From the IMG/VR virus record IMGVR_UViG_3300035662_000067, positions 1 through 38,334 of that record: a stretch of 38,334 bases of DNA. One strand, written 5' to 3'. Shown piece after piece: positions 1-38,334 of the stretch. A program made the position numbers and the translations under genes. The DNA is from a virus. Position 1 is the first letter of the stretch; each line of letters starts with the position of its first letter. The notes under the pieces are model-generated. The model saw only the letters and a program-made list of their open reading frames with translations, made no database searches and was not told where the DNA came from.

Positions 1-1677
1 TGCCTTGGTATTCATTCTTGTTGCAGATTTTGCCTGTGCATCAGTAGCAGCACCTTGATCTTCTAATCCCGGTTCAGTAGGAACCATACCAAGTGACTGC
101 ATTTGTTGTTCTGTTGAGATTGGTAAAATTGGAGATCCAGTAGGTCCAATTGGTGGATTTTCTTTTGGATCTGCATAATCACCTTGCTGAATCTCTTTCT
201 TAATCATCTTGTCCTGATCAATAATTTCTTGGTCAGTTTGACGCAGAATCTTTCTTCTTACATAATCTTTGGAGTAATATGTACCAATGTAAGGTTGAAC
301 TGCTGCTGCAAGATTCAATCTTTCATTCATCAGTTCAGTTTCTTTAAGTTCTGCAAAGTGACTGTCATACAAATAGTCATATTGAATATGATCACTAATC
401 TTTTCCCAATCTTCTGGGGTTACAATATTCTTAAGAATCAACTGTGTCTTAAGCATATCATGGAATAAATGGCAGAATCTCTTTCTCAATCTACCAATAA
501 ACTTACCAAACATCAGTTCATCTCTTAAGATTTCAGATGAACGACCTAAATTAAATCCACCATCAGAAGCAGTTCTTGATTCTGGAACATTAAGTGCTCT
601 GAACAGTTTCTTTTGGAAATAGTGAACATCAGTCAGTTCACCAAGATTTTGTCCTCCAGGAAGAGTAGTGATTTCAGTTCCACGACCACCTTCTCTTCTT
701 GGAAGCCAGAAATCTTCCATCATGCTCATAAATCTCTTGTCATCACGCATTTCACCAGTGTTGGCATCATAAACAAGTTTATTTCTATACCTGTTCATAA
801 CATCACGAAGGTATTGTTCTGCTTTTACCTTAGGAAGATTTCCAACATCAATATAGAAAATTCTACGTTCTGGAGCACGTGATAATCTATAGATGACCAA
901 AGCATCTTCAATCATTCTTAGTTGATTGAGAGCTTTGATTGCCTTGTGCATGTATGACAATGTAAGTTTTCTGTTCCTATCTACAAGACCAGAAGTTACA
1001 AATGTAACAGCATCTTTTGCTATTTGAATTCCTTTACCAGATGAAGCATGTTTTTGAATACTTGATTCTGGAAAATACATGAAGTATTCATCAATTTCTG
1101 GTTCAATAAAAGCATCTCTATCTTTTGAATCTATAGTATATGCTTTACCAAGTTCTTGACCAGTCTTTCTTTCAACCCTCATAAATTTAGTTTTGAGAGG
1201 GTCAATGTTTCTAATATCTTTGATACCTTCTTCTGGGTTCTTTAAGTCAATAACTTTGTGATATAAAAGACGCCCATCAACATACCAATTCCTAAAAATT
1301 TCATGAGACTTTTTATCAAAGTCCATTAAATCTTTGATATATTTAAACTCATCTCTGATAATTTTTTTTAATGCATCACTTGCATTAAGATTGCTTAATT
1401 CAATTTCGATTGGAGAATCATTTAAGTCGCTGATGATTGCTTCATTAACAACGTTTTCAATAGCATTATCACACTCAGGGTGTAATGCCATTTCACGATA
1501 TCTTCTAATCAGGTCATACTCATTTCTGAATACACCTTCAATATCTACATATTGTCCATAAAAACCACTGGTGATATAATAGTCAACCCCATCCTCGTTA
1601 TTCTCGGGGACGGGGGATATAGCACTTTTAGGTAATTTAGGGTCCTCTTCAATAGAAAATCCAAAAAGCTTTGGCAT
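1..1677 (-). CDS. gp20: Portal vertex protein gp20 (partial, C-terminus outside window)
   Basis: The frame stays open for 559 codons from the ATG at 1677 to the window edge, so the C-terminus is missing. The product starts MPKLFGFSIEEDPKLP and contains stretches typical of T4-like marine phage portals, for example EGVFRNEYDLIRRYREMALH near residue 45 and the LSRAPERRIFYIDVGNLP block in the middle. In the family, twelve copies form the ring at the special capsid vertex, through which terminase packs DNA and to which the neck attaches. It follows gp19 with a 26-base gap, the T4 order 18-19-20. No strong Shine-Dalgarno is seen before the start. A late-promoter-like TCTAAATA lies 24 bases upstream and overlaps the gp19 stop codon. 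The visible part already exceeds T4 gp20 (about 524 aa). The visible end is Gln/Ala-rich and looks like a disordered tail, as in cyanophage portals. Confidence 0.95.
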   Translation of the reverse strand, partial: MPKLFGFSIEEDPKLPKSAISPVPENNEDGVDYYITSGFYGQYVDIEGVFRNEYDLIRRYREMALHPECDNAIENVVNEAIISDLNDSPIEIELSNLNASDALKKIIRDEFKYIKDLMDFDKKSHEIFRNWYVDGRLLYHKVIDLKNPEEGIKDIRNIDPLKTKFMRVERKTGQELGKAYTIDSKDRDAFIEPEIDEYFMYFPESSIQKHASSGKGIQIAKDAVTFVTSGLVDRNRKLTLSYMHKAIKALNQLRMIEDALVIYRLSRAPERRIFYIDVGNLPKVKAEQYLRDVMNRYRNKLVYDANTGEMRDDKRFMSMMEDFWLPRREGGRGTEITTLPGGQNLGELTDVHYFQKKLFRALNVPESRTASDGGFNLGRSSEILRDELMFGKFIGRLRKRFCHLFHDMLKTQLILKNIVTPEDWEKISDHIQYDYLYDSHFAELKETELMNERLNLAAAVQPYIGTYYSKDYVRRKILRQTDQEIIDQDKMIKKEIQQGDYADPKENPPIGPTGSPILPISTEQQMQSLGMVPTEPGLEDQGAATDAQAKSATRMNTKA

Positions 1678-1700
1678 AGTATAAATTTAAACTGTAGAAG

Positions 1701-1708
1701 TATTTAGA
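1701..1708 (-). promoter_or_regulatory. Candidate late promoter before gp20 (TCTAAATA)
   Basis: The minus strand reads TCTAAATACTT here, overlapping the gp19 stop codon and 24 bases from the gp20 ATG. The same 11 bases occur before gp13. They resemble the T4 late promoter box TATAAATA, read by the gp55-type sigma factor. In DNA this AT-rich an octamer of this kind arises by chance, so the support is its position and the match with the gp13 site. Confidence 0.45.
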
Positions 1709-2354
1709 TGATATCTGAAGCACCAGTTCCAGTCTTTGCTTCCCACCACTGAACCTGAAGATCTACTGTAAATTCTTCAATTTCATTCTCATTATTGTAT
1801 GAAAGATCAATTGCAGAAACTGCAGTTGGGAATACACCATGAACAATATACTTTCTTAAAGTTTGAATAGTCTTATCATTAATTATATTTGGTGGAACAC
1901 CAGGACCTCTTGAAAGTTGAGCAACATTCATATCAGCCATGTACTCTGATGGGTTGATAGTACCAGATCCATCAGAAGCTTTGGTGATATAGTTAACCCA
2001 TCTCTCAAAGAAACTTCTCCATTTGAAGTCAGTGTCATTGATGACTGTGATGGTCCAAACATCAAAGGTTCTATCTCCAGCAATTTTGAGAGTTCTTCCT
2101 CTGAATGGAACTGGAATTTCAGTGATGTTTGATGCAGGCATACCAGCTGCCTTAATTAACATCAGATCTCCCTCATCAAAAGTAACACCAAGTTGTGAGA
2201 AGATTGAGTTAGTTGCTCCAGTTGAAGTTGCAGTGGTGCCAGGAAGACCACCTTGCTCTGATCCAAAACTTACTTCAAATAAGTTACTGCGAGCACCACC
2301 ACCCTTTAATTTTGTTTTAAAAGCATCAATTGTTCTTTGTTGAAAAGTAGCCAT
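1704..2354 (-). CDS. gp19: Tail tube protein gp19
   Basis: This 216-aa protein starts MATFQQRTIDAFKTKLKGGG and contains the segment RTLKIAGDRTFDVWTITVIND, characteristic of gp19-type tail tube subunits of T4-like phages. Family knowledge: stacked hexamers make the inner tube of the contractile tail, built on the baseplate hub and surrounded by gp18 sheath. It is longer than T4 gp19 (163 aa), as marine relatives commonly are. It lies 20 bases downstream of the sheath gene with an AGGAG ribosome binding site about 8 bases before the ATG. It has no promoter of its own that I can see, so it is probably co-transcribed with gp18. Confidence 0.95.
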   Translation of the reverse strand: MATFQQRTIDAFKTKLKGGGARSNLFEVSFGSEQGGLPGTTATSTGATNSIFSQLGVTFDEGDLMLIKAAGMPASNITEIPVPFRGRTLKIAGDRTFDVWTITVINDTDFKWRSFFERWVNYITKASDGSGTINPSEYMADMNVAQLSRGPGVPPNIINDKTIQTLRKYIVHGVFPTAVSAIDLSYNNENEIEEFTVDLQVQWWEAKTGTGASDII

Positions 2355-2374
2355 TTTAGTTTCTCCTGATTAAA

Positions 2375-4504
2375 TTAAACTGTACCTACAATGGATTCAA
2401 ATGAAACCCCAGTTCTGGTAGCAACAAAGGTCAGACCAATGAAGTTGATTGATCTTGCTGGCTTCACATAGATATCAGCAATGAACTCATTTCTGTCAAT
2501 TACATCAGGGGTGTTGTTAGTTTCATCACAAACTAAGAGGAAGTCAGTGATACCTCTCTTGATTTGAACATCTCTCAAGTATGGTTCAACAATGTTGATG
2601 AAGTTTGCTCTTGTGGTTGCATCATTAAACTCAAAGAGTTGAGCATTTGCTGCACCCTTGATTGCTTGCTCAAGAGTGATGAACAATCTTCTAACATTAA
2701 TTCTATCAAATGCTGACTGATAAGACAGTGCAGTCTTGTCTCCAAAGAGAATAATACCTGATCCAGGAGATGAAATGACTGGGTTGATTCTCTGTGAATA
2801 GAGTTGATCTCTTGCATTTTGATCTGGATTGAATGCAAGTTTAATTGCATACTTGATAGTTCCTCTTGAACTTCCTGCTGGTGAATACCAAGGGAATTGC
2901 TCAATGTCAGTTCTTACACAGAGACCAGCAACATCGCCAGAGCAAGGAATATAAACAAACTGTTGATTAAATCTATCATAGAGGTATTGATATCCACTAT
3001 CAAATACTGCATATGATGAAGAAGTCAGTGGACTGAAGAATGAAAGGACATTTGCAAGTTGAGTTGCTGCAGGAGTTACATTGACAACTAATTCTCTGCT
3101 TGGAGAAATGAATGCAATACAATCTTTTCTTGATTCTGCTATAGAAATCAAATAGTTTGCTTTTGCTTGCTCTTGCTCTTTTCCTAATCTGGTGCTTCCT
3201 TGCAATAAGAAGTTTAGAGGAACACTTACATCATCTGCAAGATAATCATAAGCATTAGTAAGATCTGCTAATGAAGCTGCAAATCCTCCAATATTTCCTG
3301 TTCCACTATAGTCAAATCCACCAGACAGAGAGTAGGAAACATTTCCAATGGAGTTGAATGTTACACCTTCAGCATTGACTCCCCATACACCAGTTGTGGT
3401 ATTTTGTGGAGTAAAGTCTGAAGTAAATTTGACTGATACTGGAGTGGTTCCCCAATATGCATCAGAGGCATCGCCTATTGATTTGCCAGAGTAAATGTAA
3501 TTTGAGTTATAAGCAAGGTAATCTTTGTAGTATATGTTTTGTGATGGTGAAATCTTGGTATCAGATGCCTTTGACAGATTTAAGAACTTTTCAAGAATAG
3601 ATTGAGGAGTTCCTGATACATTACCTACTTTTTTGCTATCTACAACTACAACGTGGAAAGCATCATTTCCACCACCTCTTTCTGTTACATAACCATTTGT
3701 TTTTGGTTTTGTAGCAACACTTCTCCAAGCAAGTGTAGTAGAATCTCCTCTTGCAGTGTCTAAAATGTTTTGAGTATTATACCAATCTTGTACTGCAGTT
3801 GGAGTAACAGTTGCAGTTGTAACACCAGATGATGTGTGAACAGTTACAGCAGCTGATGCTCTAAATGCATAAACACCATTCTCTGTATATTCATTAGAAG
3901 TTGTTTTTACATAAAGAGTTGAAGCACCAATTCCAGTAATGATACCTCTTAAATATCCAGATGCTGTTGAGGTTGTTCCAACTCCAGGAATGACACCAGA
4001 CAGTGCTTGAGATACACCACATCCAACAGTACAATTGGTGGTACTAACTCCAGTCAGAGTTTGATCTGCAAAGTTGTCAATGACACAAACTTTAAGACCT
4101 TCTGCCCAGTATCCAGGATTCTTTGCTGCCCAGTAATATGAAGTTGGAGTTGATGCTTGATATGCATCAAAATTGTTGACAGTTACTGATGTTGAAGCTA
4201 CACCAACACCAGCATTTGAGTTTTTAAGATTTGTTCCAGAACATCTAACAACTTTTAAACTTCCGCCATAGGCAAGGAAGTTAGATGCTGAATACCATGA
4301 CTCATAATGGTAATCGTTTGATGATGGTTTACCAAAAACAGTTACTAATTCATTTTCATTAGTAATAGTAACTACTTGATTAACAGGTCCTTTTGAAAAA
4401 GGTGCTGCAATACCTGCTGCTAAAGATGTCGTATTTGTAACTCCACCTCTTGTTAAATCAACTTCTCTGACTTTAACCCCTGGAGATGCTAAGCTTAACG
4501 CCAT
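2375..4504 (-). CDS. gp18: Contractile tail sheath protein gp18
   Basis: This 709-aa protein begins MALSLASPGVKVREVDLTRG, the standard N-terminus of T4-like sheath proteins. The C-terminal region has FDRINVRRLFITLEQAIK and ends with EFIADIYVKPARSINFIGLT, conserved parts of the sheath core that make the contacts driving contraction. T4 gp18 is 659 aa, so the length fits. The middle (about residues 150-420) is Ser/Thr/Gly/Val-rich, as expected for variable surface-exposed domains. A GAGGAG ribosome binding site lies 5 bases before the ATG, and an exact TATAAATA late box lies 37 bases upstream in the gap after the terminase gene. The gene therefore probably starts a strong late transcript, in line with the many copies needed per virion. 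Confidence 0.96.
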   Translation of the reverse strand: MALSLASPGVKVREVDLTRGGVTNTTSLAAGIAAPFSKGPVNQVVTITNENELVTVFGKPSSNDYHYESWYSASNFLAYGGSLKVVRCSGTNLKNSNAGVGVASTSVTVNNFDAYQASTPTSYYWAAKNPGYWAEGLKVCVIDNFADQTLTGVSTTNCTVGCGVSQALSGVIPGVGTTSTASGYLRGIITGIGASTLYVKTTSNEYTENGVYAFRASAAVTVHTSSGVTTATVTPTAVQDWYNTQNILDTARGDSTTLAWRSVATKPKTNGYVTERGGGNDAFHVVVVDSKKVGNVSGTPQSILEKFLNLSKASDTKISPSQNIYYKDYLAYNSNYIYSGKSIGDASDAYWGTTPVSVKFTSDFTPQNTTTGVWGVNAEGVTFNSIGNVSYSLSGGFDYSGTGNIGGFAASLADLTNAYDYLADDVSVPLNFLLQGSTRLGKEQEQAKANYLISIAESRKDCIAFISPSRELVVNVTPAATQLANVLSFFSPLTSSSYAVFDSGYQYLYDRFNQQFVYIPCSGDVAGLCVRTDIEQFPWYSPAGSSRGTIKYAIKLAFNPDQNARDQLYSQRINPVISSPGSGIILFGDKTALSYQSAFDRINVRRLFITLEQAIKGAANAQLFEFNDATTRANFINIVEPYLRDVQIKRGITDFLLVCDETNNTPDVIDRNEFIADIYVKPARSINFIGLTFVATRTGVSFESIVGTV

Positions 4505-4541
4505 TTTGACTCCTCTAAATGCTTCATTTTTGCTCTACAAG

Positions 4542-4549
4542 TATTTATA
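4542..4549 (-). promoter_or_regulatory. Probable late promoter for gp18 (TATAAATA)
   Basis: The minus strand reads TATAAATACTT in the 56-base gap between the terminase C-part gene and gp18. This is the exact T4 late promoter octamer with the same CTT extension seen before gp13 and gp20. Its intergenic position before one of the most abundantly needed virion proteins makes it the best-supported promoter in the window. Confidence 0.65.
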
Positions 4550-4560
4550 AATTTCTCCTT

Positions 4561-5736
4561 TTACCTGTAATCCCACATATAAGAGAACTCATGGGACTTA
4601 TCTCCATATTCATCAAGATGCCAAACATCCCCATCAACATCAACTTCTGAAGTGTTTTCCATTCCAGTCAAAATAAATCCAAATGGGGACATATCTTGTT
4701 CTATTTGGTTCTTCTGTTCTTCATATAATCTTTTCCTAACATCTTGTTCTGTAAGTTCTTTAAAGTAATCTTGTGCCACTAACCAAGCATAAATTACCAA
4801 ACACATAGCTAAGTCATCATTACATCCCTCTTCTGCTTCAAATGAGTTGTGTTTTTGAATAAAAGTTGTAAGTTCACTGATGATTTCATAATCACTAAAG
4901 ATAAGCTTATCTTCTTCAATCATAGTCTTAAGATTGAGACAACCAACTTTCTTAACTGTCTTGGACATTTTTAACCCAAGTTGTGTCTTCTTCCCAGAAA
5001 ATCCTTGCCCAACAATTTGACCTGCTCTACCACGCATAGAACACATCAGGAGATTTTGATACTCCAAATCATATTGAATGATTGCTGCTACTTGATCGCC
5101 AACATCATTAACTTCACAAAGAATAAATGCATTATTATATGCTTTTGCTACATCATAAATGATGTTTGGAAACAGCATGGGTTTAATTTCATTGTTTCTA
5201 TACTTTGCTACTATTCGATGTGGAAATTGCGTGATATCGAATACAACAAACGCGGAGTAATCACTACCAACTCCCCTTGCTACATCAACTGTAATCAAAT
5301 AATCTTTAGTTGAGTCTGAATCATAATAAACATCCAATCCTTTATTTCTTTTAATTGGAGTGTCATATACTAAACTCTTAAGTTTGCTTGGTGCAATCAG
5401 AGTATCAACAGAACCTAAGAATTCACAATTATGTGATACTATATTATTTGAATAATATAAATTATCTTCACCAACATCCAATAAATCGTAAAGATATATT
5501 TCTTCTTCTACTATTTCATTATATACAATTTTTTTTCCTTGTAGGATATCATCCACTTTGATTGTGGATGCTTTAATTTTTTCCAACCCAAAAGAATGAT
5601 TTTCAGAACATTTTATTTCAGTCCCATCCTCAAAAATTATCCAATGATAAAATGGTTTATAAATTTTTTGAATCCCAGAAAAAGATTTAAATCCAGTAGG
5701 GGTTTTTACTAATAAATCTTTATTAAGTTTAAACAT
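4561..5736 (-). CDS. gp17: Terminase large subunit gp17, C-terminal part: IntC (1-103) fused to nuclease domain
   Basis: This 391-aa ORF begins with a split-intein C-fragment (residues 1-103, ending VSHN) followed by the +1 Cys104 and 288 residues of terminase C-extein. The extein holds the RNase H-like headful nuclease: Asp151 in LITVDVARGVGSDYSA, Glu208 in ILCEVNDVGDQ and Asp307/308 in GCNDDLAMCLVIYAW correspond to the catalytic acidic residues of T4 gp17. Intein features seen are His47 in CSENHSFG (block B-like), Tyr82-Asp-Leu in the block F region, and the terminal His102-Asn103 before Cys104. Its ATG overlaps the end of the endonuclease gene by 8 bases with a weak GGA upstream, suggesting translational coupling. 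On its own it has no ATPase domain. Joined to the upstream fragment it gives a 552-aa terminase. Confidence 0.95.
   Translation of the reverse strand: MFKLNKDLLVKTPTGFKSFSGIQKIYKPFYHWIIFEDGTEIKCSENHSFGLEKIKASTIKVDDILQGKKIVYNEIVEEEIYLYDLLDVGEDNLYYSNNIVSHNCEFLGSVDTLIAPSKLKSLVYDTPIKRNKGLDVYYDSDSTKDYLITVDVARGVGSDYSAFVVFDITQFPHRIVAKYRNNEIKPMLFPNIIYDVAKAYNNAFILCEVNDVGDQVAAIIQYDLEYQNLLMCSMRGRAGQIVGQGFSGKKTQLGLKMSKTVKKVGCLNLKTMIEEDKLIFSDYEIISELTTFIQKHNSFEAEEGCNDDLAMCLVIYAWLVAQDYFKELTEQDVRKRLYEEQKNQIEQDMSPFGFILTGMENTSEVDVDGDVWHLDEYGDKSHEFSYMWDYR
5428..5736 (-). other. Split intein C-fragment (IntC, 103 aa) within gp17 C-part
   Basis: Residues 1-103 of the ORF are not terminase sequence. Motifs in order are MFKLNKDLLVKTPTGF, GIQKIYKPFYHWIIFEDGTE, CSENHSFG, a YNEIVEEEIYLYDLL segment, and LYYSNNIVSHN ending at Asn103, with Cys104 as the +1 nucleophile (codon 5427-5425). 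As I remember the AceL-TerL IntC, it has the same layout (MF...GF..F.GIQK..., TEIK.S.NH.FG, YNE.V.E.I.LYD, VSHN then CEF) and nearly the same length. The fragment therefore appears to carry all intein blocks except block A. Confidence 0.92.
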
Positions 5737-6298
5737 TTTTCCAACACTGCTTCAAAACTATTTTTTTAAGTCCTTGTGATGTTAAATTATACTTATTAGC
5801 ATATTCTTTACAAAATGCTTGAATGTAAGACATTTTTTTTCCATTTTTCATAATCAATCCTACTGATGGTAAATCTGGTTTTGTATCAAATAAAATGCGT
5901 ATTTCTTTTATTTGATTATCTGTAAGTTTTCTACTAAAAACTCTACCTTTCCTAACTTGCTTCATTTTTAAGATTGTTTCTTCAGAAAAACAATTTTTTA
6001 CACCTTTATTCCAGGGAGTAGTGCCCTTATTTACACCACCTATTCCAGTTCTATCGTAATTATCAAAACCTTCTCCTCCTGTAGATTTATTCCATCCATT
6101 CCTATAGGTATCAAATTGTTTTATATAATTAATTTCTAAATTTTTTGCATCTTCTGCAATAATTGTTTTTTCTACAATCTCGAAAATATGTTGAGGTTTG
6201 CTATTTTTATGGTCCCTTTTTCTGGTGCTTGGGTCTTTAGTTTGGCCAACATATTTAATATTATTGTTTAAATCTTTAAGTAAGTAAATATAATACAT
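5729..6298 (-). CDS. Free-standing GIY-YIG homing endonuclease with NUMOD3-like region
   Basis: This 189-aa protein has an N-terminal GIY-YIG domain. YIY (3-5) and KYVGQT (15-20) form the paired strands. Arg26/Arg28 follow in STRKRDH, Glu55 is in NLEINYIKQF, and Asn70 is in GWNKSTGGEG. The Glu-to-Asn spacing of 15 is the same as in I-TevI (E75/N90). Residues about 88-120 (NKGTTPWNKG...SEETILKMKQVRKGR) look like a NUMOD3 DNA-binding motif. The last 65 residues resemble a helix-turn-helix tail ending in CWKNV. All expected catalytic positions are present, so it is probably active. The likely role is to cut terL alleles lacking the cassette and drive its spread. There is no Shine-Dalgarno before the ATG at 6298, and a TATAAATA octamer ends 9 bases upstream of it. 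The 3' end overlaps the IntC start. Confidence 0.93.
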   Translation of the reverse strand: MYYIYLLKDLNNNIKYVGQTKDPSTRKRDHKNSKPQHIFEIVEKTIIAEDAKNLEINYIKQFDTYRNGWNKSTGGEGFDNYDRTGIGGVNKGTTPWNKGVKNCFSEETILKMKQVRKGRVFSRKLTDNQIKEIRILFDTKPDLPSVGLIMKNGKKMSYIQAFCKEYANKYNLTSQGLKKIVLKQCWKNV

Positions 6299-6307
6299 TT
6301 TTATTAT

Positions 6308-6315
6308 TATTTATA
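6308..6315 (-). promoter_or_regulatory. TATAAATA octamer just upstream of the endonuclease gene
   Basis: An exact late-promoter octamer sits in the 34-base gap between the terminase N-part stop and the endonuclease ATG. Transcription starting a few bases downstream would leave almost no leader and no ribosome binding site for the endonuclease. It may instead supply transcripts of the downstream IntC-terminase gene. It may also be chance in this AT-rich spacer. Confidence 0.35.
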
Positions 6316-6332
6316 ATCCAAAAAACTCACAT

Positions 6333-7214
6333 TCACATTTTAGCATAAAGATTTTCCATAGAAATTTGTTGGATATTATTATCATTATCACAAATATCAA
6401 TTAAAGTTTCTCCACTTAAACATTCAAACTCAATTTTAAACTGTTGTTCTGAAGTGTTTGCAATAGTTTGTGCTTTCCATTTTTCATCTCTTCCTGGCAC
6501 TTCAGTCCAATGAACTTCTGTGGGAACATACTCATTTTTACCTCTTTCTGCATCATGCCACAATCGGTAGAAATGATTCATACCATGTGGGGTAGAAACA
6601 ATAATAACCTTTGTAGATTGTCCAGATGAAATTGTAGGGTATACTGATGCAAAGAAGTCGTCAGCAAGGTGGTTTTGAACGAATGCAAATTCATCAAGGA
6701 AGATGATGTTGTATGATCCACCTCTAACTGCAGATGCTGATGTAGAAGCAGCAAGAATCTTGGAACCATTCTCCAGTTCCATAGATCCTCTATTCCAAGC
6801 TATGATGCCCTGCTGTAACCACTTTGGTAGGTTCTCATAAGCAGTCTGTAATCTTTGAAGAAGATCTCTTGCAGTAGATGCTTTGTTGGCAAGAATTGCA
6901 ATATTTACATTATCATTAAAGATAGCATAGTGAAGCAAATAGGATACAACAGTTGTAGATTTACCTGTCTGACGAGGCATCTTGCAAATGTTGAATCTAT
7001 TGTTGTGGAAATTATTAATTAACTTTTCTTGGAAACTATAAGGTCTAAATGGTTGAAGACCATGATCCAGAGTTACAATCTGAACATATGATTTTGCAAA
7101 ATATACAGGATCATTTTTACATCTTACAAATTCAACAATTTGTTCTTGAGAGAACTCTATGGGAGTATTTGCTTTTTTTAAAAGGGGATTACCAAGATAA
7201 ATGTCATTAGCCAT
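6333..7214 (-). CDS. gp17: Terminase large subunit gp17, N-terminal part: ATPase domain fused to IntN
   Basis: This 293-aa ORF carries the packaging-motor ATPase. Walker A is MPRQTGKST at 79-87, Walker B with catalytic Glu is IIFLDEFAF at 170-178 (Asp174, Glu175), and the coupling motif is IIVSTPHGMNHFYRLWH at 204-220. These line up with T4 gp17 SRQLGKT, the IDECAF-type Walker B, and TTPNGLNHFY. Residues 1-264 are terminase. From Cys265 the sequence becomes intein (CLSGETLIDI...) and the ORF stops 29 residues later, so the gene has no nuclease domain. It starts 6 bases after the preceding gene's stop, with a GGAGGGAG ribosome binding site inside that gene's last codons. After trans-splicing to the product of 5736-4561 it would form the full motor, which docks on portal gp20 and cooperates with gp16. 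Confidence 0.95.
   Translation of the reverse strand: MANDIYLGNPLLKKANTPIEFSQEQIVEFVRCKNDPVYFAKSYVQIVTLDHGLQPFRPYSFQEKLINNFHNNRFNICKMPRQTGKSTTVVSYLLHYAIFNDNVNIAILANKASTARDLLQRLQTAYENLPKWLQQGIIAWNRGSMELENGSKILAASTSASAVRGGSYNIIFLDEFAFVQNHLADDFFASVYPTISSGQSTKVIIVSTPHGMNHFYRLWHDAERGKNEYVPTEVHWTEVPGRDEKWKAQTIANTSEQQFKIEFECLSGETLIDICDNDNNIQQISMENLYAKM
6336..6422 (-). other. Split intein N-fragment (IntN, 29 aa)
   Basis: Residues 265-293 of the upstream terminase ORF begin with the block A-type motif CLSGETLI, where Cys265 (codon 6422-6420) is the predicted first splicing nucleophile. They continue with an acidic/Asn-rich stretch and end SMENLYAKM. The AceL-TerL IntN as I remember it shares the pattern C..GDT.V, a short Asp/Glu-rich turn and .I.IEDLYKR. 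A 29-residue IntN is far shorter than the roughly 100 residues of DnaE-type split inteins, so this is an atypical early split. Confidence 0.92.
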
Positions 7215-7220
7215 AATTAA

Positions 7221-8651
7221 TTAATAAATCTCCCTCCACTGAAGAGCAGCAGCAACGCTAGCAGTGGCATTACCAGTAGTAGTGATAGTTCTTACAACAA
7301 GCACATAAATTTCAGAGTTTGTTGAATCTATATTTTGAACAATAATATTTTTCTTTGCCTGACTTAATGTTCCAGAAGCAACTGGTGAAAGTGAGTTTTG
7401 TGATGCACCAGAAGGAACATAACCAGATGCAAAAACATCACCATTATTGTAAGTTGTTGCATTAATACAAAACTCAACACCACTATTATCAGAAGCAGAA
7501 GTCCAAGTTAAAGTTGCCGCATTACTCAAATAAGCAGAACTTGGAAGTTTTATAACTTTATAAACAATACTATTTGTTTCACAGAATAATGAAATATTAT
7601 TCAATTTAACTGATATTCTATTTGGATATCCCTGAAAAATATTTTTGAGACGAATGGCAACCAAAGGAAGTTCTGTTCCTGCTGGTGTTGGTGTGGTTCT
7701 TGTAGCAGTCATTGTATAAGCAAAGTCAATACCACTTTCTACATATCCACCTTCTGACATCACAGAAGAACAAATCTGATCAAATGATGCTCCAATACCT
7801 ACACCAGTATTTCGGAGTTCACAACGAACTGGTAGGTTTGGATTTGCAATATAAACTGTGCTCTGATAGTTGGAATGGTTAAATTCGTGTGCGGTGATAA
7901 GTTGCCCATTATGAGCAAATCCACAACGAACTCTACCAACACCTAACCACTGAAAATCTATAAATGCAAGTTGAGTTTTTGTAATATCTAAATTGAACCC
8001 AGAAGTTCCTGTTCCATCACATTTATCTCTGTTCCATTGTGATTGTGGAATTCTTGTTTCTGTTGCAATTCCACTTACAAAAGTTCTGATTACCCAATTG
8101 TTTGTTCCAATACCAGGATTTATTCCATCAGAAGTATTAAGACCAACCTGTTCAAAATAAATTCCGTCTCTATCATCAAAATATCCAGTTCTTTTAGTTG
8201 CATTTTGTTGAGGAGCATAAAAGTTAAAAGAACTAAAAATTAGTTGTCCTTTTCCTGGCTGATAGTGATGATAAAACTTTGTTTGGTGAATACTAAATGC
8301 AGTAGATCCAATACCAGTTTGTAATTTTGCTGCTGCTTGATTTTGTAAAAATGTTACTGTTGAACCAGCACCAGAAACACTATCTAAAAAGTTTGGGTCA
8401 ATAGCATAAAGGTGCTTATAATCACCAAGAGTAAATGGTTCAGAAACTCTATTTCTACCAAATGCATCAACAGCATTTGTATCTGGATTGATAGTAATAA
8501 GAGTATCTGATGAAATCCCAACAGTTCCTGTGACTGGAAATGGATTATCTGTAGATACTTCTACTCCATCTTTTGTTGCAACATTAAAAACCTCAAAAAG
8601 AGATCTCTCTTGATTTAGATAATCTTGAGTTTGAATATTCCATTGTGCCAT
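7221..8651 (-). CDS. Probable virion structural protein (476 aa) inserted between terminase genes
   Basis: This 476-aa protein starts MAQWNIQTQDYLNQERSLFE and has no transmembrane segment or signal peptide that I can see. It contains SVSGAGSTVTFLQNQAAAKL near residue 91, a central block QLAFIDFQWLGVGRVRCGFA followed by HNGQLITAHEFNHSN (about 225-260), and a Thr/Ser/Ala/Gly-rich β-type C-terminus ending LQWREIY. I recall similar LGVGRVR...HEFNH proteins in marine T4-like and jumbo phages, where they are treated as structural. I do not recognise a precise role. A capsid or tail fibre, or a decoration protein, are the plausible options from composition. It sits between gp16 and gp17, a position with no counterpart in T4. 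Its last codons contain the ribosome binding site of gp17. Confidence 0.8.
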   Translation of the reverse strand: MAQWNIQTQDYLNQERSLFEVFNVATKDGVEVSTDNPFPVTGTVGISSDTLITINPDTNAVDAFGRNRVSEPFTLGDYKHLYAIDPNFLDSVSGAGSTVTFLQNQAAAKLQTGIGSTAFSIHQTKFYHHYQPGKGQLIFSSFNFYAPQQNATKRTGYFDDRDGIYFEQVGLNTSDGINPGIGTNNWVIRTFVSGIATETRIPQSQWNRDKCDGTGTSGFNLDITKTQLAFIDFQWLGVGRVRCGFAHNGQLITAHEFNHSNYQSTVYIANPNLPVRCELRNTGVGIGASFDQICSSVMSEGGYVESGIDFAYTMTATRTTPTPAGTELPLVAIRLKNIFQGYPNRISVKLNNISLFCETNSIVYKVIKLPSSAYLSNAATLTWTSASDNSGVEFCINATTYNNGDVFASGYVPSGASQNSLSPVASGTLSQAKKNIIVQNIDSTNSEIYVLVVRTITTTGNATASVAAALQWREIY

Positions 8652-8654
8652 GAA

Positions 8655-8969
8655 TCAAATCCATTCTAATTTTGCTGGATGATACCTGCTAACTTTAGTT
8701 ATGTTTTCTACTTTTTGAGTTGCTGGATATATGTTATGTATAATTGCTCCAGGATACTCTCTTTGAAGATGCTCTACAAGTTTATCTTTTGAGGGAATTC
8801 CATGCTCTGAAATCATATCAACTCTATAAATGCTTCCTTGCCACACAAAATCAACAGAGAATTCTTCTCCAACTTGTTGTGGAGATGGTTGTGATCCAAT
8901 ATTCAGGGTTCCATTAAAGTCACCTTGAATATTGATACTTTCTGAAAGAAACTGTTTATAACTTTTCAT
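8655..8969 (-). CDS. Conserved phage protein of unknown function (104 aa)
   Basis: The product begins MKSYKQFLSESINIQGDFNG. The opening resembles the (M)KSFxQFLxE N-termini carried by many small proteins of marine T4-like phages. The middle has EEFSVDFVWQGSIYRVDM and the end VSRYHPAKLEWI. It is soluble, mixed α/β in character, with no membrane segment. It starts 1 base after the stop of the 461-aa mosaic gene and ends 3 bases before the 476-aa virion protein, so it is translated as part of the same insert between terminase genes. I cannot assign a function. A minor virion or packaging accessory role would only be inference from its place. Confidence 0.75.
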   Translation of the reverse strand: MKSYKQFLSESINIQGDFNGTLNIGSQPSPQQVGEEFSVDFVWQGSIYRVDMISEHGIPSKDKLVEHLQREYPGAIIHNIYPATQKVENITKVSRYHPAKLEWI

Positions 8970-8970
8970 A

Positions 8971-10356
8971 TCAGCAATTCCAAGCTCTTAAGGATTTGTT
9001 AATTCTGCTATTTGGATCATTGGCAGTTTTTGCTGAAGTTAACTTTTTCTTCATCCCAGACATACGAGCACAGAATGATGCTCTACGAGGGTTGCCTACT
9101 TTTTTTGAAGGTGATTTGAGGTCTGACCCTGGATTCTCCCTCTCATATGATTTTCTACCTTTTTCATTCAGACCACCAGATTGATTCTTACCTTCTTTTC
9201 TTTGCCATGCAGCAACTTCTGCCATAAATTGTGAAAATGTCAAACAAGTATCTTCATTTGCAGGAACACAATTTGGAACCATTTTCTTACCTTTTTTCTT
9301 CATTCCAACTTGCTTGTATCCTTGCCAACATGCTTCAGATATATCCTCATCACTCTGCATATATTCTGCTGCAGTATCAATAAAATCTGCTGCTCTTGTA
9401 ATCTTAGATTGAACCCAAGCAGGAATTTGTTGATCTCCTTTCTTAATATGTTTTCTTAAAATATTAATTGCTCTCTCAATTTGATCAAACTCAACTCTTG
9501 CCATGTATCCTTCTTCATCTTTCTTCTTTCCAGAAGCAACTTCTTTATGATCCTCATGAATCTTTGATTCATTGGCAGGATGAATTTTTGCTATAGTATA
9601 CCTATCCCACATTTGAGGACCATAAGAACATTCATCTCTTTTTTCGTTCTTTTTGCAAAGAAGACAATATTTTGTATCTTTTTCATATTGCTGTTCTACA
9701 CTTACTTCCTCTGATTTGTTTCCCCAGTTTTTAGCACCCTTTTGTCTACACTTAACAAGAGCTCCTGATGCATATGCACTTGGCCAAACTTTGAATCTTG
9801 CTTTTACTTTGTGGTAGCAAGCATCTTTTTCGCCACTACCTTTACTTTTGACGTCTGATTCTTCGTTCATTTTCTTTTCTGGTTTATCTGTAGAAACATA
9901 AGTTGGTTTTGCAGCACCACTTTTTTGCTGTTGACCTGGATCTTGTTGTCTTTTTCTTTTTACTGCAGATCTAATTTCACTTTTAGACATGCTTGCTAAT
10001 TTTGAACTTGAGAAACATTTTGGTGTTTTTGTTTCTCCTGGTTCATTTGCACATGAAGAACCATCTGATTGGACCCATCCTGGTTTTCCGTCTTTTGACT
10101 TAGAACCTTTAAACCACTGATGAAGAGAACCTTCTTTAATTTTTTCAATTTTCTTTAATTTTGAATAATAATCTGGAAGTTCATCTACATGCTGTAATGC
10201 AGTAATCTTTGCACCACCTTTACTTGTGGTATGCTCACCTTCAACTTTAGTTCCCATTTTAACCTGTTGAATAATTTTATCCAAAGGAACATTATGCTTT
10301 GCAGCGATTTCCTTTGGGGTCTTGTATGATTTTACAGGTCCTTTTGGATCTCTCAT
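8971..10356 (-). CDS. Mosaic multi-module protein (461 aa; DUF5661-, DUF5872- and DUF6321-like segments)
   Basis: A highly charged, Lys-rich protein built from short units. (a) Residues 12-70, PKEIAAKHNVPLDKIIQQVK plus EHTTSKGGAK..HVDELPDYYSKL, resemble DUF5661. (b) Residues 77-118, SLHQWFKGSKSKDGKPGWVQ with two Cys, resemble DUF5872. (c) Residues 175-213 have KVWPSAYASGALVKCR. (d) C231, C234 and C243 form a possible metal site. (e) Residues 283-335 are helical with PAWVQSKITRAADFIDTAAE. (f) Residues 342-365 have ACWQGYKQVGMKKKGKK. (g) Residues 382-461 are DUF6321-like, with AWQRKEGKN, NPRRASFCARM and NDPNSRINKSLRAWNC. Linkers are basic and low-complexity. I recall these units as separate proteins in marine phages and giant viruses. 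The family names are from memory. Biochemical function is unknown. Basic modules next to terminase suggest nucleic-acid contact, but this is inference. Confidence 0.85.
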   Translation of the reverse strand: MRDPKGPVKSYKTPKEIAAKHNVPLDKIIQQVKMGTKVEGEHTTSKGGAKITALQHVDELPDYYSKLKKIEKIKEGSLHQWFKGSKSKDGKPGWVQSDGSSCANEPGETKTPKCFSSSKLASMSKSEIRSAVKRKRQQDPGQQQKSGAAKPTYVSTDKPEKKMNEESDVKSKGSGEKDACYHKVKARFKVWPSAYASGALVKCRQKGAKNWGNKSEEVSVEQQYEKDTKYCLLCKKNEKRDECSYGPQMWDRYTIAKIHPANESKIHEDHKEVASGKKKDEEGYMARVEFDQIERAINILRKHIKKGDQQIPAWVQSKITRAADFIDTAAEYMQSDEDISEACWQGYKQVGMKKKGKKMVPNCVPANEDTCLTFSQFMAEVAAWQRKEGKNQSGGLNEKGRKSYERENPGSDLKSPSKKVGNPRRASFCARMSGMKKKLTSAKTANDPNSRINKSLRAWNC

Positions 10357-10362
10357 TACATA

Positions 10363-10779
10363 TTATGATTCTTCTGCACTATTTAGCAGACCTTGCTTTA
10401 TAAGTTTGGATAACTCTGCAGTAGACCCAACAAAAAGTGAGTTGTTAACTGTTGTAGGACCTTTTTGGGGAGCATCTAACTCTCTCATTTTCTTTTGTAA
10501 ATCAATCAATTTATCTGTGGTATCTGCAACAGATTTGATTAATTGACCTGCAACTTCAAATGCTCTTGGGTGACCAGATTCTTGAGCAATTTCTAATATG
10601 CCATCAACTGCTTCTTGTCCCTTTGAGATTAAACTATACAGTTGTCCTCTACTATACTCATAATCTTTTTGTGGGTCATTTGAAGTTTCTGATGTAGAAA
10701 GTTCAGCAGAATCTACTACAGAAACAATTGAGGTTTCTATATTTAAAGATTCTTCTATTTTTTTAAATTTGTTTGCCAT
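10363..10779 (-). CDS. gp16: Small terminase subunit gp16
   Basis: This 138-aa protein lies directly after gp15, where T4 encodes gp16. It contains the segments DYEYSRGQLYSLISKGQEAV and HPRAFEVAGQLIKSVADTTD followed by KLIDLQKKMREL, a helical hairpin typical of T4-like TerS oligomerisation cores. The acidic N-terminus (1-40) and the C-terminus (NSLFVGSTAELSKLIKQGLL) look flexible. T4 gp16 is 164 aa, so it is slightly short but whole. Family role: it forms a ring that helps initiate packaging and stimulates the gp17 ATPase. Its usual partner gp17 is not the next gene here. Three genes of 3.1 kb separate them. Confidence 0.9.
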   Translation of the reverse strand: MANKFKKIEESLNIETSIVSVVDSAELSTSETSNDPQKDYEYSRGQLYSLISKGQEAVDGILEIAQESGHPRAFEVAGQLIKSVADTTDKLIDLQKKMRELDAPQKGPTTVNNSLFVGSTAELSKLIKQGLLNSAEES

Positions 10780-10782
10780 GCA

Positions 10783-11634
10783 TTATATATCCACATCAGT
10801 GCCTTGAGAAGGACTATAATCTTCGAAGTCTTGGAATTCAACTATCTCTTCATTAAATCCAAAATCATCTCCAAATGGAATTAATCCATCATCAACAGTA
10901 TTAATTACATTGTCTCCATTATAATCTTCAAGTGCTTTTGGTGTTGCAGTATATCTAACTTCTCTTCTTGCATTTAACAGTGCATCTGTGGCATAATCAA
11001 CTTGAACTTTCTTAATAAGTCCTTGACTGTCTGATGGAATTTCACTGAATAAGTATGTTTTAGCAGTGAAGTTTAATGTGTAAAGTATAATCCTTCTTGT
11101 ACTAAAATCACCTTCATAATCATCTCTAAATCCAACTCTATTTAAAATAATAGGAATATCTTTTGTTTCATTAATTTCTGGAATTAATCTCACAGTAACA
11201 TTGAATGATGGTTGGAAGAAAGGTAAAATCTGTTCTATAATTTGAAGAGCATCATCTTGAATTTTGCTCATGATGTTAAGTTCAAATCCAATGTTATATG
11301 GAGTTGGTGTATAAACTTTTGCAGGTTTTCCTGTATCAGTTCTTGGAGAACTAAATGTTTGAATAACTGAAGATTTTCTTTGAGAATCATAATCAATTGA
11401 AGTCATTTCAAATGACATTCTTGGAAGCGTTAATGCAATCTTTCTATCACCTGCTGGTTGCTGTTCAATTCTTGCTAAAAACTTTTGTGTAGGTCCATAC
11501 GCAAGTGGAACTTTCAATCTGGAAATTGGGTCACCAGCATCATTAAAGTGTCTGATTTGAATGTTATTAAATAACGTTCCAAAAGCAGTTACAGTTTTTT
11601 GTATTGACTTATGATAAAAATAATTGCCAAACAT
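10783..11634 (-). CDS. gp15: Tail sheath stabiliser / tail terminator gp15
   Basis: This 283-aa protein starts MFGNYFYHKSIQKTVTAFGT and has the conserved LFNNIQIRHFNDAGDPISRL and the LPRMSFEMTSIDYDSQRK block found in T4-like gp15. Family role: a hexamer caps the finished tail tube and sheath and connects it to the gp13/gp14 neck. Length agrees with T4 gp15 (272 aa). The C-terminus is strongly acidic (EEIVEFQDFEDYSPSQGTDV). gp14 has a similar acidic end with EEFDDIVEF. A GATAAATA late-like box lies 20-odd bases upstream next to the gp14 stop codon. Confidence 0.94.
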   Translation of the reverse strand: MFGNYFYHKSIQKTVTAFGTLFNNIQIRHFNDAGDPISRLKVPLAYGPTQKFLARIEQQPAGDRKIALTLPRMSFEMTSIDYDSQRKSSVIQTFSSPRTDTGKPAKVYTPTPYNIGFELNIMSKIQDDALQIIEQILPFFQPSFNVTVRLIPEINETKDIPIILNRVGFRDDYEGDFSTRRIILYTLNFTAKTYLFSEIPSDSQGLIKKVQVDYATDALLNARREVRYTATPKALEDYNGDNVINTVDDGLIPFGDDFGFNEEIVEFQDFEDYSPSQGTDVDI

Positions 11635-11654
11635 AATTATTTTCGTTTATTTTG

Positions 11655-11662
11655 TATTTATC
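11655..11662 (-). promoter_or_regulatory. Candidate late promoter before gp15 (GATAAATA)
   Basis: The minus strand reads GATAAATACAA immediately after the gp14 stop codon and 20 bases before the gp15 ATG. It differs from the T4 late octamer at the first base only. Position between genes supports it, but AT-richness makes chance matches common. Confidence 0.4.
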
Positions 11663-13048
11663 TTAAACTTCACCAAAAGGATTGACTTCTGTAAATTCTA
11701 CAATATCATCAAATTCTTCTTGAATGTCATCAGAGGAATCATATGGGGGAGCAGATATAAAATCTCCGCTATCTTTAATAATGTACGTAGCAGTTGAAGC
11801 AGCCCCAACTACAACATCACCTGTTACAAATGCAGTTCCAAATCCACTAACTTTAAGAATTTTAGTTTCTGCGTCCCAATCTTTGACTAATCCTGTAGCA
11901 CCAGAAATAGATCCAGTTACTGTTTCTCCAAAAATATAATTTCCATTGGAAACTGTACTACCAGCAGAAATTGTAATGTTTGGTGCTGTTGTATATCCAT
12001 ACCCAGCATTTATAATTCTAACTGTAGAAATTCCTCCAGATGAATTTAAAAATGCCCTAGCTGTTGCAGTGGTTCCTCCAGAAACTGGTCCTGAAATGGT
12101 TACTGTAGGTTCGGTAACATACCCTTGACCAGCGTTGGTTAGACTGATAGGTCCAATACTTCCAGAAGTTGCTATGCCAACTGTAGCACTGGCATTATAA
12201 CCCCCTCCCCCAGAAAATGTTACCAATGGTGGTTTGCTATAATTATACCCTGTTCCAGGGTCTTCTATGTATATTTTATGAACACTTTTTGAAGTTAAAA
12301 GAGCACTTTTACTGGTCATTATACCAACAACTCGTGCTTTTGTTCCAGAAAGTGGAGATGAAACATTTATACTTGGAGTTGTAGAATATCTATAACCACC
12401 ATTAATTGTACTGATTGTTTGAACGCCTCCAGAAACAAAAGTTGTAGATGCAGTTGCAGTGACCCCAATTCCAGAAAGTTGTAATTCCGATTCATATCCA
12501 AGAGCTTTTGGTTCTTTTCCAGCAATAACTGGATCACTGACATTCATTACAATATTTTCATCTTCAATTTCAAAAAGTTCACATCTCAATTCATAAACAT
12601 AATTTTTTTGAAGTTGATAAAATGGTTTTCTATTTTCAACATATTTAATTTCCATAAAGCTTTCACTTAATGGAATGTAAATTAAATCCCCTTCATTAGG
12701 ACGTAATGCGTTTTTTACATCTGGGATTTGTTTCATCAATTCTCCAATGTAAGTTTCAAATCTTTCTTTAGAGATAATTAGGTTCATTTCATCAGTAATT
12801 CTAACCCCAAATTTACTCATTAAAATACTATTAGAATCAAATCCTTCATAAGAAGCAAGATATGCCTCAATTGGAAATTGATTAGTAAATGTTGAATATA
12901 AAACTTCTTTTATAACCTTTCCTTCCGTAATAATTTCTCTTGGCATATAATAAACTTCTATGCCATACATTTTTAATTGTTCATTAATCAAATCCTGAAC
13001 AAGACCTTGCTCACTGGATGTGCCTTGTAAGAAGAATGGATTTAACAT
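11663..13048 (-). CDS. gp14: Neck protein gp14 with inserted G-x-G-Y-x-P repeat region
   Basis: This 461-aa protein opens MLNPFFLQGTSSEQGLVQDL, and residues 1-175 match T4-like gp14, including EGDLIYIPLSESFMEIKYVE and FYQLQKNYVYELRCELFE. Family role: with gp13 it completes the head and forms the neck for tail docking. It is much longer than T4 gp14 (256 aa). The extra part, about residues 195-410, contains at least four β-repeats of the form N-G/A-G-x-x-Y-x-x-x-P-x-(I/V)-x-(I/V/F)-S: NGGYRYSTTPSINVSS, GTGYNYSKPPLVTFSGG, NAGQGYVTEPTVTISGP and NAGYGYTTAPNITISAG. The final acidic segment (EEFDDIVEFTEVNPFGEV) resembles the gp14 end again. The repeats recur in gp7, gp8 and the 916-aa protein. The gene follows gp13 by 1 base. 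Confidence 0.93.
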   Translation of the reverse strand: MLNPFFLQGTSSEQGLVQDLINEQLKMYGIEVYYMPREIITEGKVIKEVLYSTFTNQFPIEAYLASYEGFDSNSILMSKFGVRITDEMNLIISKERFETYIGELMKQIPDVKNALRPNEGDLIYIPLSESFMEIKYVENRKPFYQLQKNYVYELRCELFEIEDENIVMNVSDPVIAGKEPKALGYESELQLSGIGVTATASTTFVSGGVQTISTINGGYRYSTTPSINVSSPLSGTKARVVGIMTSKSALLTSKSVHKIYIEDPGTGYNYSKPPLVTFSGGGGYNASATVGIATSGSIGPISLTNAGQGYVTEPTVTISGPVSGGTTATARAFLNSSGGISTVRIINAGYGYTTAPNITISAGSTVSNGNYIFGETVTGSISGATGLVKDWDAETKILKVSGFGTAFVTGDVVVGAASTATYIIKDSGDFISAPPYDSSDDIQEEFDDIVEFTEVNPFGEV

Positions 13049-13049
13049 A

Positions 13050-13880
13050 TTAACCTATCATATCAAATGGAGCAGTTTCAAACTCACTTAACATTCTCAT
13101 TCTAATATCTTCTAATTCTTTTACTGCATCATCATAAATTTGACGTCCATTTAACTCTACGCCACCTGGAAGTTTTACTCCTTGGAATTTGATTAAGTTT
13201 TGTCCCCACTGTTTTTTCAACAATGCAGTAAAATAAAGTTTTAAGAAAGAATCATTATAAACTTTAGTATAATCATTTGGGTCTAAAATTCTATAACATT
13301 CCATTATGAGATAGTTTCCAGCCACAATACTATCCCAACTCATATCAATGTACAGTCTATTTTGTCTCTTATTAAATCTAATCTGTCTTTGTGGGTTAAC
13401 AATCCAATCAATATCTTCAAGATATCTCTTGGTTACATAATAGTTTACAAGTTCAGTAGAACTAAACCAGTAAATATCATTCAAAAATAACTGATAGTTA
13501 ACATTAAAAAGGTTTGATGTAATAGTTCTATTATCAAGTTTAAAAACTCTTTCTACTCCAACAATAGTATCTGGAATTGGAATATAGTTTGAGTTTTCTT
13601 CCCAATTAAATGATCCCAATCCAGATGACACTGTTGTTGTAACAATTCCAGCACTCCTCGCTCCACCACGTGATCTACCCCTATCAATATCATCTTGAGT
13701 AAATTTATACTTCAAGAACATTTTCTCAACGCCATCAAAATGCCTTTCATTGAAATACTGAAGGGCATCATCTAATCTATCATCAATTTGTTCCTCTGAA
13801 ACATTAATTTCCAGAACAGGAGCACCAAGTTGCCTTAAGGCATAATCAATTAATTCTTGTCTTGATGCTGGTTTTGCCAT
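13050..13880 (-). CDS. gp13: Neck protein gp13
   Basis: This 276-aa protein starts MAKPASRQELIDYALRQLGA and contains NVSEEQIDDRLDDALQYFNE and the C-terminal GGVELNGRQIYDDAVKELED, all typical of T4-like gp13. Family role: a ring that joins the filled head at the portal, with gp14, before tail attachment. T4 gp13 is 309 aa, so the size is normal. The gene starts a tight run gp13-gp14-gp15-gp16. A TCTAAATACTT box lies 19 bases upstream, so this run may have its own late promoter. Confidence 0.95.
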   Translation of the reverse strand: MAKPASRQELIDYALRQLGAPVLEINVSEEQIDDRLDDALQYFNERHFDGVEKMFLKYKFTQDDIDRGRSRGGARSAGIVTTTVSSGLGSFNWEENSNYIPIPDTIVGVERVFKLDNRTITSNLFNVNYQLFLNDIYWFSSTELVNYYVTKRYLEDIDWIVNPQRQIRFNKRQNRLYIDMSWDSIVAGNYLIMECYRILDPNDYTKVYNDSFLKLYFTALLKKQWGQNLIKFQGVKLPGGVELNGRQIYDDAVKELEDIRMRMLSEFETAPFDMIG

Positions 13881-13898
13881 TATTTTACACTTTTTAAG

Positions 13899-13906
13899 TA
13901 TTTAGA
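13899..13906 (-). promoter_or_regulatory. Candidate late promoter before gp13 (TCTAAATA)
   Basis: The minus strand reads TCTAAATACTT, identical over 11 bases to the site before gp20. It overlaps the stop codon of the 58-aa gene and lies 19 bases before the gp13 ATG. It marks a natural boundary between the baseplate/fibre block and the neck genes. Confidence 0.45.
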
Positions 13907-14078
13907 GATTTTTGCATATATCTGATACTACCTCTTGCTGCTTCATATACAACTTCACATAACACTTACAAAGATTTCTCATTAAATCAATATTTGTACA
14001 AGTATCCAATTCTCTTGAAATTTTTTCATATTCAAACAATTTAGAAATAGTTTCAAGTTTTAGGTCATCTGGGTCCAT
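13902..14078 (-). CDS. Small conserved phage protein (58 aa), unknown function
   Basis: This short frame reads MDPDDLKLETISKLFEYEKI then SRELDTCTNIDLMRNLCKCY and ends VVSDICKNL. The ATG at 14078 overlaps the end of the 77-aa gene by 14 bases, and the stop directly precedes gp13. The sequence looks mostly helical and has four Cys, three of them in the C-terminal half. I recall small proteins with the same EYEKISRE(L/I) and KCY(V/I)KLY patterns at this place in marine T4-like phages, which supports it being real. Function is unknown. A role in assembly of the neck or the preceding fibre protein is only inferred from position. Confidence 0.72.
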   Translation of the reverse strand: MDPDDLKLETISKLFEYEKISRELDTCTNIDLMRNLCKCYVKLYMKQQEVVSDICKNL

Positions 14079-14298
14079 TTACCAAATCCTTTAATAATTG
14101 TTTAATTTCTTCTATAGAAGATTTCATTTCTTCCACATCATTAGTCAAAGACTCTAATTTTTGTTTTTCATTCAATCTTCTGTTTTTAGAAGAAATATAA
14201 TTCTGCATTCCTTGAATGTCTGTATTAATAATTGCATTTGTCTTCAAGTCTCTAATTATATTTGGATGACCTTCAACTTTAGCATACTTATTTTCCAT
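14065..14298 (-). CDS. Small coiled-coil protein (77 aa), probable structural accessory
   Basis: The frame starts at the ATG at 14298, whose first base is shared with the stop codon of the 2152-aa gene (TAATG), so translation is probably coupled. A longer in-frame start at 14364 is less likely because it would lie inside the upstream gene. The protein reads MENKYAKVEGHPNIIRDLKT then NAIINTDIQGMQNYISSKNR. Residues 45-72 form a predicted coiled coil with regular hydrophobic spacing (LESLTNDVEEMKSSIEEIKQLL). Similar 'KYAxVEGHxNLxRDxxTNAIINTD' proteins occupy this position in T4-like cyanophages as I remember them. It is likely a minor virion or chaperone protein of unknown function. Confidence 0.8.
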   Translation of the reverse strand: MENKYAKVEGHPNIIRDLKTNAIINTDIQGMQNYISSKNRRLNEKQKLESLTNDVEEMKSSIEEIKQLLKDLVNGPR

Positions 14299-17200
14299 TA
14301 TTTCAGTGCAATTACTCTTAAGTTTTGAATAATTGGAGTTACTGCTTGATTGATACTTGAGCATACAATTTTAATTGCAAATGCTGTGAAATCTTCCAAA
14401 TTGTTCATAGTATATTCATATTCCAAATACTGATTGCTCAAACTTGGTGCTACAAGTTTATCTGTTAATCCATTATTATAAGCTTCATTTTTTACATTTC
14501 CATTTACATCCAAATTAGTATATCCTGGGAACAGATTCCAAACTTGGTCTTCATCTGGCGAATCATTTCTAAACAACTTGTAAAGCACTCTAATGTCACA
14601 ATCTGCTGGTCTATATGCATCAAGTAGAACTTTCAGTGCATTTGCACTTTGGAGCAAATCAACTCTGTTAGTAATATGAATAAATGTATGTGGGTCATCT
14701 ACATTTGAATTTACTCTATTGTCAGTTGTATAAGCAATACCAACAATTGGTTGGGTTATTCTGTTATTGTTGACAGTTAAGAAAGATTTTTCAACATTGA
14801 TGATTGGAGAAACATTAGAATCAGAAGTTCCTAAATTCAGATCTAAAGTAAGAGATTTGTTTCCTGGGAATTGAGTTGCATTTAAGAATTGATTTTCATT
14901 TTCTTCTGATGCTACTAATCTTATTGTATTAAATGTAGTTGTATTTGATATTGAAAGTGATGAATATCCTTGATCTTCAAATGGAGATTCATTTCCATCA
15001 ACACTTTGACCAGAAATAGATCTTAATGATGCAGAACAAGTTGCTCCATTAAATACTGAAACAAATTCTGAACTTATACCTACTGAGTTATACAGTTTGT
15101 TCTTTGTTGCATATACAGAGTTTCCACCACCAAATTTAGATGAAGTAAATGATTTTGCAATACCAATATAGTATGAATCTATAGTAATTGGATGAGAATT
15201 GGAAATGGTGTGAGAAGTATTAATTCCAATCAGAGATACTCCATTAAACTCATACTTATAAACTAAAGATGAAACTGGATGATTAATAATTGGAGAATTT
15301 TGCATTCCCCTTGTAATCACTGATAACTGTCCAGCAGTAGAAGCATTTTCATACTTAATTATTTCACCATCAATTAAAACATATCCTGGATTTGATGGAG
15401 AAACTGTTTGTCCTTCAAATGTGGTAAAGTTTGAATTACTTGCAACTAAAATGGATCCAGTTGCAGTTATTCCATATCCAGCAGTTAATGTTGTTGGAGA
15501 AACATCTGTTGAAACACCATCTATTGTCACAACATTACTTGCAGAATTCATGCCATGATTTGGATGAATAATCTGCATAAAATAACCATTATTTGGAGCA
15601 TCTGATCCAACACCAACTACAACTGGGTTTGTTGGAAGAAGATTTTCAATGTCTTCAACTTCTACTTTTGAATTATAGAATCTTGCAGTTCCTCCTGCTG
15701 TAGAAAATTTGCACTTTTTAAGGGTAAATTTAAGATCATCAGTTTGGACTGCTGTCCAAGTTGTTCCATTTTGTGAGATGAACAGAGATCCTAAAGATGG
15801 TTGAGAATTAATAATTACTTTTTGAACCTCTGGCAAACTTGCAGTAGATATTTCAACTTCACCAACTCTTGAAACCCATACATTGTAATCAAATGAATCT
15901 GATAAAAGAACTACTGCATATTCTCTTCCACCTTCCAATCTGGTCAAATTATCAAATCTAAAAGTAGTTGCTATACTTGCATCAGAACTTGTTGTAATTT
16001 CAGATGGATTTAGAACCTTTTCAAGATTTCCTACTATTTTATCTGGACCACCTGGAGTGCCATTGATAACCTCTCTAATTTGTAATGACACTGGAATATT
16101 ACTATCTTTGCTTGCAAAGAAAACATCTACTGAAGATAGAACAATACCATTCTGATCACTAACTATAAATGATTGTGCTAATGGGTCATAATAATTAATA
16201 GTGGTAGTTTTAATTTCAGTTCCAGATGAAGTAAAGACAGCCTCAGCAGAACTTACGAATTCTCCAGGAACTCCAAGTGATGTTGATTGAGTTACTCTTA
16301 CTGGAGTTCTTCCTGTATTATACTTTAGAGAAGAATTATTTGGATCTGGTATAAAAATACTTCCAATTAAAGTTCCATTATTGTCAGCAATCAATTGATT
16401 TTCTGATACAGTAGCTATTGCTTTACTGGTCTTTCCATACAACTTGCATCCCTTAATTAAATTGCCATAGAACTTAGATGTGTTGGCAATTTGAAGGGAA
16501 GAGGTGTCAATATTTAACAAGGTTGATTGTGGACCATAAACTGTTGCTATTCCTGAAGAAGTGCTGTATGGATTTACTGTATAAGTTGATTCTGGGGAAT
16601 TATATTTTCCAGATTTATGATTTGGAGTACAAAGTCTAAAAGTACAAATTTTTTGACTATCAGCACTGATAGTATTCGTGTAAGCAGTTACAGTTTCTCC
16701 AATTTGGAATGATCCAGTAACATCTTTTATTTGAAGTAGTTTTGGAAATACATAAGTAAATCCATTAATATTAGAACTTAATTCTTTAGAATCAAATAAA
16801 AGTTTAAATTTGGTGTTTGGTTTTAATCTTGTAGCAACAAATTCAATATTTCTTGATCTAATGTAAGGAATTTTGGTTTTGGTTACACTTACATCAGAAG
16901 ATCCTGCTCTTGAAGCATCAGCTACTCTTCTGGATTCTGAAATTTCTACTGTCCAAGTATCACTGCTTGGATTTAAATTTAATAATCCTGACCAAGTTAC
17001 TACTTGATATGGATTAATGTTTACAATTCTACTTGCAAATGGTTGCTTTACATGATCAGTTTCTGTATATGATAATGTTAATGTATTTCCAGTTAATTTT
17101 AAATTACTTGAATTGACATCACTCAAATTAATTTCTGAAGTAGTATTTTGACTATCATCAGAATACAAAGAGAGATTAATGAGATTTTTTACTGTTGGAG

Positions 17201-20200
17201 AAGATATTGTATTGTTTTCTATTTTAGATCTATAAATTGGAGAAGTGGTGTCTGAAAAATCAGAAGAACTAAAGTTATCTACAAAGAATCCTGATTTAAA
17301 TCTATTAAATCCATCTTCATCTTCTATCAATAAATTTTTGGTTGTAGATTCTAATAATGAAAGACTTGTATAATATTCTAAAGATTCTACTCTATTTTCA
17401 ATATCTCTCAAATCGGACATTGTATATCTTCTGTTGTCAGTCAGTAAAATGACAACATCAGTATTAAGATCATAAACATATGGTACTGATAAAATTGTTG
17501 CTACATCTAATACTTCTTTAGAAATTGTTGGTAATTTTGGATCTTCTGCAGGAAATCCTAATACCAGTTCAAATTCACCATTAGAGGATAAAGTTAATTT
17601 GTCATATCTTGGTAAGTAGAAAGAATAGTCAAATACAAAGTCTTCATTAGAAGATAAAATTTGAGTGGTATTTGAACCAGAACCAGAGAAATCTCTGGAA
17701 CCAAAATCAAATGGACTGATAGTACTTGAAGTATTGTAATTAGATACCCTTGGTCTTACGTCAATAGTATCTAAATTTCTGACTTGATTGTAAGATGGAA
17801 TTTTATTTTTATTGATTGTAGATGGATAACTATTAACTGTAATTACATCGCCATTATCAGTAGATTCAAAAGAAAATCTATCAAAATATATTCTAATTCT
17901 ATGAGATGGTTCTTTTGAAGAATCTTTTCTTACAATCCTTCCAAAATCATAAAATTGTTTCCTTTGTCCATTATCAAGATAAAAATCATTAGTGATATTA
18001 GTTGAACCAACATTTACTGTAGATACTGTTGCAGTATATCCACTTTCTTTAAATGAAACTATTTCAGAGGCAGAAAATACTTTTTGGTTTTTGTAAATAA
18101 TGTAAATTTGACTTGTGGTTTTATTTTCTGCATATACTGCAACTGCTCCAGAATCTTGACCTATTAGAATCTCTCCTACAATTAGATCTAAAGTGTTACC
18201 ATTTGGACCAGTGATTCCAGTTAATGAAATCCAAGGAGGAGTAGCAGTTCCAGTTTCAGTAGATTCAAATATACCTTGAACTTCAAAAATATCTGGATAG
18301 TTTAATGAGATTTCATTATCCTCTACTCTAACTCCATATACTGATGTTACAGCAAGTCCAGCATTTGGTGGTGTTGAGTATTTGGTTTTTGTAATATCAA
18401 CAAAGGAACATCTATTTAACTTCTTAAATTTATTAGTTACATTAGATTTAATTTGCGTTGTGATTACAGAACAAGGTCCTGCAGTAGAACTCAAGTTCGT
18501 AAATTCTGCATCTTTATTTCCATTAGATCTTGTAAAGGTTGCATTAGAAAGATTTTCTAATGTTCCATCAGCATTGACTACAACATACCTTTCTTCATCA
18601 AAAGATGCATATGTGTAATCACCTACTAATGTTGGGAGAGTTAATGTGGTTGAAGATTTTGATACTCCAGTATATTGCTTTTTAATATAAACGTTTGAAT
18701 TTAAGGTGCTTACATTTGAAATATTACTATGATTTAATTGAGTATATAAGGATGATGATTCAGAGTTGACAACTACTTGAGGTTTAATTACTTTTAAATC
18801 TGATATTTGATAAAATGTTGTTCCAGTACCAATGTTTCCAGTACAAACATTTTGAACTGTGGATTCTCCAGTGACAACAACTTGATTTTTAGATGCTGCT
18901 ATAGAAGTGATTTTAACATAAACTGAAGATGATAATCCTGCTCTGGTAAATGATAATACATCATTTACCTTTAAGGATGATGCAAATGAACTTCCATTAT
19001 TGCTTGTAATTGTTCCTATACCAGAATCAATTTGAGCAGTAAATTGACCAGTAATATTGCTTTGTTTGGACAATAAAGTGTCAGCAACAAAACTTACTGA
19101 TTGATTATAAATTGACTTTACATCATCAATTGAATAATCTCTGACTGCAGTAAGTGTTTGTGAAAATTCTATTCCATCTACAATTAAATTTTCACCAATT
19201 GAGAATTTTCCAGAAACTTGATATAATTTTACAGAGGCTCCACTAACTTCTTTTGCATATCCAAAAGCACCACTATTTTTCCCTTTTACATAAGAACCTA
19301 CAGTCAGCGAAGAAATTGCTCCACTTAAAGTTAAATTAGTGTATGTTTGAATATCAAATAAGTATAAGTTTGCTTGACTTGAAGGATTTTCAAATGAAGT
19401 ATTATGAGACTCAAAATCATAAACTCTTGCAAATCCTACTGTAGTACCAGTTGCTACTTGATTTGTCAATCTCTGATCCAACAGAGAAACTGAAAATGTA
19501 GTAGTTAGTCCAAGAGTTGGGGATCCTTTTACGTTATTAATTCTAATTAAGTCACCACCATAAAAAGATGTTGATGAAGACTCTACTGATTTTGTAGTTC
19601 TTGGTTTTGGATAATCTATTAAAACATTACTTGTTGGAATTTCATATCCTTTTACATATGCTTTTCCAGGAGAAACTTTTAAAAGTCCTAAATCAATTGA
19701 TGGTAAAGAACCATCTGGAGTTTTTTGAGTTTCTGTATAAAGTCCACCATTTCCAAGATTATCATTCAATGACTCTAATGCCTGTACATTAAAAGCATTT
19801 ACATAATAATTTCCAGACTCATCATAAGTTCTTCTGGCTAAAATTTCATTAATAAATGAATACTTATCATCTTTTTTAATTGAAGTTACTATTCCATTAG
19901 TAACTCTAAACAATTCTATAAAATTATCATCATTAAAATTATCTATTGGTTTTTTGGATAAGTTTAAAGTAATTTTTAATCTGTCTGCTCCAGGAGCAGC
20001 ATAATTGGAAAAACCTTGTGAATTATCATTTAAAGATGGATCTTCATCAGAGTCTATAATATCTTCTACTATTTCTAATCCAACTCTATATGAGGGAGTG
20101 TTAGTGTATTGATCTAAAATAATTGTACTTGTTTCAACTCCAATGAAATATCCCCTAACAAAATAAACACCTTCTGTTAAATTCGCAGCAGATCCTACAG

Positions 20201-20756
20201 ACGTTGCTTTTCTATTGGTTAAAGAAATTACTCTTGCAAATTCTGAATTGGTAAAGATATAAGAATCTCCAACAGGAATATCTGATAAGGTTATTAATTC
20301 TTCTCCATCGTCAAATACTTCTTTAGTAAAGGATTGATCATCAGAACTATCAGAGGATGAAATATACTTTACATATAATGTTGTATTTGTTCTTTCAGAA
20401 TCTTCTTTAGATAAAACTTTTAATACTTTTGCTGAAATTCCAGTCAGTTTTCCTTTTATAGTTTTCCCAACCAAATTTTCATAATATTCTTCTACGTTAA
20501 TGCCCTTGTAAGTACTTTCAATTTCTACGCAAGTAAAATTTCCATCATAATTTGATGCCCCAGGAATTACTACACCACCATTTGTATAGAAAGCAGTTCC
20601 AAATTTTTCAATTTGATTTTGTAAAATTGATTGTAAAGTAGTTAATTCTCTTGATTGTACAGTAGTTCCTGGTTTAAATAAAACCTTATAGTAATTTTTG
20701 TCCTCACTAAAATCATCAAAATAAGGACTTTTATTTAAATTTGTGCTTTGGGGCAT
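14298..20756 (-). CDS. DUF4815-like giant virion structural protein (2152 aa)
   Basis: The N-terminus (about 1-390) has the DUF4815-type opening SPYFDDFSEDKNYYKVLFKP followed by GTTVQSRELTTLQSILQNQIEKFG, then YFVRGYFIGVETSTIILDQY and VSPGKAYVKGYEIPT. The rest is Ser/Thr/Asn/Val-rich β-sequence. The end NLEDFTAFAIKIVCSSIN plus QNLRVIALK is typical of large marine-phage members. Around residues 1770-1830 there is an IDGEIIKYEN...ITRGM segment like one in the gp7-like protein. Family knowledge: a virion protein, probably a baseplate-attached or fibre-like component. Biochemical role is not established. It lies between gp8 and gp13, where T4 has gp9, gp10, gp11, gp12 and wac, and may replace several of them. 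It follows gp8 by 1 base. Confidence 0.9.
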   Translation of the reverse strand: MPQSTNLNKSPYFDDFSEDKNYYKVLFKPGTTVQSRELTTLQSILQNQIEKFGTAFYTNGGVVIPGASNYDGNFTCVEIESTYKGINVEEYYENLVGKTIKGKLTGISAKVLKVLSKEDSERTNTTLYVKYISSSDSSDDQSFTKEVFDDGEELITLSDIPVGDSYIFTNSEFARVISLTNRKATSVGSAANLTEGVYFVRGYFIGVETSTIILDQYTNTPSYRVGLEIVEDIIDSDEDPSLNDNSQGFSNYAAPGADRLKITLNLSKKPIDNFNDDNFIELFRVTNGIVTSIKKDDKYSFINEILARRTYDESGNYYVNAFNVQALESLNDNLGNGGLYTETQKTPDGSLPSIDLGLLKVSPGKAYVKGYEIPTSNVLIDYPKPRTTKSVESSSTSFYGGDLIRINNVKGSPTLGLTTTFSVSLLDQRLTNQVATGTTVGFARVYDFESHNTSFENPSSQANLYLFDIQTYTNLTLSGAISSLTVGSYVKGKNSGAFGYAKEVSGASVKLYQVSGKFSIGENLIVDGIEFSQTLTAVRDYSIDDVKSIYNQSVSFVADTLLSKQSNITGQFTAQIDSGIGTITSNNGSSFASSLKVNDVLSFTRAGLSSSVYVKITSIAASKNQVVVTGESTVQNVCTGNIGTGTTFYQISDLKVIKPQVVVNSESSSLYTQLNHSNISNVSTLNSNVYIKKQYTGVSKSSTTLTLPTLVGDYTYASFDEERYVVVNADGTLENLSNATFTRSNGNKDAEFTNLSSTAGPCSVITTQIKSNVTNKFKKLNRCSFVDITKTKYSTPPNAGLAVTSVYGVRVEDNEISLNYPDIFEVQGIFESTETGTATPPWISLTGITGPNGNTLDLIVGEILIGQDSGAVAVYAENKTTSQIYIIYKNQKVFSASEIVSFKESGYTATVSTVNVGSTNITNDFYLDNGQRKQFYDFGRIVRKDSSKEPSHRIRIYFDRFSFESTDNGDVITVNSYPSTINKNKIPSYNQVRNLDTIDVRPRVSNYNTSSTISPFDFGSRDFSGSGSNTTQILSSNEDFVFDYSFYLPRYDKLTLSSNGEFELVLGFPAEDPKLPTISKEVLDVATILSVPYVYDLNTDVVILLTDNRRYTMSDLRDIENRVESLEYYTSLSLLESTTKNLLIEDEDGFNRFKSGFFVDNFSSSDFSDTTSPIYRSKIENNTISSPTVKNLINLSLYSDDSQNTTSEINLSDVNSSNLKLTGNTLTLSYTETDHVKQPFASRIVNINPYQVVTWSGLLNLNPSSDTWTVEISESRRVADASRAGSSDVSVTKTKIPYIRSRNIEFVATRLKPNTKFKLLFDSKELSSNINGFTYVFPKLLQIKDVTGSFQIGETVTAYTNTISADSQKICTFRLCTPNHKSGKYNSPESTYTVNPYSTSSGIATVYGPQSTLLNIDTSSLQIANTSKFYGNLIKGCKLYGKTSKAIATVSENQLIADNNGTLIGSIFIPDPNNSSLKYNTGRTPVRVTQSTSLGVPGEFVSSAEAVFTSSGTEIKTTTINYYDPLAQSFIVSDQNGIVLSSVDVFFASKDSNIPVSLQIREVINGTPGGPDKIVGNLEKVLNPSEITTSSDASIATTFRFDNLTRLEGGREYAVVLLSDSFDYNVWVSRVGEVEISTASLPEVQKVIINSQPSLGSLFISQNGTTWTAVQTDDLKFTLKKCKFSTAGGTARFYNSKVEVEDIENLLPTNPVVVGVGSDAPNNGYFMQIIHPNHGMNSASNVVTIDGVSTDVSPTTLTAGYGITATGSILVASNSNFTTFEGQTVSPSNPGYVLIDGEIIKYENASTAGQLSVITRGMQNSPIINHPVSSLVYKYEFNGVSLIGINTSHTISNSHPITIDSYYIGIAKSFTSSKFGGGNSVYATKNKLYNSVGISSEFVSVFNGATCSASLRSISGQSVDGNESPFEDQGYSSLSISNTTTFNTIRLVASEENENQFLNATQFPGNKSLTLDLNLGTSDSNVSPIINVEKSFLTVNNNRITQPIVGIAYTTDNRVNSNVDDPHTFIHITNRVDLLQSANALKVLLDAYRPADCDIRVLYKLFRNDSPDEDQVWNLFPGYTNLDVNGNVKNEAYNNGLTDKLVAPSLSNQYLEYEYTMNNLEDFTAFAIKIVCSSINQAVTPIIQNLRVIALK

Positions 20757-20757
20757 T

Positions 20758-22296
20758 TTAGAACTCTATAATAATTTTGATATCTTCTCTTTGTTGAGAT
20801 TGTCTTGATACAGAAACTCTGTTATCAACATATACAATCTCACCACTCTTTGTATTTATATCTGGATTTGCAAGTCCTCCAGAAAAAGTTTGACCCAAAA
20901 AGGTTTCTCCTATTTGAGATCCTGAAAAACTCAATATATTATAGTTGTTGCCATTTATTGTAATAGAACTTGCATCAAAATTAGAATATGAATATGTTGA
21001 TGTTGTAGATAATCCAGATCCTCCAGTCAAATATCTATCAGATGTTTTTGTAATATTTCCTGAAGAATATGTATCTGTATAAAATTCTCTGGGTTTTGTG
21101 TATTTAATTACAGTAGAAGATCCAATAGAAACTGCACTTACTAAACTTCCAATAGAATTAGTCTGAGATTGTGTTATCAAAGAATCTTCAGGCTCTGAAG
21201 ATGCAGAAGTTCCATCAACTAGAATTCCATAAACTCCTGATCCTGTTGTGTCTGTAAAAGTAGTTGTACTTCCAAATTGAGTTATATCTTTAATTATTCC
21301 AACTCTTGCAAATTGATTTCCTTCAATGAAATCAGGATTTGTTATAGTATTTTCTATTCTGGAATAAACTAAAACTCTATTTGTTCCAAGTTCTGAGTAA
21401 ACATTTTTGCCATGACCTCCTGGAGGTGGTATAATTACATTAAATACTGATTTATTCAATTGTGGTTCTACAATAGAATCTAAATCTAAAGTTGCAAAAG
21501 TGTACCCAGATCCTCCATTAGTCACAATAACTTCTATAGGTCTTCCCTGTTCATCAAAAGTTACTGATGCTAATCCACCAGAACCATCTCCAACAATTGG
21601 AACATCATTAATTATATTTGTTGTTGATGGTATTAAGTAAGGTTGTGAATCTTCAACTAAAATGGTTTCAATCTTCCCATCAACTGCAGCATCTCTGATT
21701 CTTGATATTTCAGAGTCTGTTGAATTTTCCCAACTACTTGGTACAGATATGTAATTAGTAGAATCAATTTTTAAAGCATCTGAAGCAGAAATAGTATAAA
21801 GATATTTCCAAACATATCCATCATTTTCTATTTCTGGAGATTCTGAAGTGTGAATAGGTTCATTTATAGAAATTACTCCCAGATTTTGATTTGAGGGAGC
21901 AGCACCATTATTAATACAAACATAAACTCTATAATCTCTATTTACAACATAATATCTACTATCGTATAATCTTGTAGATCTTGTAATAGGAGTTAAATTA
22001 TATCTACTATAATCATGCCTATACATATCATACTTTAATCCAGAAGTCCATTGAATTTTTGGAATAACTCTGATAGTATTTGATGATGTTATTTTTTTAA
22101 CTCCCAATATTGTATTTTTATACTCATTCAAATAATTTAAATTATCTACAGGATCTGGGGTGTTGCTGTTCCAATCTGAAAAATAGTCACTATAATTTGA
22201 CAACCCTATGAAGCAATAATAATTTCCGTTATCAACATCATTAATAAAATTAGTACAGGTTCTAATTTTTAAATTATCAGTTATTATAGCTGGCAT
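20758..22296 (-). CDS. gp8: Baseplate wedge protein gp8
   Basis: This 512-aa protein has the gp8 N-terminal layout: an opening helix LKIRTCTNFINDVDNGNYYC, FIGLSNYSDYFSDWNSNTPD, then the conserved YVVNRDYRVYVCINNG and ENDGYVWKYLYTISASDALK (about 120-185). Family role: a dimer within each baseplate wedge, binding gp7 and gp10 in T4. It is longer than T4 gp8 (334 aa). The extra C-terminal half is Ser/Thr/Gly-rich and contains one EVIVTNGGSGYTFATLDLDS unit of the G-x-G-Y repeat family near residue 260. It is placed after the gp7-like and 916-aa genes and immediately before the DUF4815 gene. No clear ribosome binding site precedes the ATG. An AATAAATAA stretch lies 20 bases upstream. Confidence 0.9.
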   Translation of the reverse strand: MPAIITDNLKIRTCTNFINDVDNGNYYCFIGLSNYSDYFSDWNSNTPDPVDNLNYLNEYKNTILGVKKITSSNTIRVIPKIQWTSGLKYDMYRHDYSRYNLTPITRSTRLYDSRYYVVNRDYRVYVCINNGAAPSNQNLGVISINEPIHTSESPEIENDGYVWKYLYTISASDALKIDSTNYISVPSSWENSTDSEISRIRDAAVDGKIETILVEDSQPYLIPSTTNIINDVPIVGDGSGGLASVTFDEQGRPIEVIVTNGGSGYTFATLDLDSIVEPQLNKSVFNVIIPPPGGHGKNVYSELGTNRVLVYSRIENTITNPDFIEGNQFARVGIIKDITQFGSTTTFTDTTGSGVYGILVDGTSASSEPEDSLITQSQTNSIGSLVSAVSIGSSTVIKYTKPREFYTDTYSSGNITKTSDRYLTGGSGLSTTSTYSYSNFDASSITINGNNYNILSFSGSQIGETFLGQTFSGGLANPDINTKSGEIVYVDNRVSVSRQSQQREDIKIIIEF

Positions 22297-22323
22297 TTTT
22301 TGGGGACACTTTTATCTTATTTA

Positions 22324-25074
22324 TTAAGATTTTCTCCAGATGGAAATTGTAGTTGTATTAATTCCTGAGGGGGAATTTGAAATATAGTAAGTTTTTCCAA
22401 TTCCAATTGAACCTGATCCTATAGAAGTTACAGTAACTCCAACTCCAGTATAGTCAGACTCAACATAGTCTCCAATAACAATTAATGTCCCAATCCCTAC
22501 TGTGGTACTAATTCCAATTGTATTTGTTCCAACTCCAACAAAAGTTCCACTTGTGGTCCCAATACCAACAAAAGAATAAAGTCTTGATCTTTGTGAAAAT
22601 CTTGACTTGTTCACATATTCTCCAGATATAATTTTATCTTGTTTTTGTGGAGTCCAAGAAATAGATCTGATCTGAGAAGAACTTTCAGAAAGACCTAATT
22701 TATTGTACAATTCAGTTTGAACTGTATCAGATGTTAAAATTCTTTTTACTGTTCTTGTCTGCTGTTGCTGGGGAGATTTATTTAATAAATCTTTGCGTAT
22801 TTGCAAAATGTCTCCAGGTTCTATAGGAGGATCTATATTAACAAATTCAGTGTCATTATAACTTCCCTTATAAAAATAAACCTTTACAGTGCTTCCTAAT
22901 GCAGGAGCTTCTTTGAATAAAACTTGAGTTCCTGAAGTAAAAGTGTAAGATTCATTAGGAATTTGTAAAATGTCATTTATAAAAATTAATAAATTATAAG
23001 CTAAGTCTATTTGAGATCCATTTACTGTTTCTAAACTTATTGGTTGAGACTCTCCATCTACAGTTTCATATAAAGTAAATATTTTTCTTCTTCCATTTAC
23101 ATAACTTGTAAAATCATTTAACTTTTGCAATATTCCAACATTCCAAGCAGCAAATTTATCTTTTTCAACATCATTTATTGTTATTTGTAATAGAGTGCAT
23201 CCTGGAGCAGTAACAACTCCCACTGGGGTCAAAACTTCTCCTACAGTGTATCCATATCCAGGATTGGTAAATTTAAAGTTTGTTACTGTACCAAATGAGT
23301 TGACTTCAAAAGAAACAGAAGCACCTACACCAGAAGTTGATCCAGTTACAGGAATATTTTCATATCCAAATGGAGGATCAATCACTACAGTTGGTGGAGT
23401 TCCTCCAGAGTAACTTCCAACTTCACTAAAAACTGTGCCAACAACATGTCCATTTTCAACTATTGCTGTTGCAGATCCTGTAGTTCTTATTCCAGAAGAA
23501 GTTTCAAAATGAATTTTATAAATTAAGTCAGATCTATAACCAGATCCAGACACACCTATGGCAATATTGTCTGGATTTATTTCTTGTTCTGGCAAAACAC
23601 CTCCAATAAGAAGTTCTGCAGGGACCATAGGTTGATAGTTAGTTCCATAACTTAATCCATATCCAACTATTATTCCTCCTCTTGGCAATCCTCCAACATT
23701 TACGTCATAAGATTTTGTAGTTCCAAATCCAGAATCATATTCTCCCCTACTTCCTATAAATGCAATACTTGTAATTCCTGCTACAGAGTCTTCTTGGTAT
23801 GTAAAAGCTTCTTCAGACTCTGGATATTGAAATATATTATTAATTAATACAATTCCATTATCTGATTTAATACCTACAGTATTAATTCCTGATGCTGTTA
23901 ATGTGAAAGAAGAACTTATTCCATTAAATTGTTCAGAAACATCATCAAACACTGCATTTCCATAGTAATTTGATCTTAGAAAAGCTCTTCCATGAAATTT
24001 TGTTTCTTCATTTGGAATAATTTGAACAAGTTGTACATTTGATACTGGGTTGGCAAGATCAGTTGAATCAGTAAATTCTATTTTTTCATTATTAATTGCT
24101 TTTAAATAATTAGAAGCAAAACTGAAATTATTTTCTGAATTTTTAATTATGAAATAATTATTTCCTGAAGTTAATTCATTGGGTACTCTTGCTCCAAAAA
24201 TTCTAACTTGAGATCCTGTTTGAAAATTATTGGTAAAATAATTAAAAGAATATGATGATATACCTGTATTAGAATAATTAAAATTTTCTGGTAAAAGTAA
24301 TATAGAGTATGTTCTTCCTTCCAAAGGAGCACTTGTAAAATAGATTATATCTTTATCAATAGTATAATTTCCTTCCATTACATAGGCAACATTTTCTTGA
24401 CTTATTTGAGTGTTATCAGTTCCCAAATAATTTAAATCTTCAAGTAATGTAATATCATATCCAGTCCCATATCCAACTGGAGTCGTTTTTAATTCATAAT
24501 CTAAAGTTAAAATTCTAAAAAGTCCATTATTAATTTTCAATACAGAAGTTGGTTTTACATTTCTTAAAGATGAAACTCTAATTTTTGCAGAATTAAATGC
24601 AGTTTGTATGCCAACAGTGGACCCAATTGAAAGGGGTGACTGAATTACATTGTCTATTGAAATTAGACATTTTGAGTTTTGTTTTTCAACTTCAAGATAA
24701 TGCTCAGTTCCTACTCCTACAGAAATTAAGTCTACATAAGAATTTGATAGTGCTAAAGAAGATGCAAGAGCAACTCTGATTGTGTCTTTATCAACTACTA
24801 TTGGATATATTGTATCTGGAAGATAAGTAAATCCCAATCCAAATCCAGAAGAACTTATTCCTACAGAAGAACTTCCAACACCTAAAGTATAATTTAATGT
24901 TTCTCCTGTTTTGAAGTAATGGTCTTCAATCGTAATAGTATTATTATCTATATCCACTACATCACCATCACTACCATCAAATTGTTTATAGAATAATGGA
25001 GTTCCTTTATGTTTTATGGGAAAGGATGTTCTCCCAAAAATATTAGGAACATATAAAATGTCTATGTTTGCCAT
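22324..25074 (-). CDS. Repeat-rich baseplate/fibre-type virion protein (916 aa)
   Basis: The protein starts MANIDILYVPNIFGRTSFPI and is β-rich and low in charge. Residues about 45-120 and 280-345 contain the HxFxTGxxxxY...YxVxxxDxDxIxxA unit also found in the gp7-like protein (for example IEDHYFKTGETLNYTLG). Three G-x-G-Y type units lie at about 505-625 (SGSGYRSDLIYKI, SYSGGTPPTVVIDPP, NPGYGYTVGEVL). A conserved-looking block RSISWTPQKQDKIISGEYVN is followed by KSRFSQRSRLYSF near residue 815, and the C-terminus is very Gly/Thr/Val-rich. I recall homologous proteins between gp7 and gp8 in T4-like cyanophages, where they are annotated only as structural. The neighbours suggest a baseplate wedge periphery or fibre role. 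The gene abuts the gp7-like stop with no gap. Confidence 0.82.
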   Translation of the reverse strand: MANIDILYVPNIFGRTSFPIKHKGTPLFYKQFDGSDGDVVDIDNNTITIEDHYFKTGETLNYTLGVGSSSVGISSSGFGLGFTYLPDTIYPIVVDKDTIRVALASSLALSNSYVDLISVGVGTEHYLEVEKQNSKCLISIDNVIQSPLSIGSTVGIQTAFNSAKIRVSSLRNVKPTSVLKINNGLFRILTLDYELKTTPVGYGTGYDITLLEDLNYLGTDNTQISQENVAYVMEGNYTIDKDIIYFTSAPLEGRTYSILLLPENFNYSNTGISSYSFNYFTNNFQTGSQVRIFGARVPNELTSGNNYFIIKNSENNFSFASNYLKAINNEKIEFTDSTDLANPVSNVQLVQIIPNEETKFHGRAFLRSNYYGNAVFDDVSEQFNGISSSFTLTASGINTVGIKSDNGIVLINNIFQYPESEEAFTYQEDSVAGITSIAFIGSRGEYDSGFGTTKSYDVNVGGLPRGGIIVGYGLSYGTNYQPMVPAELLIGGVLPEQEINPDNIAIGVSGSGYRSDLIYKIHFETSSGIRTTGSATAIVENGHVVGTVFSEVGSYSGGTPPTVVIDPPFGYENIPVTGSTSGVGASVSFEVNSFGTVTNFKFTNPGYGYTVGEVLTPVGVVTAPGCTLLQITINDVEKDKFAAWNVGILQKLNDFTSYVNGRRKIFTLYETVDGESQPISLETVNGSQIDLAYNLLIFINDILQIPNESYTFTSGTQVLFKEAPALGSTVKVYFYKGSYNDTEFVNIDPPIEPGDILQIRKDLLNKSPQQQQTRTVKRILTSDTVQTELYNKLGLSESSSQIRSISWTPQKQDKIISGEYVNKSRFSQRSRLYSFVGIGTTSGTFVGVGTNTIGISTTVGIGTLIVIGDYVESDYTGVGVTVTSIGSGSIGIGKTYYISNSPSGINTTTISIWRKS

Positions 25075-28000
25075 TTATGGTTGTGCTGTTAAAATATTTT
25101 TTTCAAAAAACTTGATAGAGTAATTAGCATTATCTGCAGGTATATAAGATAATATATAAGTATTTGTTCCTGAATCATAAGTTGTTTCAAAAGACAAATC
25201 ATTGAGGTTTCCAATTACAGAATAGTTTATATTATTTAAATATGTATCTTGTTGATAGTGCACAGAATCTAATAGAACAAAACTTTTCTGTGTAGTTATT
25301 CCTATTGTTTTTGTTACTTCAATTCCAAATTTGGATGCAGCATAAGATGTTGGGACAACAGTAATAATTTCATCGTTTCCAGATGTATAACTTCCAGAAA
25401 CTGCAGAACTATTTAATCTTGTTGGAGAATCGACAATTTCACTTGGAGAAATTAATGTGTTTGTCAAAAATGTTACATTAGTGTAAACAGTTACCCCAAC
25501 TCCAGAAACTCCATCATAGGTGATTAATAAATCTCCTCCAGAAGTAGAAATCCCAATAGTTCCTAACCCAACTAATTCATTTTGAGCATAAGTATTGTAT
25601 TGAGCAACACCAGAATCATATAAAAATGCCATTTCGTGAGAACTTTCAATATTATTTAAAGTTGAAGATATTCCTACAAATAGAGTTCCTGAAGATGATT
25701 CTGATAATGGTATTGAATAAATTGTCTTTTGAGTTGGCGAAACTTCAGAAGCATAATTAGATGTTATTAAAACATTTTTAACATATCCATAGGTTGTTGT
25801 AGTAATTCCAATAGTTGTATTAACGTTTTCTCTAACAGCTTTTATAGATAAAGAATTGAATACATTAATTGGAACATAATTAATTACTATTGTGTTATCA
25901 TTTAAAAGATCAGCGGTGACCCTTCCAAAATCATTATTCTCAAAGTAAGAATATGATGTCAAATTAATATTTGACCCATTTCTAGCTACTAACAATTCAA
26001 AAAATTGTGGGAATAAAAATGGTCCTAAGAAAGAATCTGAGGATTCTACAAAAAACACATATTTTGAAACAATGCTTCCAGTAATTTCATCTATGGGAAT
26101 TGTTACTACTGGAGGAACAGTTGTATTAAACAAGTTGGAAATATCATCTATAGAAAGAACTAAATTTTGATTGGAAAGTAAATAATCAGATAAAATTTTA
26201 CTATTAAATTTTATAATGTCTGATGCATTGTAATTATAATCTTCAACATTTTCAAACACCAAATCAAAATCATTAATTGTAGACAAATCAGCATAAGAAC
26301 TAATTGCAATATCAACTCTTGATGAATCATCTGCAGTAATAGAAGAAATTCCAGAAGGAGAGGATTCTACTATTAAATCACTAAACTTTTTATATCCTGC
26401 TACATGAGAAGTATCAGAAACCACTGAATCCCAATCACTTAAAGATTTTTTGCTCTTAAGTGAATAAGAGAATCTTTGATAATAATCATTATCTGGAAGT
26501 TTTTGTATAGTTGATGATAATTGTCCCTGTTGGGTTCTCCATCCTATAGATTTTGAAACACTTGAAGATGATTTTAGAATTAAATTATAATTTTCTATCT
26601 TATAAACTTTACCTTTAGACAAGCTTGATTTTCCAGTTAACACATCCTCAACTTGAATGCTATTTGGATTTTTAATTTTAATTAAACTTGTGATAGGGTC
26701 ATTATTTTTATTTAAAATAATATTAGAATCTTCTATTTGTTCTCCACTGTAAAAAACATTTTCTACAAGATTTGCAGTTACTTTTGGCAAATTATTAGAA
26801 TTTACAACATAAGCATTATTAGACAAAGTTCCCTCTACAGAAAATATTCCAGGATACTTGTCTAATTTATAAGTTATTTGAGATGCATTTTCAGACCCAT
26901 AAGAAGTCTGGACACCAACAACTTTAAAGAAATCATAATCATAATCTGATGAATTATATCCTGCTCCAAGATTTTCTTCTATTCCTTCTATAAAAATTTC
27001 ATCATCAATAGAAAATGGTAATGGATTGCTTGTAGTAAATCCTGATATTGGAGTTTCTAAAGTTAAAGTAATTAGATACTGATTTGAAGCAAATGAAGTG
27101 CTTATTCCAAGAATTTTCAGACCATTGTTATTTTCTATAAAGACAATCTTATCATCTGTAGAAAGAAGACCAGAACTTGAATTTACCAGTTCAACTTCAT
27201 CTACTGATCCATTTTTAATTGTAACATTAGCAGCAAAGTCAGAAACCAAACTATTATTTTCAATGCTATACAAACTAATCTTAGGAGCGCTTAAATAACT
27301 TGATCCTCTTTCAACGATACTCAAAGAACCAACTTTGTAATTATTATAAACAAATGTTGAAGAGTATCCATTTGAAAATGGTTTTAAAGTTTTATCAAAT
27401 GGGAGAATACATTCATCATTTACAGTAGAACTTTTTAAGATTTTACCTACACTATTGCTAATAGGAATTAGGTTTGCTCCAGTTCCACCTCCAGAAATTG
27501 AAGAAATTTTTGGAAGTTTTTGATATTCATTTCCTTTGGATAATAATTTTACTTTATTTACAGATCCAAGAATATTTGAAGAAGTTACATTGTAAGATAA
27601 TGTAGAATTTGATGATGAATAACTTCTGTTTTCTGGATCTATAGGATAATTAATTTCAAAAGAAGTATCTGAATAAGTAGTGATCCCAGCAATAATATTA
27701 TTATACAAACTTGGTTTAATATCAATAGTATTAAATTTAAATATAGATTCATCAGAAAATACTTTTTTAGATGATGATTCTATGTTATAAAAAAGAATTT
27801 TTGGTGTATATTTTGAGATTGATAATGTTAAAGATGTTGATGTTTTTTCAACTTCTATGCCATTTTGAACATTGCCCAAATATTCATTTGCAAAATTAGA
27901 GTCAGTATATAACTTAAATTGGGTTTGAGAGAGAGTGGGAGAAGATAAATCAAAAGTTACAGTTTCATTCTCATAAAACTTAATATTAGGATTATTTTGG

Positions 28001-31000
28001 GAATCAATTTTTAACTTTGCAGTTGAATTGTCATATGATACAATATATGTTGTGGCAATTCCAGAATTTACAGTTAAATAAACTTTATCCCCTACTGACA
28101 GTCCATGAGTTTGTGCTGTAGATACTATTGTTTTATTTGTGTTTATATCAGCAGTTACAGAAGATCTGTTGCTTGTTAATTTATGGAGATAATTATTTTC
28201 TGCTGAAGTATATAATAAAAGATTGTCAGTGCTGTTTGTTATTGAACTGGTTAAACCTATTATGTTATCATTAATTTTGATGACATACAAAGATGAAATC
28301 CCACTTAAATTTCCAAAACCAGAAACTATAATTGAATTTTCTCCAAACTCATAATTTACTTTTTCTCCTGTTTTGAATTTGTGATTTGGTAAAAAGATTC
28401 TTCCAGTAGGAATAAATTCAGTATTACTGACACCATATCCTAATGGCAATATTGATAATGTATTTCCAGCGCCAACAGCAGTTGAAATTCCTACAGAAAC
28501 AGATTGTTCTGGATTAAAGTAATAAGTTTCATTTTTAGGTGGAAGATCTATAAGAGGATAACTAAAGTCAAATCTACTTTGCAACAGTGTGACAGATGTT
28601 CCTAAATTATGAGATGTTGCTCCAGTTTCTCTTAATACATTAATTAAATTATTAGATAAATCTAATCCAATTACTTTTAAAGTTTCTGAATCTATTTTTA
28701 TGAGAGAATCTACTTCAAAATTTAAAATAGAATCTCTAACTTGAATTGATGTTACTATTCCAGTAGTAGTTTGATCAGATATCCCTTGAAGTAATTGAGT
28801 TTCTTTTAATGGAACATTTACTTGAACGAATCCTTCTAAATCTGAAAATGTAGAGGTAGATATTCCAGAAATTTTAATATAACTTTGATCTTTGATATTG
28901 TGTGTTGTGGTAGCAATACCAACAACTGACCCTCTTTCATAAATTAAAGTGACATTTGACAATGTTTCAGTTGAAGATTGAATACTATTAATACCTACTC
29001 CAGATAGTTCAGACACTTCTGCCAGAGCACCAAATCCACCAGTATTAGAATTATTAAAGGATATTTGATCTCCTATTGAATATTCAAATCCACCATTAAC
29101 TACAAGAACATCATCTACTCTACCTCTTGAAGTATTTGTAACTAAAATTTCTCCATCTTTTGATTTTTCATTAAAGTTAAAATATTCATAGTAGTTTTGT
29201 TTATTTTCTACCCCATATGGAAGAGTATGTTTGGTTATGTTTAGAGTGTTAAAATTTAAATCTTGATTAATTTTCAAATCAAAATTATCTTGTTCTGGAA
29301 TATATTTGTAGTAATTTCCTATAAGATATGGGAATATTGGATCTCTATTTTTTGAGATAGTACAAAAATAAGCATAAATTCCATTAGGAAAATCTGGAGT
29401 TACACAAAATCTTCCATTGTATTTGTCCAATGTGCCAAGACCTTCAACATATTCATAATCTTCCATTAATGATCCTTCAGGAAATATTGAAGAATCTGGT
29501 CTGTTAGTTGGCAAAATAGTTTTTATTCTATAACTACTTGTCATTCTTCTAAATCCACCAGTCCCATCAGGATTAGTATACCCATCTGGGCCATAAATTG
29601 GACAACCATCATAAGACCATCCTATTATTTGTGAGTGTGACGATGGGTTTTGAGTAGGATCTAATTCAGGGACATTAAATTGTGCCCATAAGTTTGGATT
29701 TAGATAAAACACATTAAATGTGTTGCCAAAATATGAATGTTTCTTTCCTAAAAGAATTCCTTCTGAAATATTTGTTGTCCCAAGTTTAGAGACTTCATTT
29801 AAAGACCAAGATTGTAAATTTGTAGAAACTTTTAAATTTTTTCCAAAAGGTTCTATTAATATATTTGTTGAATTATTATAACCAACTCCACCATTTACAA
29901 CTGAAACTGAAGAGATTTCTCCATTTACTATTACAGGTTCAAGTTTTGCTCCATATCCAGACCCATCAACAATTAACTTAATAGAATTGTAATAATTGCT
30001 TCCAGAATTTTTAACTATTACTTTAATAATTTTTCCATTTACTACAACTGGTTCTAAATTTGCTCCAGATCCAACTAATTCTTTGATAGTAGGAGAATTT
30101 TTATAGTTAAGAATTGTTGGAGAACCATATCCATTTTGTCCAAAAAATCCAGTCTGCACCTCAGTAACTTTTCCTAAAACTACTGGTTTTATTGTTGCTT
30201 GAGATCCTATAACATTTCCTTGGTTATCTGTTGCTAAAGGTCCAGAAACATTTACTGCAATTGGTGAATATTCAAAGAAATAAATTGAAAATATATCAGA
30301 CTGTCCAATATCTACATAAGTTGTTGAAGTTTTGCTTGACTTTAATTTAAATCTATCTTCATCTATTTTATGGATGTAATAGTTTGTTCCTGTACTAATT
30401 CCAGATAAAGATGTTCCAGCAAAAGAGTATCTCACTTCATCATTAGTTACAAAACCATGATTTTTTATGGTGATAACGTTATCATAATGATTAATATCAT
30501 TAGGTCCTGCTAATACTTTTTTGTATTTAAATTCTGTATCTACATTAATTAAATTTACAGAGTCTACTATAAGTTTCTTTTGAGTCGATACAAATCTTTG
30601 AGTCCCTGTACCATATTCTCTAATTCTGATATAATTATTTGATATAGCATCATTTTTAGTATAAGCTAATCTAAATGAGGTTCCTGCTCCAACATTGATT
30701 ACATAATAAACACTATCATTAATCAAATATTCACTTGCCAATGTTCCTATACCAATTGGAGATCCTCCTAATGTTTGATATACAACTTCTTCTCCAGTTA
30801 TAAGATAGTGTTTAGATGGAAATATAAACTGGTCATTAATATCACTAACATATCCACCAGCTGATGATGCAGTAAATTCCAGTTCTTTTGCCTGAAGTTT
30901 CATTTTAACTTCAGTTTTAACAGAATCATTTCCTCCACCAGATATTGTCACTGTAGGAGATTTTGTATAATTAAATCCAGGATCAGTGACAATTAATTCA

Positions 31001-33327
31001 GTAATTTTTCCAGTTAATTGTGGTACTGTAGTTGTTTGAGTATCATTTCCACCATCAATTAAAAATCTTGGGGGGTTTGTAATATCATAATTTGTTCCAG
31101 AATTTAAAACATTGATGGATGATATTTGCCCATAGTAAATTTTATCATAAGATTTATAATTTTTAATTTCAATTCCATTAGCCAAAATTCCTGTTGGTCC
31201 TGGTAATGTCTCTACATCTGAAATTGAAACATTTGGAATTTTTGGAAACTTTTTAAATATTTTTGGAGAAGTAAATTCATTTCCATATAAACTATTATCA
31301 ATTAAAGTAAATGATTGAATATATCCTTTAATAGAATTGTCTACTGGAGGATTGACCAATTCATAAAAACTAATAAAAGATGAGTTTGCAATATTTTCTG
31401 CAGAATATGCTAATTTAATACTATCGCCATCAATTTTCTTAACATAAAAAGATGTCCCAGTAGAGACACCAACTGGATTAGAGTAAGACCCAAAAATACT
31501 ATAATTTGTAACTGTTACCAATTCCCCATCATAATAATTATGAGATCCCTCTAATGTTTCATAATCAGATTGATTTAAAGTAAAAGAAAATTGTCTTTTA
31601 TATGGATTTATGTTATAATTAGGAAATCCATTAGAAGTTATATAATTGTAAGATTCATCAGTAAAAGAATTTTGAATATTTGCAGTGAATTTATTATTAA
31701 TTTCAGGGTATGTTGTTGATTGTGATTTAAATAATTTTCTTTTTGCTGTTATTCTTGAACCGACATAAGAAGAAATTCCAGATACATTAATTGAATATTG
31801 TTTTGGTGTTGCATTACTTGTAGAAACAACTACTCCAGATTTAATTTTTTGATTAAAATTAGTTCTGTATAAATCTACTACATCACTATTTTTTAATTTG
31901 TGGTCATATAAGGTTTTTACTGCACCATTAGACAGACTAACTCCTTCTAAAGCATAATCTTGCAAAGAAGTTGTCAATATTCCAGAATATACAGTTAATG
32001 GTAAATTGTAAATTAATGATTTTGTGAAGGCATTATCATCAAGGTTTCCTAAATTATCTACTTTAATCCCATCACCTTTAATTGCATATGAAACAGTAGA
32101 AGATTCTATCCCAGAAAGAGAACCAACAATTCTCAATTTAACTTGAGTGTTTGAGTTTTCTTCATATCCATAAACAAAGTTATCTCCATACAACTCTGTT
32201 TTTGAAAGTATGTTTTGAGAAATGCCAGAGCAGTTTAAAAATTGGTTTGATGTTTTGTCAGTATAAGTTATAGCAATTTCATTAATATAAATTGTTCCAG
32301 AATTTTCAAATCCAATAGTAGAGTCAACAGTAATTACAGTTGCCCCTGAAGAAATATCTTCTACTACATATGTTTTTGGTGTTTCTAAAAAGTTGCCAAA
32401 AATTGAACCAAGAGAACTTAAATTAGAAGAATATCCAGAAAATAAGTTAATTTTGTAATATACTTTATTCTTAAAATAAAATCTATCTACACTATAAATT
32501 GACCCAGATGCTGGTAAAATATTTCCATTTACACTTTCATCTTGATACAAAGTTTGTCCTACTAATTTTGTAGGATCTCCAGATATTAATTCACAACTAA
32601 ATGACTCGCAAACAGTCCATTTATCATCTGAAGGTTTAAATGTATAATCATCAGGTTTGATGACCTTTACATCTTCGCCATAAAGAACTTTGAATAAAAT
32701 TTTGTAAGATTCATCAGTTCCTTTGGTTTCATAAAATGCTCTTGCTTTACTGATAAAGTTTGGAACATTAATTCTACTATCAAAATCAATTTCTTCAAAT
32801 CCTGGAAGGAATTGATATTTGATTTTCTTAAAAAATTCTTGTAAAAATAAATTACTTAAGTTTTGTACAGATGCTCCTGCAGTATGTTCAGAAGATTCTG
32901 TTTGAGAAAATACTAAAAATTCTGGATTATTTTGCTGGGTTAATGATGAAATTCCACTAAATCCACGAACACATCCAGTAAAGGAATTTGTGGTAATTCC
33001 AGTGTAAGTGATAATCTCATCATCAATTTTTAAAAGACCATATTCAGGAGGATACCCACTAACAGACTCTACAAATATTTCATCATCAAAGAAATCAACA
33101 CTATTAGATAAAACTGTATCTGAATGTAAATTTGTGTTATCAAAAGCGTCGAAATTTTTATATTTAATTAAATTCTCTGCAAGGTCTACTGTAGACCCTT
33201 GAAATTCTTGAGAAGTATAATATTGACTTAAGAACTCTGAAAAATTTGGATTGTCTGACAGTATGAATTCAGGGATTTGATTAATAACAATATCCTTAAT
33301 TTTAACTACTTTATTGTCTTGATTCAT
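25075..33327 (-). CDS. gp7: Giant gp7-like baseplate wedge protein with YHYH domain (2750 aa)
   Basis: The N-terminus (1-240) resembles gp7-type baseplate proteins of marine T4-like phages: IKDIVINQIPEFILSDNPNF, then a helical region through FISKARAFYETKGTDESYKI and LFKVLYGEDVKVIKPDDYTF. A YHYH domain spans about 1215-1325: HSQIIGWSYDGCPIYGPDG (GW at 1236-1237) and TLDKYNGRFCVTPDFPNGIY. The rest is β-repeat sequence: at least five HxF/L-xTGxxVxY units (near 594, 839, 950, 1652, 1739), about seven G-x-x-Y-xxxP units, and IDDEIITYTG...CVRGFSG at 82-126. T4 gp7 is only 1032 aa. The family role is wedge assembly in the baseplate. The added domains probably extend outward as adhesin or fibre-like parts. 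It lies 1 base after gp6, matching the T4 order 6-7-8. Confidence 0.85.
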   Translation of the reverse strand: MNQDNKVVKIKDIVINQIPEFILSDNPNFSEFLSQYYTSQEFQGSTVDLAENLIKYKNFDAFDNTNLHSDTVLSNSVDFFDDEIFVESVSGYPPEYGLLKIDDEIITYTGITTNSFTGCVRGFSGISSLTQQNNPEFLVFSQTESSEHTAGASVQNLSNLFLQEFFKKIKYQFLPGFEEIDFDSRINVPNFISKARAFYETKGTDESYKILFKVLYGEDVKVIKPDDYTFKPSDDKWTVCESFSCELISGDPTKLVGQTLYQDESVNGNILPASGSIYSVDRFYFKNKVYYKINLFSGYSSNLSSLGSIFGNFLETPKTYVVEDISSGATVITVDSTIGFENSGTIYINEIAITYTDKTSNQFLNCSGISQNILSKTELYGDNFVYGYEENSNTQVKLRIVGSLSGIESSTVSYAIKGDGIKVDNLGNLDDNAFTKSLIYNLPLTVYSGILTTSLQDYALEGVSLSNGAVKTLYDHKLKNSDVVDLYRTNFNQKIKSGVVVSTSNATPKQYSINVSGISSYVGSRITAKRKLFKSQSTTYPEINNKFTANIQNSFTDESYNYITSNGFPNYNINPYKRQFSFTLNQSDYETLEGSHNYYDGELVTVTNYSIFGSYSNPVGVSTGTSFYVKKIDGDSIKLAYSAENIANSSFISFYELVNPPVDNSIKGYIQSFTLIDNSLYGNEFTSPKIFKKFPKIPNVSISDVETLPGPTGILANGIEIKNYKSYDKIYYGQISSINVLNSGTNYDITNPPRFLIDGGNDTQTTTVPQLTGKITELIVTDPGFNYTKSPTVTISGGGNDSVKTEVKMKLQAKELEFTASSAGGYVSDINDQFIFPSKHYLITGEEVVYQTLGGSPIGIGTLASEYLINDSVYYVINVGAGTSFRLAYTKNDAISNNYIRIREYGTGTQRFVSTQKKLIVDSVNLINVDTEFKYKKVLAGPNDINHYDNVITIKNHGFVTNDEVRYSFAGTSLSGISTGTNYYIHKIDEDRFKLKSSKTSTTYVDIGQSDIFSIYFFEYSPIAVNVSGPLATDNQGNVIGSQATIKPVVLGKVTEVQTGFFGQNGYGSPTILNYKNSPTIKELVGSGANLEPVVVNGKIIKVIVKNSGSNYYNSIKLIVDGSGYGAKLEPVIVNGEISSVSVVNGGVGYNNSTNILIEPFGKNLKVSTNLQSWSLNEVSKLGTTNISEGILLGKKHSYFGNTFNVFYLNPNLWAQFNVPELDPTQNPSSHSQIIGWSYDGCPIYGPDGYTNPDGTGGFRRMTSSYRIKTILPTNRPDSSIFPEGSLMEDYEYVEGLGTLDKYNGRFCVTPDFPNGIYAYFCTISKNRDPIFPYLIGNYYKYIPEQDNFDLKINQDLNFNTLNITKHTLPYGVENKQNYYEYFNFNEKSKDGEILVTNTSRGRVDDVLVVNGGFEYSIGDQISFNNSNTGGFGALAEVSELSGVGINSIQSSTETLSNVTLIYERGSVVGIATTTHNIKDQSYIKISGISTSTFSDLEGFVQVNVPLKETQLLQGISDQTTTGIVTSIQVRDSILNFEVDSLIKIDSETLKVIGLDLSNNLINVLRETGATSHNLGTSVTLLQSRFDFSYPLIDLPPKNETYYFNPEQSVSVGISTAVGAGNTLSILPLGYGVSNTEFIPTGRIFLPNHKFKTGEKVNYEFGENSIIVSGFGNLSGISSLYVIKINDNIIGLTSSITNSTDNLLLYTSAENNYLHKLTSNRSSVTADINTNKTIVSTAQTHGLSVGDKVYLTVNSGIATTYIVSYDNSTAKLKIDSQNNPNIKFYENETVTFDLSSPTLSQTQFKLYTDSNFANEYLGNVQNGIEVEKTSTSLTLSISKYTPKILFYNIESSSKKVFSDESIFKFNTIDIKPSLYNNIIAGITTYSDTSFEINYPIDPENRSYSSSNSTLSYNVTSSNILGSVNKVKLLSKGNEYQKLPKISSISGGGTGANLIPISNSVGKILKSSTVNDECILPFDKTLKPFSNGYSSTFVYNNYKVGSLSIVERGSSYLSAPKISLYSIENNSLVSDFAANVTIKNGSVDEVELVNSSSGLLSTDDKIVFIENNNGLKILGISTSFASNQYLITLTLETPISGFTTSNPLPFSIDDEIFIEGIEENLGAGYNSSDYDYDFFKVVGVQTSYGSENASQITYKLDKYPGIFSVEGTLSNNAYVVNSNNLPKVTANLVENVFYSGEQIEDSNIILNKNNDPITSLIKIKNPNSIQVEDVLTGKSSLSKGKVYKIENYNLILKSSSSVSKSIGWRTQQGQLSSTIQKLPDNDYYQRFSYSLKSKKSLSDWDSVVSDTSHVAGYKKFSDLIVESSPSGISSITADDSSRVDIAISSYADLSTINDFDLVFENVEDYNYNASDIIKFNSKILSDYLLSNQNLVLSIDDISNLFNTTVPPVVTIPIDEITGSIVSKYVFFVESSDSFLGPFLFPQFFELLVARNGSNINLTSYSYFENNDFGRVTADLLNDNTIVINYVPINVFNSLSIKAVRENVNTTIGITTTTYGYVKNVLITSNYASEVSPTQKTIYSIPLSESSSGTLFVGISSTLNNIESSHEMAFLYDSGVAQYNTYAQNELVGLGTIGISTSGGDLLITYDGVSGVGVTVYTNVTFLTNTLISPSEIVDSPTRLNSSAVSGSYTSGNDEIITVVPTSYAASKFGIEVTKTIGITTQKSFVLLDSVHYQQDTYLNNINYSVIGNLNDLSFETTYDSGTNTYILSYIPADNANYSIKFFEKNILTAQP

Positions 33328-33328
33328 T

Positions 33329-35227
33329 TTAATTTCTTATCTTTGAGTCAGAAAAATAACTTGATTCTGGAATAAATCTACTGCCAGATGCATTTTCCCC
33401 AGAGGATATCAAATCTTTAACCATAGAAATATCGCTATTTCCAATGTCTAATTTCAAGTAAATAGATTTTTTAGCAATTACATCATTAGAATATGGAATT
33501 GCATCAATCTCAATAATATTATTGGGTTTTAATGTAGAAGATACATTTATATTATCTATATTGATAATTCCATTCACATAATCAACATCTCCAATATTAT
33601 CTATTTGTTTAATTATCTTGTTTGAATCATATGAGAACAAATATAATGTTCCTGTTTTTAATGTAGAATCATCTACTATATCTCCAATATAGACAGTAGA
33701 AGAAATGCCATTAATCATAAATCCACTTGATCTAATATTTGGAGTATTGCTGTTTCTATTATCATTTACATTGAATCTATTTTCAAAACATATTTGATAT
33801 TTTGTGGGTTCTTTTAAAAGAACTTCAAAATTCCTTCTAATTCTAACCTTAGTAATATTTGATGTAATAGCATTGCTTGTTGAGTCTATGATTGCTAATG
33901 CTTTACTGTATTTGAACCTACCCCCAAACTTATTCAAATCAGAAGAGTTTGAATAAGTAGTAAGAGATGAGGTCACATTTGTTTTCAATGATTCTGGAGA
34001 TGATGAAAAGTTTGAATTATAATAAACAGTTGAATCCAATTCAACATATAAAACATTAATATCTACAAATTCAGGTTTGATTCCTGCTATAGTGTATTTT
34101 TTGAGGTCATTTAAAATGAATTCTTTGGTAGATTGTGCAAGAAAATCTGAATTCTTTGGTTTGACTGCAAGAAATACTTTTCCATATTGTGGAGGAGTCA
34201 TTTCTTCCCCCCCATATGCAGTCACAGACTCAATATTTGAGTAAATGGATGGTAAAATAGATTCATAGTCATTTGCTGTAACCGCTCTTCGTTGAGATGC
34301 ATACAGTCTTGGAGCATAATATCTTACAGATTCTACAGATTGAATGTTATCACCATTCTGTGCTGCAACATTTGTGACTATAACACCTGCAGAAGAAGAT
34401 ATTGAAGCTCCTGTATCATCATTTAATGTGCCAGAGAAGGTAAAATTAGATGCTCCATTACCTGCAGGACCATTTGTGACAATATAAGAGGCATTAACTA
34501 CATTTCCATTGCTTAATTCTTTACCAAAAATACCATCACCAAAGAAAAGTTCATATTTTTCATCAGAAACTTCTTGAATTAAGAAGATTTGTGATGTAGA
34601 ACTGATTCCAACAATATCATTAACTGAAGAATACTCTTCAGAAGTGGTGCTTTGAGAATCATTATAGACTTTTACTCTAATTGTAGAAGTATCTACAAAG
34701 GGGTTTGGAAGAATATATTTCTGATTTGGTTGAGAATTGTCTACAGTGAAGGTTTTTGTAAGATATGTTCCTTCATAAATGTCAATTTCAGAAAAAACTG
34801 CTTCCTGATTTGAAACGCCAACAGTAATATCTTCTGGAATTGAGAAAATATAACTGGTATTATCTAATGAACCAGTACAAACAATACCAGATTTGAGTGT
34901 GACTGTCTTGATTGATGAATTTAAACCTGATACTATGAATGAAATATTTGCTTTTGCTGCTCTTCTGGACAGTGGAACGAACCCTATATTCCTTGCAAGA
35001 GAGACTACGTTCTCTCTGATGGTGGCACTGTCAAGGAATGCCTCATTTGCCACCATGTTGGTGTTGTAGGCAGTCAGATAACTGTTATAGGCAAGGATAT
35101 CAATCAGAATAGAGAAGTTAGAACCTTCAAAATCAAAGTCGCTAAAGGTTGAATTTGCTCTTAAGTAGTCTTTAATAGAGGCTCTAATCTGATCAAAGTC
35201 CAGATTAGTGAAATCTGTAAATGCCAT
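33329..35227 (-). CDS. gp6: Baseplate wedge protein gp6
   Basis: This 632-aa protein opens MAFTDFTNLDFDQIRASIKD and has the strongly conserved FEGSNFSILIDILAYNSYLT plus NMVANEAFLDSATIRENVVS block, followed by LARNIGFVPLSRRAAKANIS. This is the baseplate J/gp6-like core that forms the central ring of the wedges. FFGDGIFGKELSNGNVVNAS and RRAVTANDYESILPSIYSNI are further typical segments. T4 gp6 is 660 aa, so the gene is complete. Its ATG overlaps the gp25 stop codon by one base (TAATG), a coupled arrangement. In the virion, gp6 binds gp25 and gp53 and keeps the baseplate together during the sheath trigger. Confidence 0.96.
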   Translation of the reverse strand: MAFTDFTNLDFDQIRASIKDYLRANSTFSDFDFEGSNFSILIDILAYNSYLTAYNTNMVANEAFLDSATIRENVVSLARNIGFVPLSRRAAKANISFIVSGLNSSIKTVTLKSGIVCTGSLDNTSYIFSIPEDITVGVSNQEAVFSEIDIYEGTYLTKTFTVDNSQPNQKYILPNPFVDTSTIRVKVYNDSQSTTSEEYSSVNDIVGISSTSQIFLIQEVSDEKYELFFGDGIFGKELSNGNVVNASYIVTNGPAGNGASNFTFSGTLNDDTGASISSSAGVIVTNVAAQNGDNIQSVESVRYYAPRLYASQRRAVTANDYESILPSIYSNIESVTAYGGEEMTPPQYGKVFLAVKPKNSDFLAQSTKEFILNDLKKYTIAGIKPEFVDINVLYVELDSTVYYNSNFSSSPESLKTNVTSSLTTYSNSSDLNKFGGRFKYSKALAIIDSTSNAITSNITKVRIRRNFEVLLKEPTKYQICFENRFNVNDNRNSNTPNIRSSGFMINGISSTVYIGDIVDDSTLKTGTLYLFSYDSNKIIKQIDNIGDVDYVNGIINIDNINVSSTLKPNNIIEIDAIPYSNDVIAKKSIYLKLDIGNSDISMVKDLISSGENASGSRFIPESSYFSDSKIRN

Positions 35228-35631
35228 TAGTATCTGGTGGGTTGTAATATGAAGTTAATTGCTTGTGTTGGAACAGCAAGTCCAACAATATCATATATGA
35301 TGCTAACATCTAACTCATTATCTTCAGGATATAATGCAACATTTACATCTCTGACCACAACTCTTGGTTCAAAGTTAGACAAAACAGTTCTAATTTCTTC
35401 CTGTAATGGGTCAACAACACCACTATCTGCAAGTTCAAAGAAGTAAGATTCTACTTTTGACCCTAAAAGTGAGTTAAAGAACCTTTCACCAACTCTTGTT
35501 CTAACTAAATTAACTACAGATCGTTTGATTGCATCCTCATTTGAGAGTGTTCCAATATCATTGGTTACAGGATGCCTTAGAAAAGACAAGCTGATATCTT
35601 TAAATCCCCTTGAAATATTTTCTAAAGGCAC
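35227..35631 (-). CDS. gp25: Baseplate wedge protein gp25 (GTG start)
   Basis: This 134-aa protein reads PLENISRGFKDISLSFLRHP, NDIGTLSNEDAIKRSVVNLV and RTRVGERFFNSLLGSKVESY. It carries the EPR-type core (SNFEPRVVVRDVNVAL) of the gp25-like lysozyme-fold family. Family role: with gp6 it links the baseplate wedge to the first sheath layer and starts sheath assembly. Length equals T4 gp25 (132 aa). The start is GTG at 35631-35629. The only nearby upstream ATG is followed at once by a stop. The ribosome binding site is weak. A candidate AATAAATA late box ends 24 bases upstream, overlapping the stop of the 81-aa gene. Confidence 0.95.
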   Translation of the reverse strand: MPLENISRGFKDISLSFLRHPVTNDIGTLSNEDAIKRSVVNLVRTRVGERFFNSLLGSKVESYFFELADSGVVDPLQEEIRTVLSNFEPRVVVRDVNVALYPEDNELDVSIIYDIVGLAVPTQAINFILQPTRY

Positions 35632-35655
35632 CTGTAACTACTAACACATTACTTT

Positions 35656-35663
35656 TATTTATT
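35656..35663 (-). promoter_or_regulatory. Candidate late promoter before gp25 (AATAAATA)
   Basis: The minus strand reads CAATAAATAAAAGT, with the box overlapping the stop codon of the preceding gene and lying 24 bases before the GTG of gp25. It matches a relaxed NATAAATA late motif. It would start the baseplate operon. Chance occurrence is possible. Confidence 0.35.
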
Positions 35664-35904
35664 GTGGTTTCCCATAGGTTGGTTCAGTTCCATATTCCCA
35701 GTCATCATAGTCTTCATCATTACGAATTTTCTGGTGAATTTCTGCTTGTTCCTTCAAAAAATGCTTAGATTTGGGAACATCATCATGCATAATTTCTTGA
35801 ATAGTCCTTTTTTCAAGTTTAACATGGTAATCAGTGACTAAATTTGTGGTTCCCCACATCTGATACATGTAATTTTGGTCTCTATCTACAGGTAAGTTAG
35901 ACAT
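35659..35904 (-). CDS. Hypothetical protein (81 aa) preceding gp25
   Basis: The product starts MSNLPVDRDQNYMYQMWGTT and is mostly charged and helical, with KRTIQEIMHDDVPKSKHFLK and an acidic Tyr-rich end (RNDEDYDDWEYGTEPTYGKP). It has an AGGAG ribosome binding site 4 bases before the ATG, partly included in a small inverted repeat (35912-35930). I do not recognise a family. Its place, between an unknown 210-aa gene and gp25 with short gaps on both sides, suggests it is expressed with the baseplate genes. There is no membrane segment or signal peptide. Confidence 0.72.
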   Translation of the reverse strand: MSNLPVDRDQNYMYQMWGTTNLVTDYHVKLEKRTIQEIMHDDVPKSKHFLKEQAEIHQKIRNDEDYDDWEYGTEPTYGKPQ

Positions 35905-35911
35905 TTTGCTC

Positions 35912-35930
35912 CTAATTCAGTTTGAATTAG
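35912..35930 (-). repeat. Inverted repeat just upstream of the 81-aa gene
   Basis: CTAATTC and GAATTAG form a 7-bp perfect stem with a 5-base loop. On the minus strand it ends within the AGGAG ribosome binding site of the gene starting at 35904. It has no U-run after it, so it is not a typical terminator. It may modestly occlude translation initiation. The stem has only two G-C pairs and is weak. Confidence 0.35.
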
Positions 35931-35936
35931 AACTTT

Positions 35937-36569
35937 TTAAGGGGTTGCTATCCCAACTTCATACATAAAATCATCAGAAGTTTCAATTTTTCTTTTATTT
36001 TCAACTGAGTACTCAGTTAAATCAATTTCATATCCAGGGTTTTTTGTAATTCTATTGCAAATCCAGGCATCATCATACCATAAAATTTTATTATTTGGAT
36101 ATGCATAAAAATTACCATCATCCATTTTGAAAAAATGGGCACATTTATGTTCTGGTGTCTCACTAAAATTTGTGTTTAATGTAGATTTTGACTCCCAAGA
36201 CCAATCTAAGGTAAACATATACACACCTTCGTTCTTTTCACCTTTATAATTAATCAATTCTGCTCTTAATCCAGCAAGTCTTGAACGAATTTGCACATCA
36301 ACATAGGGAGAAAAACAGTCCCACCACATACATTCCTCTAAATTTGGGACTGGAGCATCAGGTTTCCAACAAAAAGCGTGAATTGGTCGTCGTGTCCAAT
36401 TCACGCCATTCTCTAAAAATGCTTCAAAAAGAGGAACTCTTTTTTCTAATGATGCTACTGAATGTACGTCACAAAGAGTTACATCACCATGACCTTTTTT
36501 ATGATTATACAAAAACTCATTACGAATGTAACAAGTAAATGTTGGAAGATTGTGATTTAAATATGCCAT
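35937..36569 (-). CDS. Conserved-looking phage protein of unknown function (210 aa)
   Basis: The protein begins MAYLNHNLPTFTCYIRNEFL and has RRPIHAFCWKPDAPVPNLEE followed by CMWWDCFSPYVDVQI, a Trp/Cys-rich middle, then KMDDGNFYAYPNNKILWYDD and a charged end (ENKRKIETSDDFMYEVGIAT). No signal peptide or membrane helix is visible. It is the first gene after a strong terminator, so it needs its own promoter. The leader is AT-rich but I cannot single out a box with confidence. I believe similar proteins occur in T4-like cyanophages near gp25, but their function is unknown. It could be a late accessory rather than a structural protein. Confidence 0.75.
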   Translation of the reverse strand: MAYLNHNLPTFTCYIRNEFLYNHKKGHGDVTLCDVHSVASLEKRVPLFEAFLENGVNWTRRPIHAFCWKPDAPVPNLEECMWWDCFSPYVDVQIRSRLAGLRAELINYKGEKNEGVYMFTLDWSWESKSTLNTNFSETPEHKCAHFFKMDDGNFYAYPNNKILWYDDAWICNRITKNPGYEIDLTEYSVENKRKIETSDDFMYEVGIATP

Positions 36570-36583
36570 AAAAAATTAATAAA

Positions 36584-36606
36584 AAAGCAGGGAGTTACCC
36601 TGCTTT
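36584..36606 (-). terminator. Intrinsic terminator after the 47-aa gene
   Basis: A perfect 9-bp stem (AAAGCAGGG / CCCTGCTTT) with a 5-base loop is followed on the minus strand by a T-rich tract (CTTTTTTATTAATTTTTTA). It lies 7 bases past the stop of the 47-aa gene and 15 bases before the next gene's ATG. This is the textbook rho-independent form and is the clearest transcription boundary in the window. Confidence 0.85.
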
Positions 36607-36613
36607 ATCTATA

Positions 36614-36757
36614 TTAACAACCTTGACCTCTGTAACGCTTCTTCCTGCCATTACGAGAGGTGGCAGAGAGATTGGTGTTCTGTGAACGACCTTGACGAGT
36701 CTTCTTGGGTTTACTCTCAATAATCACTTTATTGGTCAGTGATGGACGCTTTGCCAT
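36614..36757 (-). CDS. Small basic protein (47 aa)
   Basis: The product reads MAKRPSLTNKVIIESKPKKT, then RQGRSQNTNLSATSRNGRKK, and ends RYRGQGC. About a third of the residues are Lys or Arg, so it may bind nucleic acid or be a small ribosome- or DNA-associated peptide. Near-identical small basic proteins are, as I remember, common in T4-like cyanophage genomes, which supports it as a real gene. Its ATG lies 3 bases after the stop of the 57-aa gene, and its stop is followed by a strong terminator, so it is the last gene of its transcript. Function is unknown. Confidence 0.8.
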   Translation of the reverse strand: MAKRPSLTNKVIIESKPKKTRQGRSQNTNLSATSRNGRKKRYRGQGC

Positions 36758-36760
36758 AAT

Positions 36761-36934
36761 TTAATCCTCTGAATCACTTGTACATTCTACCACAAGGTCC
36801 TCTGGATTGGGAAGCCCTGTCTCATAAAATTGTTGAGACAGTTCATCCATCACATCAAACATCTCATCTTGAGAGAGATACTGGTAAAGGACCCTACCAG
36901 CACACAGAATTCTAAATGATTCTTGTTTTTTCAT
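36761..36934 (-). CDS. Small acidic protein (57 aa), unknown function
   Basis: The frame reads MKKQESFRILCAGRVLYQYL then SQDEMFDVMDELSQQFYETG and ends CTSDSED. Its ATG lies 23 bases inside the end of the glycosyltransferase-like gene, so translation is probably coupled. It is helical and acidic. Proteins with the pattern KKQExFRIL...YxYLxxEEMFDVMxxLxQxFYETG, as I recall, are conserved in marine T4-like phages next to this glycosyltransferase, suggesting a real gene. No function can be read from the sequence. Confidence 0.75.
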   Translation of the reverse strand: MKKQESFRILCAGRVLYQYLSQDEMFDVMDELSQQFYETGLPNPEDLVVECTSDSED

Positions 36935-37667
36935 GTCCTACACGAATCTGAGGGTGACACCAGATCTCAAATCCTGCCTTCTTGGCATCCAGACAGAAGG
37001 ATACATCCTCACCACACATGTCCTGAACCTCACCAGAGTCAAAGACTTGCATCTGAGGGGCAAACCATGGATACTTCATATCAGGATGTTCAAAGACCCC
37101 CTTCTTAATCAGAACCCAACCAAAGCCTGTGTAATCCACAGTGAATGGTTTCTTTCTGTTGCCAATGGTGTCGACCATCTCGTGGTTCATGACGCCTCCA
37201 TTCTTTCTGAAGTCGTCCTCTTCCAACCAGTGAGCTACTGATGTGGTTCTACCATCCTCTGTGGCATACCAACCTGCTGCAATGTCCTTGTCCATGGCAA
37301 AAATTGCCCAGAATGCATCTGTGTTAAAGACAATATCGCTGTCGATCCAGAGTTGATAGTCATAATTCAGTTTACCCTGCCAGGGAACTTGATCAGGACC
37401 TGCAAGTACATTTGCACCAAGACACTTGCAACGTGCAAAGTTCACCATTGAACTATAGTCTTGTGAGATTTGAATACTTGCACCTGCCTGTACCAGATCA
37501 AAGCACAGTTGTACAAAGTTCTTCAAAAAGATATATGAAACTCCACGTCCTGGAAGACAGAATACAATTGTTTTACCTTTGATTCTCTCTAAACACTCTT
37601 CTCTATTAAACAGAGGTTGTTCTTCCTCTGTAGGTTTTTTTGCTTTTACAGTAAATCCTTTAGCCAT
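36912..37667 (-). CDS. GT-A type glycosyltransferase-like protein
   Basis: In this 251-aa protein, residues 33-90 form a nucleotide-sugar-binding type start (TIVFCLPGRGVSYIFLKNFV, then MVNFARCKCL). A DxD motif follows at Asp109-Ser-Asp111 in YQLWIDSDIVF. TGFGWVLIKKGVF comes next, then the GEDVSFCLDAKKAGF motif near 215-230 that supplies the catalytic-base-like acidic pair, and a final His (VGHEKTRII). This order is typical of GT2-like GT-A enzymes. The first 25 residues are Lys/Glu-rich and probably disordered. Related proteins are common near gp25 in marine T4-like phages. The acceptor is unknown: virion proteins, DNA bases or host surface glycans are possible. Note the absence of membrane segments. 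A candidate ACTAAATA box lies about 52 bases upstream. Confidence 0.82.
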   Translation of the reverse strand: MAKGFTVKAKKPTEEEQPLFNREECLERIKGKTIVFCLPGRGVSYIFLKNFVQLCFDLVQAGASIQISQDYSSMVNFARCKCLGANVLAGPDQVPWQGKLNYDYQLWIDSDIVFNTDAFWAIFAMDKDIAAGWYATEDGRTTSVAHWLEEDDFRKNGGVMNHEMVDTIGNRKKPFTVDYTGFGWVLIKKGVFEHPDMKYPWFAPQMQVFDSGEVQDMCGEDVSFCLDAKKAGFEIWCHPQIRVGHEKTRII

Positions 37668-37718
37668 AAAAATATCAAGTTTTTAATTTAGATACGTATC
37701 AATTCAATGATACTGCTT

Positions 37719-37726
37719 TATTTAGT
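37719..37726 (-). promoter_or_regulatory. Candidate promoter before the glycosyltransferase-like gene (ACTAAATA)
   Basis: The 70-base gap between the 104-aa gene and the glycosyltransferase-like gene contains ACTAAATAAAG on the minus strand, one base different from the gp13/gp20 boxes. A 10-bp perfect palindrome GATACGTATC (37691-37700) lies between it and the ATG. Both are weakly supported by sequence alone. Confidence 0.3.
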
Positions 37727-37737
37727 TCTCGTCAATA

Positions 37738-38052
37738 TCATTCTTTCATGTGTTCCATTACTTCTTCCAAGGAATATGTCTTGACCTTACCTGAATCAAT
37801 ATCTTCTACCATCTGCATCAGATATTCAAGGAACTCTTTGGGGTACACATCATCCTCATTCAAAGACACCCAGAACCACTCTATACACTCCTGTAAGGGG
37901 TCTTCTACGGTTCTTGGTAGGGCATAGTCCTCATAGTTGCTTCTCATCAAATCTGACCAGATCCTGAAGGTACTTCTGATGGATTGCCAACCTGTCATCC
38001 AACAGTGTCCAATCCAATATTCATACCAGTTTAATTTCTTTGCCATTGTCAA
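37738..38052 (-). CDS. Hypothetical protein (104 aa)
   Basis: The product reads MTMAKKLNWYEYWIGHCWMT followed by GWQSIRSTFRIWSDLMRSNY and a very acidic C-terminal half (QECIEWFWVSLNEDDVYPKE, MVEDIDSGKVKTYSLEEV). The start may be the second Met at 38046, giving 102 aa. Both lie inside the end of the upstream 56-aa gene, so the two overlap by about 26-32 bases. The N-terminal half is Trp/Tyr-rich and amphipathic but not a clear membrane helix. I do not recognise the family. Context is a group of small accessory genes upstream of the structural block. Confidence 0.68.
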   Translation of the reverse strand: MTMAKKLNWYEYWIGHCWMTGWQSIRSTFRIWSDLMRSNYEDYALPRTVEDPLQECIEWFWVSLNEDDVYPKEFLEYLMQMVEDIDSGKVKTYSLEEVMEHMKE

Positions 38053-38191
38053 TAATTAAAAACTCTTCTACTTGAAAGTCTGTGGAAAACCCTGCACTAA
38101 TCATCTGGGATATGCCTGTGAGGGTTTTCTGGCATTCTGAAAGGGTGCCCTCACAAAATACCCTGTCCCTTGCAATCAACTTATAGACCAT
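38021..38191 (-). CDS. Small ORF (56 aa), unknown function
   Basis: The frame reads MVYKLIARDRVFCEGTLSEC, QKTLTGISQMISAGFSTDFQ and ends IIDNGKEIKLV. An AGGAT ribosome binding site lies about 5 bases before the ATG. It overlaps its neighbours at both ends (11 bases with the upstream 45-aa frame, about 30 with the 104-aa gene), in the stepwise pattern usual for phage small-gene clusters. The composition looks like a small soluble α/β protein. It is too short to recognise a family. Confidence 0.6.
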   Translation of the reverse strand: MVYKLIARDRVFCEGTLSECQKTLTGISQMISAGFSTDFQVEEFLIIDNGKEIKLV

Positions 38192-38318
38192 TTTTATCCT
38201 GGGGAAATTTTTTCATATAATGGGAACAATGTTTCATTACATTCAACCCAATTATATTTACAGTTTCCCACAGACACTCACAAATATAACGCACTTCCTC
38301 AAAAAGGTCCAGGGGCAT
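38181..38318 (-). CDS. Small ORF (45 aa) at right edge, unknown function
   Basis: The frame reads MPLDLFEEVRYICECLWETV then NIIGLNVMKHCSHYMKKFPQ and ends DKNGL. A CCCAGG segment 5 bases before the ATG could act as a weak ribosome binding site. The same CCCAGGxTAAAAATG leader appears before the next ORF. It overlaps the 56-aa ORF start by 11 bases. Support is its tight spacing and start context only. Confidence 0.45.
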   Translation of the reverse strand: MPLDLFEEVRYICECLWETVNIIGLNVMKHCSHYMKKFPQDKNGL

Positions 38319-38334
38319 TTTTACCTGGGAAAAA

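What the first reader, a model, noticed from the sequence alone, without database searches (positions are those of the whole stretch)
6336..6422. Extremely short 29-residue IntN: an early split point, unlike DnaE-type split inteins
Split inteins of the DnaE type are cut where an endonuclease would sit, leaving about 100 residues in IntN. Here the N-fragment is a 29-residue peptide holding only block A (Cys265, G268, T270), and block B (His47) lies in the 103-residue C-fragment. From memory, AceL-TerL has 25 + 104 residues with the same CxxGxT and ENLY/EDLY signatures. This sequence has a longer Asn/Asp turn (CDNDNNIQQ), so it is a distinct member of that class.
Basis: partly seen in the sequence, partly recalled or inferred. 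Interest (0 to 1): 0.7.

Follow-up and report, generated by a model that had tools for sequence, protein, structure and literature searches.

The report
Split intein in phage packaging gene
A marine phage's DNA-packaging enzyme gene is broken in two by a mobile nuclease gene, and the halves can be rejoined at the protein level by a known type of split intein whose first piece is only 29 residues; it is a new natural member of a family already used in the laboratory, with an unexpected control sequence that may let the nuclease switch itself off.

Summary
In detail: a 29-residue IntN (6336-6422, minus strand) ends the N-terminal half of a T4-type large terminase; a 103-residue IntC starts the C-terminal half; a GIY-YIG homing-endonuclease gene lies between. 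It is not an assembly error: the same layout is in dozens of IMG/VR contigs. It is not unusual for its class. IntC matches CatC of PDB 6DSL (E 6.5e-51) and IntN matches CatN without gaps (4.9e-6); 29 is the commonest IntN length here. AceL-TerL has 25 residues, Cat 30, GOS-TerL 37, and PolB16 OarG only 15. So it is a new natural member of the AceL/Cat-TerL atypically split inteins, and the "longer turn" argument fails. The surroundings add more. (1) Between IntN and the endonuclease lies an 18-bp copy of the terminase homing site abutting a T4-type late promoter, kept across deeply diverged relatives; this is the layout of the I-TevI autorepressor operator, and it also sets where IntN stops. 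(2) AceL-TerL appears to be an endonuclease-deleted relic of this cassette: its IntN end is a scar of the nuclease gene. (3) Two contigs carry a naturally re-fused, contiguous intein with a 24-nt scar. Trans-splicing and autorepression are inferred, not shown.

The parts
6423..7214 (-). TerL N-extein, 264 aa, ATPase domain (Walker A RQTGKST, Walker B IIFLDEF), ends ...QFKIEFE
   Evidence: Pfam Terminase_6N 3e-22; aligns to intein-less TerL of S-SCSM1 and S-SM2
6336..6422 (-). IntN, 29 aa, block A (C1, G4, T6); stop TGA at 6333-6335
   Evidence: (CatN of 6DSL, E 4.9e-6)
6317..6334 (-). GAATGTGAGTTTTTTGGA: copy of the TerL intein insertion site (E|CEF[L/F]G), candidate endonuclease-binding operator; the same sequence element supplies the IntN stop in most relatives
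   Evidence: 14/18 to the window's own empty site, 15/18 one base upstream; best non-self 18-mer match on the coding strand of the window; same register in all 14 divergent representatives
6308..6315 (-). TATAAATA, T4-type late promoter element upstream of the endonuclease gene
   Evidence: ATAAATA occurs 6 times in the window, all on the coding strand, 5 of them 16-44 nt before a gene start; conserved in nearly all GIY loci
5729..6298 (-). GIY-YIG homing endonuclease, 189 aa
   Evidence: Pfam GIY-YIG 1.1e-6; PHROG homing endonuclease 2.3e-17; GIY-YIG core, R and E/N motifs conserved, no internal stops in 59 copies
5729..5736 (-). 8-nt overlap ATGTTTAA of endonuclease stop and IntC start (possible translational coupling)
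   Evidence: identical in 56 of 61 loci
5428..5736 (-). IntC, 103 aa, block B S-E-N-H47, C-terminal SHN
   Evidence: CatC of 6DSL, E 6.5e-51
4561..5427 (-). TerL C-extein (Cys+1 onward), nuclease domain, with stop
   Evidence: Pfam Terminase_6C 6.6e-16; 80% identical to intein-less cyanophage TerL

Best explanation
This is a fractured terL gene of a T4-type marine cyanophage. Two polypeptides are made: TerL ATPase half plus a 29-aa IntN, and a 103-aa IntC plus TerL nuclease half. IntN inserts into the partly folded IntC, completes a HINT fold, and splices the halves in trans through Cys1, Asn103 and Cys+1 (inferred from homology to AceL/Cat-TerL). The GIY-YIG gene between them is the mobility module: it is inferred to cut intein-less terL at FE|CEFLG so that repair copies the IntN, endonuclease and IntC cassette into it. 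Its own late promoter abuts an 18-bp imitation of the homing site, to which the enzyme may bind without cutting and so repress itself, as I-TevI does (hypothesis, about 50%). The IntN end point is set by this imitation site, which supplies the stop codon in most relatives. The confidence given is for the trans-splicing, fractured-gene reading, not for the operator.
For: Family membership: 6DSL chains A and B are the top hits for both fragments. Fold: relative L054 read through its two stops gives pLDDT 89.7 and pTM 0.83, with the first three 10-residue blocks (IntN) at 84-95; the top Foldseek hit is 6DSL_B (TMt 0.88), and contiguous inteins match at TMq up to 0.84. Essential motifs lie in different halves, and cyanophages without the intein have the uninterrupted ...EFECEFLGSV.... 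Selection acts on all parts (pN/pS IntC 0.14, GIY 0.23, exteins 0.15-0.21, IntN 0.57). Mobility: against L007, synonymous difference is 0.77/0.68 in the exteins but 0.28/0.29 in GIY/IntC. Operator: same register in 14 of 14 divergent representatives, pairwise identity 0.79 against 0.51 at GIY fourfold sites; 17/18 in L092; a copy is kept in L097, where the nuclease domain is HNH but the C-terminal domain is shared. I-TevI precedent: 15/20 identity over a late promoter (PMC2988022).
Against: No splicing, cleavage or binding was measured. The structure model is of L054 read through two stops, not of a two-chain complex of the window's own fragments. Loci share ancestry, so operator conservation is not independent replication. 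The copy could be an old insertion scar, and in L057/L059 it is translated in frame. L123 lacks a clear copy and L122 has only a weak one.
Confidence: 0.9

Rival explanations
1. Assembly or sequencing error hiding a contiguous intein.
For: None found. Contiguous relatives exist (L095, L096), but at a distance and with a deletion scar.
Against: About 60 contigs with the same break, an intact 189-aa ORF between, and a conserved 8-nt overlap.
Confidence: 0.01
2. RNA-level repair: the nuclease gene lies in a self-splicing intron that restores a contiguous intein ORF. ICP1 terL is spliced this way (PMC10448857).
For: GIY-YIG genes are common in phage introns.
Against: No Rfam intron hit in 4400-7400. 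The nuclease stop overlaps the IntC start, leaving no room for a 3' intron part. Loci without the nuclease gene (L015, L054, L090) still have a stop and a new start between the halves. Split-intein chemistry accounts for the layout.
Confidence: 0.03
3. The 18-bp homing-site copy is only a scar of how the nuclease gene entered the intein, not an operator.
For: It is translated in frame in L057/L059 (IntN ends ...DECEFLGL), as a simple duplication would be.
Against: In most loci it is out of frame and untranslated, yet more conserved than GIY fourfold sites (0.79 against 0.51). It abuts the late promoter. It is lost or reduced in loci that lost the nuclease (L054, L090, L093, L015).
Confidence: 0.35
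4. The two TerL halves work as a non-covalent pair and the intein is dead.
For: TerL ATPase and nuclease are separate domains.
Against: C1, block B (SxxH), H102, N103 and Cys+1 are all kept; IntC pN/pS is 0.14; natural re-fusions keep the intein ORF open (L095/L096).
Confidence: 0.04

Closest known systems
Cat-TerL, consensus atypical intein, PDB 6DSL
   Same: IntN aligns without gaps, IntC about 73% identical; Cys1/Cys+1, same split point
   Different: Engineered consensus; this is a natural sequence in its gene context with endonuclease and promoter
AceL-TerL
   Same: Same insertion site FE|CEFLG, same class and split point; natural copy found as L090/L091 (99%)
   Different: IntN 25 aa and no endonuclease; its IntN end matches the 3' end of the nuclease gene of sister locus L092, so it looks like a deletion derivative
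GOS-TerL (Ser1/Cys+1)
   Same: Same insertion site and early split
   Different: Ser1; the Ser1 relatives found here (L067, L069, L080) carry a larger HTH/DUF559 (REase_MTES_1575)-type nuclease ORF rather than GIY-YIG (Pfam for L067 only)
Fractured genes with a free-standing endonuclease (Dassa 2009, not readable here; AceL NrdHF with GIY-YIG, PMC7891396)
   Same: Gene, IntN, endonuclease gene, IntC, gene layout; GIY-YIG precedent
   Different: AceL NrdHF is split at the classical site (98+48)
I-TevI autorepressor
   Same: GIY-YIG enzyme with a homing-site-like sequence at its own late promoter (PMC2988022)
   Different: I-TevI sits in an RNA intron; here the gene sits in a split intein; binding untested

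Membership tests
AceL/Cat-TerL atypically split inteins | Short IntN (about 25-37 aa) with block A only, IntC about 103-115 aa with block B onward | tested here: met
   29 + 103 aa; family values
AceL/Cat-TerL atypically split inteins | Sequence homology to both Cat fragments | tested here: met
   E 6.5e-51 and 4.9e-6
AceL/Cat-TerL atypically split inteins | Insertion in TerL before Cys of CEFLG | tested here: met
   Empty sites in S-SCSM1 and S-SM2; AceL loci at the same site
AceL/Cat-TerL atypically split inteins | HINT fold when IntN meets IntC | tested here: inconclusive
   Shown for relative L054 read through as one chain; two-chain complex of the window not run
AceL/Cat-TerL atypically split inteins | Trans-splicing activity | not testable with these tools
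   Needs expression
GIY-YIG homing endonuclease | Catalytic motifs conserved and ORF intact | tested here: met
GIY-YIG homing endonuclease | Cuts the empty insertion site | not testable with these tools
   Indirect only: cassette diverged less than its flanks
I-TevI-type autorepression | Homing-site-like sequence overlapping or abutting the enzyme's late promoter | tested here: met
   precedent. The homing site is assumed to be the intein insertion site
I-TevI-type autorepression | Enzyme binds the operator and represses | not testable with these tools
   Needs a binding and reporter assay
Group I intron with endonuclease | Recognisable intron RNA | tested here: not met
   No Rfam intron at E up to 1

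The most novel reading that the evidence does not exclude
Split inteins of this family come and go through a cycle run by a self-regulated nuclease: a GIY-YIG (or domain-swapped HNH) enzyme whose operator imitates the intein's own homing site and sets the IntN end; later deletion of the nuclease leaves either a smaller split intein (AceL-TerL) or a contiguous re-fused intein (L095/L096). The autorepressor logic known from intron endonuclease I-TevI would then have arisen or been kept in inteins.
Probability: 0.5. Interest if true: 0.62.

Novelty: new member of a known kind. Interest (0 to 1): 0.45.

Why it matters
The window is a natural, endonuclease-bearing relative of a split intein used for protein labelling, close to the engineered consensus Cat. 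Its family shows intact, nuclease-lost and re-fused states side by side, which makes the question of how split inteins arise and revert testable. It also explains why AceL-TerL has the IntN end it has, and suggests that the nuclease controls itself through a copy of its own target. The dozens of natural IntN/IntC pairs collected here are a resource for faster or orthogonal splicing tools.

Tried and rejected
Assembly error (rejected). Intron (no Rfam hit; overlapping ORFs). Hairpin over the nuclease start as in T4 introns: fold z-score only -1.5, so not claimed. tblastn of the nuclease against GenBank phages: no match at E 1e-3. Mixed IntN+IntC alignments for AlphaFold were misaligned by MAFFT and replaced by an IntC-only alignment. 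Dassa 2009, the GOS-TerL paper and the Cat paper were not held. The first idea that IntN was not co-transferred (low IntN identity against L007) was dropped: its pooled synonymous divergence (0.38) is that of the cassette (IntC 0.33), not of the exteins (0.62-0.65).

Full report
OBSERVATION. The minus-strand ORF 6333-7214 is 264 residues of T4-type TerL followed by CLSGETLIDICDNDNNIQQISMENLYAKM and TGA; the ORF 4561-5736 begins with 103 intein residues ending SHN, then Cys+1 of CEFLGSV. Between them a 189-aa GIY-YIG ORF overlaps the IntC start by 8 nt. Neighbours are small terminase, tail sheath, tail tube, head closure and baseplate genes; the nearest intein-less TerL proteins are those of Synechococcus phages S-SCSM1 and Bellamy at 80%. 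The window is a fragment of a T4-type marine cyanophage.

IDENTITY. Against all PDB chains, IntC matches CatC of 6DSL (E 6.5e-51) and IntN matches CatN (E 4.9e-6, residues 2-28, no gaps). Cat is a consensus of the AceL-TerL family. A review lists AceL-TerL 25+104, GOS-TerL 37+115 (Ser1/Cys+1) and Cat 30+104 (PMC11766414); PolB16 OarG has 15 (PMC10189870). Among relatives 29 is the commonest IntN length. So neither the length nor the turn sets this sequence apart.

NOT AN ERROR. The search for related loci returned 80 IMG/VR loci. In about 60 the order N-extein, IntN, stop, GIY-YIG ORF, IntC is kept (some contigs are cut off before IntN), with GIY identity 48-100%. The overlap ATGTTTAA is identical in 56 of 61. 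No GIY copy has an internal stop.

SELECTION AND MOBILITY. Pooled pN/pS is 0.14 (IntC), 0.23 (GIY), 0.15-0.21 (exteins) and 0.57 (IntN); for 29-aa IntN sequences 0.52 with bootstrap 0.36-0.76. C1, L2, G4, T6, I10, L25 and Y26 do not vary. Against L007 the exteins differ at 0.68-0.77 of synonymous sites but GIY and IntC at 0.28-0.29, as expected if the cassette moved between diverged terL genes.

FOLD. The tools could not fold two chains. Relative L054 has lost the nuclease gene and its halves are in frame through two TAA codons, so it was read through as one chain: pLDDT 89.7, pTM 0.83, IntN confident. Best Foldseek hit is 6DSL_B (TMt 0.88), followed by contiguous inteins with TMq up to 0.84. 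This supports a completed HINT fold for a relative with 79% identical IntC; it is a proxy for the window.

OPERATOR AND PROMOTER. Between IntN and the nuclease gene lies GAATGTGAGTTTTTTGGATTATAAATA. TATAAATA is the T4-type late element: ATAAATA occurs 6 times in the window against 23 expected, all on the coding strand, 5 of them 16-44 nt before a gene start. The preceding 18 bp copies the terL insertion site (E|CEFLG). In all 14 representatives under 85% GIY identity the best alignment of this region to the locus's own junction is in that register (in L059 another diagonal ties at 12/18). In the window no other non-self coding-strand 18-mer matches the junction as well. Divergent loci L092 (17/18), L097, L101, L103, L113, L120 and L153 also have it; L122 is weak and L123 lacks it. 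Pairwise identity is 0.79 against 0.51 at GIY fourfold sites. In most loci it is untranslated and supplies the IntN stop (GA ATG TGA G); in L057/L059 it is read in frame as DECEFLGL or a close variant. I-TevI has the same arrangement, 15/20 identity between homing site and an operator over its late promoter, and represses itself (PMC2988022). In L097 the catalytic domain is HNH_3 while the C-terminal domain and the copy remain, as expected if that domain reads the DNA. Autorepression is my inference.

ENDONUCLEASE LOSS AND RE-FUSION. L015, L037, L054 and L093 lack the nuclease and are still split. L054 keeps the last codons of the nuclease gene (GAGTGTTGGAAAAATGTTTAA). AceL's IntN end GGTTGGCATAATG matches the nuclease tail AGTTGGCATAATG of L092. 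L095 and L096 are contiguous ORFs in which IntN is joined to IntC through TTGAAAAAAAGAGTTGGACAAATG, identical to the nuclease tail of L097. The IntC tree places nuclease-less rows in several places among GIY-bearing rows (7 changes; few columns, long branches).

STATUS OF STEPS. Shown by sequence: the layout, its conservation, homology to Cat, purifying selection, the site copy and promoter, the scars. Inferred: trans-splicing, homing, autorepression, direction of loss. Fractured genes with GIY-YIG are already known (AceL NrdHF, PMC7891396), so the split gene itself is a new member of a known kind.

Noticed in passing
L047:216-2311 and L048: One terL with two early-split inteins: at Walker A (IntN CFNINTKIRIKNKKTGKILELSIGEF..., Vsr/DUF559-type nuclease ORF, IntC) and at the nuclease site with GIY-YIG, so TerL would be assembled from three polypeptides.
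   Followed up: partly
L081 (Vibrio phage VP-1), L086 (Vibrio phage K469): At the same TerL site the GIY-YIG domain is fused in frame behind IntN, and IntC is on an overlapping ORF: a different architecture of the same fracture.
   Followed up: partly
L082 (E. coli phage phiS): terL of a Krischvirus is fractured at another site (Walker B, IDE|C) with IntN fused to a nuclease-like ORF overlapping the IntC ORF; a cultivable laboratory system for natural TerL trans-splicing.
   Followed up: no
L095, L096: Natural re-fused contiguous intein carrying a 24-nt scar of the lost endonuclease gene.
   Followed up: yes
L097, L122: HNH_3 catalytic domain in place of GIY-YIG ahead of a shared C-terminal domain: nuclease domain swap at one homing site.
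   Followed up: partly
L067-L072: terL genes with additional contiguous inteins at Walker A and near residue 208 besides the split one.
   Followed up: no
window 20853-20859: A late-promoter-like ATAAATA 103 nt before the next gene start, inside the preceding ORF; the only one of six not close to a start.
   Followed up: no
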